Shown here: piece after piece, positions 1 through 64,000 of the stretch
Layout of the letters: every line of letters begins with the position of its first letter
Numbering within the stretch: the stretch's first letter is position 1
Origin: Pandoraea pnomenusa
GTDB taxonomy: Bacteria > Pseudomonadota > Gammaproteobacteria > Burkholderiales > Burkholderiaceae
Direction of reading: 5' to 3'
DNA length: 64,000 bases
Assembly: GCF_000767615.3 (NCBI RefSeq)
Contig: NZ_CP009553.3
Coordinates: 620,001-684,000 of the forward strand
The notes under the pieces: generated by a model
What the model saw: only the letters and a program-made list of their open reading frames with translations
Told to the model about the DNA's origin: nothing
Databases searched by the model: none
Program-made: the position numbers and the translations under genes

Positions 1-32
1 GCGAGGTCCGCACCGGCTTCGTGTGGTGGGTC

Positions 33-85
33 GGCACGGGGGGGCGTGGGGGCACGGGGGCACGGGAGCACGAGGGCATTGGGGC
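33..85. repeat. G-rich degenerate tandem repeat
   Basis: This short stretch consists of imperfect copies of a 9-base unit close to GGGGGCACG, one strand being almost devoid of T. It lies at the left edge of the window ahead of apaG. The whole stretch 1-344 holds no gene that I can support; open frames through it look like GC-rich shadow. Runs of G could fold as a quadruplex, which is only an inference from composition. Confidence 0.45.
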
Positions 86-344
86 GGCAAGTCGGCTGCA
101 AGCGGGGCGGACGCGCATGAGCATCACGCCCGCCGGGTCGGCAGGGCCCCGGGATGTCCGCCGGTTGCGACCCGCGACGACTTGCCGCAGAATGCCTTGC
201 AAAACGCGATGGCGCGCGCCATGTCGCGCCAAGCGCAATGGTCGCGACGCCGCGGAACCGACCGACGACAGACCGACAGCCGGCGGCCCGACCGCCATGA
301 CCAGAACGCCATCAGAGAGCACGCATGCGCAACAGGAACACCCG

Positions 345-719
345 ATGAGCCAGTACGAATTTACCGTCACGGTGCGCCCGCAATACCTTCCGGAGCAATC
401 GGAACCGGATCGGCGGCAATTCGCCTTCGCGTACACGATCACGATCGCGAATACCGGAGAAACGCCGGCACAGCTGATCTCGCGCCACTGGGTGATCACC
501 GACGGCGACAACAAGGTGCAGGAAGTGAACGGCCTGGGCGTGGTGGGGCATCAGCCGTTCCTCAAGCCCGGCGAACAGTTCGAGTACACCAGCTGGGCCA
601 TGGTCGGCACGCCGGTCGGCACCATGCGCGGCGAGTACTTCTGCGTGGCGGAGGACGGCACCCGCTTCGAAGTCCCCATCGCCGAGTTCGCGCTCACCAT
701 GCCGCGCACGCTGCACTGA
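345..719 (+). CDS. apaG: ApaG family protein
   Basis: The 124-residue product matches ApaG in length and sequence. ApaG is a small single-domain protein with a fibronectin-III-like fold, linked genetically to Co2+/Mg2+ resistance and diadenosine tetraphosphate metabolism, though its biochemical role is unclear. The family signature is visible as GLGVVGHQPFLKPGEQFEYTS around residues 65-85, followed by MRGEYFCV. The ATG at 345 has AGGA a few bases upstream and begins MSQYEFTV, the normal start of the family; an in-frame extension towards base 21 is arginine-rich shadow. It lies upstream of mltA on the same strand, an arrangement I recall from Burkholderiales. Confidence 0.93.
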   Translation: MSQYEFTVTVRPQYLPEQSEPDRRQFAFAYTITIANTGETPAQLISRHWVITDGDNKVQEVNGLGVVGHQPFLKPGEQFEYTSWAMVGTPVGTMRGEYFCVAEDGTRFEVPIAEFALTMPRTLH

Positions 720-747
720 AATCGGGCATGAACGCAGTCACCGGGCG

Positions 748-990
748 TCAGCGGCGGTCGTCGGACCAGTCTTCCCGCTTCAACGGATCGTCGGACGCGC
801 GAGCGGTCGCGTCGGCATCGATCGGGTCGACGGTGTCGCTCGGCATCGGCCGGCTCGCCCGTGTCTGGCGCACCCGGCGGTGGGGCGACGGCCTGCGACG
901 CATCACCACGATGGCCGCGATGATCACGACGGCAAGCAACACTTCCGGCAGTACCAGCAACGCCGGATATTCATCGAACAGATTACCCAT
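748..990 (-). CDS. Small single-pass membrane protein, hypothetical
   Basis: This open frame of 80 residues fills the gap between apaG and mltA on the opposite strand. It has a short acidic N-terminus, one hydrophobic segment at about residues 10-30 (LLVLPEVLLAVVIIAAIVVM), then an arginine-rich stretch and an acidic tail. That layout fits an inner-membrane protein with a cytoplasmic tail. An AGGAAAA ribosome-binding site lies 8-9 bases upstream of its ATG, better than anything in front of mltA. Its start codon overlaps the mltA start codon in a shared CATG. I do not recognise a family; it could still be a chance frame. Confidence 0.5.
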   Translation of the reverse strand: MGNLFDEYPALLVLPEVLLAVVIIAAIVVMRRRPSPHRRVRQTRASRPMPSDTVDPIDADATARASDDPLKREDWSDDRR

Positions 991-2131
991 GACGCTTTTC
1001 CTGAATGTGTTCGGGCGGTGGCGTGCCGGCCGGGGGCTGGCACTCGCCGCGTTGGCGGTATTGCTTTACGGTTGTTCGAGTGTGCCCCCGAAGGGCACCT
1101 ATCGTCCAGGCACGCCACCATCGACCGTGGCCACGCCGCCCTCGGGCGCGGGACGCATGCAACCCGTATCGTGGTCGCAGGTCGACGGCTGGCAGGATGA
1201 TTCGCTCATCGGCGCCCGGCTCGCGCTCGCGCAAAGCTGCGTCAAGCTGAGCCGCCAGAGTCACTGGCAAATGGCCTGCCGGGCCTCCGAGCAGCTCGAC
1301 GATCTCGATCCGGCGGCGGTCCGTCAATTCTTCGAACAGTACTTTACGCCGTTTCGTATCGCGAACTCCGATGGCACGCAAACGGGCCTGATCACCGGCT
1401 ACTACGAGCCGTTGCTGCACGGCTCGCGGGTGCGGGGCGGCGTGTACCAGACACCGCTCTACAAATGGCCGGCCGGCCGCCGGGCCGGATCGCTGCCCCC
1501 GCGGGCGGAGCTCATGCGCAGCGGCATGTTGCGCGGCAACGAACTGGTGTACGTGGACGACCCCATCGAAGCGTTCTTCCTGCAGGTGCAAGGCTCGGGG
1601 CAGGTGCTGCTCGACGACGGTACCGTCATGCGCGTGGGCTACGCGGGCAACAACGACCAGCCGTACAAGTCGATCGGCCGCTGGTTGATCGACCGCGGCG
1701 AGATCACGCCCGCGCAGGCGACGATGCAGGGTATTCGGGCGTGGGCGCGGGCCAACCCGTCGCGTGTGGACGCACTGCTCGACGTGAACCCGCGCTTCGT
1801 GTTCTTCCGCGAGATGCCGAACCACGGCGTGGGCGGCATCGAAGGCCCGATCGGGGCGCTCGGGGTGCCGCTGACGGCGGAGCGTTCGATCGCCGTCGAT
1901 CCCGCGTCGATCCCGCTGGGCAGCCCGGTGTTCCTCTCGACCACCCGCCCGCCTTTTGGGCCGCAGGCGAATACGCCAATCAACCGGCTGATGTTCGCCC
2001 AGGACACCGGCAGCGCCATCAAGGGCGGCGTGCGCGCCGACTTCTTCTGGGGACTGGGCGACGACGCGGGCGATCTCGCCGGGCGCATGCGCCAGAGCGG
2101 CAAGATGTGGGTGTTCCTGCCGAATCAGTGA
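989..2131 (+). CDS. mltA: Membrane-bound lytic murein transglycosylase A
   Basis: This outer-membrane lipoprotein cleaves the MurNAc-GlcNAc bond of peptidoglycan to form 1,6-anhydro-MurNAc ends, making room for wall insertion and recycling. The 380-residue product starts with a lipoprotein signal ending in the lipobox LLYGC (Cys about residue 30). The MltA domain follows, with TGYYEP and QVQGSGQV segments, and the C-terminal 3D domain shows FAQDTGSAIKGGVRADFFWG, holding the conserved aspartates including the expected catalytic one. No clear ribosome-binding site precedes the ATG at 989, so a start slightly downstream is possible. A bidirectional terminator follows. Confidence 0.93.
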   Translation: MTLFLNVFGRWRAGRGLALAALAVLLYGCSSVPPKGTYRPGTPPSTVATPPSGAGRMQPVSWSQVDGWQDDSLIGARLALAQSCVKLSRQSHWQMACRASEQLDDLDPAAVRQFFEQYFTPFRIANSDGTQTGLITGYYEPLLHGSRVRGGVYQTPLYKWPAGRRAGSLPPRAELMRSGMLRGNELVYVDDPIEAFFLQVQGSGQVLLDDGTVMRVGYAGNNDQPYKSIGRWLIDRGEITPAQATMQGIRAWARANPSRVDALLDVNPRFVFFREMPNHGVGGIEGPIGALGVPLTAERSIAVDPASIPLGSPVFLSTTRPPFGPQANTPINRLMFAQDTGSAIKGGVRADFFWGLGDDAGDLAGRMRQSGKMWVFLPNQ

Positions 2132-2161
2132 CGCCGCGCGATGCGCCCCGCGCTCAGGAAG

Positions 2162-2191
2162 AAAAAAGCCCGCGGATTCGCGGGCTTTTTT
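2162..2191. terminator. Bidirectional rho-independent terminator, mltA / paaK
   Basis: A 13-base-pair perfect stem AAAAAAGCCCGCG / CGCGGGCTTTTTT closes on a GATT loop. The A and T runs at the ends give a U-tract in both directions, serving convergent mltA and paaK. Confidence 0.9.
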
Positions 2192-2268
2192 CTTTCGTCA
2201 CGGCGCCGTGACGGCAACGGATTGTGGCGACCCGTCGCTTCGCGGTGGATGCCGTGTCGGTCGGGGGA

Positions 2269-3564
2269 TCAGCGCGGGCGCTTGTCGAGCACGCGGCGGG
2301 CCTTGCCGACGGAGCGCTCGATAGCGCCGACCGGCTTCACGCGAACCGCGCACGACACGCCGATCAGCGTCTTGATATCGCGCTTGAGCTCGCCGCCCGC
2401 CGATTGCAGCGCGCTGTCGTCGTTGCAGCCGACCGCCGCTTCGACTTCAACGGCCATCGTGTCCATCGGGCCTTCCTTGTCCAGGATGATCTGATAGTGT
2501 GGCGAGAGCACCGGCTGGCGCAGCAGCAGTTCCTCGATCTGCGACGGGAACACGTTCACGCCGCGGATAATCATCATGTCGTCCGAGCGGCCGGTGATCT
2601 TCTCCATGCGACGCATCGTGCGGGCAGTGCCCGGAAGCAGACGCGTGAGATCGCGCGTGCGATAGCGGATGATCGGCAGGGCTTCCTTCGTGAGCGAGGT
2701 GAAGACCAGCTCGCCGAATTCTCCGTCGGGCAGCACTTCACCCGTCTCCGGATCGATGATCTCGGGATAGAAGTGATCTTCCCAGATGGTCGGGCCGTCC
2801 TTGGTCTCGGCGCATTCGCACGCCACGCCGGGTCCCATCACTTCCGACAGTCCATAAATGTCGACCGCGTCGATGCCCATGCGCTTCTCGATGGCCGTAC
2901 GCATGTCGTTCGTCCACGGCTCGGCGCCGAAGATGCCGATGCGCAGCGACGACTCGGCCGCCACCAGACCCTGGCGCTCCAGCTCGTCGGCAATCGCGAG
3001 CATGTAGCTCGGCGTGACCATGATGATGTCGGGTTTGAAGTCCTGGATCAGTTGCACCTGCTTCTCGGTCTGGCCACCGCCGAACGGAATTACCGTCAGC
3101 CCGGCGCGCTCGGCGCCGTAATGCGCGCCCAGACCGCCAGTGAACAGACCATAGCCGTAGCTGACGTGCACCTTGTCGCCGCGACGGGCGCCGGACGCGC
3201 GGATCGAACGCGCGACCAGGTCGGCCCAGGTGCTGATGTCGTTGGCGGTATAGCCCACGACCGTCGGCTTGCCCGTGGTGCCCGAGGAGGCATGCACGCG
3301 CGAGACCTGCTCCATCGGCACGGCAAACATGCCGAACGGATAGCTGTCGCGCAGATCCTGCTTCGTCGTGAACGGGAACTTGGCCAGGTCGGCCAGCGAG
3401 GTCAGATCGTCCGGATGGACGCCGGCCTCGTCAAACTTGCGGCGGTACACCGGCGAGTTCTCATAGGCATGCCGCAGCGTCGTCTTCAGACGGTCGAGCT
3501 GAAGGGCGCGCAGTTCGTCGAGGCTCGCTTTCTCGATCGGCTCGAGCGGCAAGGCGGTGGTCAT
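2269..3564 (-). CDS. paaK: Phenylacetate-CoA ligase
   Basis: PaaK is the cytoplasmic AMP-forming ligase that activates phenylacetate to phenylacetyl-CoA, the first step of the aerobic CoA-dependent pathway. The 431-residue product has the normal length. The adenylate-forming P-loop HASSGTTGKP is at residues 91-100, YGYGLFTGGLG and the YGLSEVMGPG motif follow, and YRTRDLT marks the hinge region before the C-terminal domain. The ATG has a ribosome-binding site AAGGAGACAGTC upstream. It is the last gene of a leftward paa operon and ends at a strong terminator. Confidence 0.95.
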   Translation of the reverse strand: MTTALPLEPIEKASLDELRALQLDRLKTTLRHAYENSPVYRRKFDEAGVHPDDLTSLADLAKFPFTTKQDLRDSYPFGMFAVPMEQVSRVHASSGTTGKPTVVGYTANDISTWADLVARSIRASGARRGDKVHVSYGYGLFTGGLGAHYGAERAGLTVIPFGGGQTEKQVQLIQDFKPDIIMVTPSYMLAIADELERQGLVAAESSLRIGIFGAEPWTNDMRTAIEKRMGIDAVDIYGLSEVMGPGVACECAETKDGPTIWEDHFYPEIIDPETGEVLPDGEFGELVFTSLTKEALPIIRYRTRDLTRLLPGTARTMRRMEKITGRSDDMMIIRGVNVFPSQIEELLLRQPVLSPHYQIILDKEGPMDTMAVEVEAAVGCNDDSALQSAGGELKRDIKTLIGVSCAVRVKPVGAIERSVGKARRVLDKRPR

Positions 3565-3661
3565 GACTGTCTCCTTGGGACTTGCTACTTTCTACTACTA
3601 CTCACTATGACGTGTATGTCTCGTGCCTGCGTGCCCGGACCCACGTACTGCCCGGGGCCCG

Positions 3662-4120
3662 TCAGACGACGTTGCCCTTGATCTGTGCGGACTTGCCGCG
3701 GAACATGGCGACCACTTCGCCGGCCGAATTCGTCAGCCGGATGTCGTAGATGCCGTGACGCCCCGAAAGTACCTGCTCCTGCGCCTCGGCGGTGAGGGTG
3801 TCGCCCCCGGCAACCGGCTTCAGGAATTCGATGCTGCAACCGGCGGCGACCGTGTTGATGTTGTAGCTGTTGCACGCGAACGCAAACGTCGAATCCGCGA
3901 GCGTGAACATCAGGCCACCATGGCAGATGGCGTGGCCGTTGAGGAATTCGTCGCGAATACGCATCGACATGCGCGCATAGCCCGGACGCACTTCCAGCAA
4001 TTCCATGCCGAGCCACTGGCTGGCGCGATCGGTGCTGTACATCGCCTCGCCCGTGGCGCGGGCGAGCTCTTCCGGTGTCATCTCACTGGGTGCCTTGGCG
4101 GCGGGGGAGGTCAGGCTCAT
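3662..4120 (-). CDS. paaI: Hydroxyphenylacetyl-CoA thioesterase PaaI
   Basis: PaaI is a hotdog-fold thioesterase that hydrolyses dead-end hydroxylated phenylacetyl-CoA esters and so releases CoA when the pathway stalls. The 152-residue protein shows the PaaI pattern DEFLNGHAICHGGLMFTLAD, containing the HGG motif and the conserved aspartate of the active site, and closes with the usual hotdog strand ending AMFRGKSAQIKG. It lies between paaG (84 bases upstream) and paaK (97 bases downstream) in the same operon, which supports the specific PaaI assignment over a generic thioesterase. Confidence 0.93.
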   Translation of the reverse strand: MSLTSPAAKAPSEMTPEELARATGEAMYSTDRASQWLGMELLEVRPGYARMSMRIRDEFLNGHAICHGGLMFTLADSTFAFACNSYNINTVAAGCSIEFLKPVAGGDTLTAEAQEQVLSGRHGIYDIRLTNSAGEVVAMFRGKSAQIKGNVV

Positions 4121-4204
4121 CGTGTCTCTCGTCTTGTTTTGATATCGGTCTCTCGCGCGGCATGCGGTCTTGGCCGGGGCAAGCGCGCTGGGTGAGGGCG
4201 TCGG

Positions 4205-4987
4205 TCAGCGACCCTCGAATTTCGGTGCGCGTTTCTCGAGAAACGCGTTCACGCCTTCGGCGTAGTCGTACGAGGCGCCCAGCGCCCGCTGCGAATCGCG
4301 TTCCAGGTCGAGCTGCTGATCGAGCGTGTTGGTTGCCGACGCGTACAGCGCTGCCTTGATGGTGGCGAGCGCTCGCGTGGGTTGCGTCGCCAACTGGGCG
4401 GCAAGCTTCTGGGCTTCGGACATCAGCGCATCGTCGTCGACACAGCGCCAGATCATGCCCCACTGCTCGGCTTGTTCGGCCGAGAGCTTGTCGCCGAGCA
4501 TGGCGAGCGCCATGGCGCGCGCCATGCCCACGCGTTGCGGCAGGAACCAGGTGCCGCCGGTATCCGGCAACAGGCCGATCTTCACGAACGCCTGCACGAA
4601 ATTCACCGAGGCGCTGGCGAGCACGATGTCACACGCGAGTGCCAGGTTCGCGCCCGCGCCGGCCGCAATGCCGTTCACGGCGGCAATCACCGGCACCGGC
4701 ATCGCGCGCAGCTTACGCACCAGCGGGTTGAAGTTCTCGTCGATCAGCGCACCGAGATCGGTCGAGGCGCCCGGCGTGAAGTCGAGATCCGCCAGATCCT
4801 GGCCGGCGCAGAAGCCGCGTCCGGCGCCGGTCAGCACGATCGCGCGCGCGCCTTGCGCCTGCGCGGCGTCGAGCGCGTCGCGCAATTCCGCATGCATCTG
4901 GCGCGTGAAGCTGTTGAGCTTCTCGGGACGGTTGAGCGTGATCGTCGCAACGTTGGCCTGCAGCGAGAGCTGAATCGTGGCGGTCAT
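4205..4987 (-). CDS. paaG: 2-(1,2-epoxy-1,2-dihydrophenyl)acetyl-CoA isomerase
   Basis: PaaG is a crotonase-fold isomerase that converts the ring-epoxide of phenylacetyl-CoA to the seven-membered oxepin-CoA, and also acts as a delta-isomerase on later intermediates. The 260-residue product carries the oxyanion-hole segments LTGAGRGFCAGQDL (residues 52-65) and NGIAAGAGANLALACDI, and an aspartate at 142 in GLLPDTGGTWFLP, the acid expected for PaaG instead of the paired glutamates of hydratases. I chose the ATG at 4987, giving MTATIQLSL; a longer frame to 5191 is shadow over the thiolase gene. It follows paaJ by 49 bases. Confidence 0.93.
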   Translation of the reverse strand: MTATIQLSLQANVATITLNRPEKLNSFTRQMHAELRDALDAAQAQGARAIVLTGAGRGFCAGQDLADLDFTPGASTDLGALIDENFNPLVRKLRAMPVPVIAAVNGIAAGAGANLALACDIVLASASVNFVQAFVKIGLLPDTGGTWFLPQRVGMARAMALAMLGDKLSAEQAEQWGMIWRCVDDDALMSEAQKLAAQLATQPTRALATIKAALYASATNTLDQQLDLERDSQRALGASYDYAEGVNAFLEKRAPKFEGR

Positions 4988-5036
4988 GAGTGTCTTCCTC
5001 CGGGTGTCTCTTGTCTTGGCGAAGCGCGATGAGCGA

Positions 5037-6239
5037 TCAGACGCGTTCGATGGCGATGGCGATGCCCTGGCCCACGCCGATGCACATCGTGCACAGCGCA
5101 TAGCGGCCGCCGGTGCGATGCAGTTGATACATCGCGGTCGTGACCAGACGCGCGCCCGAGGCGCCCAACGGATGGCCGAGGGCGATCGCACCGCCGTTCG
5201 GATTCACGCGGGCGTCGTCGTCGGCCACGCCGAGCTGACGCAGCACTGCCAGACCCTGGCTGGCAAAGGCTTCGTTCAGTTCGATCACGTCGAACTGGTC
5301 CAGCGTCATGTTCAGCTGCTTGAGCAGCTTGACCGTGGCCGGGGCGGGGCCGATGCCCATGATGCGCGGCGCCACGCCCGCCGTGGCCATGCCCAGTACG
5401 CGCGCGCGCGGCGTGAGACCGTGCAGCCTGGCGGCACTCTCGCTGGCGAGCAGCAAGGCGCACGCGCCGTCGTTCACGCCCGAGGCATTGCCGGCGGTCA
5501 CGGTGCCGTCGGGACGCACCACGCCCTTGAGCTTGGCCAACGCCTCCAGGCTCGTGGCGCGCGGGTGCTCGTCACGTTCCACCACGATCGCGTCGCCCTT
5601 CTTCTGGGCGATCGACACCGGCGTGATTTCCTGCGCCAGCGTGCCGTCGGCCTGCGCGCGCGCTGCCTTCTCCTGGCTGCGCAGCGCGAAGCGGTCCTGG
5701 TCTTCGCGATTGATCTTGAAGTCGTCCGCCACGTTCTCGGCCGTCTCGGGCATGGAGTCCACGCCGTACTGCGCCTTCATCAGCGGGTTGATGAAGCGCC
5801 AGCCGATGGTGGTGTCGAAAATCGCCGCCTGACGCGCGAAGGCGCTGTCGGCCTTGCCCATCACGAATGGCGCGCGAGTCATCGATTCGACGCCGCCGGC
5901 GATCATCAGCCCGGCTTCGCCGGCCTTGATGGCGCGCGCGGCGGTGCCGATGGCGTCCATGCCCGAGCCGCACAGGCGGTTGAGCGTGGCCCCCGGCACG
6001 TCGATCGGCAGCTCGGCGAGCAGCGACGCCATGCGGGCCACGTTGCGGTTGTCTTCGCCCGCCTGGTTGGCGCAGCCGTAGATTACGTCGTCGATGAGCG
6101 TCCAGTCGACGTTCGGGTTGCGCGCCATGAGCGCCTTGAGGGGAATGGCGCCGAGATTATCGGCGCGCACGTCCTTCAGGGCGCCGCCGTAGCGGCCGAT
6201 GGGGGTGCGGATCGCGTCGCAGATGAAGGCTTCGGTCAT
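5037..6239 (-). CDS. paaJ: 3-oxoadipyl-CoA thiolase
   Basis: This thiolase cleaves 3-oxoadipyl-CoA to succinyl-CoA and acetyl-CoA, the terminal step of phenylacetate breakdown; PaaJ also acts on 3-oxo-5,6-dehydrosuberyl-CoA. The 400-residue protein has the nucleophilic Cys90 in LNRLCGSGM, the NEAFA motif, the histidine motif [16 protein letters not shown] and the second active-site cysteine in [10 protein letters not shown]. The start [16 protein letters not shown] matches the family. It sits second in the operon after paaN. The close relative PcaF of the beta-ketoadipate pathway cannot be told apart by sequence alone; the neighbours decide for the paa role. Confidence 0.92.
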
Positions 6240-6407
6240 GATGTCTCGTTCCTGTCCGTGGTGATCGGGAGATGGCCCGGTGACGGTCGATGGCGGTCGA
6301 TCGTGCCCGGGCGGCGGCGAGTGACTATGGTAGTGACTTGCCGCCGCGATGGCGCACGATGTCGGGTTTTCTCTCCGTCCCCTCTATATAGTTGAGTGTT
6401 GTGTCGC

Positions 6408-8102
6408 TCAGGCGGTCGCGTCGGCGGAGCGGGCCGGCACGTGATGGCGGCTCTGCACCACGCGGAAACGGTTCGCCACGAAAGCGGCGTCCGCCAGGCT
6501 CGCATTCGCGGCCGGGTTGCCGCCCGTGCCGTGATAGTCCGAGAAGGCGGCCGACTGGTTCACGAACACGCCGCCCGTGAGGTTCAGCGACAGCGCCACG
6601 CGGCCCTCGATGGCGGCGTCGAGCGCCTGGGACTCGCCTTCGGCCGACGTCGTGTAGGCCGAGAGCGTGAGCGCACCGTGTTCGGCGGCGATGCGTCCGG
6701 CCAGCGCGAAGGCCTGTGCGCTGCTGTCGACGGCGATCACGAAGGCGATCGGGCCGAACCACTCACGCGTGAAGGTCGCCTCGTCGGCCACGTCGAGGGC
6801 CACGATCAGCGGCGTGCGAACGCGGGCGTCGGCGAAAGCCGGGTGCTGCAGCGACTGGCTGTCGAGGACCACACGACCGAGACCGCGGGCTTCCTCGATC
6901 CGCGCGAGCACGCCCTCGTTCTGGATCGCTCCGAGCAGCTCCACGGCCTTGGCCGGGTCGCTGCACGTTTTTTGAACGCTGCCCGCGATGGCGGACACGA
7001 CCTCGTCGAACGACACCTTGCCGTCCGGAGTCTGGATGCCGTCGCGCGGAATATAGATGTTCTGCGGTGCGGTGCACATCTGACCCGAGTACAGCGCCAG
7101 CGAGAAGCCGATGTTGCGGGCCATGCCCTTGAGGTCATCCGTCGAGTCGATCACGATCTGGTTCACGCCGGCCTTCTCGGTATAGACCTGTGCCTGACGG
7201 GCGTGGGTCTCGAGCCAGTCGCCGTTGGCGGTGCTGCCCGTGAAGTCGATCACGCGCACTTCGCCGCGCTGGGCGAGCTGCTGGACGATGGCGCCGTCGT
7301 TCGGGTTGGTCGCGGCGAGCGTGACCACGTCCGGATCGAAGCCGGCTTCCTTGAGCACCTCGCGAGCAATCTTCACCGTGATGGCCAGCGGCAGGATCGC
7401 ACCCGGATGCGGCTTGACGATCACGGCATTGCCGGTCGCCAGGCTGGCGAACAGGCCGGGATAGCCATTCCACGTGGGGAACGTACAGCAGCCGAGGACC
7501 AGTGCCACGCCGCGCGGCACCACCGTGTAGCGCTTTTCCATGGCGAGCGGCGGGTTCTTGCCCTGCGGCTTCTCCCAGTAGGCGTCGGCCGGAATGCGGC
7601 GCAATTCGTCCCAGGCGTAGGCCACGGCTTCGAGGCCGCGATCCTGGGCGTGCGGGCCGCCGGCCTGAAACGCCATCATGAAGGCCTGGCCCGTGGTGTG
7701 CATGACGGCGTTGGCCATCTCGAAGCTGCGGGCGTTCAGGCGCTTGAGGATTTCGAGCGAGACACCGACCCAGGCGTCCGGCGTGGCGGCGCGGTACGAC
7801 TTGTGCGCGTCGCTCACGCGGGCGAGCAGGGTGTCGATTTCGAACCCGGGATAGGTCGTGCCCAGGGCGAAGCCGAACGGCGAGGTTTCCTGGCCGACGC
7901 TTCCCGTGCTGCCGCGCTGCTCGAGCGGGAAGGCGGCGTTCAGATACTGCTTGAAGGCGGCTTCGCCGTCGGCGGCCGCCGTTTCGCCATACGCGCGCGG
8001 GCTCGGCATTTCCGTGAACGGGCTCCAGTAACCACGCGTGGCGATGGCCTGAAGGGCGCGCTCGAGAGTCTCTTGGTGTTTGGCGAAGAGGGGATGGGTC
8101 AT
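6408..8102 (-). CDS. paaN: Phenylacetate degradation aldehyde dehydrogenase PaaN (PaaZ-like, no hydratase domain)
   Basis: The 564-residue protein is a PaaN/PaaZ-type aldehyde dehydrogenase, expected to oxidise the highly reactive semialdehyde produced on oxepin-CoA ring opening to 3-oxo-5,6-dehydrosuberyl-CoA. Visible features are VLGCCTFPTWNGYPGLF in the cofactor region, FTGSTANGDWLE, and the catalytic cysteine in YSGQMCTAPQNIYIP. The fused E. coli PaaZ is about 680 residues with a C-terminal MaoC-type hydratase domain; this one ends after the dehydrogenase fold, so the ring-opening hydrolase must be a separate protein. It is the first gene of the leftward operon, behind an extended -10 promoter with a palindromic operator. 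Related Burkholderia genes are named paaZ. Confidence 0.88.
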   Translation of the reverse strand: MTHPLFAKHQETLERALQAIATRGYWSPFTEMPSPRAYGETAAADGEAAFKQYLNAAFPLEQRGSTGSVGQETSPFGFALGTTYPGFEIDTLLARVSDAHKSYRAATPDAWVGVSLEILKRLNARSFEMANAVMHTTGQAFMMAFQAGGPHAQDRGLEAVAYAWDELRRIPADAYWEKPQGKNPPLAMEKRYTVVPRGVALVLGCCTFPTWNGYPGLFASLATGNAVIVKPHPGAILPLAITVKIAREVLKEAGFDPDVVTLAATNPNDGAIVQQLAQRGEVRVIDFTGSTANGDWLETHARQAQVYTEKAGVNQIVIDSTDDLKGMARNIGFSLALYSGQMCTAPQNIYIPRDGIQTPDGKVSFDEVVSAIAGSVQKTCSDPAKAVELLGAIQNEGVLARIEEARGLGRVVLDSQSLQHPAFADARVRTPLIVALDVADEATFTREWFGPIAFVIAVDSSAQAFALAGRIAAEHGALTLSAYTTSAEGESQALDAAIEGRVALSLNLTGGVFVNQSAAFSDYHGTGGNPAANASLADAAFVANRFRVVQSRHHVPARSADATA

Positions 8103-8236
8103 GGTGGTGGATCTGTCCGTGTCGGGATGCGGCTGGCGGATTCGCTACCCGCCGGCGGGCACGTTCGTGCTGGCGCGCGGCAGGACGCAGGTGACGGCAC
8201 CCGGTCGTCGTCGATATGCGTTGTCGACATTAATTA

Positions 8237-8264
8237 ACCGACCGGTTGGTTTGTTAATATAGCA
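8237..8264 (-). promoter_or_regulatory. paaN promoter with TetR-type (PaaR-like) palindromic operator
   Basis: Reading leftwards, an extended -10 element TGCTATATT occupies 8264-8256. Just downstream, across the likely transcription start, lies the near-perfect palindrome ACCGACC/GGTTGGT at 8237-8250 (6 of 7 pairs), flanked by further TTAA symmetry. From memory, a 15-base inverted repeat of this kind governs phenylacetate promoters in Burkholderia cenocepacia and is bound by the TetR-family repressor PaaR. The regulator is not in this window. The 384-base region 8103-8486 also serves the divergent hydratase gene, for which I only see a possible -10 TAATAT at 8255-8260. Confidence 0.75.
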
Positions 8265-8486
8265 TCAAATCTGCCGGGCGTGGCGCGTGATGACGCCGGG
8301 TTTTCCCCGACGGCCGGACGGTCTCCTGGCTCGCCGTCGGGCGTCAAGGCTGAACGTCTGCTTGGCGGAACGACAGGTGCGTGCCCGGGGGATCGATGGC
8401 ATCATGCCCTGAACCTTTGTTTGCAGTGATGTGCCGTTACCTACCCCCGAAACACAAGACAAGACTTTGACTGGAGGAAGAAGAGG

Positions 8487-9263
8487 ATGACGTACGAGAA
8501 CATTCTGGTGGAGACGCGCGGTCGCGTTGGTCTGATCACGCTGAATCGTCCGAAAGCGCTCAATGCGCTCAACGATGCGCTGATGGACGAACTCGGCGCC
8601 GCGCTGACCGCCTTCGATGCCGACGACGCCATCGGATGCATGGTGATCACCGGTAGCGAGAAGGCGTTCGCTGCGGGCGCCGACATCGGCATGATGTCGA
8701 AGTACACGTTCGCCGATGTGTTCAAGGGCGATTACATCACGCGCAACTGGGAGACGGTGCGCCGCATCCGCAAGCCGGTGATCGCGGCGGTGTCGGGCTT
8801 CGCGCTCGGCGGCGGCTGCGAACTGGCCATGATGTGCGATTTCATTATCGCGGCGGACAACGCAAAGTTCGGTCAGCCGGAGATCAAGCTCGGCGTGATT
8901 CCGGGCGCGGGCGGCACGCAGCGTCTCACGCGCGCCGTGTCGAAGGCCAAGGCGATGGACATGTGCCTGACCGCCCGGTTCATGGATGCCGCGGAGGCCG
9001 AGCGCGCCGGTCTCGTGTCGCGCGTGGTTCCGTTCGACAAGCTGCTGGACGAGGCGATCGGTGCGGCGAACACCATCTGCGAATTTTCCCTGCCGGTCGT
9101 GATGGCGGCCAAGGAAGCCGTGAACCGTGCGTTCGAATCGACCCTCGACGAGGGGGTGCAGTTCGAGCGTCGCATTTTCCATTCGCTGTTCGCGCTGGAA
9201 GATCAGAAGGAGGGCATGGCCGCATTCGTCGAGAAGCGCAAGCCCGTTTTCAAGCATCGCTGA
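8487..9263 (+). CDS. paaF: Enoyl-CoA hydratase (PaaF-like, 2,3-dehydroadipyl-CoA hydratase candidate)
   Basis: The 258-residue crotonase-family protein has both glutamates required for hydratase chemistry, Glu112 in [12 protein letters not shown] and Glu132 in [19 protein letters not shown], and the oxyanion-hole segment [10 protein letters not shown]. It would hydrate 2,3-dehydroadipyl-CoA to 3-hydroxyadipyl-CoA in phenylacetate catabolism, or act in general fatty-acid beta-oxidation. A strong ribosome-binding site (GGAGGAAGAAGAGG) precedes the ATG. It is divergent from paaN and shares its operator region, which is why I favour PaaF. The symbol is inferred from context because crotonases of this subgroup are hard to distinguish by sequence. 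Confidence 0.85.
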
Positions 9264-9282
9264 CGCTGTTGTGAAAAACGGT

Positions 9283-9307
9283 GACGACCTCCTTTGCGGG
9301 GGTCGTC
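9283..9307 (+). terminator. Weak terminator-like hairpin after the hydratase gene
   Basis: GACGACC (9283-9289) pairs with GGTCGTC (9301-9307) around an 11-base loop that can pair further. There is only a short CTTG after the stem, so termination would be partial; the next gene starts 42 bases on and could be co-transcribed. Confidence 0.4.
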
Positions 9308-9348
9308 CTTGTGGTAGGCTGCCGGTTTTTTCAGCAAGGGACGAAACG

Positions 9349-10152
9349 ATGTCGACCAAACGACGTACATTGGCGCTGGCGCTCATAGTGGCTTCAGGGC
9401 TGCTGTTGAGTGCCTGCGGGAAAAAGGAAGAATCGGCCGCGGGCCGCTCGGTGGGGCCGGACGGCGCGCAACCCGTGTATGTCGTCGGTTCGGACGCCGC
9501 CTATGCGCCGTTCGAATTCGAAACGGATACCCGGCAGATCGCCGGCTTCGACATCGACGTGATGAAGGCCGTTGCCGACAAGGCGGGCATTTCCGTCCGC
9601 TTCATCAACACGCCTTTCGAGGGAATCTTCAATTCGTTGGTGCAGGGTGATCGGGACATTCTGATATCGGCGATCACGATCACCGACGAGCGCAGCAAGC
9701 AGATGGACTTTTCGACGCCATACTTCGAGGCGTCGCAGTTGATTGCCGTGCCGGTCGACTCGACGGTGAAGAAGTTCGACGATCTCAAGTCGCTGAAGGT
9801 GGGTGTTCAGACTGCGACTACGGGCGACGAGGTCGTGCAGAAGCTCATGGGCAAGAACAACCCCGCCGTCAAACGCTTCGAAGGTACGCCGCTGGCGATG
9901 AAGGAGCTCGAAGCGGGTGGCGTGGATGCTGTCGTGGCCGACAACGGTGTGGTGGTGAACTTCATCTCCAACAATCCGAACGCGAAACTGCGTACTGTTT
10001 CCGACAGCAGCTTCCCGAAGGAGTATTACGGGATTGCGGTGCGCAAGGGCGACACCGAGTTGCTGGCCAAGATCAACAAGGGCATCGAGGCGATCAAGGC
10101 TGACGGAACGTACGACGCCATCTACGCGCGCTACTTCGGCAAGAAGTCGTAG
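9349..10152 (+). CDS. Amino-acid ABC transporter substrate-binding lipoprotein (SBP family 3)
   Basis: The 267-residue protein is a periplasmic binding protein of the polar/basic amino-acid type. It has a lipoprotein signal ending in LLSAC, so it is probably tethered to a membrane. The family-3 pattern is clear: SDAAYAPFEFE near the start, GFDIDVMKAVADKAG, the ligand-carboxylate arginine in ITDERSKQMDFSTPYFEAS, and DAVVADNGV in the second lobe. The ATG at 9349 begins MSTKRRTLALAL; frames further upstream read into the hydratase. No permease or ATPase gene is adjacent, so its transporter must be encoded elsewhere. A strong terminator follows. Substrate cannot be named from sequence. Confidence 0.9.
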   Translation: MSTKRRTLALALIVASGLLLSACGKKEESAAGRSVGPDGAQPVYVVGSDAAYAPFEFETDTRQIAGFDIDVMKAVADKAGISVRFINTPFEGIFNSLVQGDRDILISAITITDERSKQMDFSTPYFEASQLIAVPVDSTVKKFDDLKSLKVGVQTATTGDEVVQKLMGKNNPAVKRFEGTPLAMKELEAGGVDAVVADNGVVVNFISNNPNAKLRTVSDSSFPKEYYGIAVRKGDTELLAKINKGIEAIKADGTYDAIYARYFGKKS

Positions 10153-10208
10153 TCGGTCGGTGCGCTGGACAATAAGGGCATCGACACCGGTGGGTGACGA
10201 TGTCGGAT

Positions 10209-10238
10209 GAAAAAGCCCCGTCCCGACGGGGCTTTTTC
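10209..10238. terminator. Rho-independent terminator after the SBP gene
   Basis: A long stem GAAAAAGCCCCGTC / GACGGGGCTTTTTC closes on a tiny loop and ends in a T run. It isolates the binding-protein gene from the ribosomal RNA promoter downstream and could also stop leftward transcription. Confidence 0.9.
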
Positions 10239-10430
10239 ATGGCTTTTCAAAATATTTTCACAAAGGGCTTGCCAGCGTTCGGGGTTTTCACTAATATCTC
10301 GTCTCTCGCAACGACGGCGACGCAGCGAAAGCGGCGAAGCGGTTGGGGTGACGGGCCGAAAAGCCCGGTGGTTAGTGGTTTTCGAGCAGGCAAGTCGCTA
10401 CGGCGGCGAGCGAAGAAAGCGAAAAAACTG

Positions 10431-10459
10431 TTGACGACGACGAGAAGCTGCGACATAAT
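10431..10459 (+). promoter_or_regulatory. rRNA operon sigma-70 promoter
   Basis: TTGACG (10431-10436) and CATAAT (10454-10459) are separated by 17 bases, close to consensus. The region just upstream (10411-10430) is A-rich, as expected for an UP element. The transcript would start near 10466, giving a leader of about 270 bases before mature 16S rRNA. Confidence 0.85.
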
Positions 10460-10543
10460 CTCACTTCTCTGCTGCTGATGCAGCGACGCAAAAAACGAAG
10501 CGACGGCGCGGTAAGTTGGCGACGAAGCGAAGTGTGATGCGAT

Positions 10544-10560
10544 TGATCTTTAAAAATTGA
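10544..10560 (+). promoter_or_regulatory. boxA antitermination element in the rRNA leader
   Basis: TGATCTTTAAAAATTGA resembles the E. coli boxA core (TGCTCTTTAACA) and lies in the transcribed leader. It is the expected site for Nus-factor assembly that prevents premature Rho termination of the rRNA transcript. Confidence 0.65.
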
Positions 10561-10734
10561 ACAACCGATAAGTGTGGGCACTCGATGAATAGTGCGTCTG
10601 CTTCGGCAGATTAGCTTTAAATTTATTGAGGCTCACATAGTAATAGGTAAGTTAAGTAATTAACTTGTCAGCATACTTTGAGAGCGACCGGTTCTAGCGA
10701 TTTATCGCGAAAAACCGAAAACAGTAACAGGTTT

Positions 10735-12270
<1,536 letters not shown>

Positions 12271-12331
12271 GAGCATGCACTGGAAGTTGAGTGTTCACGC
12301 TTATCGGTTGTTGACTGCGTAGATCTAAGTC

Positions 12332-12408
12332 GGGTCTGTAGCTCAGGTGGTTAGAGCACCGTCTTGATAAGGCGGGGGTCGAAGGTTCAAGTCCTTCCAG
12401 ACCCACCA
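12332..12408 (+). tRNA. tRNA-Ile (GAT)
   Basis: A 77-base cloverleaf with acceptor GGGTCTG/CAGACCC, anticodon loop TTGATAA (anticodon GAT), T-loop GTTCAAGTC and an encoded CCA end. It lies in the 16S-23S spacer, where the Ile-Ala pair is standard for this kind of operon. Confidence 0.98.
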
Positions 12409-12456
12409 AGCTTAACCACCGCCTGACCAAGTCGGCTGGTAAATGAGGCTTGATAG

Positions 12457-12532
12457 GGGGGCATAGCTCAGCTGGGAGAGCACCTGCTTTGCAAGCAGGG
12501 GGTCGTCGGTTCGATCCCGTCTGCCTCCACCA
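12457..12532 (+). tRNA. tRNA-Ala (TGC)
   Basis: A 76-base cloverleaf with acceptor GGGGGCA/TGCCTCC, anticodon loop TTTGCAA (anticodon TGC), T-loop GTTCGATCC and an encoded CCA. It follows tRNA-Ile by 48 bases inside the rRNA transcript. Confidence 0.98.
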
Positions 12533-12638
12533 AAACCTTAGATCACATCGATGTCAGTCAAAAGTGTTTTACGTCTGCAGTAACTCTGTAGTAAATCCAC
12601 GTGAACGTTTTTGAATGACAGCAATGTCATGCAGTATT

Positions 12639-12654
12639 TGTTCTTTAACAATTT
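12639..12654 (+). promoter_or_regulatory. boxA element ahead of 23S rRNA
   Basis: TGTTCTTTAACAATTT is almost identical to the E. coli rRNA boxA. It sits in the 16S-23S spacer where a second antitermination site is normally found. Confidence 0.8.
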
Positions 12655-12820
12655 GGAAGAAGAAGTAGTACAACGGAAGCGCGTTAGAGATGGCGCGTGG
12701 AAATTGTACGGGTTGTGATTGTATCAACCAGTATTTAAGTGATCGAAAGATGACTTGGAATACGGCACAACGCGAAAACTCAACCTATGAAGGATGTGTC
12801 GAGAGACGCACTCGTTATAG

Positions 12821-15698
<2,878 letters not shown>

Positions 15699-15824
15699 AT
15701 AACCAGTGTGTTTTTCCTGGTGTGAGTATCGCTGTGCCGATACACTCGCAACCCAACATTGTTGTACTACGCTTCTTCCAAATTGGTTTTGTTGCACGCA
15801 CCGTGCAGCAGAACATACAAGTTA

Positions 15825-15940
15825 TGCCTGATGACCATAGCGAGTTGGAACCACCCCTTCCCATCCCGAACAGGACCGTGAAACGACTCCACGCCGATGA
15901 TAGTGCGGATACCCGTGTGAAAGTAGGTAATCGTCAGGCT
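15825..15940 (+). rRNA. rrf: 5S ribosomal RNA
   Basis: TGCCTGATGACCATAG at the 5' end pairs with TCGTCAGGCT at the 3' end. The internal CCCATCCCGAACAGG loop is standard, and the gene is 116 bases long, normal for 5S. It is the last gene of the operon. Confidence 0.97.
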
Positions 15941-15946
15941 CCCCTT

Positions 15947-15981
15947 AAAAACCCCTTGCTACACAGTAGCAAGGGGTTTTT
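15947..15981 (+). terminator. rRNA operon terminator
   Basis: AAAAACCCCTTGCT pairs perfectly with AGCAAGGGGTTTTT across a 7-base loop. The 14-pair stem begins six bases after 5S and ends in a T run. Confidence 0.93.
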
Positions 15982-16396
15982 GCTTTGCATCCGCGATTTG
16001 TGTGGCCAGTGCCTGGAGATTCGAAGCAAAAAGCCGATCGATGTCATGGCGCATGATGCACGCGTCCGATGAACGAGCTACGCTGAGCGCGTCCCGCGGG
16101 GCGCAATGCGCAGACTCGTCGGTGAGCCGTCGGTGGTAGCCTGGCGGTGTGCGCCGGCCGTGGTCGTCGCATCTTCGGTTTTGAACCGCAAGGGTTTCGG
16201 CGTCCGAGCCCCCTGGTGATCGCTGCGTGTTGCGAAGGCCCGGTCGAGCGCGATGCGCGATCTGCTCCAATCCACTGTGCCTTGCCTTCGCTCCGTGTTG
16301 CGTCGGCGTCATGAAGTGATAATCCCGCTGGATTCGCATCTGTTTCTCGCTTAGCATTCCGCCACGGGGTTAGCGGTAGTTCGTGGAGCGAAACAG
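15982..16396. other. Gene-free spacer between rrn terminator and DUF3047 gene
   Basis: These 415 bases hold no gene I can support. A reverse-strand frame of 132 residues crosses it, but its last residues come from the rRNA terminator and the composition is not protein-like. The region must contain the promoter of the following lipoprotein gene; I see no convincing -35/-10 pair. Confidence 0.5.
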
Positions 16397-17236
16397 GTGG
16401 TAAATCGAGTTCGAAGCAGGCGGCCCATTGCCGCGCGCATGGCGGCGTTCTTTGCGATCGCTGCCGTTATCTCTATCGGCGTAGGCGGATGCGCCACGCC
16501 GAGTTCTAAGCCTAGCCGAACCTTATCGGACATCTCGTCGCAATACGAGAGCATTGCACCGTTGTCCGCCGCGATCAATTCAGAAGGACTCCCGCCGTAT
16601 TGGGAAACCTATCTAGTGACCCGCCAGAAGCGTCTCACACGATACGAGCAAACCATGGACGGTGATGGTGTTGCGATGATTCGTGCGACTGTTGATGGAT
16701 CCGCTTCGGGGCTCGCGCAGAAGCTCGATATTCCCATCTATCCGGGGGCACATCTGACTTGGCGCTGGCGCGCCGACGCCTTGCCAACGAATGCCGACAT
16801 TCGCACCAAGCGGTACGACGATGCACCGGTGCGCATCGCGCTGGCGTTCGACGGAGAGCCGTCGAAACTGACGGTCCAGGATCACCTTCATCGGGAACTG
16901 GCACGCATGGTCAGCGGCCGTGAGCTGCCATATGCCACGCTTATGTATACGTGGGGTGACGACAAATTCGTTGCCGACGAGGTAGTCGCCAACCCATACA
17001 CCGCGCGCATCCGCTCCATTGTCGTAGAGCGCGGCACCGCGCATCTGGGGAATTGGCAAACATACTCCCGCGATGTCGCCAAGGATTACGAGAAGGCATT
17101 TGGAGAACGCCCAGGGCGTCTCATCGGTATCGCGATCATGAGCGACGGGGATAACACCCAGACCAAATACACGGCTTGGTACGGCGACATCCAACTGCAT
17201 ACCGACCGCATTCCCACGACAACAGCGTCGAAGTAG
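16397..17236 (+). CDS. DUF3047 family lipoprotein
   Basis: The 279-residue product carries a probable lipoprotein signal: a basic start (MVNRVRSRRPIAAR), a hydrophobic core and lipobox VGGC around residue 32. The mature part matches my recollection of DUF3047, with HLTWRWRAD, RYDDAPVRIALAFDG, LPYATLMYTWGD, RIRSIVVERG, LGNWQTYSRDVAKDYEKAFGE and SDGDNTQTKYTAWYGDIQL. Its function is unknown; a beta-rich envelope protein is likely. The GTG at 16397 keeps the positively charged signal start; an ATG at 16439 would remove it. Neither has a clear ribosome-binding site. It stands alone between the rRNA operon and a convergent amidohydrolase. Confidence 0.8.
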   Translation: MVNRVRSRRPIAARMAAFFAIAAVISIGVGGCATPSSKPSRTLSDISSQYESIAPLSAAINSEGLPPYWETYLVTRQKRLTRYEQTMDGDGVAMIRATVDGSASGLAQKLDIPIYPGAHLTWRWRADALPTNADIRTKRYDDAPVRIALAFDGEPSKLTVQDHLHRELARMVSGRELPYATLMYTWGDDKFVADEVVANPYTARIRSIVVERGTAHLGNWQTYSRDVAKDYEKAFGERPGRLIGIAIMSDGDNTQTKYTAWYGDIQLHTDRIPTTTASK

Positions 17237-17259
17237 GTCGCCTTCGCACGACCCAGACA

Positions 17260-17289
17260 AAAGGGCCGGCAGATGACTGCGGGCCCTTT
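17260..17289. terminator. Shared terminator-like hairpin between convergent genes
   Basis: AAAGGGCC pairs with GGCCCTTT, with an inner GCAG/CTGC stem and a one-base bulge. The leftward direction has the better U-tract (CCCTTTTGT), so it suits the amidohydrolase gene and weakly the DUF3047 gene. Confidence 0.6.
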
Positions 17290-17323
17290 GCTGGACTCCT
17301 GATCATGCGCTCGCTGAGCGCGT

Positions 17324-18520
17324 CTACTTATTGCGCTCGAAATACGTCTCCACGAGCTTCACCCAGTAGGTGCCACCGAGTGGGAGCAGGTCGTCGTTGA
17401 AGTCGTAGCTGGCGTTATGCAGGTTGCACGGGCCCAGGCCATGACCGCTATCGCGGTGTGTGCCGTCGCCGTTACCAATGAAGACGTAGGCCCCCGGTTT
17501 CTCCAGAAGCATGAAGGAGAAGTCCTCCGCGCCCATCGTCGGTTCGACCTTGTCGTTGACGTTCTCGTCGCCTACCAACTGGCGCATGACATCGGCGCAC
17601 AGCGCGGCCATGCGCGGCTCGTTGATCGTCGGCGGGTAATTTCGAAGGAATTCGATCTCCGCCGAGCACCCCAGGCCCTTGGCCACGAATTCGGAGATTT
17701 CGCGCAGACGCGATTCGATCAAGTCCAACACTTCGATGGAAAAGGTGCGAATGGTGCCGCCCAACCATGCCACGTCGGGTACGACGTTCGTCGTGTCGCC
17801 GGCGTGAATCTGGGTGATGGATAGTACTGCGGCGTCGATCGGGCGCTTGTTGCGCGTAATGATGCTCTGCAGTGCCTGCGCGACCTGAACGGCGGCGATC
17901 ACAGGATCGATGCCCGCATTCGGAATGCCCGCATGCGTGCCCTTGCCGCGAATCGTGATCTTGAACTCGTTGCTTGAGGCCATCATCGGTCCGGGCGTCA
18001 CGGCGAACGTGCCGGTCGGCACGCCCGGCCAATTGTGCATGCCGAACACCGCGTCCATGGGGAATCGTTCGAACAGGCCGTCGTTGATCATCTCGCGGGC
18101 ACCGCCGCCGCCTTCTTCCGCGGGTTGGAAAATCAGGTAGACGGTGCCGTCGAAGTTGCGATGTTCTTGCAGATACTGCGCGGCCGCCAGCAGCATGGCG
18201 GTGTGGCCATCATGGCCGCACGCGTGCATCTTGCCCTCGTGCTTCGAGGCATGTTCGAACGTATTGGCTTCGCGAATCGGCAGGGCATCCATATCGGCGC
18301 GCAGGCCGATGGCGCGGTCGCTGCTGCCATTCTTGATGATGCCAACGACGCCAGTCTTGCCGAGACCGCGATGAATGGGGATGCCCCACTTCGTCAGCGT
18401 ATCGGCGACGACGTCCGACGTGCGCTTTTCTTCAAAACACAATTCCGGATGAGCGTGAATGTCGCGTCGGATGGTCTGGATTTCGCCGCGGGCGGCGTCG
18501 ATTTCTGGAATGAGCTTCAT
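17324..18520 (-). CDS. M20 family metallo-amidohydrolase (hippurate hydrolase-like)
   Basis: The 398-residue protein is a zinc amidohydrolase of the M20D group, which hydrolyses N-acyl amino acids such as hippurate and N-acetyl derivatives. Metal and catalytic motifs are present: IGLRADMDALPI, the cysteine-histidine motif HACGHDGHTAML, the glutamate pair in FQPAEEGGGGA, FGMHNWPG, and GAEDFSFML near the C-terminus. The dimerisation domain lies in the middle (NEFKITIRGKGTHAG). I chose the ATG at 18520 because AGGA lies nine bases upstream; an extension by eight residues is possible. Substrate is not determinable here. It is monocistronic, divergent from the molybdopterin enzyme. Confidence 0.9.
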   Translation of the reverse strand: MKLIPEIDAARGEIQTIRRDIHAHPELCFEEKRTSDVVADTLTKWGIPIHRGLGKTGVVGIIKNGSSDRAIGLRADMDALPIREANTFEHASKHEGKMHACGHDGHTAMLLAAAQYLQEHRNFDGTVYLIFQPAEEGGGGAREMINDGLFERFPMDAVFGMHNWPGVPTGTFAVTPGPMMASSNEFKITIRGKGTHAGIPNAGIDPVIAAVQVAQALQSIITRNKRPIDAAVLSITQIHAGDTTNVVPDVAWLGGTIRTFSIEVLDLIESRLREISEFVAKGLGCSAEIEFLRNYPPTINEPRMAALCADVMRQLVGDENVNDKVEPTMGAEDFSFMLLEKPGAYVFIGNGDGTHRDSGHGLGPCNLHNASYDFNDDLLPLGGTYWVKLVETYFERNK

Positions 18521-18732
18521 GACGAAATTTCCTGCGGAGCGCAATGACTCATCTTACCCCTATTGGAGAGGTCTGACATCTTGGTAGGAAATGGCTTAGG
18601 ACGCCACCGGATTTCTCCGGAAAACGTCTCGGGTCCCCGTGTTGCGGGGCGCTGCGGGGGTGAACGTAATACAATATCGCCAGCACGCCACCATTTCCGG
18701 GCGCAGCAAACCGGCAGAGAGGAGTAGTTTTC

Positions 18733-20808
18733 ATGACGACCAATACCCACGTCGTTCGGGCCGCGTGTCCGCATGACTGTCCCGACACGTGTGCATTGCA
18801 CGTAACCGTGGAGAACGGCGTGGCGATCAAGGTCCAGGGAGATCCGGAGCATCCGACGACCAACGGCGTCCTGTGCACGAAAGTCTCGCGCTATACCGAA
18901 CGAACCTATCACCCGGATCGTCTGCTGCATCCGCTCAAGCGCGTCGGCCCGAAAGGCAGCGGACAGTTCGTGCAGGTCGGTTGGGATGAGGCGCTAGACG
19001 GGATCGCAGCGCGGTTGCGCGCCATCGCGGCGCGCGAGCCGGAGGCCATTCTTCCTTACAGCTATGCCGGCACGATGGGGTTCGTGCAGGGCGAATCCAT
19101 GGCCGCACGGTTTTTCAACAAACTCGGCGCGTCCGACCTCGACCGAACGATCTGCGCCAGCGCGGGTGCCGCAGGGCTGCGGTACACATACGGGGCAGGC
19201 GTTGGCATGCATGTCGAGCACTTCGCCGACAGCAAGCTGATCCTGATCTGGGGCAGCAACCCGATCACGTCGAGCGTGCATTTCTGGGCGATTGCGCAGG
19301 AGGCCAAGCGCCGCGGCGCGAAGCTGATCGCGATTGACCCCTATCGTTCGCTCACGGCGGAGAAGTGTCATCAGCACATTGCGCTGTTGCCGGGCACCGA
19401 TGCCGCTCTTGCGCTGGGGATGATGCACGTGCTGATTGCGGAGAATCTCGTCGATCACGAGTACATCTCGCGACATACCGTGGGATACGCCCAACTCAAG
19501 GATCGTGTGCGCCGTTATACGCCCGCGCGCGTGGCGGAAATTTGCGGCATCGATGAGGCGACGATCATCACGCTGGCGCGTGAATATGCGAGTGCGAAGC
19601 CTGCGGCAATCCGGCTGAACTACGGCATGCAGCGGGCCAAGGGCGGCGGTCAGGCGACGCGCGCGGTGGCTTGCCTGCCGGCATTGATCGGCGCCTGGCG
19701 TGATCCTGCCGGCGGGCTGCTGATGTCGACGTCGGGATATGCGCCGGTGGATGCGGGTGCTCAGGCTCGTCCGGATCTGCGTCCGCGTCGGGACAAGCCA
19801 GCGCGGGTGGTGAACATGAGCGCGATCGGCGATGCGCTCTGCCATCCGGGGGGCGGGACGTTCGGTCCGAAGATCGAGGCGCTCGTCGTGTACAACAGCA
19901 ATCCGGTGGCCGTTGCCCCCGAATCGGGCAAGGTCGCTGCCGGTTTTGCTCGCGAGGACCTGTTCACGGTCGTGCTGGAGCATTTCCAGACCGACACGGC
20001 CGATTACGCCGACTTCGTGCTGCCCGCCACCACGCAGCTCGAGCATCTCGATATTCACAAGGCCTACGGCCATACCTATCTGCTGGCGAACAACCCGGCG
20101 ATCGCACCGCTCGGTGAGGCCAAGCCCAACTCGGAGATCTTTCGTCTACTGGCCCGAAGAATGGGCTGGCAGGAGGCCTGCTTCTCGGATACGGACGATC
20201 AACTCGCGGCGCAATCGATGCGCTGGAGCGACGCGCGCATGGCGGGAAGCGATTGGGAAACGCTCAAACGGGACGGCTGGATTCGCTACGATCTGCCCGA
20301 GGCGCCATTCGCGAACGGAGGGTTTTACACGCCGTCCGGAAAATGCGAGTTCTACTCGGAACGCATGCTGGAAGAAGGCTTCGATCCTTTGCCTGATTGG
20401 GTACCGCCATACGAGTCGGTGGCGAGTAATCCGGGCCTGGCCGCGCGTTATCCACTCGCAATGATTTCGCCACCGGCACGTAACTTCCTCAATTCGAGCT
20501 TTGTGAATGTCGAGAGCCTGCGTGCTTCCGTAGGGGAGCCAACGCTGGACATCCACCCGTCGGACGCCGCGTCGCGTGGCATTGCCGATGGCGCCGGTGT
20601 GCGCATCTTCAACGACCGGGGGACGTTGCGCGCCAAGGCCAGAGTCACAGAGAAGGCGCGCGAAGGCGTTGTCGTGGGGCTGTCGATCTGGTGGAAAAAG
20701 CTGGCGCCGGATGGCAAGAACGCGAACGAAGTGACTAGCCAACAGTTGACGGATCTGGGCCGGGCACCCACGTTTTACGACTGCCTAGTGGAAGTCGTGC
20801 CGGCCTGA
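18733..20808 (+). CDS. Molybdopterin-dependent oxidoreductase with N-terminal 4Fe-4S site
   Basis: The 691-residue protein belongs to the DMSO-reductase/formate-dehydrogenase-like superfamily that uses a bis-molybdopterin guanine dinucleotide cofactor. Cysteines 12, 16, 20 and 48 (CPHDCPDTC ... GVLC) form a 4Fe-4S site. Further blocks are TICASAGAAG, LILIWGSNPITSS, the catalytic-domain YNSNPVAVAP, the DYADFVLPATTQLE segment and a C-terminal dinucleotide-binding domain with NDRGTLRAKARV. There is no signal peptide, so it is cytoplasmic. No electron-transfer subunit, chaperone or molybdenum gene is adjacent. AGAGGAG lies before the ATG, and a -10-like TACAAT lies at 18670. The substrate is unknown. 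Confidence 0.9.
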   Translation: MTTNTHVVRAACPHDCPDTCALHVTVENGVAIKVQGDPEHPTTNGVLCTKVSRYTERTYHPDRLLHPLKRVGPKGSGQFVQVGWDEALDGIAARLRAIAAREPEAILPYSYAGTMGFVQGESMAARFFNKLGASDLDRTICASAGAAGLRYTYGAGVGMHVEHFADSKLILIWGSNPITSSVHFWAIAQEAKRRGAKLIAIDPYRSLTAEKCHQHIALLPGTDAALALGMMHVLIAENLVDHEYISRHTVGYAQLKDRVRRYTPARVAEICGIDEATIITLAREYASAKPAAIRLNYGMQRAKGGGQATRAVACLPALIGAWRDPAGGLLMSTSGYAPVDAGAQARPDLRPRRDKPARVVNMSAIGDALCHPGGGTFGPKIEALVVYNSNPVAVAPESGKVAAGFAREDLFTVVLEHFQTDTADYADFVLPATTQLEHLDIHKAYGHTYLLANNPAIAPLGEAKPNSEIFRLLARRMGWQEACFSDTDDQLAAQSMRWSDARMAGSDWETLKRDGWIRYDLPEAPFANGGFYTPSGKCEFYSERMLEEGFDPLPDWVPPYESVASNPGLAARYPLAMISPPARNFLNSSFVNVESLRASVGEPTLDIHPSDAASRGIADGAGVRIFNDRGTLRAKARVTEKAREGVVVGLSIWWKKLAPDGKNANEVTSQQLTDLGRAPTFYDCLVEVVPA

Positions 20809-21007
20809 ACCGATTTTTCATGCTGCCGCCGAAGGGGGCGCGATGCCGTCTTTGTTTGCGAAGCTCCCGGCGCGTTGTCGCCGACTCGCGCGGGAATGGT
20901 GGCGGAACGCCCGCATATCCCACATATCGGCGTTCCTGTCAGACGCGCCTGCGCGGCTTCCCGTGAATTTTCCGAGCGTGCCGACGTCCTGTTGGGAGCC
21001 GGTTGTC

Positions 21008-22117
21008 GTGCGGCGCCGGAAACGGGTGACCAGGGCATCGTTGACGTGCGGGTTCGCGCTTGTCCTCGCGGGATGTGGCCAGATCGGCTACTACGCACAG
21101 TCTATCAATGGTCATTTCACCGTGCTGCACGATGCGCAGCCGGTGGCCAATCTGCTCGCCGATCCGTCGATCGACCCGCGCTTGCGCGCGCGCCTTGTCG
21201 AAGCCGAGCAAATTCGCAGCTACGCCGTGACGGCGCTGGATGAGCCGGACAACGGCAGTTACCGCAGTTACGCGGATCTCAAGCGACCCTTCGTCGTGTA
21301 CAACGTTTTCGCCGCGCCGGCATTGTCACTTAAGCTACGCGAGTCGTGCCTGTTGGTCGTCGGGTGCGTCGAATACCGTGGCTATTACTCGCGGGAGTCG
21401 GCGCAAGCCTATGCCGACGAGCTGCACCGCGATGGCTGGGAGACGTTCGTCGCGGGAATTCCCGCCTATTCAACGTTGGGTTACTTCGACGATCCGCTGC
21501 TGAACACCTTCATTTATCTTCCCCGCGCGGAAGTCGCGCGCATGATCTTCCACGAACTTGCACACCAGATTCTGTTCGTCCGGGGCGATACACCGTTCAA
21601 CGAGTCGTTTGCCGTGACGGTGGAAACCGTGGGTGTGCGGCGATGGCTGGCATCACATCCCGATGCCGCTGTGGAGTACGAGCGCTACGACGCGCATCGA
21701 CGCCAGTTCCGCAGGTTGGTCGACGGCTATCGCAAGCGCCTGGAGGCGCTGTATGGAGGCGGCGGGACAGATGCCGAGAAGGCCAGACAGAAGGACATTC
21801 TTTTCGCCGGCATGCGTGCCGACTATGACGCATTGAAGGCCGGATGGGGCGGATATAACGGCTTCGACCGATGGTTTGAGAGCGATCTGAACAACGCCAA
21901 GATCGGTGCTTTCTCCACATACAACCAGTGGGTGCCGGCGTTCATGGCCCTGTTGGCGCAGGAGCAGGACGATTTGCCGACCTTCTACAAGGCGGTGAAA
22001 GCGCTGTCGAAGCGTCCCGAAGCGGAGCGCAACACCGAACTCGCCGCATTGGATGGCACGCCAGCCGCCGCCGCCGCCCGTGCACTGCTCGATACTCCGT
22101 TGCAGGCGAAGCGATAG
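21008..22117 (+). CDS. Putative aminopeptidase lipoprotein with HELAHQ zinc motif
   Basis: The product is a lipoprotein of the family annotated as putative aminopeptidase (Pfam Aminopep, recalled). A basic n-region (RRRKRVTR) is followed by a hydrophobic core and the lipobox LAGC. The mature protein has the gluzincin-type motif FHELAHQILFVRG, with a downstream FNESFAVTVETVG that should supply the third zinc ligand. I chose the GTG at 21008, 369 residues, because GGGAG lies ten bases upstream and the lipoprotein signal then begins at once; an ATG at 20843 would prepend 55 arginine-rich residues. It follows the molybdopterin gene by 199 bases. Confidence 0.85.
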   Translation: MRRRKRVTRASLTCGFALVLAGCGQIGYYAQSINGHFTVLHDAQPVANLLADPSIDPRLRARLVEAEQIRSYAVTALDEPDNGSYRSYADLKRPFVVYNVFAAPALSLKLRESCLLVVGCVEYRGYYSRESAQAYADELHRDGWETFVAGIPAYSTLGYFDDPLLNTFIYLPRAEVARMIFHELAHQILFVRGDTPFNESFAVTVETVGVRRWLASHPDAAVEYERYDAHRRQFRRLVDGYRKRLEALYGGGGTDAEKARQKDILFAGMRADYDALKAGWGGYNGFDRWFESDLNNAKIGAFSTYNQWVPAFMALLAQEQDDLPTFYKAVKALSKRPEAERNTELAALDGTPAAAAARALLDTPLQAKR

Positions 22118-22283
22118 GAAGCCGTTTCCGTGAGCGACGGGCCACCGTGGCGGCGGCCACCATGGTGCCGAAATACGGCGGCAATGCCGGAAATGACGGC
22201 AATGCGGCTACGATGGTGCAGCGATTTCACACGCGTACGGGCCCGCACCAGACGCGAAGGGGGGACCCGAGAACGGGCAAGGA

Positions 22284-22763
22284 TCAACCGATGACCGACT
22301 TCAGGTCGCCGAGCAGGCCGTAGAGTTGCTGCTGCCGATCCTCCGGCAGTCGGCCCAGACGCTGTTCGATCCAGCTTTCATGCGCTCGCGCCATATTGGA
22401 GAACGCCTTCTTGCCACGCGGCGTGAGCTTGATGAGAAAGGCGCGCCGGTCGTTCGCGACTGTCTCGCGCGTGACCCAGCCCTCTTTCTCCAGTTGGTCG
22501 GTGATGCCGGTGACATTCCCGCCGGTGACCATCATCCGCTTGCTCAGCTCCCCCATCTTCAGCCCTTCAGGATGCCGATCGAGCTGGGCGAGCAGGTCGA
22601 AGCGGGGCAGTGTGCAATCAAACTCCTGACGCAGGCGGGACCGGATATCCGTCTCGATCAGATTGGCACATGTCAGCAGCCGCAGCCAAAGCCGAAGGGC
22701 GTCGTGCTCGCGATCGTGGGCTCGCGTTTCGAGATCGAGAGAGTCGGAGTCGGCGAGGCTCAT
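22284..22763 (-). CDS. MarR family transcriptional regulator
   Basis: The 159-residue protein has the MarR layout: a helical dimerisation N-terminus (residues 15-60), a winged helix-turn-helix with GELSKRMMVTGGNVTGITDQL as recognition region, the wing ending TRETVANDRRAFLIKLTPRG, and a C-terminal helix pair. The wing DRRA motif is typical of the family. The upstream segment around 22777-22797 contains AAATTT twice, separated by nine bases, a possible autoregulatory site. Neighbours are the convergent aminopeptidase-like gene and, upstream on the same strand, the porin gene, separated by a strong terminator, so its targets are not obvious. Confidence 0.9.
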   Translation of the reverse strand: MSLADSDSLDLETRAHDREHDALRLWLRLLTCANLIETDIRSRLRQEFDCTLPRFDLLAQLDRHPEGLKMGELSKRMMVTGGNVTGITDQLEKEGWVTRETVANDRRAFLIKLTPRGKKAFSNMARAHESWIEQRLGRLPEDRQQQLYGLLGDLKSVIG

Positions 22764-22861
22764 GATGGATGGCGTGAAATTTACAGTATGGAAATTTTAG
22801 GTTTGAAATAAACTCGGGGTCAAGCTGGGGGCGCTACGCAGGGGGGACGGAGGACATAAAA

Positions 22862-22885
22862 AAAGGGCACCCGAAGGTGCCCTTT
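22862..22885 (-). terminator. Porin gene terminator
   Basis: AAAGGGCACC pairs with GGTGCCCTTT over a CGAA tetraloop. On the reverse strand the stem is followed by seven T residues, a strong rho-independent terminator for the leftward porin gene. Confidence 0.92.
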
Positions 22886-22916
22886 CGTCAAAGACTAAGT
22901 GACAGAAGCTGTCAGC

Positions 22917-24068
22917 TTAGAACTTGTGACGGATACCAGCCGTAACGGCGAACTGGTTGGTGCTTTGCGAGAAGCCCAGGCCGTTCAACGATGCGCCGCC
23001 AGGAGCGTCGTTGTTGGCGTGTTGCCACAGACCAACCAGGTACGTGTCCGTGCGCTTCGACAGGAAGTAGTCGACGCCCAGGTTGACTTGGTGGTACTTC
23101 GGCGACACGTTCGTGCCCAGTGCGTTGAGCGTCGACCACGTGTACGTGTACGAAGCGCCCAGTTGCAGAGCCGGGGTCAGCATGTACTTGGCGTTGGCTT
23201 CGACGTTGTCGAACTTCCAGCTGCCGCCACCGATGTATTGGTAGACGCTGTGGCCGTACACCAGACCCACCGTGGCCGGGCCGAAGGCGTAGTTGCCGCC
23301 AACCGACGCGATCCATGCCTTGTCGCTTGCGCCGCCAGCCGTCATGGCCGTCGTTGCGTCACCGCTGTTGTTGATCACGCCCGTCGAGTTGCTGCTCGGC
23401 GAACCGAGGTACAAGTAGCCAGCGCCGAACGAAACCGGGCCGTTAGCGTAGCCCAGGCCGAACGAGTAAGCGCGGTTGTTGGCGAAGCCCGTGCCCGTCG
23501 AACCGTTGTTCGCCGAGTTCGAGAAGCCGTACATACCGCCAGCGCTGAAGCCGCCGTAGTTCACGGTCGTGTACTTAACAGCGTTGTTCACGCGGAACGA
23601 GTTGTTCAGGTTGTCGTTGTCGAACGGGTGAGCGCCGGCGAACGTTGCCCACTGGCTGCCCGAAGCGTACGGACCAACGAAGTCAACCACGGAGTCGTAC
23701 TGACGACCGATGGTCAGCGTACCAGCCGTTGCGCTGCTCAGACCAACGTAGGCTTGACGACCGAAGATACGGCTGTTTTGACCTTGCGTGCCGTTGCCCA
23801 GGTTGAAGCCGCTTTCCAAGACGAAAATCGCCTTCAGGCCACCGCCGAGGTCTTCAGCACCCTTCAGGCCCCAACGCGAACCTTGCAGGTTGCCGTTGGC
23901 GAACTGGAAGTTCTTCGATGCGTTGCCCGTGCCGGCGATGTTGCCGCCAGTCTTGCTGACATATTGCAGGCCGGCGTCGATGATACCGTACAGGGTCACG
24001 CTGCTTTGTGCGTGAGCAGCGCCAGCGAATGCGCCGAGCACGCCCAGAGCGAGAAGCGACTTTTTCAT
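22917..24068 (-). CDS. Gram-negative general porin (OmpC/Omp32-like)
   Basis: The 383-residue outer-membrane protein is a trimeric general-diffusion porin of the betaproteobacterial type. A 20-residue signal peptide ends AGAAHA, and the mature chain starts QSSVTLYGIIDAGLQY, a hallmark of the family. Typical segments are SRWGLKGAEDLGGGLKAIF, GRQAYVGLSS, the loop-3 region, and a C-terminal beta-signal ending in phenylalanine (GIRHKF). GGAGATCACTCA provides the ribosome-binding site for the ATG at 24068; a frame running further upstream is not coding. Codon use is unusually regular, as expected for a highly expressed gene. It has its own promoter and terminator. Confidence 0.95.
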   Translation of the reverse strand: MKKSLLALGVLGAFAGAAHAQSSVTLYGIIDAGLQYVSKTGGNIAGTGNASKNFQFANGNLQGSRWGLKGAEDLGGGLKAIFVLESGFNLGNGTQGQNSRIFGRQAYVGLSSATAGTLTIGRQYDSVVDFVGPYASGSQWATFAGAHPFDNDNLNNSFRVNNAVKYTTVNYGGFSAGGMYGFSNSANNGSTGTGFANNRAYSFGLGYANGPVSFGAGYLYLGSPSSNSTGVINNSGDATTAMTAGGASDKAWIASVGGNYAFGPATVGLVYGHSVYQYIGGGSWKFDNVEANAKYMLTPALQLGASYTYTWSTLNALGTNVSPKYHQVNLGVDYFLSKRTDTYLVGLWQHANNDAPGGASLNGLGFSQSTNQFAVTAGIRHKF

Positions 24069-24157
24069 TGAGTGATCTCCAAAGGATTGTGAGATTTGTT
24101 TAACAAGGTCACTAGTGATAACGTCCTTGCTAATCAACTTCGCGAGAAGTTGGACGT

Positions 24158-24185
24158 AATGTAACAAATTCAATGTGGGCGGCAA
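24158..24185 (-). promoter_or_regulatory. Predicted porin promoter with 5' stem-loop
   Basis: Reading leftwards, TTGCCG (24185-24180) and TACATT (24163-24158) are 16 bases apart. A transcript from about 24151 would start at the hairpin CAACTTC-TCGC-GAAGTTG (24152-24135) and carry an approximately 80-base leader. The 318-base region 24069-24386 also drives coq7 rightwards, for which I find no clear promoter. Confidence 0.5.
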
Positions 24186-24386
24186 AGGAAAAGGCCGGTT
24201 TTGCGCGGGTTTGCGGGCACCTTTGTTTCGTTTACGCAACATCCCGGAAACCGGCTTCTGGCGGGGCTTCCGTGCGTTTGCGCCCGCGCAAGGCGCGCCG
24301 GGCAAAGGGGCGTATCATCGGCGGCGGACGCGAAATAATCGTCCAGCGTTCCACATTGTGAAAGATTGAAGTGAGTTGAATGTACG

Positions 24387-25037
24387 ATGTTCTCCGACAG
24401 CCTGATCTCCGAACTTGACCGCGGCCTGCGAGCGATCGCCGGCGTCACCCGGGCCTCACGCCCGACGCCCGTTGCGACGACGCCTTCTTCCCCTCAGGAT
24501 GTATCGATCGGCGATGATGCCCTGACCCCGCAAGAGCGACGCCACGTGGCCGGGCTCATGCGCGTGAATCACGTGGGTGAGGTCTGCGCGCAGGCGCTCT
24601 ATCAGGCACAGAAGCTGGCGACGAAGCGTTCTGAGTTGCGGGCGGCCTTCGAGCACGCGGGCAAGGAGGAAGAAGACCACCTCGCGTGGACGGCGCATCG
24701 CCTGGCGGAGCTGGGCTCGCGCCCGAGCTTGCTCAATCCCCTTTGGTACGCCGGGGCGTTCGCGATTGGTTTTGTGGCCGGCAAGTGCGGCGACAAGGTC
24801 AGCCTGGGCTTCATGTCGGAGACCGAGCGCCAGGTCGAGCATCATCTGGATGGTCACCTCAACGATCTGCCACCGCATGATCTGCGCTCGCGCGCGATCG
24901 TCGATCAGATGCGGCGCGACGAGATCGAGCACGGTCAGGCAGCGCGCGATGCCGGCGGTGTGACGTTGCCGGTGCCGGTGCAGCGGGTCATGCGCGCCGC
25001 GGCCAAAGTCATGACGACGACCGCCTACTATATATAG
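24387..25037 (+). CDS. coq7: Demethoxyubiquinone hydroxylase Coq7
   Basis: This class II di-iron hydroxylase adds the last ring hydroxyl in ubiquinone synthesis (2-polyprenyl-3-methyl-6-methoxy-1,4-benzoquinone to its 5-hydroxy product), replacing the flavin enzyme UbiF found in enterobacteria. The 216-residue protein shows the ligand motifs [36 protein letters not shown] and DEIEHGQAA, which together give the glutamate and histidine ligands of the di-iron centre. A hydrophobic stretch ([10 protein letters not shown]) would lie on the inner membrane. The first 45 residues are poorly conserved in the family. It is transcribed alone, upstream of the dcw cluster. Confidence 0.93.
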
Positions 25038-25410
25038 AGGGATGCGCGGGGCGATGACAGTTCGCCCGCCCGACCCACAACGGCAACAGGAAGACGAAGC
25101 AGCAGAACAACCCCATCGCGCGACGGCAATACCTCCCCGACTGACCCCCACCTCCCGTGTCGATTTTCCCTTTGCCCCACGGCCGCCGACCGGTATCGAC
25201 CGGGTTCCGGCACGGCGTGAGCGCGCACTACCCGGTATCGATAGTGCTGGCGGGCCTCCCGCGAGGCGATGCACAAAGTTTGAGGTTCCACTTTCACTAT
25301 CGCAGTTATGTCTTTAATTTTCCTGACAAAATTCCGTTTTCTGGCTTTAGGAAAGTGCGCTAAGTCATTGTTCTGTCTGACAAATTCCCCTGGAAAAACA
25401 GGTGAAACGC
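25038..25410. other. Gene-free upstream region of the dcw cluster
   Basis: These bases contain no supported gene; short frames across them lack protein character. The segment around 25185-25250 has several near-repeated CCGGTATCGA words (25191 and 25231). The right half becomes AT-rich, leading into the mra promoter. Confidence 0.5.
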
Positions 25411-25439
25411 TTGACCGCCCAAACACTCTCCTCTAAAGT
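25411..25439 (+). promoter_or_regulatory. Pmra, sigma-70 promoter of the dcw cluster
   Basis: TTGACC (25411-25416) and TAAAGT (25434-25439) are exactly 17 bases apart. The transcript would begin near 25446, about 95 bases ahead of the mraZ GTG, and run through the division and cell-wall genes. Confidence 0.75.
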
Positions 25440-25473
25440 GGGAAATAGTGTGAGAAAGTGTATTTTTGTGTGG
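25439..25473 (+). promoter_or_regulatory. MraZ operator: four boxes with 10-base period
   Basis: Four five-base words TGGGA, TGTGA, TGTAT and TGTGG begin at 25439, 25449, 25459 and 25469, each separated by five bases. E. coli MraZ binds TGGGN boxes separated by five bases in the same position before mraZ. Here the array starts at the end of the -10 element, so bound MraZ would block promoter escape. The second to fourth boxes deviate from TGGG, which may reflect a different specificity. Confidence 0.75.
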
Positions 25474-25539
25474 TGTAAGGCACGAAATCTTTCTCTTTCG
25501 GCATGACGGGCAGGCGGACGAAACCTCACGGGAGCGCAC

Positions 25540-25968
25540 GTGTTTCAGGGAGCCTCGGCACTTTCACTGGATGCGAAGGGACGGATGTCGATTCCGGCCC
25601 GGCATCGTGACGTGCTTCAGGGCGACGCTGAAGGCAAGGTGACGATCACGAAGCACCCCGACGGTTGTCTTTTGCTGTTCCCGCGACCCGAATGGGAAAT
25701 CTTCCGCGGCAAGATCGCCGCACTGCCGATGGACGCGCACTGGTGGCGGCGCATTTTCCTGGGCAACGCAGCCGACGTCGAGATGGATTCGGCGGGGCGC
25801 GTCCTGGTGGCGCCGGAATTGCGCGCGGCTGCGGGCATGGACAAGGAAGTCATGCTGCTGGGCATGGGCAGTCACTTTGAACTCTGGGATGCCGCGACAT
25901 ACGCCGCCAAGGAACAGGCGGCGATGGCGCAGGGCATGCCGGAAGCACTGAAGAACTTCACTTTTTGA
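25540..25968 (+). CDS. mraZ: Transcriptional regulator MraZ
   Basis: MraZ is an AbrB-like ring-forming DNA-binding protein that represses its own promoter and the dcw cluster. The 142-residue product has two SpoVT-AbrB-type repeats, each with the DxxGR motif: [14 protein letters not shown] at about residues 10-23 and [17 protein letters not shown] at about 82-98, the latter used for DNA contact. It starts with GTG at 25540, with GGGAG seven bases upstream. It heads the cell-wall operon and lies downstream of matching 10-base-period operator boxes. rsmH follows by 22 bases. Confidence 0.95.
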
Positions 25969-25990
25969 CAGATCAGGTGGTCCGACGAGC

Positions 25991-26944
25991 ATGGCGCACG
26001 CGGTGGAAACGGTAATGCAGCACCGCACGGTCCTGCTGGAGGAGGCCGTGGATGCCTTGCTGTGGCGCGACGACGGCGTTTACGTCGACGGCACGTTCGG
26101 CCGCGGCGGGCACAGTCGCAGGGTTCTGGAGCGGCTGGGCGCAAAGGGGAGATTGATCGCGTTCGACAAGGATCCCCAAGCGATCGCGGAGGCGGCGAAG
26201 ATTGCCGATCCGCGATTTTCGATTGAGCACGAGAGCTTCGCGACGTTGCGCGAAGCGCTGGCCCGACGCGGTATCGACAAGGTGTCGGGCGTTTTGCTGG
26301 ACCTGGGCGTTTCGTCGCCGCAGATCGACGACCCTGCGCGCGGATTCAGTTTTCGTTACGACGGTCCGCTCGACATGCGCATGGATCCCACGCGCGGCGA
26401 GTCGGCGGCGGATTGGCTGGCCCGGGCAACGCTGGAAGAAATGACGGAGGTCATCAAGGACTATGGGGAAGAACGGTTTGCTTTTCAGATTGCAAAGGCG
26501 CTTGTTGCTCGCCGGGCAAACGCCGATCGCCTCGGTCCACTCGTCAGTACACGCGAGCTTGCCGAGATCGTGGCGGGTGCCGTCAAGACCCGTGAGAAGG
26601 GCAAGGACCCGGCAACACGTACCTTTCAGGCTCTACGGATTCACGTCAATCAAGAGCTTGCGGACCTGCAGATAGCCCTCGATGTGGCGGCCGATGTCCT
26701 CGAAACGGGAGGCAGACTCGTGGCGATCAGCTTTCATTCGCTGGAAGACCGTATCGTGAAGCGCTTCATGCAAGCGCGCGCGAGCGCGCCGGCGGTCGAC
26801 CGCCGCGTGCCGTTGCGCGCCCACGAAATTCCCGAGCCGCCGTTCAAGGCCAGCCGCAAGATCAAGCCGTCCGCCGCCGAGGTGGAGGCCAACCCGCGTG
26901 CGCGCTCGGCGATCATGCGGGTCATGGAGCGGGTGTCGACATGA
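25991..26944 (+). CDS. rsmH: 16S rRNA (cytosine(1402)-N(4))-methyltransferase RsmH
   Basis: RsmH (MraW) methylates N4 of C1402 in the ribosomal P site using S-adenosylmethionine. The 317-residue protein shows the N-terminal [13 protein letters not shown], the SAM-binding [32 protein letters not shown], then [14 protein letters not shown], and the C-terminal [15 protein letters not shown] motif. ATG at 25991 gives [13 protein letters not shown]; starting at the later internal methionine is possible. The stop codon overlaps the ftsL start as ATGA, indicating translational coupling. Confidence 0.95.
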
Positions 26945-27285
26945 GCCGGCTCAACGTCCTCCTGCTTGTGCTGCTCATCGGTTGCGCACTGTCGTTGATC
27001 AACGCGCAATATCGTGCGCGCGGTACGTTCGTCGAACTCAACCGCGAGCAGGCGCTCGAGCATCAACTCCTGCAGGACTGGGATCGCCTCCAGTACGAGC
27101 AGAGCGCGCAAAGCAAAAGCGCGCGCATCGAAAGCGTGGCGCGCACCGACCTGAAGATGCAGGCCGTCTCGCCGGGCCGCACGCAATATCTGTCCGCGCC
27201 CGCCGGCAGCGCCGGCGCCATGGTGGATGTGCCGGTGCCGAGCGCGAGCGCCGCGTCCGCCCCTGCGAGCGGAGGCAAGCGATGA
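26941..27285 (+). CDS. ftsL: Cell division protein FtsL
   Basis: FtsL is a short bitopic membrane protein that joins FtsB and FtsQ and helps activate FtsWI at the septum. The 114-residue product has an almost immediate membrane segment (residues 4-22, [19 protein letters not shown]), a periplasmic heptad-rich helix (about 30-60) and a low-complexity Ala/Ser/Pro tail. Sequence conservation of FtsL is low, so position between rsmH and ftsI plus topology carry the assignment. It overlaps both neighbours through ATGA junctions. Confidence 0.92.
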
Positions 27286-29057
27286 TTCGCCGCAAGGACG
27301 CCAAGGCCAAGACAAAGGATGTGCAGTTCTCTGCCAGCCCGGTCCTGTCCGTGCGTCTGCCGATGTGGCGCTCCAAGATGCTCGTGTTTGTGATCTTCGG
27401 CGCATTCGCGTCGCTGGTCGCGCGCGCGTTCTGGATCCAGGGGCCGGGCAACGCCTTCTATCAGCGTCAGGGCGAGAGTCGTTACGAACGCACACTGGAG
27501 ATGTCCGCCACGCGCGGCAAAGTGTTCGACCGTAACGGACAGGTGCTTGCCACGAGTCTGCCCGTGAAAGCCATCTGGGCCATTCCCGAAGACGTGCCCG
27601 ACGACATTTCGGCGCAGCAGGTGCGCCAGCTCGCCAGGTTGCTCGAGATGAGCGAGTCGGATCTGCGCCGCAAGTTCAACCAGGAAAAGAGCTTCGTCTA
27701 CGTGAAGCGCCAGGTGCTGCCCGACGTGGCCAAGCAGGTGGCCGATCTGGACATCCCGGGCGTTTACCAGCGCAAGGAGTACAAGCGCTTCTATCCGGAA
27801 GGCGAGATCGCCGCGCACGTCGTCGGCTTTACCAATGTGGAAGACATCGGCCAGGAAGGCGTCGAGCTGTCGATGCAGAAGGCGCTGGCGGCCACGCCGG
27901 GCAGCCGGCGCGTGATCAAGGACCGGCTGGGGCGTGTGGTCGAGGATCTCGACATTCTGGCCCAGCCGCGCGACGGTCACGACATCACGCTGTCGATCGA
28001 CAGCAAGATTCAGTTCCTCGCCTATAGCGAACTCAAGGATGCCATCGAGCGCACCGGCGCCAAGGCCGGCAGCGCCGTGGTGCTCGACGTGCGCACGGGC
28101 GAAGTGCTCGCGCTCGCGAACCTGCCCACGTACAACCCGAACAACCGCACGAACCTGACCGGTGCGCAGCTGCGCAACCGCGTGATCACCGACACGTTCG
28201 AGCCCGGCTCGATCATGAAGCCGATCACCATCGCCGCGGCCATCGAGAACGGCCACGTGAAGCCCACGTCGACGGTCATGACCACGGGCCGCGCCAACTT
28301 CTTCGGCGCAAACATCACCGATACGCACGACTACGGGCTGCTGACCGTGGCCGGCGTGATCCAGAAGTCGAGCAACATCGGTACCGCGAAGATCGCATTG
28401 CAGATGAAGCCACAGGAAATGTGGGACATGTTTACCAGCGTCGGCCTCGGACAGGCGCCGAAGATCGGTTTTCCCGGCGCCGTGGCGGGGCGTTTGCGTC
28501 CGGCCAAGAGCTGGCGCCCGATCGAGCAGGCGACGATGGGCTACGGCTACGGCCTTTCCGCCTCGTTGATTCAACTCGCCCGTGCATACACGGTGTTTGC
28601 CCACGACGGCGAGCTGCTGCCGATCTCCATCTACAAGACGGATGGCAGCGTGGTGAAGGGCACGCCGGTGATCTCGCCGAACACGGCCCGCGAAGTGCGC
28701 AAGATGCTTGAAATGGTGACGTCGCCCGGCGGCACCGCCACGCGTGCCCAGGTCGTGGGTTATCGCGTGGGCGGCAAGACCGGGACGGCCTACAAGCAGT
28801 CGGGCCGGGGGTACGACAAGAGCAAGTATCGCGCATCGTTCGTCGGCATGGCGCCGATGTCCGAGCCGCGCATCATCGTGGCGGTCACGCTCGACGAGCC
28901 GGGACGCGGTTCGCACTACGGTGGCGTGGCGGCCGGACCGGCGTTCGCCGCGATCGTGGGCGGCACGCTGCGGGCACTGAACGTCGTGCCGGATTCGCCC
29001 GTGACGAAGCTCGTCGTGAGCGACAAGGTGGAGGAGAGCGAGCCATGGGCACCGTGA
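27282..29057 (+). CDS. ftsI: Peptidoglycan D,D-transpeptidase FtsI (PBP3)
   Basis: FtsI is the septum-specific class B penicillin-binding protein that cross-links peptidoglycan at division together with FtsW. The 591-residue product has a cytoplasmic start, one membrane segment (about residues 33-52), a pedestal domain with RGKVFDRNG, and the transpeptidase domain with Ser310 in the SIMK motif, SSN in KSSNIGTAKIA, and KTG in GGKTGTAYK. Translation from the ATG at 27282 overlaps ftsL by four bases and ends 13 bases inside murE. A longer upstream frame is shadow over rsmH. Confidence 0.96.
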   Translation: MIRRKDAKAKTKDVQFSASPVLSVRLPMWRSKMLVFVIFGAFASLVARAFWIQGPGNAFYQRQGESRYERTLEMSATRGKVFDRNGQVLATSLPVKAIWAIPEDVPDDISAQQVRQLARLLEMSESDLRRKFNQEKSFVYVKRQVLPDVAKQVADLDIPGVYQRKEYKRFYPEGEIAAHVVGFTNVEDIGQEGVELSMQKALAATPGSRRVIKDRLGRVVEDLDILAQPRDGHDITLSIDSKIQFLAYSELKDAIERTGAKAGSAVVLDVRTGEVLALANLPTYNPNNRTNLTGAQLRNRVITDTFEPGSIMKPITIAAAIENGHVKPTSTVMTTGRANFFGANITDTHDYGLLTVAGVIQKSSNIGTAKIALQMKPQEMWDMFTSVGLGQAPKIGFPGAVAGRLRPAKSWRPIEQATMGYGYGLSASLIQLARAYTVFAHDGELLPISIYKTDGSVVKGTPVISPNTAREVRKMLEMVTSPGGTATRAQVVGYRVGGKTGTAYKQSGRGYDKSKYRASFVGMAPMSEPRIIVAVTLDEPGRGSHYGGVAAGPAFAAIVGGTLRALNVVPDSPVTKLVVSDKVEESEPWAP

Positions 29058-30628
29058 CTTCGACGCCCAAGCCCCCCGTCACGCTCGGCATGATCGCCGA
29101 CGCCGCGCAGCGCGCCGCGCTCGCGCAGGCCTGGGACTGGCTGCGCCGCACGGTGCCGGCCGGGGCGAACCTGCACGCGGACAGCCGCCGCGTGATGCCG
29201 GGCGACGTATTCGTCGCGTACGCCGTCAAGGGCGCCGACAGCCGTGGGTTCATTGCCGACGCGGTCGAGCGCGGCGCTGCCGCGGTCGTCTGGCAAAGCG
29301 ACGACTTCACATGGCCGGCGTCGCTTGCGAGTCTCGGGAATGTGCCCCAGTTCGGCGTGCCTCGCCTCGACTGGCTGGCCGGTCCGCTGGCGGCGCTGTG
29401 GTACGGCGAGCCGAGCGTCGGCATGTCGATGCTCGGTGTGACCGGCACGAACGGCAAGACGTCGTGCAGCCAATGGCTCGCGCAACTGCTGTCCAAGGCA
29501 GGCACGCGCAGCGCCGTGATCGGCACGCTCGGCAGCGGCTTTCCGGGCCATCTGACGGTGACCGGTTTCACCACGCCCGACGCCGTGCAACTGCAGCGCA
29601 GCCTGGCCGACCTGCGCGCGCAAGGCGCCGCCGCACTCGCCATGGAAGTGTCGTCGCACGGCCTGTATCAGGGGCGCGTCAACGGCGTGGCGTTCGACAT
29701 TGCCGTATTTACCAATCTGACGCAGGACCACCTCGATTACCACGGCACGATGGCCGAGTACGAGGCAGCCAAGACGCGCCTGTTCGACTGGCCGGGCCTG
29801 AAGGCCGCCGTCGTCAATCGCGACGACGCCATGGGCCAGCGCCTGCTCGCGCGCCTGGCCGGGAAGACGCCGGTCATCGAATACGGCATTCACGGCGACG
29901 CCACGTCGGCACACGGCAACCGCGTGCTGCGCGCCGAGGATATTCGGGCGACGACGTCCGGTACACGCTTCACGCTGCACGTCGACGACCGGAGTCAGCA
30001 GATCACGGTGCCGCTGATCGGCGAGTTCAACGTGAGCAATGCGCTCGCCGTGCTTGGCGCGGCGCTTGCCGGCGGCGTATCGCAGGACGCCGCGATCGCC
30101 GGGCTCGCCGCGCTCGCGCCGGTGTCCGGGCGCATGGAGCAGATCGGGCAGCCGGGGCAACCGCTGGTCGTCGTCGACTATGCGCACACGCCCGACGCGC
30201 TCGACAAGACGCTCGACGCCCTGCGTCCGGTGGCGACGGCGCGCGGCGGCAAGCTGGTTTGCGTGTTCGGCTGCGGCGGCGACCGCGATGCGGGCAAGCG
30301 TCCGCAGATGGGCGCGGTGGCCGAGCGTCTGGCCGACGCGGTGGTGCTCACGAGCGACAACCCGCGGACCGAAGTACCGGCCGAGATCATGGCGCAGATC
30401 GCCGCCGGTCTCGCGAACCCCGACGCCGTGCGTCGGATCGAAGACCGCGCCAGCGCGATCCTGCAGGCTGTTCGCGGCGCGCAGGCGGCCGACGTGGTGC
30501 TCATCGCCGGCAAGGGCCACGAAAGTACACAGGAAATCATGGGCAAGAAGCGGCCGTTCTCCGATCAGGAGCATGCGCGACTGGCACTCGCCGCGCGCGC
30601 GACGACTGTGCGCGGGGGAGGTGAATGA
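29045..30628 (+). CDS. murE: UDP-MurNAc-L-Ala-D-Glu:meso-diaminopimelate ligase
   Basis: MurE adds meso-diaminopimelate to UDP-MurNAc-L-Ala-D-Glu in the cytoplasm, using ATP. The 527-residue product has the three Mur-ligase domains: an N-terminal UDP-binding domain with DSRRVMPGDVFVA, the ATP-binding centre GVTGTNGKTS with MEVSSHGL and TNLTQDHLDYH, and the C-terminal domain with DYAHTPDAL, GCGGDRDAGKRP and the DNPR motif (SDNPRTE) that selects diaminopimelate over lysine. The start overlaps ftsI by 13 bases and the stop overlaps the murF start. Confidence 0.96.
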   Translation: MGTVTSTPKPPVTLGMIADAAQRAALAQAWDWLRRTVPAGANLHADSRRVMPGDVFVAYAVKGADSRGFIADAVERGAAAVVWQSDDFTWPASLASLGNVPQFGVPRLDWLAGPLAALWYGEPSVGMSMLGVTGTNGKTSCSQWLAQLLSKAGTRSAVIGTLGSGFPGHLTVTGFTTPDAVQLQRSLADLRAQGAAALAMEVSSHGLYQGRVNGVAFDIAVFTNLTQDHLDYHGTMAEYEAAKTRLFDWPGLKAAVVNRDDAMGQRLLARLAGKTPVIEYGIHGDATSAHGNRVLRAEDIRATTSGTRFTLHVDDRSQQITVPLIGEFNVSNALAVLGAALAGGVSQDAAIAGLAALAPVSGRMEQIGQPGQPLVVVDYAHTPDALDKTLDALRPVATARGGKLVCVFGCGGDRDAGKRPQMGAVAERLADAVVLTSDNPRTEVPAEIMAQIAAGLANPDAVRRIEDRASAILQAVRGAQAADVVLIAGKGHESTQEIMGKKRPFSDQEHARLALAARATTVRGGGE

Positions 30629-32031
30629 TGCATTGGACGCTGAACGACGCCCGGCAGGCGGTGACCGGTTCGCGCGTGACGGGGGCGCAGACGACCGCCT
30701 TCGCGCGCGTTGTGACCGACAGTCGATCGGTACAGCCGGGCGACTTGTTCGTCGCGATCAAGGGTGAGCGCTTCGACGCACACGACTTCCTGGCCGACGT
30801 GGCGCGCGCCGGCGCGGCCGCCGTGGTTGCCTCGCGCGTGCCCGACGGTTTCGAGACGCCGGCCCTGATCGTGCCGGACACGCGCATCGCGTTGGGCGAG
30901 CTGGCCGCCGCATGGCGCCGCCGCTTCGCGATTCCGGTGGTCGCCGTGACGGGCAGCAACGGCAAGACGACGGTCAAGGAAATGATTTCGGCGATCTTCG
31001 CCGAGGCGGTCGGCGCCGAGTCGCGTCTGGCCACCGCAGGCAACTTCAACAACGACATCGGGCTGCCGCTCACGTTGTTCCGCCTGAAGGACGGCGACCG
31101 ACTGGCCGTGCTCGAGCTTGGGATGAACCACCCGGGCGAGACGGCCTACCTGGCAAGGATTGCGCAACCCACGGTGGCGGTAATCAACAACGCCCAGCGG
31201 GAGCATCAGGAGTTCATGGTGAGCGTCGCGGCCGTCGCGCAGGAGCATTCGGCGGTGCTCGCGGCCCTGGCCGACGACGGTGTGGCCGTGTTTCCCGCCG
31301 AGAGCGAGTTTGCGTCGATGTGGCGCGAGATCGCGGGCAAGCGCCGCGTGCTCGACTTCGCGCTCGACGCCCGAGCCGCCGTCTCGGGGCGCTACGACGT
31401 GGCCACCCGCGTGCTGCGCGTGACGTCGCCCGCGGGCGAGTTCTCGCTCACGTTGCCGCTGCTCGGCGAGCACAACGCGCGCAATGCCCTGGCGGCGATT
31501 GCCTGCGCGTTGGGCGCGCATGTGGACATTGGCTCGATCGTGCGGGCACTCGAAGGCTTCTCGGCCGTCAAAGGGCGGCTGCAGGTGTCGACGCTCTCGA
31601 AGGGGCCGCTCGCCGGTGTCACGCTGATCGACGACACCTATAATGCGAACCCCGATTCGGTCCTCGCCGCCATCGACGTGCTTGCTTCGACGCCTGCGCC
31701 GCGTGTGCTGGTGTTGGGCGACATGGGCGAGGTGGGCGACAACGGTCCGGCGTTTCATCGCGAAGTAGGCGAATACGCGGCGCGGCGCGGCATCGATCGA
31801 TTGCTGGCGATGGGCGAATTGGCGCAGGCCAGCGTGGTGGCGTTCGGCGACGGTGGCCAACATTTTTCGAACGTGGACGATGTGACTCCCCTCGTGGCGG
31901 AACTCAACGCCACGCTGAGTGCGCCGGCCACGGTGCTGGTGAAAGGAAGCCGCTTCATGCGGATGGAGCGCGTGCTGGAGCAGTTGCGCGCTACGAGTGA
32001 AAGCGGGGGCGGCAACGCCCCGGCCAAGTGA
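30625..32031 (+). CDS. murF: UDP-MurNAc-tripeptide:D-alanyl-D-alanine ligase
   Basis: MurF attaches D-Ala-D-Ala to complete the UDP-MurNAc-pentapeptide. The 468-residue protein shows the N-terminal TDSRSVQPGDLFVAIKG, the ATP-binding VTGSNGKTTVKEM, LELGMNHPGE, NNAQREHQEFM, and the C-terminal LIDDTYNANPDS and LGDMGEVGD motifs that are specific for MurF. Two ATG codons stand in tandem at 30625 and 30628, the first overlapping the murE stop. D-Ala-D-Ala would come from the Ddl encoded about 8 kb downstream in the same cluster. Confidence 0.96.
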   Translation: MMHWTLNDARQAVTGSRVTGAQTTAFARVVTDSRSVQPGDLFVAIKGERFDAHDFLADVARAGAAAVVASRVPDGFETPALIVPDTRIALGELAAAWRRRFAIPVVAVTGSNGKTTVKEMISAIFAEAVGAESRLATAGNFNNDIGLPLTLFRLKDGDRLAVLELGMNHPGETAYLARIAQPTVAVINNAQREHQEFMVSVAAVAQEHSAVLAALADDGVAVFPAESEFASMWREIAGKRRVLDFALDARAAVSGRYDVATRVLRVTSPAGEFSLTLPLLGEHNARNALAAIACALGAHVDIGSIVRALEGFSAVKGRLQVSTLSKGPLAGVTLIDDTYNANPDSVLAAIDVLASTPAPRVLVLGDMGEVGDNGPAFHREVGEYAARRGIDRLLAMGELAQASVVAFGDGGQHFSNVDDVTPLVAELNATLSAPATVLVKGSRFMRMERVLEQLRATSESGGGNAPAK

Positions 32032-32046
32032 TAAAGGATTGATGGA

Positions 32047-33216
32047 ATGTTGCTGACGTTGGCGCAATGGCTGCAAGCGGATGCGAGCTATTTGCGCGTG
32101 TTCAACTACCTGACGTTTCGGGCCGTGATGGCAAGCCTCACGGCGCTGGTGATCGGGCTCTCGTTCGGGCCGATGGTCATTCGCAAGCTGACCGAAATGA
32201 AGGTGGGCCAGGCCGTGCGCACCGACGGCCCGCAGACCCATCTGGTGAAGTCGGGTACGCCCACGATGGGCGGCGTGCTGATCCTGATCGGCATTACCGT
32301 CGCCACGCTGCTCTGGGCGGATCTGAGCAACCGTTTCATCTGGATCGTGCTGACCGTGACGTTGGGCTTCGGCATCATCGGCTGGATCGACGACTACCGG
32401 AAGGTGGTCTACAAGGACCCGCGCGGCATGTCGTCGCGCGAAAAGTATTTCTGGCAATCGCTGATCGGTCTGTTCGCCGCCATTTACCTGGCATTTTCGG
32501 TGTCGGAGACGAGCAACCTGAAAGTGTTCGAGCTGTTCATCAGCTGGGTGCGCAACGGCTTTCCGCTCGATCTGCCGCCGAAGGCCGACTTCATCGTGCC
32601 GTTCTTCAAGACGATGAGCTATCCGCTGGGCGTGTTCGGGTTCATTGCGCTCACGTACTTTGTCATCGTCGGCTCGTCCAACGCCGTTAACCTCACCGAC
32701 GGTCTCGACGGCCTGGTCATCATGCCGGTGGTGCTGGTCGGCGCGGCGCTGGGCGTGTTCGCGTACGTGATGGGTAACGTGGTGTATTCGAAGTACCTGC
32801 TGTTCCCACATATCGCCGGCGCGGGCGAGTTGCTCGTGTTCTGCTCGGCCATGTCGGGGGCGGGTCTCGCCTTCCTTTGGTTCAATACCCATCCCGCCCA
32901 GGTGTTCATGGGAGACGTGGGCGCGCTGGCGCTCGGCGGCGCACTCGGCACCGTGGCGGTGATCGTGCGCCAGGAAGTCGTGCTCTTCGTGATGGGCGGC
33001 GTGTTCGTGGCCGAGACGCTCTCCGTGATGTTGCAGGTGACCTGGTTCAAGTACACCAAGCGCCGGTTCGGCGAAGGGCGACGCATCTTCAAGATGGCGC
33101 CGCTGCATCACCACTTCGAACTGTCGGGATGGAAGGAAACGCAGGTGGTGGTCCGGTTCTGGATCATCACGCTGATGCTGGTGCTGATCGGTCTGTCGAC
33201 GCTCAAGCTGCGCTGA
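32047..33216 (+). CDS. mraY: Phospho-N-acetylmuramoyl-pentapeptide-transferase
   Basis: MraY transfers phospho-MurNAc-pentapeptide to undecaprenyl phosphate at the inner membrane, making lipid I. The 389-residue polytopic protein has about ten membrane segments and the family motifs [18 protein letters not shown] (the catalytic aspartate pair), [24 protein letters not shown] and the [13 protein letters not shown] signature. ATG follows AAAGGATTGATGGA, 15 bases after murF. A 132-base gap with a stable hairpin separates it from murD, one of the widest breaks in the cluster. Confidence 0.97.
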
Positions 33217-33273
33217 CCGGGCGGCGCACGACCGCGCGTTGTGCGGTGGCAGGACTAAAGGTGGGGCCGCTCG

Positions 33274-33295
33274 CGCCGATAGCGAAATATCGGCG
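33274..33295 (+). other. Hairpin between mraY and murD
   Basis: CGCCGATA and TATCGGCG form a perfect 8-base stem around GCGAAA, a GNRA-like six-base loop. No T run follows, so it is not a classical terminator; processing, stability or pausing within the operon transcript are possible roles. Confidence 0.5.
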
Positions 33296-33348
33296 TCTGG
33301 CAAGCGATGCATTCGTAGGTTGTTTGAATCGATAAGGAAAAGAGCGAC

Positions 33349-34875
33349 GTGTTCGGCGAGAAGTTTGGTGAATCCTGGCAACCGCGTGTCCTGATCCTGG
33401 GTCTGGGAGAGTCCGGCCTGGCGATGGCGCGTTGGTGCGCGCGTTACGGCTGCCGCGTGCGTGCAGCCGATACGCGCTATGCGTCGTCGGAGACACCGTC
33501 GAACGTTGCGACCCTGCGCGCCGACGCGCCGCAGGCCGAATTCGTGGGCGGCAAGTTTGCCGACCAGATCGATGCGTTGCTCGACGACATCGAGCTGATC
33601 GGCATCAGCCCGGGGCTCTCGCCGCTCGCGCCCGACGTGGCCGGGCTGCTGGCCGAAGCCGCGCAGCGCGGCATTCCGGTCTGGGGCGAGATCGAATTCT
33701 TCGCGCAGGCGCTGCGTCACATGCAGGCCACGAGCGGCTATGCGCCGAAGGTGCTCGCCATCACGGGCACCAATGGCAAGACGACCACCACCAGCCTGAC
33801 GGGACTGCTGTGCCGCCGCGCCGGCAAGCGCACGGCGGTGGCGGGCAACATCAGTCCGACGGCGCTCGACCGACTGAGCGAATGCATCGCCGAGGCGACG
33901 CTGCCCGACGTGTGGGTGCTGGAACTCTCGAGCTTCCAGCTCGAGACCGTGTACTCCCTCGCGCCCGATGCGGCGGCGATCCTCAACATTACGCAGGACC
34001 ACCTGGACTGGCACGGCGACATGGACGCCTACGCCAGTGCCAAGGCGCGGATCTTCGGGCCGCAGACCGTGCGCGTGCTCAACCGCGACGACGCCCGCGT
34101 GATCGCGTTCGCGTCGCCCGAGGCCAGTGTCGTGACCTTCGGCACGGGCAAGCCCGACGCCGTGGGCGACTTCGGGCTGGAGATGGAAGGCGGCATGTGG
34201 TGGCTGGTCGAAGGGTATACGCGCGACGACGCGCCGCCCGCGCCGAAGCGCCGCAAGGCCGGCGCCGTCGAGGCGAGCGTCGAAGTGTTCGGCAAGCGCC
34301 TGATGCCCGCCGACGCGCTGCGCATTCGAGGACAGCACAATGCCGCCAACGCGCTGGCGGCGCTCGCACTCGCTCGCGCGATCGATCTCCCCATGGCCAA
34401 GCTGTTGCACGGCCTGCGCGAATATCCGGGCGAGCCGCATCGCGTGCAATTGATCGCGAGCATCAACGAAGTCGAGTACTACGACGACAGCAAGGGCACC
34501 AATGTGGGCGCCACGGTCGCCGCGATCTCCGGACTGCAGAAGACGCTCGTGCTGATCGCCGGCGGCGACGGCAAGGGCCAGGACTTCTCGCCGCTCGCCA
34601 ATCCGGTGGCGCATCACGCACGCGCCGTGCTGCTCATCGGTCGCGACGCCGGGATTCTGCGAGAGGCGCTGACCGACACCGGCGTCGAACTCATCGATGC
34701 GCCGACGCTCGAGGACGCCACGCGCCAGGCCGCGAAGCTGGCCCAGCCCGGTGACGCCGTGCTGCTCTCGCCGGCGTGCGCGAGCCTCGACATGTTCCGC
34801 AACTATGAACATCGCGCACAGGTGTTTCGCGATACCGTGGTTGAACTGGCCGCCGACGCGGGGGTGATGCTATGA
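33349..34875 (+). CDS. murD: UDP-N-acetylmuramoyl-L-alanine:D-glutamate ligase
   Basis: MurD adds D-glutamate to UDP-MurNAc-L-Ala. The 508-residue protein shows a Rossmann-like N-terminus with [15 protein letters not shown], the ATP-binding [34 protein letters not shown], and the C-terminal [13 protein letters not shown] and [12 protein letters not shown] motifs. It starts with GTG at 33349 behind AAGGAAAAGAG. It is longer than E. coli MurD (about 438 residues); extra length includes a basic insert [14 protein letters not shown] near residue 300. The stop overlaps the ftsW start by ATGA. Confidence 0.95.
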
Positions 34876-36140
34876 ACCGTATCAAGTCGTTCTTCAGCAA
34901 GAAGCGTCAGGCGGGGTTCGCGGGGGCCGGCACGGCGAGCGCGCCCGGTGCCGCGACGCAGGCCGCCAGTCGTACGCTCGGCAGCATCAAGCCCACCCGC
35001 TCGCGCATGCTCGAATACGATCACGCGCTCGTGTGGGTGGTGATCTCGCTGCTGTCGCTGGGCCTAGTGATGGTGTACTCGGCGTCGGTCGCGTTGCCCG
35101 ACTCGCCGAAATACAGCGGCTACTCGACGTACCACTTCCTCGCGCGCCACATCATCTCGCTGACGATGGGACTGATCGCGGCCATGATCACGCTCCGGAT
35201 TCCGGTCAAGACGCTCGACAAGCTCGCGCCCAAGCTGTTCCTGCTGGCGCTGGTGTTGCTGGTGATCGTGCTGATCCCGCACGTGGGCAAGGGCGTGAAC
35301 GGCTCGAAGCGCTGGATTCCGTTCGGCGTGCTCAACCTGCAGCCGTCGGAAATCATGAAGCTCGCCGTCACGCTGTACGCCGCGAACTACACGGTGCGCA
35401 AGCAGGAGTTCATGCAGAGCTTCGGCAAGGGCTTCTTGCCGATGGGCATTGCCGTCGTGTTCGTCGGCATGCTGCTGCTGCTCGAGCCGGACATGGGGGC
35501 ATTCATGGTGGTCGCCGCCATCGCCATGGGCATTCTGTTTCTCGGCGGCGTGAACGGACGCCTGTTCGGCGGCCTGGCGCTCACTGCCGTGGGCACGTTC
35601 GCCATGCTGATCTGGCTCTCGCCGTGGCGCCGCGAGCGGATTTTCGCGTACCTCGACCCATGGCGCGAAGACTACGCGCTCGGCAAGGCCTATCAGCTCA
35701 CGCACTCGCTCATCGCGTTCGGGCGCGGTGAGTGGACCGGTGTCGGGCTCGGCGGCAGCATCGAGAAGTTGCACTACCTGCCCGAAGCGCACACCGACTT
35801 CATCCTCGCCGTGATCGGCGAGGAATTCGGCTTTGTCGGCGTGGTCGTCGTCATCCTGATGTTCTATTGGCTGGTGCGCCGTGCCTTCGAGATCGGACGT
35901 CAGGCGCTGGCGCTCGAGCGCACGTTCGCGGGGCTGCTCGCCAAGGGCGTGGGTGTCTGGCTGGCCGCGCAAACCTTCATCAACATGGGCGTGAACCTGG
36001 GTCTGTTGCCGACCAAGGGGCTTACGCTGCCGCTGGTGAGCTACGGCGGCTCGGGCATTCTGCTCAACTGCGTGGCCGTGGCGATCCTGCTGCGGGTGGA
36101 TTACGAAAACCGAGTGCTGATGCGGGGAGGCAAAGTATGA
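34872..36140 (+). CDS. ftsW: Peptidoglycan glycosyltransferase FtsW
   Basis: FtsW is the SEDS-family polymerase that assembles lipid II into glycan strands at the septum, paired with FtsI. The 422-residue product begins with an unusually long basic and Ala/Gly/Ser-rich cytoplasmic tail (about 50 residues) before the first of about ten membrane segments. Conserved SEDS parts are [41 protein letters not shown] (with the catalytic aspartate), [17 protein letters not shown] and [14 protein letters not shown] overlaps on both sides tie it to murD and murG. Confidence 0.95.
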
Positions 36141-37240
36141 CCGAGCGCGCTACCGCGATGCCGGCACCGCAGACGAAGACACGCACGCTGCTGGTCATGG
36201 CCGGCGGCACGGGCGGTCACGTCTTCCCGGGGCTCGCGGTCGCCAACTTCCTGCGCGTGCAGGGGTGGCGCGTGGTGTGGCTCGGCAATCCGTCGGGCAT
36301 GGAAGCGACGCTCGTGCCGAAATACGACATCCCGATGGAATTCGTGAAATTCGGCGGGCTGCGCGGCAAGGGCCTGATGACCAAGCTGCTGCTGCCGCTC
36401 AACCTGCTGCGCGCGTTCTGGCAGAGCCTCCGTGCCGTGCGCCGCGTGAAACCGTCCGTCGTGTTGGGCATGGGCGGCTACATCACCTTCCCTGCGGGCA
36501 TGATGGCGTCGCTGCTCGGCCGTCCGCTGGTGCTGCACGAACAGAATTCGGTGGCCGGTCTGGCGAACAAGGTGCTCGCGCGCGTGGCCGACAAGGTGCT
36601 GCTCGCGTTCCCGGACACCATCGCCGGCGGCGAATGGGTCGGCAATCCGATCCGGGCCGATTTCGACGAGATGGCGTCGCCGGCCGAGCGCTACAACGCG
36701 CGCACCGGGCCGCTACGCATTCTCGTGGTCGGCGGCAGCCTCGGGGCCACCGTGCTCAACGAGATCGTGCCCAAGGCGCTGGCGAAGCTGCCGCGCGAAG
36801 ATCGCCCGCAAGTCACGCATCAGGCGGGCGTCAAACATATTCAGACCCTGCAGGCGAATTACGCCGCGGCGGGGGTGACGGTCGAGGCCGTGCCGTTCAT
36901 CGACGACATGGTCGCGGCTTACGCGGCGGCGGATCTGGTGATCTGCCGCGCAGGTGCGATGACGGTGGCCGAAGTGGCCGCGGCCGGGGTGGCGGCGCTG
37001 TTCGTGCCGTTCCCGCACGCGGTCGACGACCACCAGACAACGAATGCGCGTTTCCTCGCCGACAAGGGCGCGGCAACGCTGATCGACCAGCGCGAGCTGT
37101 CGGTCGAGACCCTGGCCGAGTGGCTGCGCCGTCAGACGCGCGCGTCGCTGCTCGCGATGGGAGAGAAAGCCAGGGCGCTCGCCAAGCCGGACGCCACCGA
37201 ACAAGTGGCGCGCGTGTGCGCGGCTCTGGCCAAGGATTGA
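36137..37240 (+). CDS. murG: UDP-GlcNAc:MurNAc-pentapeptide-PP-undecaprenol GlcNAc transferase
   Basis: MurG adds GlcNAc to lipid I to make lipid II at the cytoplasmic face of the membrane. The 367-residue GT28 glycosyltransferase has the glycine-rich loops [14 protein letters not shown] and [34 protein letters not shown], and the C-terminal donor-binding [15 protein letters not shown] and [14 protein letters not shown]. The ATG at 36137 overlaps the ftsW stop, with GGGGAGG upstream. The stop lies one base before the murC start codon. Confidence 0.96.
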
Positions 37241-37241
37241 A

Positions 37242-38651
37242 ATGAAACACATCGTCAAACACATTCACTTCGTCGGCATTGGCGGCTCGGGCATGAGCGG
37301 CATTGCCGAGGTACTGCTCAACCTGGGTTACCAGGTGAGCGGCTCCGATCTCGGCGACAACGCGGTAACACAGCGTCTCGCGAGCCTCGGTGCGCGCATC
37401 GCCCGCGGCCATGCGGCCGAACATATCGAAGGCGCCGACGCCATCGTCGTGTCCACGGCCATCACGGCCGACAATCCGGAAGTGCTCGCCGGTCGCGCGC
37501 GCCAGATTCCCATCGTGCCGCGCGCGCTGATGCTCGCGGAACTCATGCGCCTGAAGCAGGGCGTGGCCATCGCCGGCACGCACGGCAAGACCACTACCAC
37601 GAGCCTCGTGGCGAGCGTGCTCGCGCAGGGCGGGCTGGATCCGACCTTCGTGATCGGAGGGCGTCTGAACAGCGCCGGGGCCAACGCCAAGCTCGGCACG
37701 GGCGACTTCATCGTGGTCGAGGCCGACGAGTCGGACGCGTCGTTCCTCAACCTGAATCCGGTCATCGAAGTCATCACGAACATCGATGCCGACCACATGG
37801 ACACCTACGGGCACGACTTCGCCCGTCTGAAGCAGTCGTTCGTGGCCTTCACGCAGCGCCTGCCGTTTTACGGCATTGCCGTGCTGTGCGTGGACGACCC
37901 GAACGTGCGCGAGATCCTGCCGTTCGTCTCGAAGCCGATCGTGCGCTACGGCCTGTCGGACGACGCCCAGGTGCGCGCCATCGACGTGCGCGCCGACGCC
38001 GGTCAGATGCGCTTTACCGTGTTGCGCCAGTTCGGCGCGGGCGCCGCGCCGCTGGACATCACCCTCAATCTGCCGGGCGAGCACAACGTGCGAAACGCGC
38101 TCGCGGCCATTGCGATCGCCACCGAACTCGAGGTTCCGGATGCCGCGATTCAACAGGCATTGGCCGAGTTCAACGGCGTGGGACGCCGCTTCCAGCGCTA
38201 CGGCGAGATTGCGCTGCCGAAGGCCAGCGGCGGCGGCACGTTCACGCTCATCGACGATTACGGGCATCACCCGGTGGAGATGGCCGCCGCGCTCGCGGCC
38301 GCGCGCGGCGCGTTCCCCGGGCGTCGCATCGTGCTGGCGTTTCAGCCGCATCGCTACACACGCACGCGCGATTGCTTCGAGGACTTCGTGAAGGTGCTCT
38401 CGGACGCGGACGCCGTGGTGCTCGGCGAAGTGTATTCGGCCGGCGAGGCGCCCATCGTGGCGGCCGACGGCCGTTCGCTCTCCCGCGCGGTGCGCGTGGC
38501 GGGCAAGGTGGAACCGGTTTTCGTGGAAGACGTCGCGCAGTTGCCCGACGCCATTCTGCAAGTCGCCCGGGCGGGCGATGTTGTCATCACCATGGGTGCC
38601 GGCTCCATCGGCGCGGTGCCCGGCAAGTTGCAAGTTCAGCAAGGAGTCTGA
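37242..38651 (+). CDS. murC: UDP-N-acetylmuramate:L-alanine ligase
   Basis: MurC commits UDP-MurNAc to stem-peptide synthesis by adding L-alanine. The 469-residue protein begins with [19 protein letters not shown], then the ATP loop [33 protein letters not shown], and the C-terminal [12 protein letters not shown] and [12 protein letters not shown] motifs that are typical of MurC. AAGGATTG precedes the ATG. ddl follows with only one base between the stop and its GTG. Confidence 0.96.
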
Positions 38652-38652
38652 C

Positions 38653-39636
38653 GTGAGTGCATTCGATCCGAAACGTTTCGGCAAGGTTGGCGTCCTGATG
38701 GGCGGGCGCTCTGCCGAGCGTCAGATCTCGCTGATTTCGGGCAAAGGCGTACTCGAGGCGCTGCGCAGCAAGGGCGTGGACGCCCACGGTTTCGATACCG
38801 GCATGAACGATCTGGCGGCGCTGGCCGCGCAGAAGTTCGACCGCGTGTTCATTGCGCTGCATGGGCGCTACGGCGAGGACGGCACACTGCAGGGTGCGCT
38901 CGAGCATCTCGGCATTCCCTACACCGGCAGTGGCGTGCTTGCCTCGGCGCTGGCGATGGACAAGGAAATGACCAAGCGCGTGTGGATCAACGAAGGCCTG
39001 CCCACGCCGCGCTTCAAGATGCTCGACGCCGACAGCGACTTCGACGCCGTGGCGCGCGATCTCGGCCTGCCGCTGATCGTCAAGCCGTCGCGCGAAGGCT
39101 CGACCATCGGCCTCACGAAGGTCACGGAAGCGTCGCAGCTCAAGGCGGCCTACGAGAAGGCTGCCGCGCTCGATCCCGACGTGCTCGCCGAGGAGTTCAT
39201 CGATGGCGACGAGCTGACCGTGCCGGTGTTGGGCGTGGGCACGAAGGGCGCGGCCGCCGCGCGCGCGCTGCCGGTGATCCGCATCGTGGCGCCGGACGCG
39301 AACTACGACTATCAGAACAAGTACTTCAAGGACGACACGCGCTACGAGTGCCCGCCGCCGTTGTCGGTGTCGTTGCAGGAGGAAGTGCAGCGCCTCGTGT
39401 TGCGCGCCTACCTGGTGCTGGGATGCCGGGGCTGGGCGCGAGCCGACGTGATGCTGCGCAAGCGCGACAACAAGCCGTACCTGCTGGAAATCAATACGTC
39501 GCCGGGCATGACCGGTCACTCGCTGGTGCCGATCTCGGCACGTGCGGCGGGCCTGTCGTATGAAGACCTGGTCGTTGAAATCCTGGCAACCGCGACGCTC
39601 GATCTGCATCCGAACGCGCAGTGGAAGCCAGAGTGA
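38653..39636 (+). CDS. ddl: D-alanine--D-alanine ligase
   Basis: Ddl makes the D-Ala-D-Ala dipeptide used by MurF. The 327-residue ATP-grasp enzyme shows [40 protein letters not shown], the ATP-binding [12 protein letters not shown], and the metal-binding [20 protein letters not shown] at 38653 is preceded by AAGGAG within the murC end, and an in-frame extension upstream is shadow. In gammaproteobacteria the copy in this position is DdlB. ftsQ follows after 56 bases. Confidence 0.95.
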
Positions 39637-39692
39637 ACCGAGTCGAACATTGAACGCGTTGAACAACGCCCTGATACGGAAAGCAAATCGCC

Positions 39693-40526
39693 ATGTGGCA
39701 CAACGTACGCCTGCTCAACGCCATCGCGAGTGCGCTCGTCGCACTCGTCGTGCTGGCGGCGCTCGCGGCGGGCGGCCACTGGTTGATCCAGCGGCCGGTC
39801 TTCACGCTCAAGGCGATTCAGATCGATGGGGATGTCTCCCACATCAACGGGCCGACGTTGCGGGCGAATGCCGTCTCGCGGCTCAAGGGCAACTTCTTCA
39901 CCATCGATCTGGACGCCACGCGCGCGGCGTTCGAAGCGGTGCCCTGGGTGCGTCATGCGAGCGTGCGGCGCGTCTGGCCGAACCAGCTCGCGGTGACGAT
40001 CGAGGAATACAAGCCGCTGGCCACGTGGAACGACGGACGGCTGGTGAGCGTGGACGGCGAGCTCTTCGCGGCCAACCTGGCGGAAGCCGAGGACGAGGGC
40101 AAGCTGCCCGAGTTCGCCGGACCGCCGGGCAGCGAGAAAGACGTTACGGCGCGGTACTACGACTTCGTGAAGTGGTTCGCGCCGTTGAACATGAAACCCG
40201 AAGCGGTCACGCTGTCGAATCGTTACGCATGGAGCGTGCGACTCGCAGGTGGCGTGCAACTGGCGCTGGGTCGGGAACGTACCCCCGAAACTCTCGCCAC
40301 GCGCAGCCGGCGCTTCGTACAGGCGTATCCGCAGGTAGCGGCGCGCTGGGGAAACCAGATCGAGTATGCCGATCTGCGCTACCCGAACGGTTTTGCAGTA
40401 CGTGCCGCGGGCATGCGTTTCTTGAGCGAGGAACAGGCCAAGAAGCTAGCCACGGCGCCGGTGCAAAAGCGGGATTCGCAGAAGCCGGCAGCGAAACCTG
40501 CCGCGCCGGCCAAGCGAAGCCAGTGA
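39693..40526 (+). CDS. ftsQ: Cell division protein FtsQ
   Basis: FtsQ is a bitopic membrane protein that recruits FtsL and FtsB and so links early and late divisome parts. The 277-residue product has one membrane segment (about residues 11-29), a POTRA domain starting FTLKAIQIDGD with FFTIDLDATR and VPWVRHASVRRVWPNQLAVTIEE, then the FtsQ beta domain with the RYPNGFAVR strand. The C-terminal tail after residue 250 is rich in Lys, Ala and Pro. It is followed by ftsA after 22 bases in the conserved ftsQAZ order. Confidence 0.95.
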   Translation: MWHNVRLLNAIASALVALVVLAALAAGGHWLIQRPVFTLKAIQIDGDVSHINGPTLRANAVSRLKGNFFTIDLDATRAAFEAVPWVRHASVRRVWPNQLAVTIEEYKPLATWNDGRLVSVDGELFAANLAEAEDEGKLPEFAGPPGSEKDVTARYYDFVKWFAPLNMKPEAVTLSNRYAWSVRLAGGVQLALGRERTPETLATRSRRFVQAYPQVAARWGNQIEYADLRYPNGFAVRAAGMRFLSEEQAKKLATAPVQKRDSQKPAAKPAAPAKRSQ

Positions 40527-40548
40527 GACTTCAGGACTTACACACGCT

Positions 40549-41781
40549 ATGAGCAAAGATTACAAGGATCTGTTGGTCGCCCTGGATATCGGCACGTCGA
40601 AAGTCGTGGCGGTGGTGGCCGAGCTGCGCCCTGAAGGCCGCTATGAAGTGATCGGCCTCGGCCAGAGTGAATCGCGCGGCCTGAAAAAGGGCGTCGTGGT
40701 GAACATCGAGGCCACGGTGCAGTCCATTCAGCGTGCGCTCGAAGAAGCGGAGCTGATGGCCGACTGCAAGATCACCAATGTGTTCACCGGCATTGCCGGC
40801 AGCCACATCCGCAGCTTCAACTCGAGCGGCATGGTGGCGATCAAGGACAAGGAGGTGACGCAGGCCGATGTGGCGCGCGTGATCGAGACGGCCAAGGCGA
40901 TCAACATCCCGACCGACCAGCAGGTGCTGCATATCCTCACGCAGGAATTCATCATCGACGGTCAGGAAGACGTGCGCGAGCCGATCGGCATGAGCGGCAT
41001 TCGCCTCGAAGTGAAGGTGCATATCGTGACCGGCGCGGTCTCGGCGGCCCAGAACATCGTGAAGTGCGTGCGTCGCTGCGGGCTGGAGGTGAACGACCTG
41101 ATCCTCCAGCCGCTCGCCTCGAGCATCTCGGTGCTCACCGAAGACGAGAAGGAACTGGGCGTGGTGCTGATCGACATCGGCGGCGGCACGACCGACATCG
41201 CGATCTTCAGTGAAGGCGCCATCCGTCACACCGCGGTCATTCCGATTGCCGGCGATCAGATCACGAGCGATATCGCGATGGCCGTGCGCACGCCGACACC
41301 GGATGCCGAGGACATCAAGATTCAGCACGGCATCGCCAAGCAGTCGCTGGCCGATCCCGACGAGATGATCGAGGTGCCGGGCCTGGGCGAGCGCGGTCCG
41401 CGCACGCTTTCGCGCCAGGCGCTGGCGGCCGTGATCGAGCCGCGCGTCGAAGAGTTGTTCTCGCTCGTGCAACAGGTGGTGCGCGAGTCGGGTTACGAAG
41501 AGTTGCTGTCCTCGGGCATCGTGCTCACCGGCGGCGCGGCAATGATGCCGGGCATGGTCGAGCTGGGTGAGGACATCTTCCTCAAGCCGGTGCGCATTGG
41601 CGTGCCGGAGTATGCCGGCGGGCTGGCCGACGTGGTGCGCAGCCCGCGCTACGCGACGGCGATGGGCCTGCTGCTCGAAGGACGCTCCCAACGCATGCGC
41701 GGGCGCAAGGTCGCCGTGCAGTCGGGACAGGCGAACCAGGTTTGGACGCGCATGCGCGACTGGTTCTTCAGCAATTTTTAA
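40549..41781 (+). CDS. ftsA: Cell division protein FtsA
   Basis: FtsA is the actin-like ATPase that tethers FtsZ to the inner membrane. The 410-residue protein has the phosphate-1 motif LVALDIGTSKV, a phosphate-2 motif VVLIDIGGGTTDIAIF, the adenosine motif SGIVLTGGAAMMPG, and the 1C domain between. The C-terminus (WTRMRDWFFSNF) is the amphipathic membrane-targeting helix. ATG is preceded by a weak ribosome-binding site after ftsQ. A 106-base gap leads to ftsZ. Confidence 0.96.
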   Translation: MSKDYKDLLVALDIGTSKVVAVVAELRPEGRYEVIGLGQSESRGLKKGVVVNIEATVQSIQRALEEAELMADCKITNVFTGIAGSHIRSFNSSGMVAIKDKEVTQADVARVIETAKAINIPTDQQVLHILTQEFIIDGQEDVREPIGMSGIRLEVKVHIVTGAVSAAQNIVKCVRRCGLEVNDLILQPLASSISVLTEDEKELGVVLIDIGGGTTDIAIFSEGAIRHTAVIPIAGDQITSDIAMAVRTPTPDAEDIKIQHGIAKQSLADPDEMIEVPGLGERGPRTLSRQALAAVIEPRVEELFSLVQQVVRESGYEELLSSGIVLTGGAAMMPGMVELGEDIFLKPVRIGVPEYAGGLADVVRSPRYATAMGLLLEGRSQRMRGRKVAVQSGQANQVWTRMRDWFFSNF

Positions 41782-41887
41782 GGTGTTTTTTTGAGGGGTG
41801 TGGATTCGGCATTGAAAACACGCGCGGCTTACCCGAGCAACACGTGACCCGCAATACCGGATCCGCTTTTATGTCACTGGAGGCGAT

Positions 41888-43078
41888 ATGAACTTTGAAA
41901 TGTTGGAAACGGAAACCAACGGCACCATCATCAAGGTGGTGGGTGTTGGTGGCGCTGGCGGCAACGCTGTTCAGCACATGATCAACCGTGGTGTGCAAGG
42001 CGTGGAATTCATCGCCATGAACACCGACGCCCAGGCGCTCGGCCGCTCGCAGGCGAGCGTCAACATCCAGCTCGGCAAGACCGGTCTGGGCGCGGGCGCC
42101 AAGCCGGAAATGGGTCGCTCCGCCGCGGAAGAAGCGCGCGAGCGTGTGGCCGACGCCCTGCGTGGCGCGCACATGGTGTTCATCACCGCGGGCATGGGTG
42201 GCGGCACGGGCACGGGGGCGGCGCCGGTCGTGGCCCAGATCGCCAAGGAAATGGGCATTCTGACCGTGGGCGTGGTCTCCAAGCCGTTCGAGTTCGAAGG
42301 CGGCAAGCGCATGCGTGTGGCCGAGACGGGCGCGCAGGAGCTGGAAGACAACGTCGACTCGCTCATCGTCGTGCTCAACGACAAGCTCTTCGAAGTCATG
42401 GGCGACGACGCCGAGATGGACAAGTGCTTCCAGTGCGCCGACGACGTGCTGCATAACGCCGTGGCAGGTATCGCCGAAATCATCAACGTCGACGGTCTCG
42501 TGAACGTCGACTTCGAAGACGTGAAGACGGTGATGGGCGAGCAGGGCAAGGCGATGATGGGTACGGCGACCGTTGCCGGTGTCGATCGTGCGCGTCTGGC
42601 GGCCGAACAGGCCGTGGCGAGCCCGCTGCTCGAGGGCGTGGACCTGTCGGGCGCGCGTGGCGTGCTGGTCAACATCACGGCATCGCGTTCGCTGCGTCTG
42701 TCGGAAACGCGTGAAGTGATGAACACCATCAAGAGCTACGCCGCCGAAGACGCGACCGTGATTTTCGGTACCGTCTACGACGACAAGATGGGCGATGCAC
42801 TGCGCGTGACCGTTGTGGCGACCGGCCTGGGCCGTGCCGTCGCGAAGAAGGCCGCCGCACCGATGACGCTGCTCAAGACCGGTACCGACAACATGCCGAT
42901 CGCGACGGGCCACGTGCCGAACGTCGGTCAGGCAGCCGGTACGGACTACGGCGCGCTCGATACGCCGGCCGTGTGGCGCAGCACGCGCGAGACTGCGGCC
43001 TCGCACGTCGCCGCGTTGCAGGAAAAGGGTGTCGATACGTACGACATCCCGGCGTTCCTGCGCAAGCAAGCCGACTGA
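41888..43078 (+). CDS. ftsZ: Cell division GTPase FtsZ
   Basis: FtsZ polymerises into the Z-ring that recruits the division machinery. The 396-residue tubulin homologue has the N-terminal VVGVGGAGGNAV, the tubulin signature GMGGGTGTGAAPVVA, and the T7-loop NVDFEDVKTVM. After a linker shorter than in many relatives, the conserved C-terminal peptide DIPAFLRKQAD binds FtsA and other partners. ACTGGAGGCGAT gives a strong ribosome-binding site. It is the last gene of the mra-fts block; lpxC lies 540 bases on. Confidence 0.97.
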   Translation: MNFEMLETETNGTIIKVVGVGGAGGNAVQHMINRGVQGVEFIAMNTDAQALGRSQASVNIQLGKTGLGAGAKPEMGRSAAEEARERVADALRGAHMVFITAGMGGGTGTGAAPVVAQIAKEMGILTVGVVSKPFEFEGGKRMRVAETGAQELEDNVDSLIVVLNDKLFEVMGDDAEMDKCFQCADDVLHNAVAGIAEIINVDGLVNVDFEDVKTVMGEQGKAMMGTATVAGVDRARLAAEQAVASPLLEGVDLSGARGVLVNITASRSLRLSETREVMNTIKSYAAEDATVIFGTVYDDKMGDALRVTVVATGLGRAVAKKAAAPMTLLKTGTDNMPIATGHVPNVGQAAGTDYGALDTPAVWRSTRETAASHVAALQEKGVDTYDIPAFLRKQAD

Positions 43079-43567
43079 CAGGGTTGCGCGCGGGCCGGGT
43101 GCCAGTGCCTGGCGCCGCCGCACCTTGGGAATCGCGAGACCTACGCAGGTCGTCGTGAGGATTCGTCGTCGCTCCGTCGACCATGCCGTGTGGCGTGGGG
43201 AAGGCGCGCCGCGGTACGAATTCGAACGACGATACGGCAAGGTTGTGACGGCACGCGATGTCTCGTAGTTGCGACAGCCAGAGTCGCAAGAGATGTCAAC
43301 GCCCCACAGATGACGGACGTTACGGGTAAGCGTCCGTGATCCCGGACCCGGTCTCGCGGATCTGTCCCCCCGTCCGCTGCGGCATGCCTCCGTCGCAGCG
43401 GCCGGGGTGCCCCGAAAATTGAAGTGACGCGGCCACGTGGCCGGCGTCTGAAATCGAAACGACCTATTTCGTATGGCGGTATGGGTGCGGACGAATGAAT
43501 GGGGCAGAATCCGGAATGTTCAGTAACGAATCGTTGTGTTTGTGGCACAGCGATGAAGGCGCCGATC
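43079..43567. other. Gene-free region between ftsZ and lpxC
   Basis: About 490 bases with no supported gene. Frames crossing it on both strands are arginine-rich and lack any family feature. Some relatives carry a peroxiredoxin gene here (from memory); I see no trace of it. The lpxC promoter lies at the right end. No strong terminator after ftsZ is apparent. Confidence 0.5.
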
Positions 43568-43576
43568 TGGTATAAT
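43568..43576 (+). promoter_or_regulatory. Extended -10 promoter of lpxC
   Basis: TGGTATAAT is a perfect extended -10 (TGN plus consensus TATAAT). No good -35 hexamer lies 16-18 bases upstream, which an extended -10 can tolerate. Transcription from about 43583 leaves a 36-base leader. Confidence 0.7.
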
Positions 43577-43618
43577 TGGACCTATGGTCATTAGCGTCCG
43601 ATAGTTTTAATAAATAGC

Positions 43619-44533
43619 ATGCTCAAGCAGCGCACACTCAAATCCATCGCCAAGACAGTCGGCATCGGCTTGCACTCCGGTCGCAAGGTCGAGTTGTCGC
43701 TGCGTCCGGCGCCGCCCGATACGGGCATTGTCTTTTGCCGTACCGATCTGAATCCTCCTGTGGAGATTCCGGCGTCGGCAATGGCAATCGGCGACACGCG
43801 TCTGGCGTCTGTGCTGCAGAAGGATGGTGCGCGCGTTTCGACCGTCGAACACCTGATGTCGGCGTGCGCCGGGCTGGGGATCGACAATCTGTATGTCGAT
43901 GTGACGGCCGAAGAGATTCCGATCATGGACGGCAGCGCTGCGACGTTCGTCTTCCTGATCCAGTCGGCGGGTATCGAAGAGCAGGCCGCCGCCAAGAAAT
44001 TCATTCGCGTGACCAAGCCGGTCGAGATTCGCGAAGGCGACAAATTCGCCCGCCTCGAGCCGTACGACGGGTTCAAGCTCAAGTTCACGATCGATTTCCG
44101 CCATCCGGCCGTGGATCGCACGGGCCAGGCCCTTGAAGTCGATTTCGCCGACACGTCCTACGCGAAGGAAATCGCACGTGCCCGCACGTTCGGCTTCGCT
44201 CATGAGGTCGAGATGCTTCGTGAGCTGGGGCTGGCACGCGGTGGCAGCATGGACAACGCCATCGTGCTCGACGAGTACCGCATTCTGAATAACGATGGCC
44301 TGCGCTACGACGACGAGTTCGTGAAACACAAGATGCTCGACGCGATCGGCGATCTGTACGTGATTGGGCATCCCTTGCTCGCGTCGTACACCGCGTACAA
44401 GTCAGGCCATGGTCTGAACAACCAACTGCTGCGCGAGCTTCTCGCGCAGGAAGCCTATGAAATCGTTACGTTCGAGCGCGCCGAAGACGCTCCGCGCGGT
44501 TTCCAGTTCGAGCCGCAGACACACTTCGCGTAA
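43619..44533 (+). CDS. lpxC: UDP-3-O-acyl-N-acetylglucosamine deacetylase
   Basis: LpxC catalyses the committed step of lipid A synthesis, a zinc-dependent deacetylation. The 304-residue protein has normal length and motifs: [13 protein letters not shown], His78 in STVEHLMSA (zinc ligand), [15 protein letters not shown], and [13 protein letters not shown] with the second zinc histidine and aspartate. The leader before the ATG at 43619 is AT-rich (TTTTAATAAATAGC) and lacks a recognisable Shine-Dalgarno sequence, so translation may be weak or controlled. It has its own promoter and terminator, separating it from ftsZ. Confidence 0.96.
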
Positions 44534-44577
44534 GTCACGCAAGATGTCGCGTGCCGCGGCACGAATGTAACAAAACG

Positions 44578-44604
44578 AAAGCGCCGGTGATCCGGCGCTT
44601 TTTT
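44578..44604 (+). terminator. lpxC terminator
   Basis: GCGCCGG pairs with CCGGCGC around TGAT, flanked by AAA and a run of six T. It may also limit leftward transcription from the dciA-like gene. Confidence 0.9.
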
Positions 44605-44625
44605 ATTTGACGCGCGAGAAATGTT

Positions 44626-45117
44626 TCAGGGCTTGCGCGTGCCGCCGTGCGAATGGCGGGCCACGAGCCGGGCGAGGGCATCGCGCAACGGCGAGGGTTC
44701 GAGCGAGTCGCGCAGGTCGCGAAAGCTGACGAGCCCCTGGCGCGAGAGCCTTGCCTCCTTCGGCGGCTTGAGCGGTTCGGGGGTGGCGATGCTCACCCGG
44801 ATCCGGATGGAGCGAATCAGCCATCCGCGTTTGGCCAGACCTTCGATCAGCGAGGGCGTCTGCTGACGCAGCCGGGCCGCGAGCGCGTTATTGGCGACGA
44901 GAAACACCAGCGCACCGTCGCGCGGCGGGGCGACCTTCACGCTGGCCGTGAGCGGCGCAGGAAGCAGGGCATGTACGTCCCGCTCGAGCCGGCCGAGCTG
45001 CTCGGCGGCGACCAGCAGCGATCCGGCACCGTCGGAGGCGGAAAGCAGGTCGGTCAGCGGACGGGCGATGCGTGGCGCTTTGGGTCGTTTCATATGATGA
45101 GACAGAGGTTGCCGCAT
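44626..45117 (-). CDS. dciA: DciA-like (DUF721) protein
   Basis: The 163-residue basic protein fits the DUF721/DciA family, which helps load the DnaB replicative helicase in bacteria lacking DnaC. The KH-like core is visible as LLPAPLTASVKVAPPRDGALVFLVANNALAARLRQQ split over residues 50-90, followed by the usual strand IRIRVS. Family assignment comes from this pattern and from the position between lpxC and secA, where DUF721 genes occur in related genera. GAGGT lies five bases before the ATG at 45117; an internal ATG at 45093 is possible but lacks such a site. Confidence 0.75.
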   Translation of the reverse strand: MRQPLSHHMKRPKAPRIARPLTDLLSASDGAGSLLVAAEQLGRLERDVHALLPAPLTASVKVAPPRDGALVFLVANNALAARLRQQTPSLIEGLAKRGWLIRSIRIRVSIATPEPLKPPKEARLSRQGLVSFRDLRDSLEPSPLRDALARLVARHSHGGTRKP

Positions 45118-45209
45118 ATTTTACCTCGCCATCGGGCGTCGCCTTCGCCCGTGGCCCGCCATCCCCGCCCGGCTGGCGCTCTGCGCCGCCCGGGCGCGCC
45201 GCGACAGCA

Positions 45210-45218
45210 TGCTAGAAT
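45210..45218 (+). promoter_or_regulatory. Candidate extended -10 promoter of secA
   Basis: TGCTAGAAT fits an extended -10 element (TGN plus TAGAAT). It lies in the 278-base region between the divergent dciA-like gene and secA and would give a leader of about 170 bases. No secM-like reading frame is seen in that leader. Confidence 0.5.
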
Positions 45219-45395
45219 CCATCTTTCAGTACAGGTATCGAACCGGAGCGAGGCCGAAGTGCCAAACACCGGTGACCCGCATCGCGCAGACGATCGGGGG
45301 CGGTACGCACGGGGCACCACGCCGCGGGCGCGAGCCGTCTCCATCGATCGACTGCGGGATCGCGATCGACATTTGCCGCCCTAACCAGTGATCCG

Positions 45396-48206
<2,811 letters not shown>

Positions 48207-48219
48207 GATGTGAACCGAT

Positions 48220-48254
48220 CGACGCGGCGCCGACTCATGATCGGCGCCGCGTCG
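48220..48254 (+). terminator. Large hairpin after secA
   Basis: CGACGCGGCGCCGA and TCGGCGCCGCGTCG form a perfect 14-base stem around CTCATGA. Only TTTG follows, so termination strength is uncertain. Confidence 0.6.
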
Positions 48255-48369
48255 TTTGTGGCGCCGGTTTTTCCGCCGGCCGCACCGATCAACCGCCGCC
48301 CCGGCGGGCTGTCGTGCCGACATCGCCTGGGCGGGAGCTGCAACCCTTTCCTCTCGCGGGCGAACCCAC

Positions 48370-49599
48370 ATGGCCGTCAATTTCCCCTCGATCGAAGCCT
48401 CCCAACTGCGCGCCGTGCCCGGCGTCGAGCTGGGTTGGGCCGAAGCCAATATCCGCAAACCGAACCGCAAGGACGTGCTGGTCATGCGCCTGGCCGCCGG
48501 CAGCACCGTGTCGGGCGTGTTCACCACGAACCGCTTCTGCGCCGCACCGGTGACGGTGTGCAAGGCGCATCTCGCGGCGCAAGCGGGCATCCGCGCGCTC
48601 GTGGTCAACACCGGTAACGCCAACGCCGGGACCGGCGAACCCGGCATGGCCGCCACCCGCGCCACGTGCGACGCGCTGGCCAAGCTCCTGTCGGTGGCGC
48701 CGAATCAGATCCTGCCGTTTTCGACCGGCGTGATTCTCGAGCCCCTGCCGGTCGATCGCCTCGTGGCGGGGCTGCCGCAGGCGATTGCCAACCTGGCGCC
48801 GGCGCACTGGTATGAAGCCGCGCAGTCGATCATGACGACCGACACGCTGCCCAAGGCCGCGTCGCGCGAGATCGTGATCGACGGCAAGCCCATCGTGCTC
48901 ACGGGCATCAGCAAGGGCGCCGGCATGATCAAGCCGAACATGGCGACCATGCTCGGCTTCGTCGGCACCAACGCGCGCGTGGCGCAGCCGGTGCTCGACG
49001 CCCTCGTGAAGTACGTGGCGGACCGCTCGTTCAATGCCATCACCATCGATGGCGATACGTCGACCAACGACTCGTTCATCGTGGCCGCCACCGGACAGAC
49101 CGATCTGCCGGAAATCGCCAGCACGGATACGCCCGCATTCGCCGCCTTCCGCGACGCCCTGCTGTCGATCTCGCAGGAGTTGGCGCAGTTGATCGTGCGC
49201 GACGGCGAGGGCGCCACGAAGTTCATCACCGTGACGGTCGAAGGCGGCCGCGACGTGGCGGAATGCCGCCAGATCGCCTATGCCATCGGGCACTCGCCGC
49301 TGGTCAAGACGGCATTCTTCGCCTCCGATCCGAACCTGGGCCGCATTCTGGCCGCCATCGGATATGCCGGCGTGAACGACCTCGACGTCAGCAAGATCGA
49401 CCTGTATCTGGACGATGTGCTGGTCGCCCGCGCCGGTGGGCGCAACGCGGATTACCGCGAGGAAGACGGCCAGCGCGTGATGAAGCAAAGCGAGATCACG
49501 GTGCGCGTGGTGCTCGGCCGGGGCGACGCCGCGGCAACGCTGTGGACGTGCGACCTTTCGCACGACTACGTGAGCATCAACGCCGACTACCGTTCCTGA
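48370..49599 (+). CDS. argJ: Glutamate N-acetyltransferase / ornithine acetyltransferase
   Basis: ArgJ recycles the acetyl group from N-acetylornithine to glutamate in arginine synthesis, and may also make N-acetylglutamate from acetyl-CoA. The 409-residue precursor self-cleaves before a threonine in the motif [16 protein letters not shown], which is intact, to give alpha and beta chains. Other family segments are [22 protein letters not shown] and NSF-type [11 protein letters not shown] chose the ATG at 48370 ([10 protein letters not shown]); the frame open further upstream is shadow. Whether it is mono- or bifunctional cannot be read from sequence. Confidence 0.95.
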
Positions 49600-49816
49600 G
49601 CCCTGACGCGACGGCCTGGCGCTTCTCACCCGAAGCGCGGCCGTCGGCGCAGAGCGGCGACGCCCGACCGGCGTCGCGCGTGCGTCGGTGGAAGCGGCCG
49701 ATCTCATCGGCCCACGCCGGCAGGTGGCACGAGCACCGTGGCGCACAGCGAAGGGAAACGACAACACGACGAAGCATCCACACAGGCGCCCGTGAGTGGC
49801 GCGGGGATTTCGAATC

Positions 49817-50701
49817 ATGGACAAGCTTGAGCAGTTCCTTACGCGCGCCGAAGGCGTGCTCGCCCGACTGGAGGCCATGCTGCCCCCGGCGACGCCCGAG
49901 ATCGATTGGGATTCGGCCGTTGCGTTTCGCTGGCGCAAGAAGCAAGGCCGCGGGTTTCTGCAGCCGGTGGCACACGTCTCCGCCATCACGCTGGGGGATC
50001 TGCAGAACATCGAGCGTCAGAAGGCGCTTATCGAACAGAATACGCGCCAGTTCGTGCAAGGCGAACCGGCCAACAACGTACTGCTCACCGGCGCGCGCGG
50101 CACGGGCAAGTCGTCGCTGATCAAGGCCTGTCTGAATCAGTACGCCTCGCAAGGGTTGCGCCTCATCGAGGTGGACAAGGACGATCTGACCGATCTGGGC
50201 GACATCGTCGACCTGATCTCGCAGCGACCGGAGCGGTTCGTGGTGTTCTGCGACGATCTGTCGTTCGAAGACGGTGAGTCGGGCTACAAGGCATTGAAGG
50301 TCGCACTCGACGGCTCGGTGGCCGCGCAGTCCGACAACGTGCTGATTTACGCGACGTCGAACCGCCGTCACCTGTTGCCCGAGTACATGAAGGATAACGA
50401 GAGCTATCGCCACACCGACGACGGGGAAATCCATCCGGGCGAAGTGATCGAGGAGAAGATCTCGCTGTCCGAGCGCTTCGGGTTGTGGGTGAGCTTCTAT
50501 CCGTTCAAGCAGGACGACTACCTGACGATCGTCTCTCACTGGCTGCAGCATTTCGGTGTGCCCGAGAGCCAGACGGAGAGCGCGCGCCACGAAGCGCTGA
50601 TCTGGGCGCTGGAGCGCGGATCGCGCTCGGGCCGCGTCGCGTTTCAGTTCGCGCGCGACTGGGCCGGCAGGCAGCGCGGTGCTGCGTCGACGGCGCCATA
50701 A
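49817..50701 (+). CDS. DUF815 family ATP-binding protein
   Basis: The 294-residue protein is an AAA-type ATPase of the DUF815 family, whose function is unknown. The Walker A motif is LLTGARGTGKSSLIKA (about residues 88-103) and the Walker B-like strand is RFVVFCDDLSFE; a sensor-1 asparagine follows in IYATSNRRHLLPEYM. Conserved EKISLSERFGLWVSFYPF lies in the C-terminal part. The ATG at 49817 gives MDKLEQFL; a GTG seven codons earlier is possible. It is located between argJ and a Nudix gene on the same strand. Confidence 0.9.
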   Translation: MDKLEQFLTRAEGVLARLEAMLPPATPEIDWDSAVAFRWRKKQGRGFLQPVAHVSAITLGDLQNIERQKALIEQNTRQFVQGEPANNVLLTGARGTGKSSLIKACLNQYASQGLRLIEVDKDDLTDLGDIVDLISQRPERFVVFCDDLSFEDGESGYKALKVALDGSVAAQSDNVLIYATSNRRHLLPEYMKDNESYRHTDDGEIHPGEVIEEKISLSERFGLWVSFYPFKQDDYLTIVSHWLQHFGVPESQTESARHEALIWALERGSRSGRVAFQFARDWAGRQRGAASTAP

Positions 50702-50784
50702 CGATCCGGCGCGGGCGGCGTCCGGCGTGGTCCAGAGGCCTTCGCTCGCCCGCAACGGAAATTCCGCAGGTATTGTGCAGTGAT

Positions 50785-51219
50785 ATGACAGATTCGAAAC
50801 AAGTGGCGCCCGATGGGCGTCCCATCACGGAAGTGGCCGTCGGCGTGATGGTGCGCCCGGACGGTACGGTGTTGCTCGGGCAGCGCCCAGCAGGCAAGCC
50901 TTACGCCGGTTACTGGGAGTTTCCGGGCGGCAAGCTCGAGGCCGGCGAATCGGTTGCGGCGGCGCTTGCGCGCGAGCTGCACGAGGAACTGGGGGTAACC
51001 GTCGAGCGCTGCGCGCCGTGGCGCGTGCTTGAACACGACTACCCGCACGCTTATGTGCGGCTGCATTTCTGCAAGGTCACGGCATGGCAGGGCGAGCCGC
51101 ATGGCAAGGAAGGCCAGGCGCTGGCGTGGGAGCGGCCGCCCGTAAGCGTCGAACCGTTGTTGCCTGCGGCACTTCCGCCCTTGACGTGGCTTGCCGAAGA
51201 GTTGGCGGCACGATCGTAG
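50785..51219 (+). CDS. Nudix hydrolase (MutT-like)
   Basis: The 144-residue protein holds a complete Nudix box, GGKLEAGESVAAALARELHEELGV (quoted here as GGKLEAGESV and RELHEELGV, about residues 51-74), with the REhxEE metal-binding core. The preceding GYWEFPGG and the C-terminal AWERPPVSVEPLLPA fit the MutT subgroup that removes 8-oxo-dGTP from the nucleotide pool. Related Burkholderiales carry a MutT-like gene at this site. It starts at the ATG at 50785, 83 bases after the DUF815 gene, with a weak ribosome-binding site. Exact substrate is not proven by sequence. Confidence 0.88.
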   Translation: MTDSKQVAPDGRPITEVAVGVMVRPDGTVLLGQRPAGKPYAGYWEFPGGKLEAGESVAAALARELHEELGVTVERCAPWRVLEHDYPHAYVRLHFCKVTAWQGEPHGKEGQALAWERPPVSVEPLLPAALPPLTWLAEELAARS

Positions 51220-51357
51220 CCGGCGCAGGCCGCGCGAACGCCGGCATGGTGCTGGCAGCGCTGGGCGGATTGAACGAGATTGGACGCCGTGGCGCGTGAT
51301 TGCGTGGATTTGAAGCGATCGCCGAGACGCGCGACGATGCCGGCGTAGCGACGCCGG

Positions 51358-51552
51358 TCAGCGGTCTGTCGGATCGAGCGGTGCGTCCCTCGAGGGGGCG
51401 TCCGGCGATTCGGCGGGGATCGTATACTTTTCGGCGGCCCAGGCGCCCATGTCGATCTGCTTGCAACGTTCGGAGCAAAACGGACGGAACTTGGCTTGCG
51501 GCCCCCAAACCACCTTCTTGCCGCAGGTCGGACAGTTCACGACGGTCGTCAT
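51358..51552 (-). CDS. yacG: DNA gyrase inhibitor YacG
   Basis: YacG is a small zinc-finger protein that binds the GyrB C-terminal region and inhibits DNA gyrase. The 64-residue product has the four zinc cysteines as NCPTCGK and [15 protein letters not shown], which is the family signature, followed by an acidic, disordered tail. It lies four bases after zapD and would be translated from the same message. Confidence 0.94.
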
Positions 51553-51556
51553 GGCC

Positions 51557-52312
51557 TTACAGATTGCAGAGCGTGAGCAGGAACGGCACGTCGTTGTCGA
51601 CAGGACGCGGCTTCAGATCGCCGTCCTGCGTCGTGAAGCGCACCCACAGCATGTACTTGTTGGCGCTCGCCTCGGGGATGACGCGCAGATCCGCGGCGAC
51701 CCGTACCTGCATGAGCTGGTACACGCGGCCGGTCAGCATCTGCTGATAGCTGCCCTGCTGCGCCATCGCCTTGCTCGCGTGGCCAGATTCGCGGGCGAGG
51801 CCGAGCACGATGCCGATGGCGTCGCGCAGCGGCAGGAGCGGCCCGATCCATTTGTCGATGTCGCTACGGCGCTGCTCGGTGTCATTGTGACGCCATGCGT
51901 AGTAGGACGGGAGATCGAAGCGGCAGGTGCCGCCCGGAATGACCGAGCGGCTGCGAATGCTCGCGAGCCACTCATTGTCGTTCAGGTGCTGGCCGGGCTT
52001 GCCGGGAATCTGGTTGAGATTCGCGATCGCCAGCTCGACTTCGCCGATGAACTGTTCGAGCGCGTCGGAAGCGATATCGGGATTGCCGCGATACGTTTGC
52101 AGGGTCTGACGCTGGCGGTCGAGCTCCTTGACCAGTTCATTCTTCAGGTCGGTGCGCCCGGCAATGTCGGCGATCTCGAACATCGTGGTCAGCGCCGCAT
52201 GGTGATCGAGCGGCTGATCCTGTCCCACGAAGAAGGCAAAGCGCCCGAACAGCTCTTCGAGCCGAAGCAGCGTGCGAATGCGTTCGTTGAGCGGATATTC
52301 GTACAGGATCAA
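51557..52312 (-). CDS. zapD: Cell division protein ZapD
   Basis: ZapD cross-links FtsZ filaments and stabilises the Z-ring. The 251-residue protein starts [21 protein letters not shown], the classic DUF1342/ZapD beginning, and continues with [26 protein letters not shown] and a beta-rich C-terminal domain (YMLWVRFT). The start codon is TTG at 52312. In many bacteria coaE-zapD-yacG form a conserved run, as here on the minus strand: coaE stop lies 131 bases upstream. Confidence 0.94.
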
Positions 52313-52443
52313 GCGCGGTGGCCCAAAAGTTGGCGCTGTTCAGCGTAATGGCGACATTCTAATGCGGGAATCTGTCGAGGTGCAACGCGAGTGGGCGCTC
52401 AATCGAGGCCGAAGCTCGTGCGTTACGCAGGAAATGCGGTGCA

Positions 52444-53067
52444 CTAGGCCGATTCGCCGCCCTTTTCCTGCGTCGCGAGCCTCAGATAGGCCGCGTGCAA
52501 CCGATCGACCTGCGGCTCGAGAGGCGCGTGCTGGGCGTCGTTGTCGATCACGTCGTCCGCTTCAGCCAGACGCTGTGCGCGCGTCGCCTGACGCGCCATG
52601 ATCGCCTGGACCTGCTCGCGCGAAAAACGATTGCGCGACATCACGCGCGCGATTTGCGTTTCTTCCGTGCAGTCGACCACGAGCACGCGCTGCACGCGGG
52701 CTCGCCAGGTGCCGGACTCCACCAGCAGCGGCACGACGAATATCAGATATGGCCCGTCGGCCTCGGCGGCGGCCCGTTCACACTCGGTCCGGATCAAGGG
52801 ATGGGTAATCGCCTCCAAACGGGCTTTTGCGGCATCGTCGGTGAATACCGCTTCGCGCATCCGGGCCCGGTCGAGCGAGCCGTCGGGGGCCACGAACGCG
52901 TCGCCGAATTCGCGCCGGATCGCCGGCATCGCCGCGCCGCCGGGCGCCGTGATGCTGTGCGCGATGGCGTCGGTATCGATGATGGCGATGCCATGCGTGG
53001 CGAACAGATTGGCGACGGTCGTCTTGCCGCTGCCGATGCCGCCGGTCAGGCCGATGGCGTAAGTCAT
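52444..53067 (-). CDS. coaE: Dephospho-CoA kinase
   Basis: CoaE phosphorylates dephospho-CoA in the last step of coenzyme A synthesis. The 207-residue protein starts [18 protein letters not shown], containing the P-loop, then [11 protein letters not shown], the LID-type region, and the VVPLLVESG strand. The ATG at 53067 overlaps the pilD stop as ATGA, so translation is coupled to the prepilin peptidase. The longer upstream frame is shadow over pilD. Confidence 0.95.
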
Positions 53068-53978
53068 GGGGTTCCTCCAATCCAGATCATCAGTCCGTTG
53101 CCGCCGAACAGCGTGATCATGCCCGCTGCGGCGAGAAAAGCGCCGAACGGGAACATCTGGTCGCTGCGCAGTCGTCCGGCGAGCCACGCCGCCCCCGCTA
53201 CGCCGACCGCAAGCAGGCAGGCGAGCGTGATGATCTGCAGCAGTGCGCTCCATCCGAACCAGGCGCCCAGGGCGGCATAAAGTTTGAAGTCGCCGAAACC
53301 CATGCCTTCGCGGCGCCGCAGCCACCAGTACACCCAGTACAGGGCCCAGAGGCTCAGGTATCCCACGGCCGCGCCGATGACGGCCGAAGGCAGCGCCGCG
53401 AACCAATGGCCGAGATTGCAGAGCAGGCCCGCCCAGAGCAGCGGCAGCGTGAGAATGTCGGGGAGGAGTTGCGTGTCGTAGTCGATGTAGGCGAGCGCGA
53501 TGAGCGTCCAGACCAGCGCGAGCGCGCCAAGGCTCTGCCAGGTCGGGCCGAAGCGCCAGCCGATCGCCGCGCTGAGCATGCCGGCGAGCGCCGACAACTG
53601 CCATCGACGGTGCGGCGCCGTCGCGGATCCCGCAAGGCCGGGCTCGCAAAGGTAGGCGCCGGGCGTCAATGCGGCGCAGGGATGCTCGCTCTGATGCGTC
53701 GCTGCCGCACGCTGAAGGCCGTGTGCGCCGGACGTGCAGGGGGATGAAGGTGTCGCGGCTGCCGAGGCCGTGGTGAATGGCGTCGGCACGAAGTCGGCGG
53801 CCTGCATTTCTTCGCGCCATGCCCGCTCGACCGCTGCCGGCACACGGCGAATGACGACATCGAGGCCGAGCCCGGCCACCATGCCCGCCAGTGCAAACAA
53901 GGCCAGGCGCCAATGGGGTTCCAGTTGCGCGAGCCAATCGACGAGAAGCGGTTCCGCGAAGCCATTCATGCTGTTCAT
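53064..53978 (-). CDS. pilD: Prepilin peptidase with degenerate methyltransferase domain
   Basis: PilD cleaves leader peptides of type IV prepilins at the inner membrane. The 304-residue polytopic protein keeps both catalytic aspartates, in [13 protein letters not shown] and in [14 protein letters not shown]. However, the N-terminal part normally holding two CxxC zinc pairs and the N-methyltransferase signature is replaced after [17 protein letters not shown] by an unrelated Ala/Ser/Pro/Thr-rich stretch with only three scattered cysteines. The other two frames across this segment do not encode the missing domain, so it is not a simple frameshift. Starts overlap pilC (ATGA) and coaE. Confidence 0.88.
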
Positions 53979-55195
53979 GCAACACCGTATCCGAGTTGGA
54001 ACATCGGCAGGTACATGGCGAGGACCATGCCGCCGATCAGCAGGCCGAGAAACGTAATCATCATGGGTTCCAGCGTCGCGCACGCACGAACCAGTGCATG
54101 CGAGGCTTCTTCGTCGAGCAGGCCGGCGGCCTGGTTGAGCATGCGCCCGAGTGTACCCGATTCCTCCCCGATTACCGACAGTTGGGCCAGGATCAGAGGC
54201 CAGTGCGCACTGGCTTCGAGCGACGTGGCAAGGCGCCCGCCGCGCACGACGCCACGGTGCACGTCATGCGCCGCGCGCTGCATGACGAGATTGCCGCAGG
54301 CGCCTGCGGCGGCGTCCATCGCATCAGGCAGCGCAACGCCGGCGTCGAGCAGCGTGCCGAGCGTTCTCGCCCAACGAGCCGCACATAACAGGCGCACGAT
54401 TCGACCCGCGCCCGGCAGCGTCAGCAACACGCGGTCCATGGCTGTGCGCATGCGTGCGCTCCGCCGCATCGCGCCCGCCATCACGAGGCCGCATCCGCCC
54501 GCACCGGCCAGCAGCCACGGCCCGTTCACGAGTGACGCGCGTGAAACGTCGATCAACCATCGGGTGAGCGGCGGGAGCGGCACGCCGCCGCCGGCGGCGC
54601 TGGCAAAGAGGCGTTCGAACTCCGGAATGACCCATTGCAGCAGCGCGACCACAACGACGATCGCCACGGCGAGCACGGTCAAGGGGTAGGCCAGGGCGCG
54701 TTGCAGCTTCTCGCGCACGGCACGTGTGTGGTCGTACTGAGCGCTCAGTCGCGCCAACGTCGGGCCCAGTTGCCCACCGAGTTCCCCGGCGGCGATCAAT
54801 TGGCAGTCGACGCGGCTGAAGCGGCGACTCGTTCGCGCCAGCGCCTGTGCCAACGGGTGCCCCAGTCCGACATCCAGCGCCACATCCGATGCCAGTTGTC
54901 TGAGTCCGCGCGTGTGCGCGCCGCGCGCGAGGACGTCGAGCGCGGACGTGAGCGGCACCCCGGCGCCGAGTAGCGTGGCGAGGCGTCGAACGAAGTCCGT
55001 GGCATCGTTTGCCGCGACACGCCCCGACGCGATATGGCGCCGCCCGGGGCGCAGGTGCGTGACGCTCAGGCGTTGGCTTCGCAACGCGAGTCGTGCAGCG
55101 GCTTCGCCATTGGCGATCACTTCGCCTCGTCTGCGCTGGCCGTCGGCATCGCGCCCCTCCCAGTGCCAGCGGCGTTTCGTTGTGGCGCGGGTCAT
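53975..55195 (-). CDS. pilC: Type IV pilus inner-membrane platform protein PilC
   Basis: PilC is the polytopic platform protein that couples the PilB motor to pilin polymerisation. The 406-residue protein carries two T2SSF domains, one around [20 protein letters not shown] (from about residue 66) and one around [19 protein letters not shown], each followed by membrane segments ([38 protein letters not shown]). FxRLFAS and [11 protein letters not shown] are typical. The ATG at 55195 (MTRATTKRR) fits the family length; a frame extends 17 residues further. It lies between pilB (151-base gap) and pilD (overlapping). Confidence 0.9.
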
Positions 55196-55345
55196 GAGGC
55201 GTGACCTCGCCATTCGCGCAAGGCCAGCGGCGAACCATACAGGCACGGCGTTTGCCTGAACCGTCGGCGGTCAGCGGCTCGGGTGAGCGCCGGGGATGCC
55301 AATGCCGGGGTGCGCATCGCCGCGTCCGTCTTCGGTTCGATGGTG

Positions 55346-56566
55346 TCAGGCCGGCGTGATGGCATCGACATCCTCCCTGCTGACGGTGCCCGAGGCCGCG
55401 TGCCAAAGCCCTGCCTCGCGCAAGCTCATCACACCCTCGCTTTCGGCCTGGGCCGCCAGTTCGTGCGGACTTCGCGCCTGCGCGATGTTGGTCGCCTGTG
55501 TCGCGCTGATTGGCATGACCTGGAAGGCGCCGATGCGTCCCGCGAAGCCGGTGCCGTGGCATCGCATGCACGCGTGGCCCGCGCGTGCCGCCGTCTCACG
55601 AGCGCGATTCGGCTCGCACCCGGCAGGGCAGCGGCGACGCAGCAGCCGCTGTGCGCTGATGAGGAGCAGTGTCGATGAGAGATTGAACGGTGCGACACCG
55701 AGGTCGAACAGGCGCGCCAGTGTGCCTGGCGCATCGTTGGCGTGAACGGTGGCGAAAACCAGATGTCCGGTTTGGGCGGCCTGCACGGCAATTTCCGCCG
55801 TTTGCGCGTCACGGATTTCGCCGACGACCAGCACATCCGGGTCCTGCCGGAGGAACGCGCGAAGGGCCGTGGCGAAGTCGAGCCCGGCCCGTTCGTTGAG
55901 ATTGACCTGCGTGAGACCCGGCAACCGGATTTCCACCGGATCCTCGATCGTGACGATATTGCGCGACGTGTCGTTCAGGCGGCGCAGGCAGCTGTACAGC
56001 GAGACAGTCTTGCCGCTGCCGGTCGGACCGGTGAGCAAAATCATGCCATGCGGTCGCGCGATCGCCCGTGTGAGCGCCAGATACTGCTTCGGCGTGTAGC
56101 CGAGCCCCTCCAGCGACAACGGGACCTTGGCGCCGTCGAGCAGCCGCACCACGAGTTTTTCGCCGTACAACGTGGGCAGGGCACTCACCCGGCATTCGAC
56201 CGGGTCTCCCGCGTCGCGCCACACCATGCGGCCGTCCTGGGGCAGGCGTTTCTGCGCGATGTCCAGGTTGGCCAGCACCTTGATTCGCGAGACGAGCATG
56301 TCGCGCCACGGCAAGGGCACGTCGTGATGCTCCTGCAGTTGCCCGTCGACGCGCAGTCGAACGCGAAAGCGTTCGGCCATCGGTTCGAAGTGGATGTCGG
56401 AAGCGCCGGCGCGAATCGCGTCGCTCAGCACCTGTTCGAGCAGGCGCAGTGGCGACGTGGCGTTACCGGACGCGTAGACCTCGATGTCACGCGCTGCCGG
56501 CGAAGGGGCGATCGTGCGACCGGACGGGGGCGCCCCCGCGGCAGCATCGGAAGGATGCAAGGACAT
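55346..56566 (-). CDS. pilB: Short PilB/GspE-type pilus assembly ATPase
   Basis: PilB is the hexameric ATPase powering pilus extension. The 406-residue protein has Walker A GPTGSGKTVSLYS, the Asp box IEDPVEIRLPGLTQVN, Walker B DVLVVGEIRD and the His box GHLVFATVHANDA. A zinc motif is present but altered, as CPAGC plus CMRC rather than two CxxC pairs. Canonical PilB is about 560 residues; this one begins directly with the N2 domain (ASDIHFEPMAERFRVRLRVDG) and lacks the N1/MshEN domain. No pilin gene is adjacent. The assignment to PilB over GspE rests on the pilC-pilD neighbours. Confidence 0.88.
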   Translation of the reverse strand: MSLHPSDAAAGAPPSGRTIAPSPAARDIEVYASGNATSPLRLLEQVLSDAIRAGASDIHFEPMAERFRVRLRVDGQLQEHHDVPLPWRDMLVSRIKVLANLDIAQKRLPQDGRMVWRDAGDPVECRVSALPTLYGEKLVVRLLDGAKVPLSLEGLGYTPKQYLALTRAIARPHGMILLTGPTGSGKTVSLYSCLRRLNDTSRNIVTIEDPVEIRLPGLTQVNLNERAGLDFATALRAFLRQDPDVLVVGEIRDAQTAEIAVQAAQTGHLVFATVHANDAPGTLARLFDLGVAPFNLSSTLLLISAQRLLRRRCPAGCEPNRARETAARAGHACMRCHGTGFAGRIGAFQVMPISATQATNIAQARSPHELAAQAESEGVMSLREAGLWHAASGTVSREDVDAITPA

Positions 56567-56686
56567 GGCAAGGAATGACGAGAGCTTCGTGAGGCTCCAG
56601 TCTCGTCAAAACCTCGGGCTGGCTCAATCGGAATTGCCCGAAAAATGAGCGTCGTCACGCGCAGTGATCGACCTGCCGATGCGCGT

Positions 56687-57979
56687 CTAGTCGCGAGACG
56701 GCGTGCGTGCCGTGGGCCTGAACAGGCGCACCGTCTTGATCGCCTGGTTGTCGATCTGCACGATCTCCATGCGCACGTCGCCGATCTCCAGGCTGACGGC
56801 CGCCTCGGGAATTTCGCGCAGCATTTCGAGGATCAGGCCGTTGAGCGTCTTCGGGCCATCGGTCGGCAAATGCAGCCCCAGGCGCCGGTTCAGGTCGCGC
56901 AGTCCCACGCCGCCACCCACCAGGCACTCGCCCTGTGTCGTCCAACCGGAACGGCTGCCGCCGGCCCCCGGCACGCTGGTCGTGAACTCGCCGATGAGCT
57001 CCTCGATGATGTCTTCCGTCGTGACAAGGCCTTCGACTTCCCCGTATTCATTGACGACCAGGCCGACACGCCGGTGGTTCTCCTGGAAGTATTGCAACTG
57101 ACGCAGGGCCGGGGTGTCGCTCGGGATGAAATACGGATCGACGAGCAGGGCGCGCAACGTGTCCGCCGAAAGGTCGTCGGGATGACGCAATGCCGAGAGC
57201 GTGCGGCGCACCGGCAGGATGCCGATCACGCGATCGATGTCGCCGTCGTACACCGGCAGCTTGTTGTGGTAGCACGTCTCGAGCTGGCTGAGAATGGTGT
57301 CGAGCGGCGCGGAGATGTCGAGCGCCTCGATGCGCGCGCGCGGCACCATCACGTCGTCGACGGTGATGTTCTCGAGATCGAGCAGGTTGAGCAGCACGCT
57401 GCGCGGCTTGGTCGGCATGTAGTTGCCGGCCTCGAGCACGATCGTGCGCAGCTCTTCCGTGGTGAGGCGCACGTCGCCGGCCGCGCGGCGCGTGTCGATG
57501 CGCAGCACGCGCAGCAGGCCGCGCACGAATCCGTTGAGCACCCATACCAGGGGCGTGGCGACCGTGACGATCGGCTTGAGCGGCATGCTGACCGAGAGCG
57601 CGATGCGCTCGGGATAGGTCGCGCCGACGATCTTCGGACCGATTTCCGCAAAGATGATGATGAGCAGCGCGATCACGGCGGTCGCGATCGACAGCGTGAG
57701 CGCGTCGTTGCCAAAGTAGCGCACCGCGATCGACGTGGTGAGCACCGGAACGACGGTATTGATGACGTTATTGCCGACGAGGATCGTCGAGAGCAGATCC
57801 TCGGTGCGCGACAGGAGCCCTTGCGTCGACCGGGCACCGTGCACGTTCATGCGCACGAGATGCTTCAGGCGATGACGGTTGAGCGCCATCATGCTCGTTT
57901 CCGAAATGGAAAAGAATCCCGAGCAGATGATCAGGAGAGCGACGGCGCAAAGCTGCGCCCATAAGGGCAAGGATTCCAA
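56687..57979 (-). CDS. CorC/HlyC family membrane protein (DUF21 plus CBS pair)
   Basis: The 430-residue protein has an N-terminal DUF21/CNNM membrane domain (about four segments, with GFFSISETSMMALNRHRL and LLSTILVGNNVINT), two CBS domains in the middle (VMVPRARIEALD onwards and DTPALRQLQYFQ to VTTEDIIEELIGE), and a C-terminal CorC_HlyC domain. Members are linked to Mg2+/Co2+ efflux or regulation of ion transport; the substrate is not evident. It starts with TTG at 57979 (MESLPLWAQL), without a clear ribosome-binding site. It lies 120 bases downstream of pilB but upstream genes on this strand start at 58094, so it may be separately transcribed. Confidence 0.9.
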   Translation of the reverse strand: MESLPLWAQLCAVALLIICSGFFSISETSMMALNRHRLKHLVRMNVHGARSTQGLLSRTEDLLSTILVGNNVINTVVPVLTTSIAVRYFGNDALTLSIATAVIALLIIIFAEIGPKIVGATYPERIALSVSMPLKPIVTVATPLVWVLNGFVRGLLRVLRIDTRRAAGDVRLTTEELRTIVLEAGNYMPTKPRSVLLNLLDLENITVDDVMVPRARIEALDISAPLDTILSQLETCYHNKLPVYDGDIDRVIGILPVRRTLSALRHPDDLSADTLRALLVDPYFIPSDTPALRQLQYFQENHRRVGLVVNEYGEVEGLVTTEDIIEELIGEFTTSVPGAGGSRSGWTTQGECLVGGGVGLRDLNRRLGLHLPTDGPKTLNGLILEMLREIPEAAVSLEIGDVRMEIVQIDNQAIKTVRLFRPTARTPSRD

Positions 57980-58093
57980 GCGATGGGGTGCGCGTATGGC
58001 GCAGGGGGTTCACAATGAGTTGTCACTATAGCAGAGGGCATCGCGGCGTTTGGCGTCTCGGCGGCGGACGACGGGGGGCTCGGCCCGAACGGC

Positions 58094-58849
58094 TCACGTC
58101 TGCTGATTCAGCGCCCGGACCACCGCCTTTTGCGCGAGACTGTCCGCCGGCCCGACCACTGCGTAATTCATTCCGTTGACCGACCCGTAGCGCGCGAGCA
58201 ACTGTCCGTCCATGCGTTCGCCGGCCGCCATCAGATGCTGCGCCGACTCCGGCGGTCTCAGGTAGAAGCTCAGCGTGCGTCCCGCATCGTCCTGATACAG
58301 CACCATTGCGGCGGCGCCGTGCCCGGTCGCGAACAGGCGTCCGCCAACCGGTCGGAATCCCGCCGCGCTCAGATCGGGCAACACCGCCGACTTTCCGACG
58401 CGCGTGGTGAGCCACGTCTGCAATTCGCCCGCGCTCGACGGCCTGAAGTCCACTTTCGCCGTCCCGTCCACGACCATCATCCGGTACGCCTCGACCGCAT
58501 CGCTCATCGGTGGCACGCCCGGTGACGCGTTCCAGCCCCGCGCCTGCCATCCGCCGAACGTGCCCAGTCCGATGCAGAACACGAATGACGCGGCCATCGC
58601 AAACCGCATGCGCGAGCGCGCCGCGCGCCGCGCGCGGATCGCACGCGGGTCGAGCGCCGGATTGTCGCCTGGCATGCGCACGCTTTCGAGCGCCGCGCGC
58701 AGTCGCTGTGCATCCTGGCGCCATTGCCGGACCCGCTCAGCCTGTGCCGGATGCAGTGCGAGATGACGTTCCACGGCAGCGCGCGCTTCGTCGTCGAGCT
58801 GCCCGTCGACATAAGCCTGGAGATCATGTTCGTCGGGACGGATGTTCAT
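58094..58849 (-). CDS. Anti-sigma factor, single-pass membrane protein
   Basis: The 251-residue protein has the layout of an ECF anti-sigma factor: a cytoplasmic helical sigma-binding domain (residues 1-75, with DEHDLQAYVDGQLDDEAR), one membrane segment (about 82-98, FAMAASFVFCIGLGTFGG) and a periplasmic sensor domain. The zinc anti-sigma cysteines (HxxxCxxC) are absent; the corresponding spot reads HLALHPAQAERV. So it is not a classical redox-switch ZAS protein. Its ATG overlaps the sigma-factor stop by four bases, a typical coupling. It presumably holds the sigma factor inactive until an envelope or oxidant signal arrives. Confidence 0.88.
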   Translation of the reverse strand: MNIRPDEHDLQAYVDGQLDDEARAAVERHLALHPAQAERVRQWRQDAQRLRAALESVRMPGDNPALDPRAIRARRAARSRMRFAMAASFVFCIGLGTFGGWQARGWNASPGVPPMSDAVEAYRMMVVDGTAKVDFRPSSAGELQTWLTTRVGKSAVLPDLSAAGFRPVGGRLFATGHGAAAMVLYQDDAGRTLSFYLRPPESAQHLMAAGERMDGQLLARYGSVNGMNYAVVGPADSLAQKAVVRALNQQT

Positions 58850-59376
58850 TTCTTCATCAACCGCAAAGAAGGGGTGGCAGGTTCGCCGTCGCTCAGTTGA
58901 CGCAGCGCCTGGCGTGCGCGTGAAAGCCGCGACATCACTGTGCCGATCGGCACATCGAGCAGATCGGCGACTTCCTGGTACGTGCAGCCTTCGACCGCGA
59001 CGAGCAGCAACAGACTGCGTTGCTCGTCGGACAGCCGCCCGAACGCTTCGAGCGTCGCGCGCGCGGCCACCTCGCGTTCGGCGGAGGGCCAGTGCGACTC
59101 ATCGTCGTCGCGCATGCGCCCGAGCAGCCAGGCGTAACGTTTCGCGCTGCGCTTGCCGTCGAGAAACTGCCGGTAAAGGATCGTGAACAACCAGCTGCGC
59201 AGCGATGCATCCTCGCGGCGGCTCGTCCAGCGCGACAGCGCGCGCTCGAGCGTCGCCTGCACGAGATCGTCGGCGGCGTGGACGTCGCGCGCCAACCAGA
59301 GCGCGAAACGTCGCAGCCGGGGGATGAGTTCGCGTAACGCGTCGTCGTCGGGAGCGTCGGGAGCGTTTGAGGGCAT
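58846..59376 (-). CDS. ECF-type RNA polymerase sigma factor
   Basis: The 176-residue protein has region 2 (LARDVHAADDLVQATLERAL, then SLRSWLFTILYRQFLD) and region 4 (LLLLVAVEGCTYQEVADLLDVPIGTVMSRLSRAR), and no region 1 or 3, which defines an ECF sigma factor. I chose the ATG at 59376 (MPSNAPDAPDDDALRE) because a predicted autoregulatory promoter (59440-59414) starts transcription near 59407, downstream of the alternative ATG at 59433. The gene is coupled to its anti-sigma factor and divergent from the catalase-like peroxidase and cytochrome b561 that are its probable targets. Confidence 0.9.
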   Translation of the reverse strand: MPSNAPDAPDDDALRELIPRLRRFALWLARDVHAADDLVQATLERALSRWTSRREDASLRSWLFTILYRQFLDGKRSAKRYAWLLGRMRDDDESHWPSAEREVAARATLEAFGRLSDEQRSLLLLVAVEGCTYQEVADLLDVPIGTVMSRLSRARQALRQLSDGEPATPSLRLMKK

Positions 59377-59413
59377 GGCCGGGCCGGTTGCCGAAAGCGT
59401 GGAGATGCCACGT

Positions 59414-59440
59414 AAGACGCCGGTCGGCGTCATCTATTCC
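59414..59440 (-). promoter_or_regulatory. ECF-type promoter of the sigma/anti-sigma operon
   Basis: Reading leftwards, GGAAT at 59440-59436 and CGTCTT at 59419-59414 are separated by 16 bases. This matches the GGAAC-N16-CGTC type used by ECF sigma factors. It is the mirror image of the promoter on the other strand. Confidence 0.7.
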
Positions 59441-59466
59441 ATCAGCGTACGAAAAATTTCGTCGAT

Positions 59467-59494
59467 GGAATAAGGCGGCGCGGGGAGCGTCCTA
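59467..59494 (+). promoter_or_regulatory. ECF-type promoter of the peroxidase / cytochrome b561 operon
   Basis: GGAAT at 59467-59471 and CGTCCTAA at 59488-59495 are separated by 16 bases, the same spacing as the leftward promoter. Both -35 words lie inside an inverted repeat, ATTCCATC (59436-59443) and GATGGAAT (59464-59471), with an AT-rich centre. Confidence 0.7.
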
Positions 59495-59533
59495 AGCGCG
59501 TTCGACAATGATCTGACGATCGGGAGTGAATTC

Positions 59534-60622
59534 ATGGAGCAATCTTCTTCCTCGCAGCCGCCGACGCGTGTCGCGTGGCGCTGGGCCGTGATCGGCGGCG
59601 CGGTGGCTGGCGTGGCCGTCGCGTTCGGGTATGTCGGCGGCTGGCTCGCACCCGCGCGCCTGACGCCGCATCGGCTCGTCGACGCGCTGCAGGCCAACAG
59701 CGGCGTGTATCCCGGCTTTCGGCGCAATCACGCGAAGGGCGTGTGTGTGACCGGGTACTTCGAAGGCAATGGTGTCGCGAGCGCGTATTCCATCGCGCAG
59801 TTCTTCAAGGCGGGCCGCACACCGGTGGTCGGCCGCTTCGCGTTGCCGGGCGGCAATCCGTATGCGCCCGACAGCAGCGTGCCGATTCGAAGCCTGGCGT
59901 TGAAGCTGACGGCGCCGGACGGCGAGCAATGGCGCACTGGAATGAACGCGATGTCCGTGTTTCCGGTGGCGACGCCGCAGGCGTTCTACGAGCAGACGGT
60001 CGCGACCCGGCCCGATCCGAAGACCGGCAAGCCGGACCCCGCGAAGGTGAAGGCGTTCTTCGACGCGCATCCGGAGACGGCTGCGTTTCGCGACTGGATC
60101 AAGGGGGCGAAGCCGAGCGCGAGTTTCGTCACCGAGCGCTATTACGGATTGAACGCGTTCTATTTTGTCGACGCGGCCGGACAGCGACGCGCGGTGCGGT
60201 GGCGTGTCGAGCCTGAGCAAACGGCAGGCGCGGGCGAGGTCGCGACAGCTTCGGATCCCGACGTGCTGGCGCAGGATCTGACGCGCCGCATCGCGCAAGG
60301 CGCGCAGAAGTGGAAGTTGTTGGTCACGCTTGCAGCCCCCGGCGATCCGGTCGACGACGCGACGAAGGTCTGGCCCGCGCAGCGCACGACGATCGACGCA
60401 GGCACGCTGGTGCTTGACCACGTGGCGCCGCAGGACAGCGGGTCGTGCCGGGATGTGAATTACGACCCCACGGTGCTGCCGCAGGGGATTCAGGTATCCG
60501 GAGATCCGTTGCTGGCGGCGAGGTCGGCCGCGTATGCGGATTCGTATCTGCGCCGAACGAGTGAAGAGGCCGGTGTGGCCGGGGTGGCCGGTGTGGCGCG
60601 ATTGAGTGCGGAGGGACGGTGA
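59534..60622 (+). CDS. Membrane-anchored catalase-family peroxidase (SrpA-like)
   Basis: The 362-residue protein is a short member of the heme catalase family, much smaller than housekeeping catalases (about 480 or more). An N-terminal hydrophobic segment (residues 18-38) would anchor or export it, placing the domain in the periplasm. The distal histidine is His66 in FRRNHAKGVCVTGYF, and the proximal heme ligand is probably Tyr334 in RSAAYADSYLRR, preserving the RxxxY motif. Such proteins usually act as peroxidases and not as true catalases. GGGAGTGAATTC precedes the ATG. The next gene, a cytochrome b561, overlaps by one base and may supply electrons. Confidence 0.9.
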   Translation: MEQSSSSQPPTRVAWRWAVIGGAVAGVAVAFGYVGGWLAPARLTPHRLVDALQANSGVYPGFRRNHAKGVCVTGYFEGNGVASAYSIAQFFKAGRTPVVGRFALPGGNPYAPDSSVPIRSLALKLTAPDGEQWRTGMNAMSVFPVATPQAFYEQTVATRPDPKTGKPDPAKVKAFFDAHPETAAFRDWIKGAKPSASFVTERYYGLNAFYFVDAAGQRRAVRWRVEPEQTAGAGEVATASDPDVLAQDLTRRIAQGAQKWKLLVTLAAPGDPVDDATKVWPAQRTTIDAGTLVLDHVAPQDSGSCRDVNYDPTVLPQGIQVSGDPLLAARSAAYADSYLRRTSEEAGVAGVAGVARLSAEGR

Positions 60623-61152
60623 TGAGGGCTTCTACGACGTTTGGTTTGCCGGCGCGCGTGTTGCATTGGGTGATGGCGGCGATGGTGCTCACGATGCTGT
60701 TCGTCGGCGTGGGGATGGTGGCGTCCGTGTCCGAGCGGCACGAATTCCTGGTCGCGTTGCACAAGCCACTGGGAATCGCTGTGCTGATGCTGGTGTGTGT
60801 GCGGATCGTGGTGCGGTTTTCGTCGAAGCCCCCCGCGTTGCCCGAGGATCTGCCCCGATGGCAGAAATCGGCCGCGCATGGATCGCATGTCGCGCTGTAT
60901 GCGTTGATGATCTCGATGCCGTTGATCGGGTGGGCGATGCTCTCGGCGGGCGGGTATCCGGTGACGCTGGGCGGTGGCGTGCAGTTGCCGGCAATCGTAT
61001 CGGCCAGTCCGGTGACGTTTGCGTGGCTCAGGGTCGCGCATCGCGTGCTGGCGTATCTGTTCTTTCTGACATTCCTGGCGCATTTCGCGGCGGCGCTTTA
61101 CCACGGCCTGATTCGCAGGGATGGGGTTGTGCGGACGATGGTGGGGAGGTGA
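60622..61152 (+). CDS. Cytochrome b561
   Basis: The 176-residue integral membrane protein has four membrane segments and the paired histidines of the bacterial cytochrome b561 family: one in ARVLHWVMA, one in VALHKPLGI, one in HGSHVALYALM and one in LRVAHRVLAY, with another in LAHFAAALYHGL. These ligate two hemes b and move electrons from ubiquinol across the inner membrane. The ATG at 60622 follows GCGGAGGGACG; a GTG at 60619 is an alternative. It overlaps the stop of the peroxidase gene, so electron donation to that protein is a reasonable inference. Confidence 0.92.
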   Translation: MRASTTFGLPARVLHWVMAAMVLTMLFVGVGMVASVSERHEFLVALHKPLGIAVLMLVCVRIVVRFSSKPPALPEDLPRWQKSAAHGSHVALYALMISMPLIGWAMLSAGGYPVTLGGGVQLPAIVSASPVTFAWLRVAHRVLAYLFFLTFLAHFAAALYHGLIRRDGVVRTMVGR

Positions 61153-61277
61153 GAGAGGTGCGGCGAGATGCGTTTTGTGCGTCTTGCCGCAGCGACGGTC
61201 GGCAACGGTGGAAGCCTGGCGGCAGAACCGAGGGACAGTGGCGACGGATTCGCCAATGCCGACCGCACAAACAAAAA

Positions 61278-61299
61278 CAGCGGGTTGGATAACCCGCTG
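61278..61299 (-). terminator. Terminator downstream of tRNA-Pro
   Basis: CAGCGGGTT pairs with AACCCGCTG around a four-base loop. On the reverse strand it is followed by TTTTTGTTTG, so it ends the leftward ispB-tRNA transcript. Confidence 0.88.
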
Positions 61300-61317
61300 C
61301 TTCGTCATACAAATGTT

Positions 61318-61394
61318 TGGTCGGGGTGAGAGGATTCGAACCTCCGGCCTCTACGTCCCGAACGTAGCGCTCTACCAGGCTAAGCTACACCCCG
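61318..61394 (-). tRNA. tRNA-Pro (CGG)
   Basis: On the reverse strand a 77-base cloverleaf has acceptor CGGGGTG/CACCCCG, anticodon stem CTACG/CGTAG with loop TTCGGGA (anticodon CGG), T-loop TTCGAAT and an encoded CCA end. It decodes CCG, a favoured proline codon in this GC-rich genome. It begins 22 bases after the ispB stop on the same strand. Confidence 0.97.
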
Positions 61395-61416
61395 CTTCGA
61401 TACTGCTACTTCGCTT

Positions 61417-62397
61417 TTAAGTGCGTCGCGCTATCGAGTAAGAACATAATTCTAGCAGGCTATTTTTGTAATTGGAAGAGGGAAGCGCAGAAATAATTTG
61501 TGCGGCGGCGTCCGCCTCTTCCTTCGCGCGTGCGAGCGTGTAATCGAGTGCGCCCGTGCGCGTGATCGCTGCGAGGATCGGTTCGAACTTGTCGGTGCCG
61601 CCATTCTCGATGGCTTCGCGCACGAGGGCACGCTCGTCTTGCGTGCCGTGTTGCAGCACATGAATGAGCGGCAGCGTCGGTTTGCCTTCGCGCAGATCGT
61701 CGCCCGCGTTCTTACCCATCGCGTCGGTGTCGCCGGCGTAATCGAGCCAGTCGTCCATCAGTTGAAAGGCCGTGCCGAGACGACCGCCGTATTCGCGCAC
61801 CGCCGCTTCGGTCTGCGCGTCGGCGTTGGCGAGCACCGCGGCGAGTTGAGTGGCCGCTTCGAACAGCGTGGCGGTCTTGTACTTGATGACCTGAAGGTAA
61901 CGCGCTTCGTCGACGTCGGGGTCGTGCATGTTCAGCAACTGCAGCACTTCGCCTTCGGCGATCACATTCGTCGCACGCGCGAGGATCTGCATCACGCGCA
62001 TATTGTCCACGCTCACCATCATCTCGAACGAGCGCGAGTACAGAAAGTCGCCGACGAGCACCGATGCGGCATTGCCGAACAAGGCATTGGCCGTTTGCTT
62101 GCCGCGACGCAGATCGGATTCGTCGACCACGTCGTCATGCAGCAAGGTCGACGTATGAATGAACTCGATGACGGCCGCCAGCTCGAAACGTGCCGGCGAC
62201 GTCACACCGAGCGCATTGGCCACGAGCAGCAGCAGCGCCGGGCGCAACCGTTTGCCGCCCGAGTTGATGATGTACTCCGAGATCTGATTGATCAGGACCA
62301 CCTCGGAGGCCAGCCGGTGGCGGATAAGCTGGTCGACGGCACGCATGTCGTCGGCGATGGCGGCCAGTACGTTCTGGGAAGAAGTCGAAGCAGTCAA
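61417..62397 (-). CDS. ispB: Octaprenyl diphosphate synthase
   Basis: IspB makes the octaprenyl side chain of ubiquinone. The 326-residue trans-prenyltransferase has GGKRLRPALLLL, the first aspartate-rich motif LLHDDVVDESDLRRG, the KTATLFEAA segment and the second motif QLMDDWLDYAGD. No ATG fits; I chose the TTG at 62397, giving MTASTSSQNVL. A TTG at 62430 lies immediately beside a -10-like TATAAT (62436-62431, leftward), so a transcript from that element could not use it. The gene is divergent from rplU and its message probably continues into tRNA-Pro. Confidence 0.92.
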   Translation of the reverse strand: MTASTSSQNVLAAIADDMRAVDQLIRHRLASEVVLINQISEYIINSGGKRLRPALLLLVANALGVTSPARFELAAVIEFIHTSTLLHDDVVDESDLRRGKQTANALFGNAASVLVGDFLYSRSFEMMVSVDNMRVMQILARATNVIAEGEVLQLLNMHDPDVDEARYLQVIKYKTATLFEAATQLAAVLANADAQTEAAVREYGGRLGTAFQLMDDWLDYAGDTDAMGKNAGDDLREGKPTLPLIHVLQHGTQDERALVREAIENGGTDKFEPILAAITRTGALDYTLARAKEEADAAAQIISALPSSNYKNSLLELCSYSIARRT

Positions 62398-62430
62398 GAC
62401 AAGGCTCGGGTGAGGAAAAATTCGCCCCAA

Positions 62431-62436
62431 ATTATA
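62431..62436 (-). promoter_or_regulatory. Predicted -10 element of ispB
   Basis: Reading leftwards, a perfect TATAAT lies 34 bases before the chosen ispB start. No convincing -35 hexamer is found at 16-18 bases upstream. Confidence 0.5.
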
Positions 62437-62496
62437 TAGTGGGCGAGGGCACTTTCGGGTACCAGCCCCGCGGAATGACTGGGTTCACGGAAGTCT

Positions 62497-62525
62497 TTGA
62501 CGCAAAAGGAGAAAGTCTGTATAAT
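62497..62525 (+). promoter_or_regulatory. Sigma-70 promoter of rplU-rpmA-obgE
   Basis: TTGACG (62497-62502) and a perfect TATAAT (62520-62525) are 17 bases apart, the same -35 and spacing as the rRNA promoter of this window. It would give a leader of about 140 bases before rplU. Confidence 0.88.
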
Positions 62526-62673
62526 CCCCGGTTTTCGTGCGCGCATTCATTGCGCCGGGTCCGAAAATACCTCGGTATTACGGTTCGCGGCGCGGGTGCT
62601 GGCCGGTAAGTCGAGTCCTTTCGGGACCCTCGGTCTGCGCGAAAATTCTCTTGTTTATGAGTGAGGTTCAACA

Positions 62674-62985
62674 ATGTACGCGGTCATAAAAACCGGCGGT
62701 AAGCAATATAAGGTTGCTGCTGGCGAAAAGCTCAAAGTAGAACAGATACCGGCTGACATTGGCGCTGAAATCACCATCGACCAGGTTCTCGCCGTTGGCG
62801 AGGGCGAATCGATTAAGTTCGGTGCGCCGTTGGTCAGTGGGGCTTCCGTCAAGGCTACCGTTGTCGCCCAAGGTCGTCACCCCAAGGTGAAGATTTTCAA
62901 GATGCGCCGTCGCAAGCACTACCAAAAGCGTCAAGGCCATCGCCAAAACTACACCGAGCTGCGCATCGACAGCATCAACGGCTAA
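62674..62985 (+). CDS. rplU: 50S ribosomal protein L21
   Basis: L21 binds 23S rRNA near L20 in the large subunit. The 103-residue protein starts [14 protein letters not shown] and has the C-terminal basic signature [17 protein letters not shown], typical of the family. GAGTGAGGTTCAAC supplies a modest ribosome-binding site. It is followed 28 bases later by rpmA and then obgE, a highly conserved order. A long structured leader may take part in its control. Confidence 0.97.
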
Positions 62986-63013
62986 TCGATCGAGCTAGGT
63001 AAGGAGTTAAGTC

Positions 63014-63274
63014 ATGGCACACAAAAAAGCAGGCGGATCGTCCCGTAACGGCCGCGATTCCGAGTCGAAGCGCCTTGGCGTGAAGGTGTACGGCGGTCAG
63101 GCAATCCTGGCTGGCGGCATCATCGTTCGCCAACGTGGTACTCGTATGCATGCCGGCGAAAACGTCGGTATCGGTAAGGACCACACGCTGTTTGCACTGA
63201 CCGATGGTCACGTGCAATTCGCCGTCAAGGGCGCAGCGAAGAAGCAAGTGGTCAGCGTGGTGCCGGCAGCGTAA
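63014..63274 (+). CDS. rpmA: 50S ribosomal protein L27
   Basis: L27 reaches into the peptidyl-transferase centre. The 86-residue protein starts [20 protein letters not shown] with the flexible N-terminus that contacts tRNA, and continues LGVKVYGGQ and [40 protein letters not shown] gives a strong ribosome-binding site. A terminator or attenuator lies just downstream, before obgE. Confidence 0.97.
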
Positions 63275-63292
63275 GCTAAGCCTTTTGCCACC

Positions 63293-63322
63293 AAAAGGCT
63301 CCGCTCTCATGCGGAGCCTTTT
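63293..63322 (+). terminator. Terminator or attenuator between rpmA and obgE
   Basis: AAAAGGCTCCGC pairs with GCGGAGCCTTTT around TCTCAT and ends in a T run. Its first strand can instead pair upstream (AGCCTTTTG at 63279-63287 with CAAAAGGCT at 63292-63300), so two structures exclude each other. Confidence 0.85.
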
Positions 63323-63407
63323 TTGTTTGTCCCGTCCGCGCAGCCGTCCACGGCGCCGGGCGAGGGCCATTGGACAGTGTTAGGATCGTCTGCGGACGGT
63401 CGATTGA

Positions 63408-64000
<593 letters not shown>

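Follow-up and report, generated by a model that had tools for sequence, protein, structure and literature searches.

A probable pair of mirror-image ECF26-type promoters between a sigma/anti-sigma operon and a peroxidase/cytochrome b561 operon in Pandoraea pnomenusa

Two outward-facing promoter elements in one intergenic region

When an ECF sigma factor gene lies back to back with the gene of a peroxidase, the question arises whether one sigma factor switches on both its own operon and that of the neighboring enzyme. In the window (the whole stretch of 64,000 nucleotides analyzed here) two such operons are separated by 157 bases (59377-59533). A sequence-only reading of this DNA had reported that GGAAT-N16-CGTC occurs once on each strand of this region. 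Both elements are indeed present, head to head and facing outward, and they are the only two matches in the 64-kb window. The features of the locus are as follows.

58094..58849, minus strand: anti-sigma factor, 251 aa (zf-HC2, 7.9e-05); overlaps the sigma gene
58846..59376, minus strand: ECF sigma factor, 176 aa (Pfam Sigma70_r2, Sigma70_r4_2)
59416..59440, minus strand: predicted ECF26-type promoter of the sigma/anti-sigma operon; −35 GGAATAG (59440-59434), −10 CGTC continuing TTA
59441..59466, no strand: 26-bp gap between the −35 words, with an A/T-rich core
59467..59491, plus strand: predicted ECF26-type promoter of the peroxidase/b561 operon; −35 GGAATAA, −10 CGTC continuing CTA
59507..59523, plus strand: leader hairpin GATC-TGAC-GATC, directly 5′ of the Shine-Dalgarno-like GGGAG of the peroxidase gene
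59534..60622, plus strand: catalase-related peroxidase, 362 aa (PF00199, 3.1e-31)
60619..61152, plus strand: cytochrome b561, 177 aa (PF01292, 3.5e-27); overlaps the peroxidase gene

The minus-strand element (59440..59416, GGAATAGATGACGCCGACCGGCGTC) reads toward the sigma/anti-sigma operon, and the plus-strand element (59467..59491, GGAATAAGGCGGCGCGGGGAGCGTC) toward the peroxidase/b561 operon. A sigma-operon transcript beginning immediately 3′ of the minus-strand −10 would exclude the upstream in-frame ATG at 59433 as a start codon and leave 59376 possible. In both operons the second gene overlaps the first, and each is therefore probably transcribed as one unit.

Predicted products of the two operons

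The sigma protein carries PF04542/PF22029 and PF08281/PF04545 over its 176 aa, i.e. only the sigma2 and sigma4 domains of the ECF architecture. The sigmas of Burkholderia loci L101 and L102, the nearest named ones among the best 80 of 242 loci, are 93-94% identical to it. In the putative anti-sigma factor, the N-terminal zf-HC2 match lies just over the cut-off, NCBIfam anti-sigma models matched below their cut-offs, and a hydrophobic helix was judged by eye only; a homologous anti-sigma gene adjoins YncE-linked sigmas.

The protein encoded at 59534..60622 is by its sequence a short catalase type and a predicted peroxidase: PF00199 spans residues 63-343 of 362, and the long C-terminal extension of full-size catalases is missing. 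Among solved structures the best relative is 3e4w, a protein of 320 aa that was deposited as uncharacterized. We presume that the family name "catalase-related peroxidase" applies to this short catalase-type protein.

A hairpin abutting the Shine-Dalgarno-like word of the peroxidase gene was found in 49 of 72 loci, compared with a mean of 3.5 of 72 in shuffled sequences (kinship among the loci being ignored in this count). The sequence of the hairpin changes between loci (GAYC-N4-GRTC, GGCC-N4-GGCC).

The promoter pair accompanies the sigma gene

A protein scan of a genome collection provided 80 named peroxidase loci, the best 80 of 242. In 53 of these, spanning Burkholderia, Achromobacter, Bordetella, Luteibacter, Lysobacter and one Dyella, a divergent sigma gene lies beside the peroxidase gene. 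A comparison of these loci, in line with a check that had been suggested, revealed both strict motifs head to head in all 53 sigma-linked loci and neither motif within 700 bp upstream of the catalase gene in any of the 27 sigma-less loci (Dyella, Rhodanobacter, Frateuria and relatives, and one Luteibacter) among these best 80 of 242. The b561 gene is kept in 26 of these 27 loci (best 80 of 242); in the remaining one, L180, the contig ends first.

The strict divergent pair at spacer 16 is present in 63 of 72 sigma-linked regions (window included); the nine that it misses are seven loci of the window's own genus, L270 and L271. We also used a looser pattern (spacer 15-17, −10 [CT]GT[CT]), which was chosen after the own-genus loci had been seen. 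Among the 27 sigma-less loci of the best 80 of 242, it gave a single minus-strand match (L149) and no pair. Besides the 80 named loci, the wider sample comprised seven from the window's own genus, 11 from a sampling of the phylum and one from a Pantoea plasmid (101 loci were entered; L267 and L269, without a catalase, were dropped). In this sample, which includes the best 80 of 242, the loose pair was found in 71 of 71 linked versus 0 of 28 unlinked loci. In the Pantoea plasmid locus, counted as unlinked, all four genes (peroxidase, b561, sigma, anti-sigma) follow one another in the same direction, and a single motif precedes the peroxidase gene.

Close kinship among many of the 53 loci limits the statistical weight of the link between sigma gene and motif: the number of independent pairs is two on starred branches (p 0.5) and seven on all branches. 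The co-occurrence of both motifs with the sigma gene agrees with the earlier proposal of two outward ECF promoters for one adjoining sigma, and it strongly supports a divergent promoter pair that is tied to this gene.

Chance level and predicted regulon

A single GGAAT-N16-CGTC carries little information. Shuffled sequences are expected to contain 0.79 matches per 64 kb, and at least two occurred in 19 of 100 shuffles. The genome scan that had been recommended gave 66 matches in 5.39 Mb, which is the number predicted by that rate, and chance was thus accepted as an explanation for the single motif.

For the divergent pair, chance was ruled out by the pairing and its conservation. When the spacer was varied in the 72 regions, the GGAAT/CGTC pair was found in none at 10-15 and 18-23, and in one at 17. 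Among all divergent combinations of an identical 5-mer-N16-4-mer in these regions, GGAAT/CGTC ranked first with 63, and the runners-up were its own one- and two-base shifts. In dinucleotide shuffles even the loose pair appeared in only 2 of 21,600 regions.

A fuller motif, GGAATAR-N14-CGTCYTA, was searched in 12 genomes (the window's own and 11 of the 21 closest orthologous genomes). All 22 matches with zero mismatch lie at the sigma/peroxidase locus, in keeping with the self-contained switch that the sequence-only reading had suggested. With one mismatch allowed, two sites were found at the locus in each of the 12 genomes and 10 sites outside it, compared with 61 matches of a reversed control pattern. 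Additional regulon sites were rejected on this basis.

The single outside one-mismatch site of the window's own genome overlaps the start of an opposite-strand reading frame and is not promoter-like, and a GGAATA match at 3236861 of the same genome lies within a reading frame. Two of the outside one-mismatch matches in Burkholderia genomes are alike; downstream of one of these two, in L214, no listed frame starts on its strand.

Geometry of the intergenic region

The distance between −35 and −10 is almost invariant in the 144 sites of the 72 loci (16 bp in 135 sites, 17 bp in 9). Between the two −35 words, by contrast, the gap is highly variable (3-63 bp): 14 loci have at most 8 bp, one has 13 bp, 41 have 23-26 bp, 15 have 27-35 bp and one has 63 bp. 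A fixed spacer of 16-17 bp combined with so variable a gap argues for two promoters and not for one operator.

The −35 words of the window had been described as parts of an inverted repeat (arms ATTCCATC at 59436-59443 and GATGGAAT at 59464-59471). The two words themselves are conserved; the ATC/GAT arms beyond them vary among relatives, and a conserved repeat extending past the −35 words was dropped. The AT-rich center, which had been suggested as able to serve both promoters, is marked only at wide gaps (67% AT at 23-26 bp, 52% at 27-40 bp, 25% at 10 bp or less) and thus is not essential. In the window, judging by its composition, the A/T-rich gap 59441..59466 is possibly a shared UP element.

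Origin of the module

DNA similarity indicates that the locus is foreign to its surroundings.

58049..61317, no strand: predicted horizontal insert with the whole module (58094-61152 Burkholderia-like)

The segment 58094-61152 has 88% DNA identity to B. dolosa; outside the insert, to 58048 on one side and from 61318 on the other, the DNA matches that of further own-genus genomes. Of 29 loci fetched from other genomes of this genus, 25 present the site empty of the module, with tlyC within about 300 bp of tRNA-Pro; here the distance is 3.3 kb. Of the other four, L232 and L256 are cut by a contig end, L255 has a distance of about 0.8 kb, and L244 has no tlyC in reach.

The window was placed beside B. 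dolosa both in the peroxidase tree (SH-aLRT 86) and in the sigma tree (100/99, with few Burkholderia rows). We read these data as horizontal acquisition of the whole module, in one piece, from a Burkholderia-like donor and beside tRNA-Pro, which implies that the sigma factor, its brake, the twin promoter and its targets travel together. Direct repeats marking the ends of the insert were sought; the only candidate, of 8 bp, is unconvincing.

Another version of the module was found in seven own-genus genomes (L062-L068), with a peroxidase identity of 57-60%, mirrored GGAATAAG words and GTGTT as −10 instead. Three of these sigmas were placed in the tree, and they fall in another clade. Since the mirrored −35 words are kept with sigmas of a different clade, the arrangement may have formed around two sigma lineages.

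The proposed switch and known ECF26 systems

The most probable reading, to which we assign a probability of roughly 0.88, is that the intergenic region contains two outward promoters for one ECF26-type sigma factor, the adjoining one, and that the switch works as follows. At rest the sigma factor would be held by the anti-sigma factor, which is probably located in the membrane. The sigma factor would be released in response to a signal, possibly an oxidant or a compound arising from oxidative damage, and RNA polymerase with this sigma would presumably recognize and start at both promoters. The levels of sigma and anti-sigma would thereby rise, an autoregulation that brings its own brake, and peroxidase and cytochrome b561 would be raised together with them. 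Cytochrome b561 may then feed quinol electrons to the peroxidase.

The conserved motif of the locus fits the published ECF26 promoter consensus (−35 GGAATA, −10 containing GT/CGTC). GGAAT/CGTC is a consensus for ECF26 sigmas of S. meliloti and Starkeya that reporter assays and 5′RACE support (PMC6527743), and GGAATA/GT has also been given as the consensus of this group (PMC6180224). In our sigma tree (one row each for selected loci, with three of the seven own-genus loci), RpoE6, the sole ECF26 reference (RpoE1, RpoE3 and RpoE4 were not among the sequences), falls together with the window's clade into a set of 36 rows (91/83) in which other ECFs occur as well. Six rows (L272, L273, L274, L278, L282 and L284) were counted as "no group", with no catalase match alongside.

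For RpoE1 and RpoE4 of Sinorhizobium meliloti, as for Starkeya novella SigE, the promoters have −35 GGAAT and −10 CGTC and the sigma and anti-sigma genes are co-transcribed; RpoE4 drives its own operon and a neighboring redox-enzyme operon, as is proposed here for the window's sigma (PMC6527743, PMC3511301). Unlike the peroxidase here, the target in S. meliloti and Starkeya is a sulfite dehydrogenase, and the accessible text of these papers describes no mirror-image pair. According to the same text, SigE of Starkeya does not act on the promoter of its own gene, in contrast to the switch proposed here. The nepR-ecfG/phyR locus of alphaproteobacteria also combines a sigma operon with a divergent unit driven by that sigma (PMC8103513), but with another sigma group and other targets. 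The locus is thus well supported by sequence comparison as an autoregulated, ECF26-type divergent switch of a known kind.

A sigma of the window's clade was also found beside DUF305 and YncE-like genes (L269), and a mirrored promoter pair (2027-2102, rightward spacer 17) lies between this related sigma and the DUF305/YncE-like operon. This locus resembles the published Starkeya RpoE1 locus (PMC6527743).

The Burkholderia cenocepacia counterpart and the nature of the signal

In B. cenocepacia J2315, the sigma gene BCAL3478 and the divergent catalase gene BCAL3477 showed highly similar induction by H2O2 (PMC2830190). By qPCR after 15, 30 and 60 min, the values were not significant, 5.5 and 16.6 for BCAL3478, and 1.7, 6.5 and 23.1 for BCAL3477; the microarray values at 30 min were 3.4 and 2.7, respectively (PMC2830190). 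NaOCl caused no significant change in either gene, the authors judged the catalase induction to be indirect on account of its lateness, and the role of BCAL3478 was left to be elucidated (PMC2830190). BCAL3478 is EcfB, of 522 bp (PMC2194791).

The sigma gene of the B. cenocepacia ortholog L124, read from an MPSN start, has 173 codons plus a stop, which equals the length of EcfB. The L124 genome contains four catalase-family matches, only one of which is adjoined by a full sigma gene. BCAL3478 and BCAL3477 are therefore probable orthologs of the window's sigma and peroxidase genes. In both cases the sigma gene diverges from the catalase gene, and in B. cenocepacia the two are induced late and in parallel by H2O2 (PMC2830190); unlike the promoter pair read here, neither a promoter pair nor sigma dependence is reported in the accessible part of that work. 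Nor did we find a description of the pair in the open-access literature, a scope that mostly excludes subscription journals. The promoter pair offers a testable explanation of why BCAL3477 and BCAL3478 respond alike, which had been published without one, and it suggests for EcfB, whose role its reporters left open, a probable promoter code and set of targets.

Further catalase genes of J2315 have been named (PMC5739508). In another B. cenocepacia locus (L290) a second catalase gene is followed by a b561 gene, with only a weak partial sigma match nearby. The BCAL1105-1107 cluster encodes an exported protein, a b561 and an oxidoreductase; its b561 gene shows late H2O2 induction like BCAL3477 and is also induced by NaOCl (PMC2830190).

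The label "peroxide-defence" given to the switch by the sequence-only reading was not upheld, as the probable B. cenocepacia orthologs rise late, the catalase induction being judged indirect (PMC2830190), and the ECF26 factors RpoE1 and RpoE4 of S. meliloti answer to sulfite (PMC3511301). The switch may instead respond primarily to sulfite or some different sulfur or redox species and only secondarily to peroxide, an alternative of some weight that we nevertheless hold to be somewhat improbable. It would accommodate the late response to H2O2 and the non-significant effect of NaOCl in B. cenocepacia (PMC2830190), as well as the likeness of the same-clade L269 locus to that of Starkeya RpoE1 (PMC6527743). 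However, the target here is a peroxidase, H2O2 did induce the probable orthologs (PMC2830190), and the authors of the sulfite study suggest that not all ECF26 members are sulfite-activated (PMC3511301).

Both sites may also be ECF promoters that are used, or even mainly driven, by another ECF sigma factor, so that the switch would not be self-contained. ECF26 factors of S. meliloti cross-activate (PMC3511301, PMC10880074), and the genome contains other ECF-like genes. The best of these is, however, only 40% identical to this sigma, which makes it a distant paralog, and the pair accompanies this particular sigma across families and through a transfer; we consider such cross-talk unlikely. A further alternative is that the mirrored ATTCC/GGAAT words, which are arranged as an inverted repeat in the window, are one palindromic operator of a separate dimeric regulator, with the real promoters elsewhere. 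It is highly improbable, since the two halves of such an operator should stand at a constant distance, and the words disappear with the sigma gene from loci that keep peroxidase and b561 (26 of the 27 sigma-less loci among the best 80 of 242).

Gap length and the possible logic of the switch

Returning to two outward promoters for the adjoining sigma, we suggest, as a rather doubtful extension taken as a whole, that the locus is a portable one-locus switch whose twin promoter is the entire regulon, that it has arisen around two ECF lineages, and that the length of the gap sets its logic. At gaps of at least 23 bp two polymerases could initiate at the same time, possibly with one UP element in common, and at gaps of 3-8 bp the −35 regions would admit one polymerase at a time. 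Such mutual exclusion on the narrow-gap versions would keep sigma and peroxidase synthesis in a fixed proportion. With gaps of 3-63 bp, the loci provide a naturally graded set of divergent promoters for studying under which conditions an intergenic region accommodates two polymerases.

In one Achromobacter locus (L131, 7865-7931) we observed a second copy of the plus-strand promoter, with motifs at 7889 and 7931.
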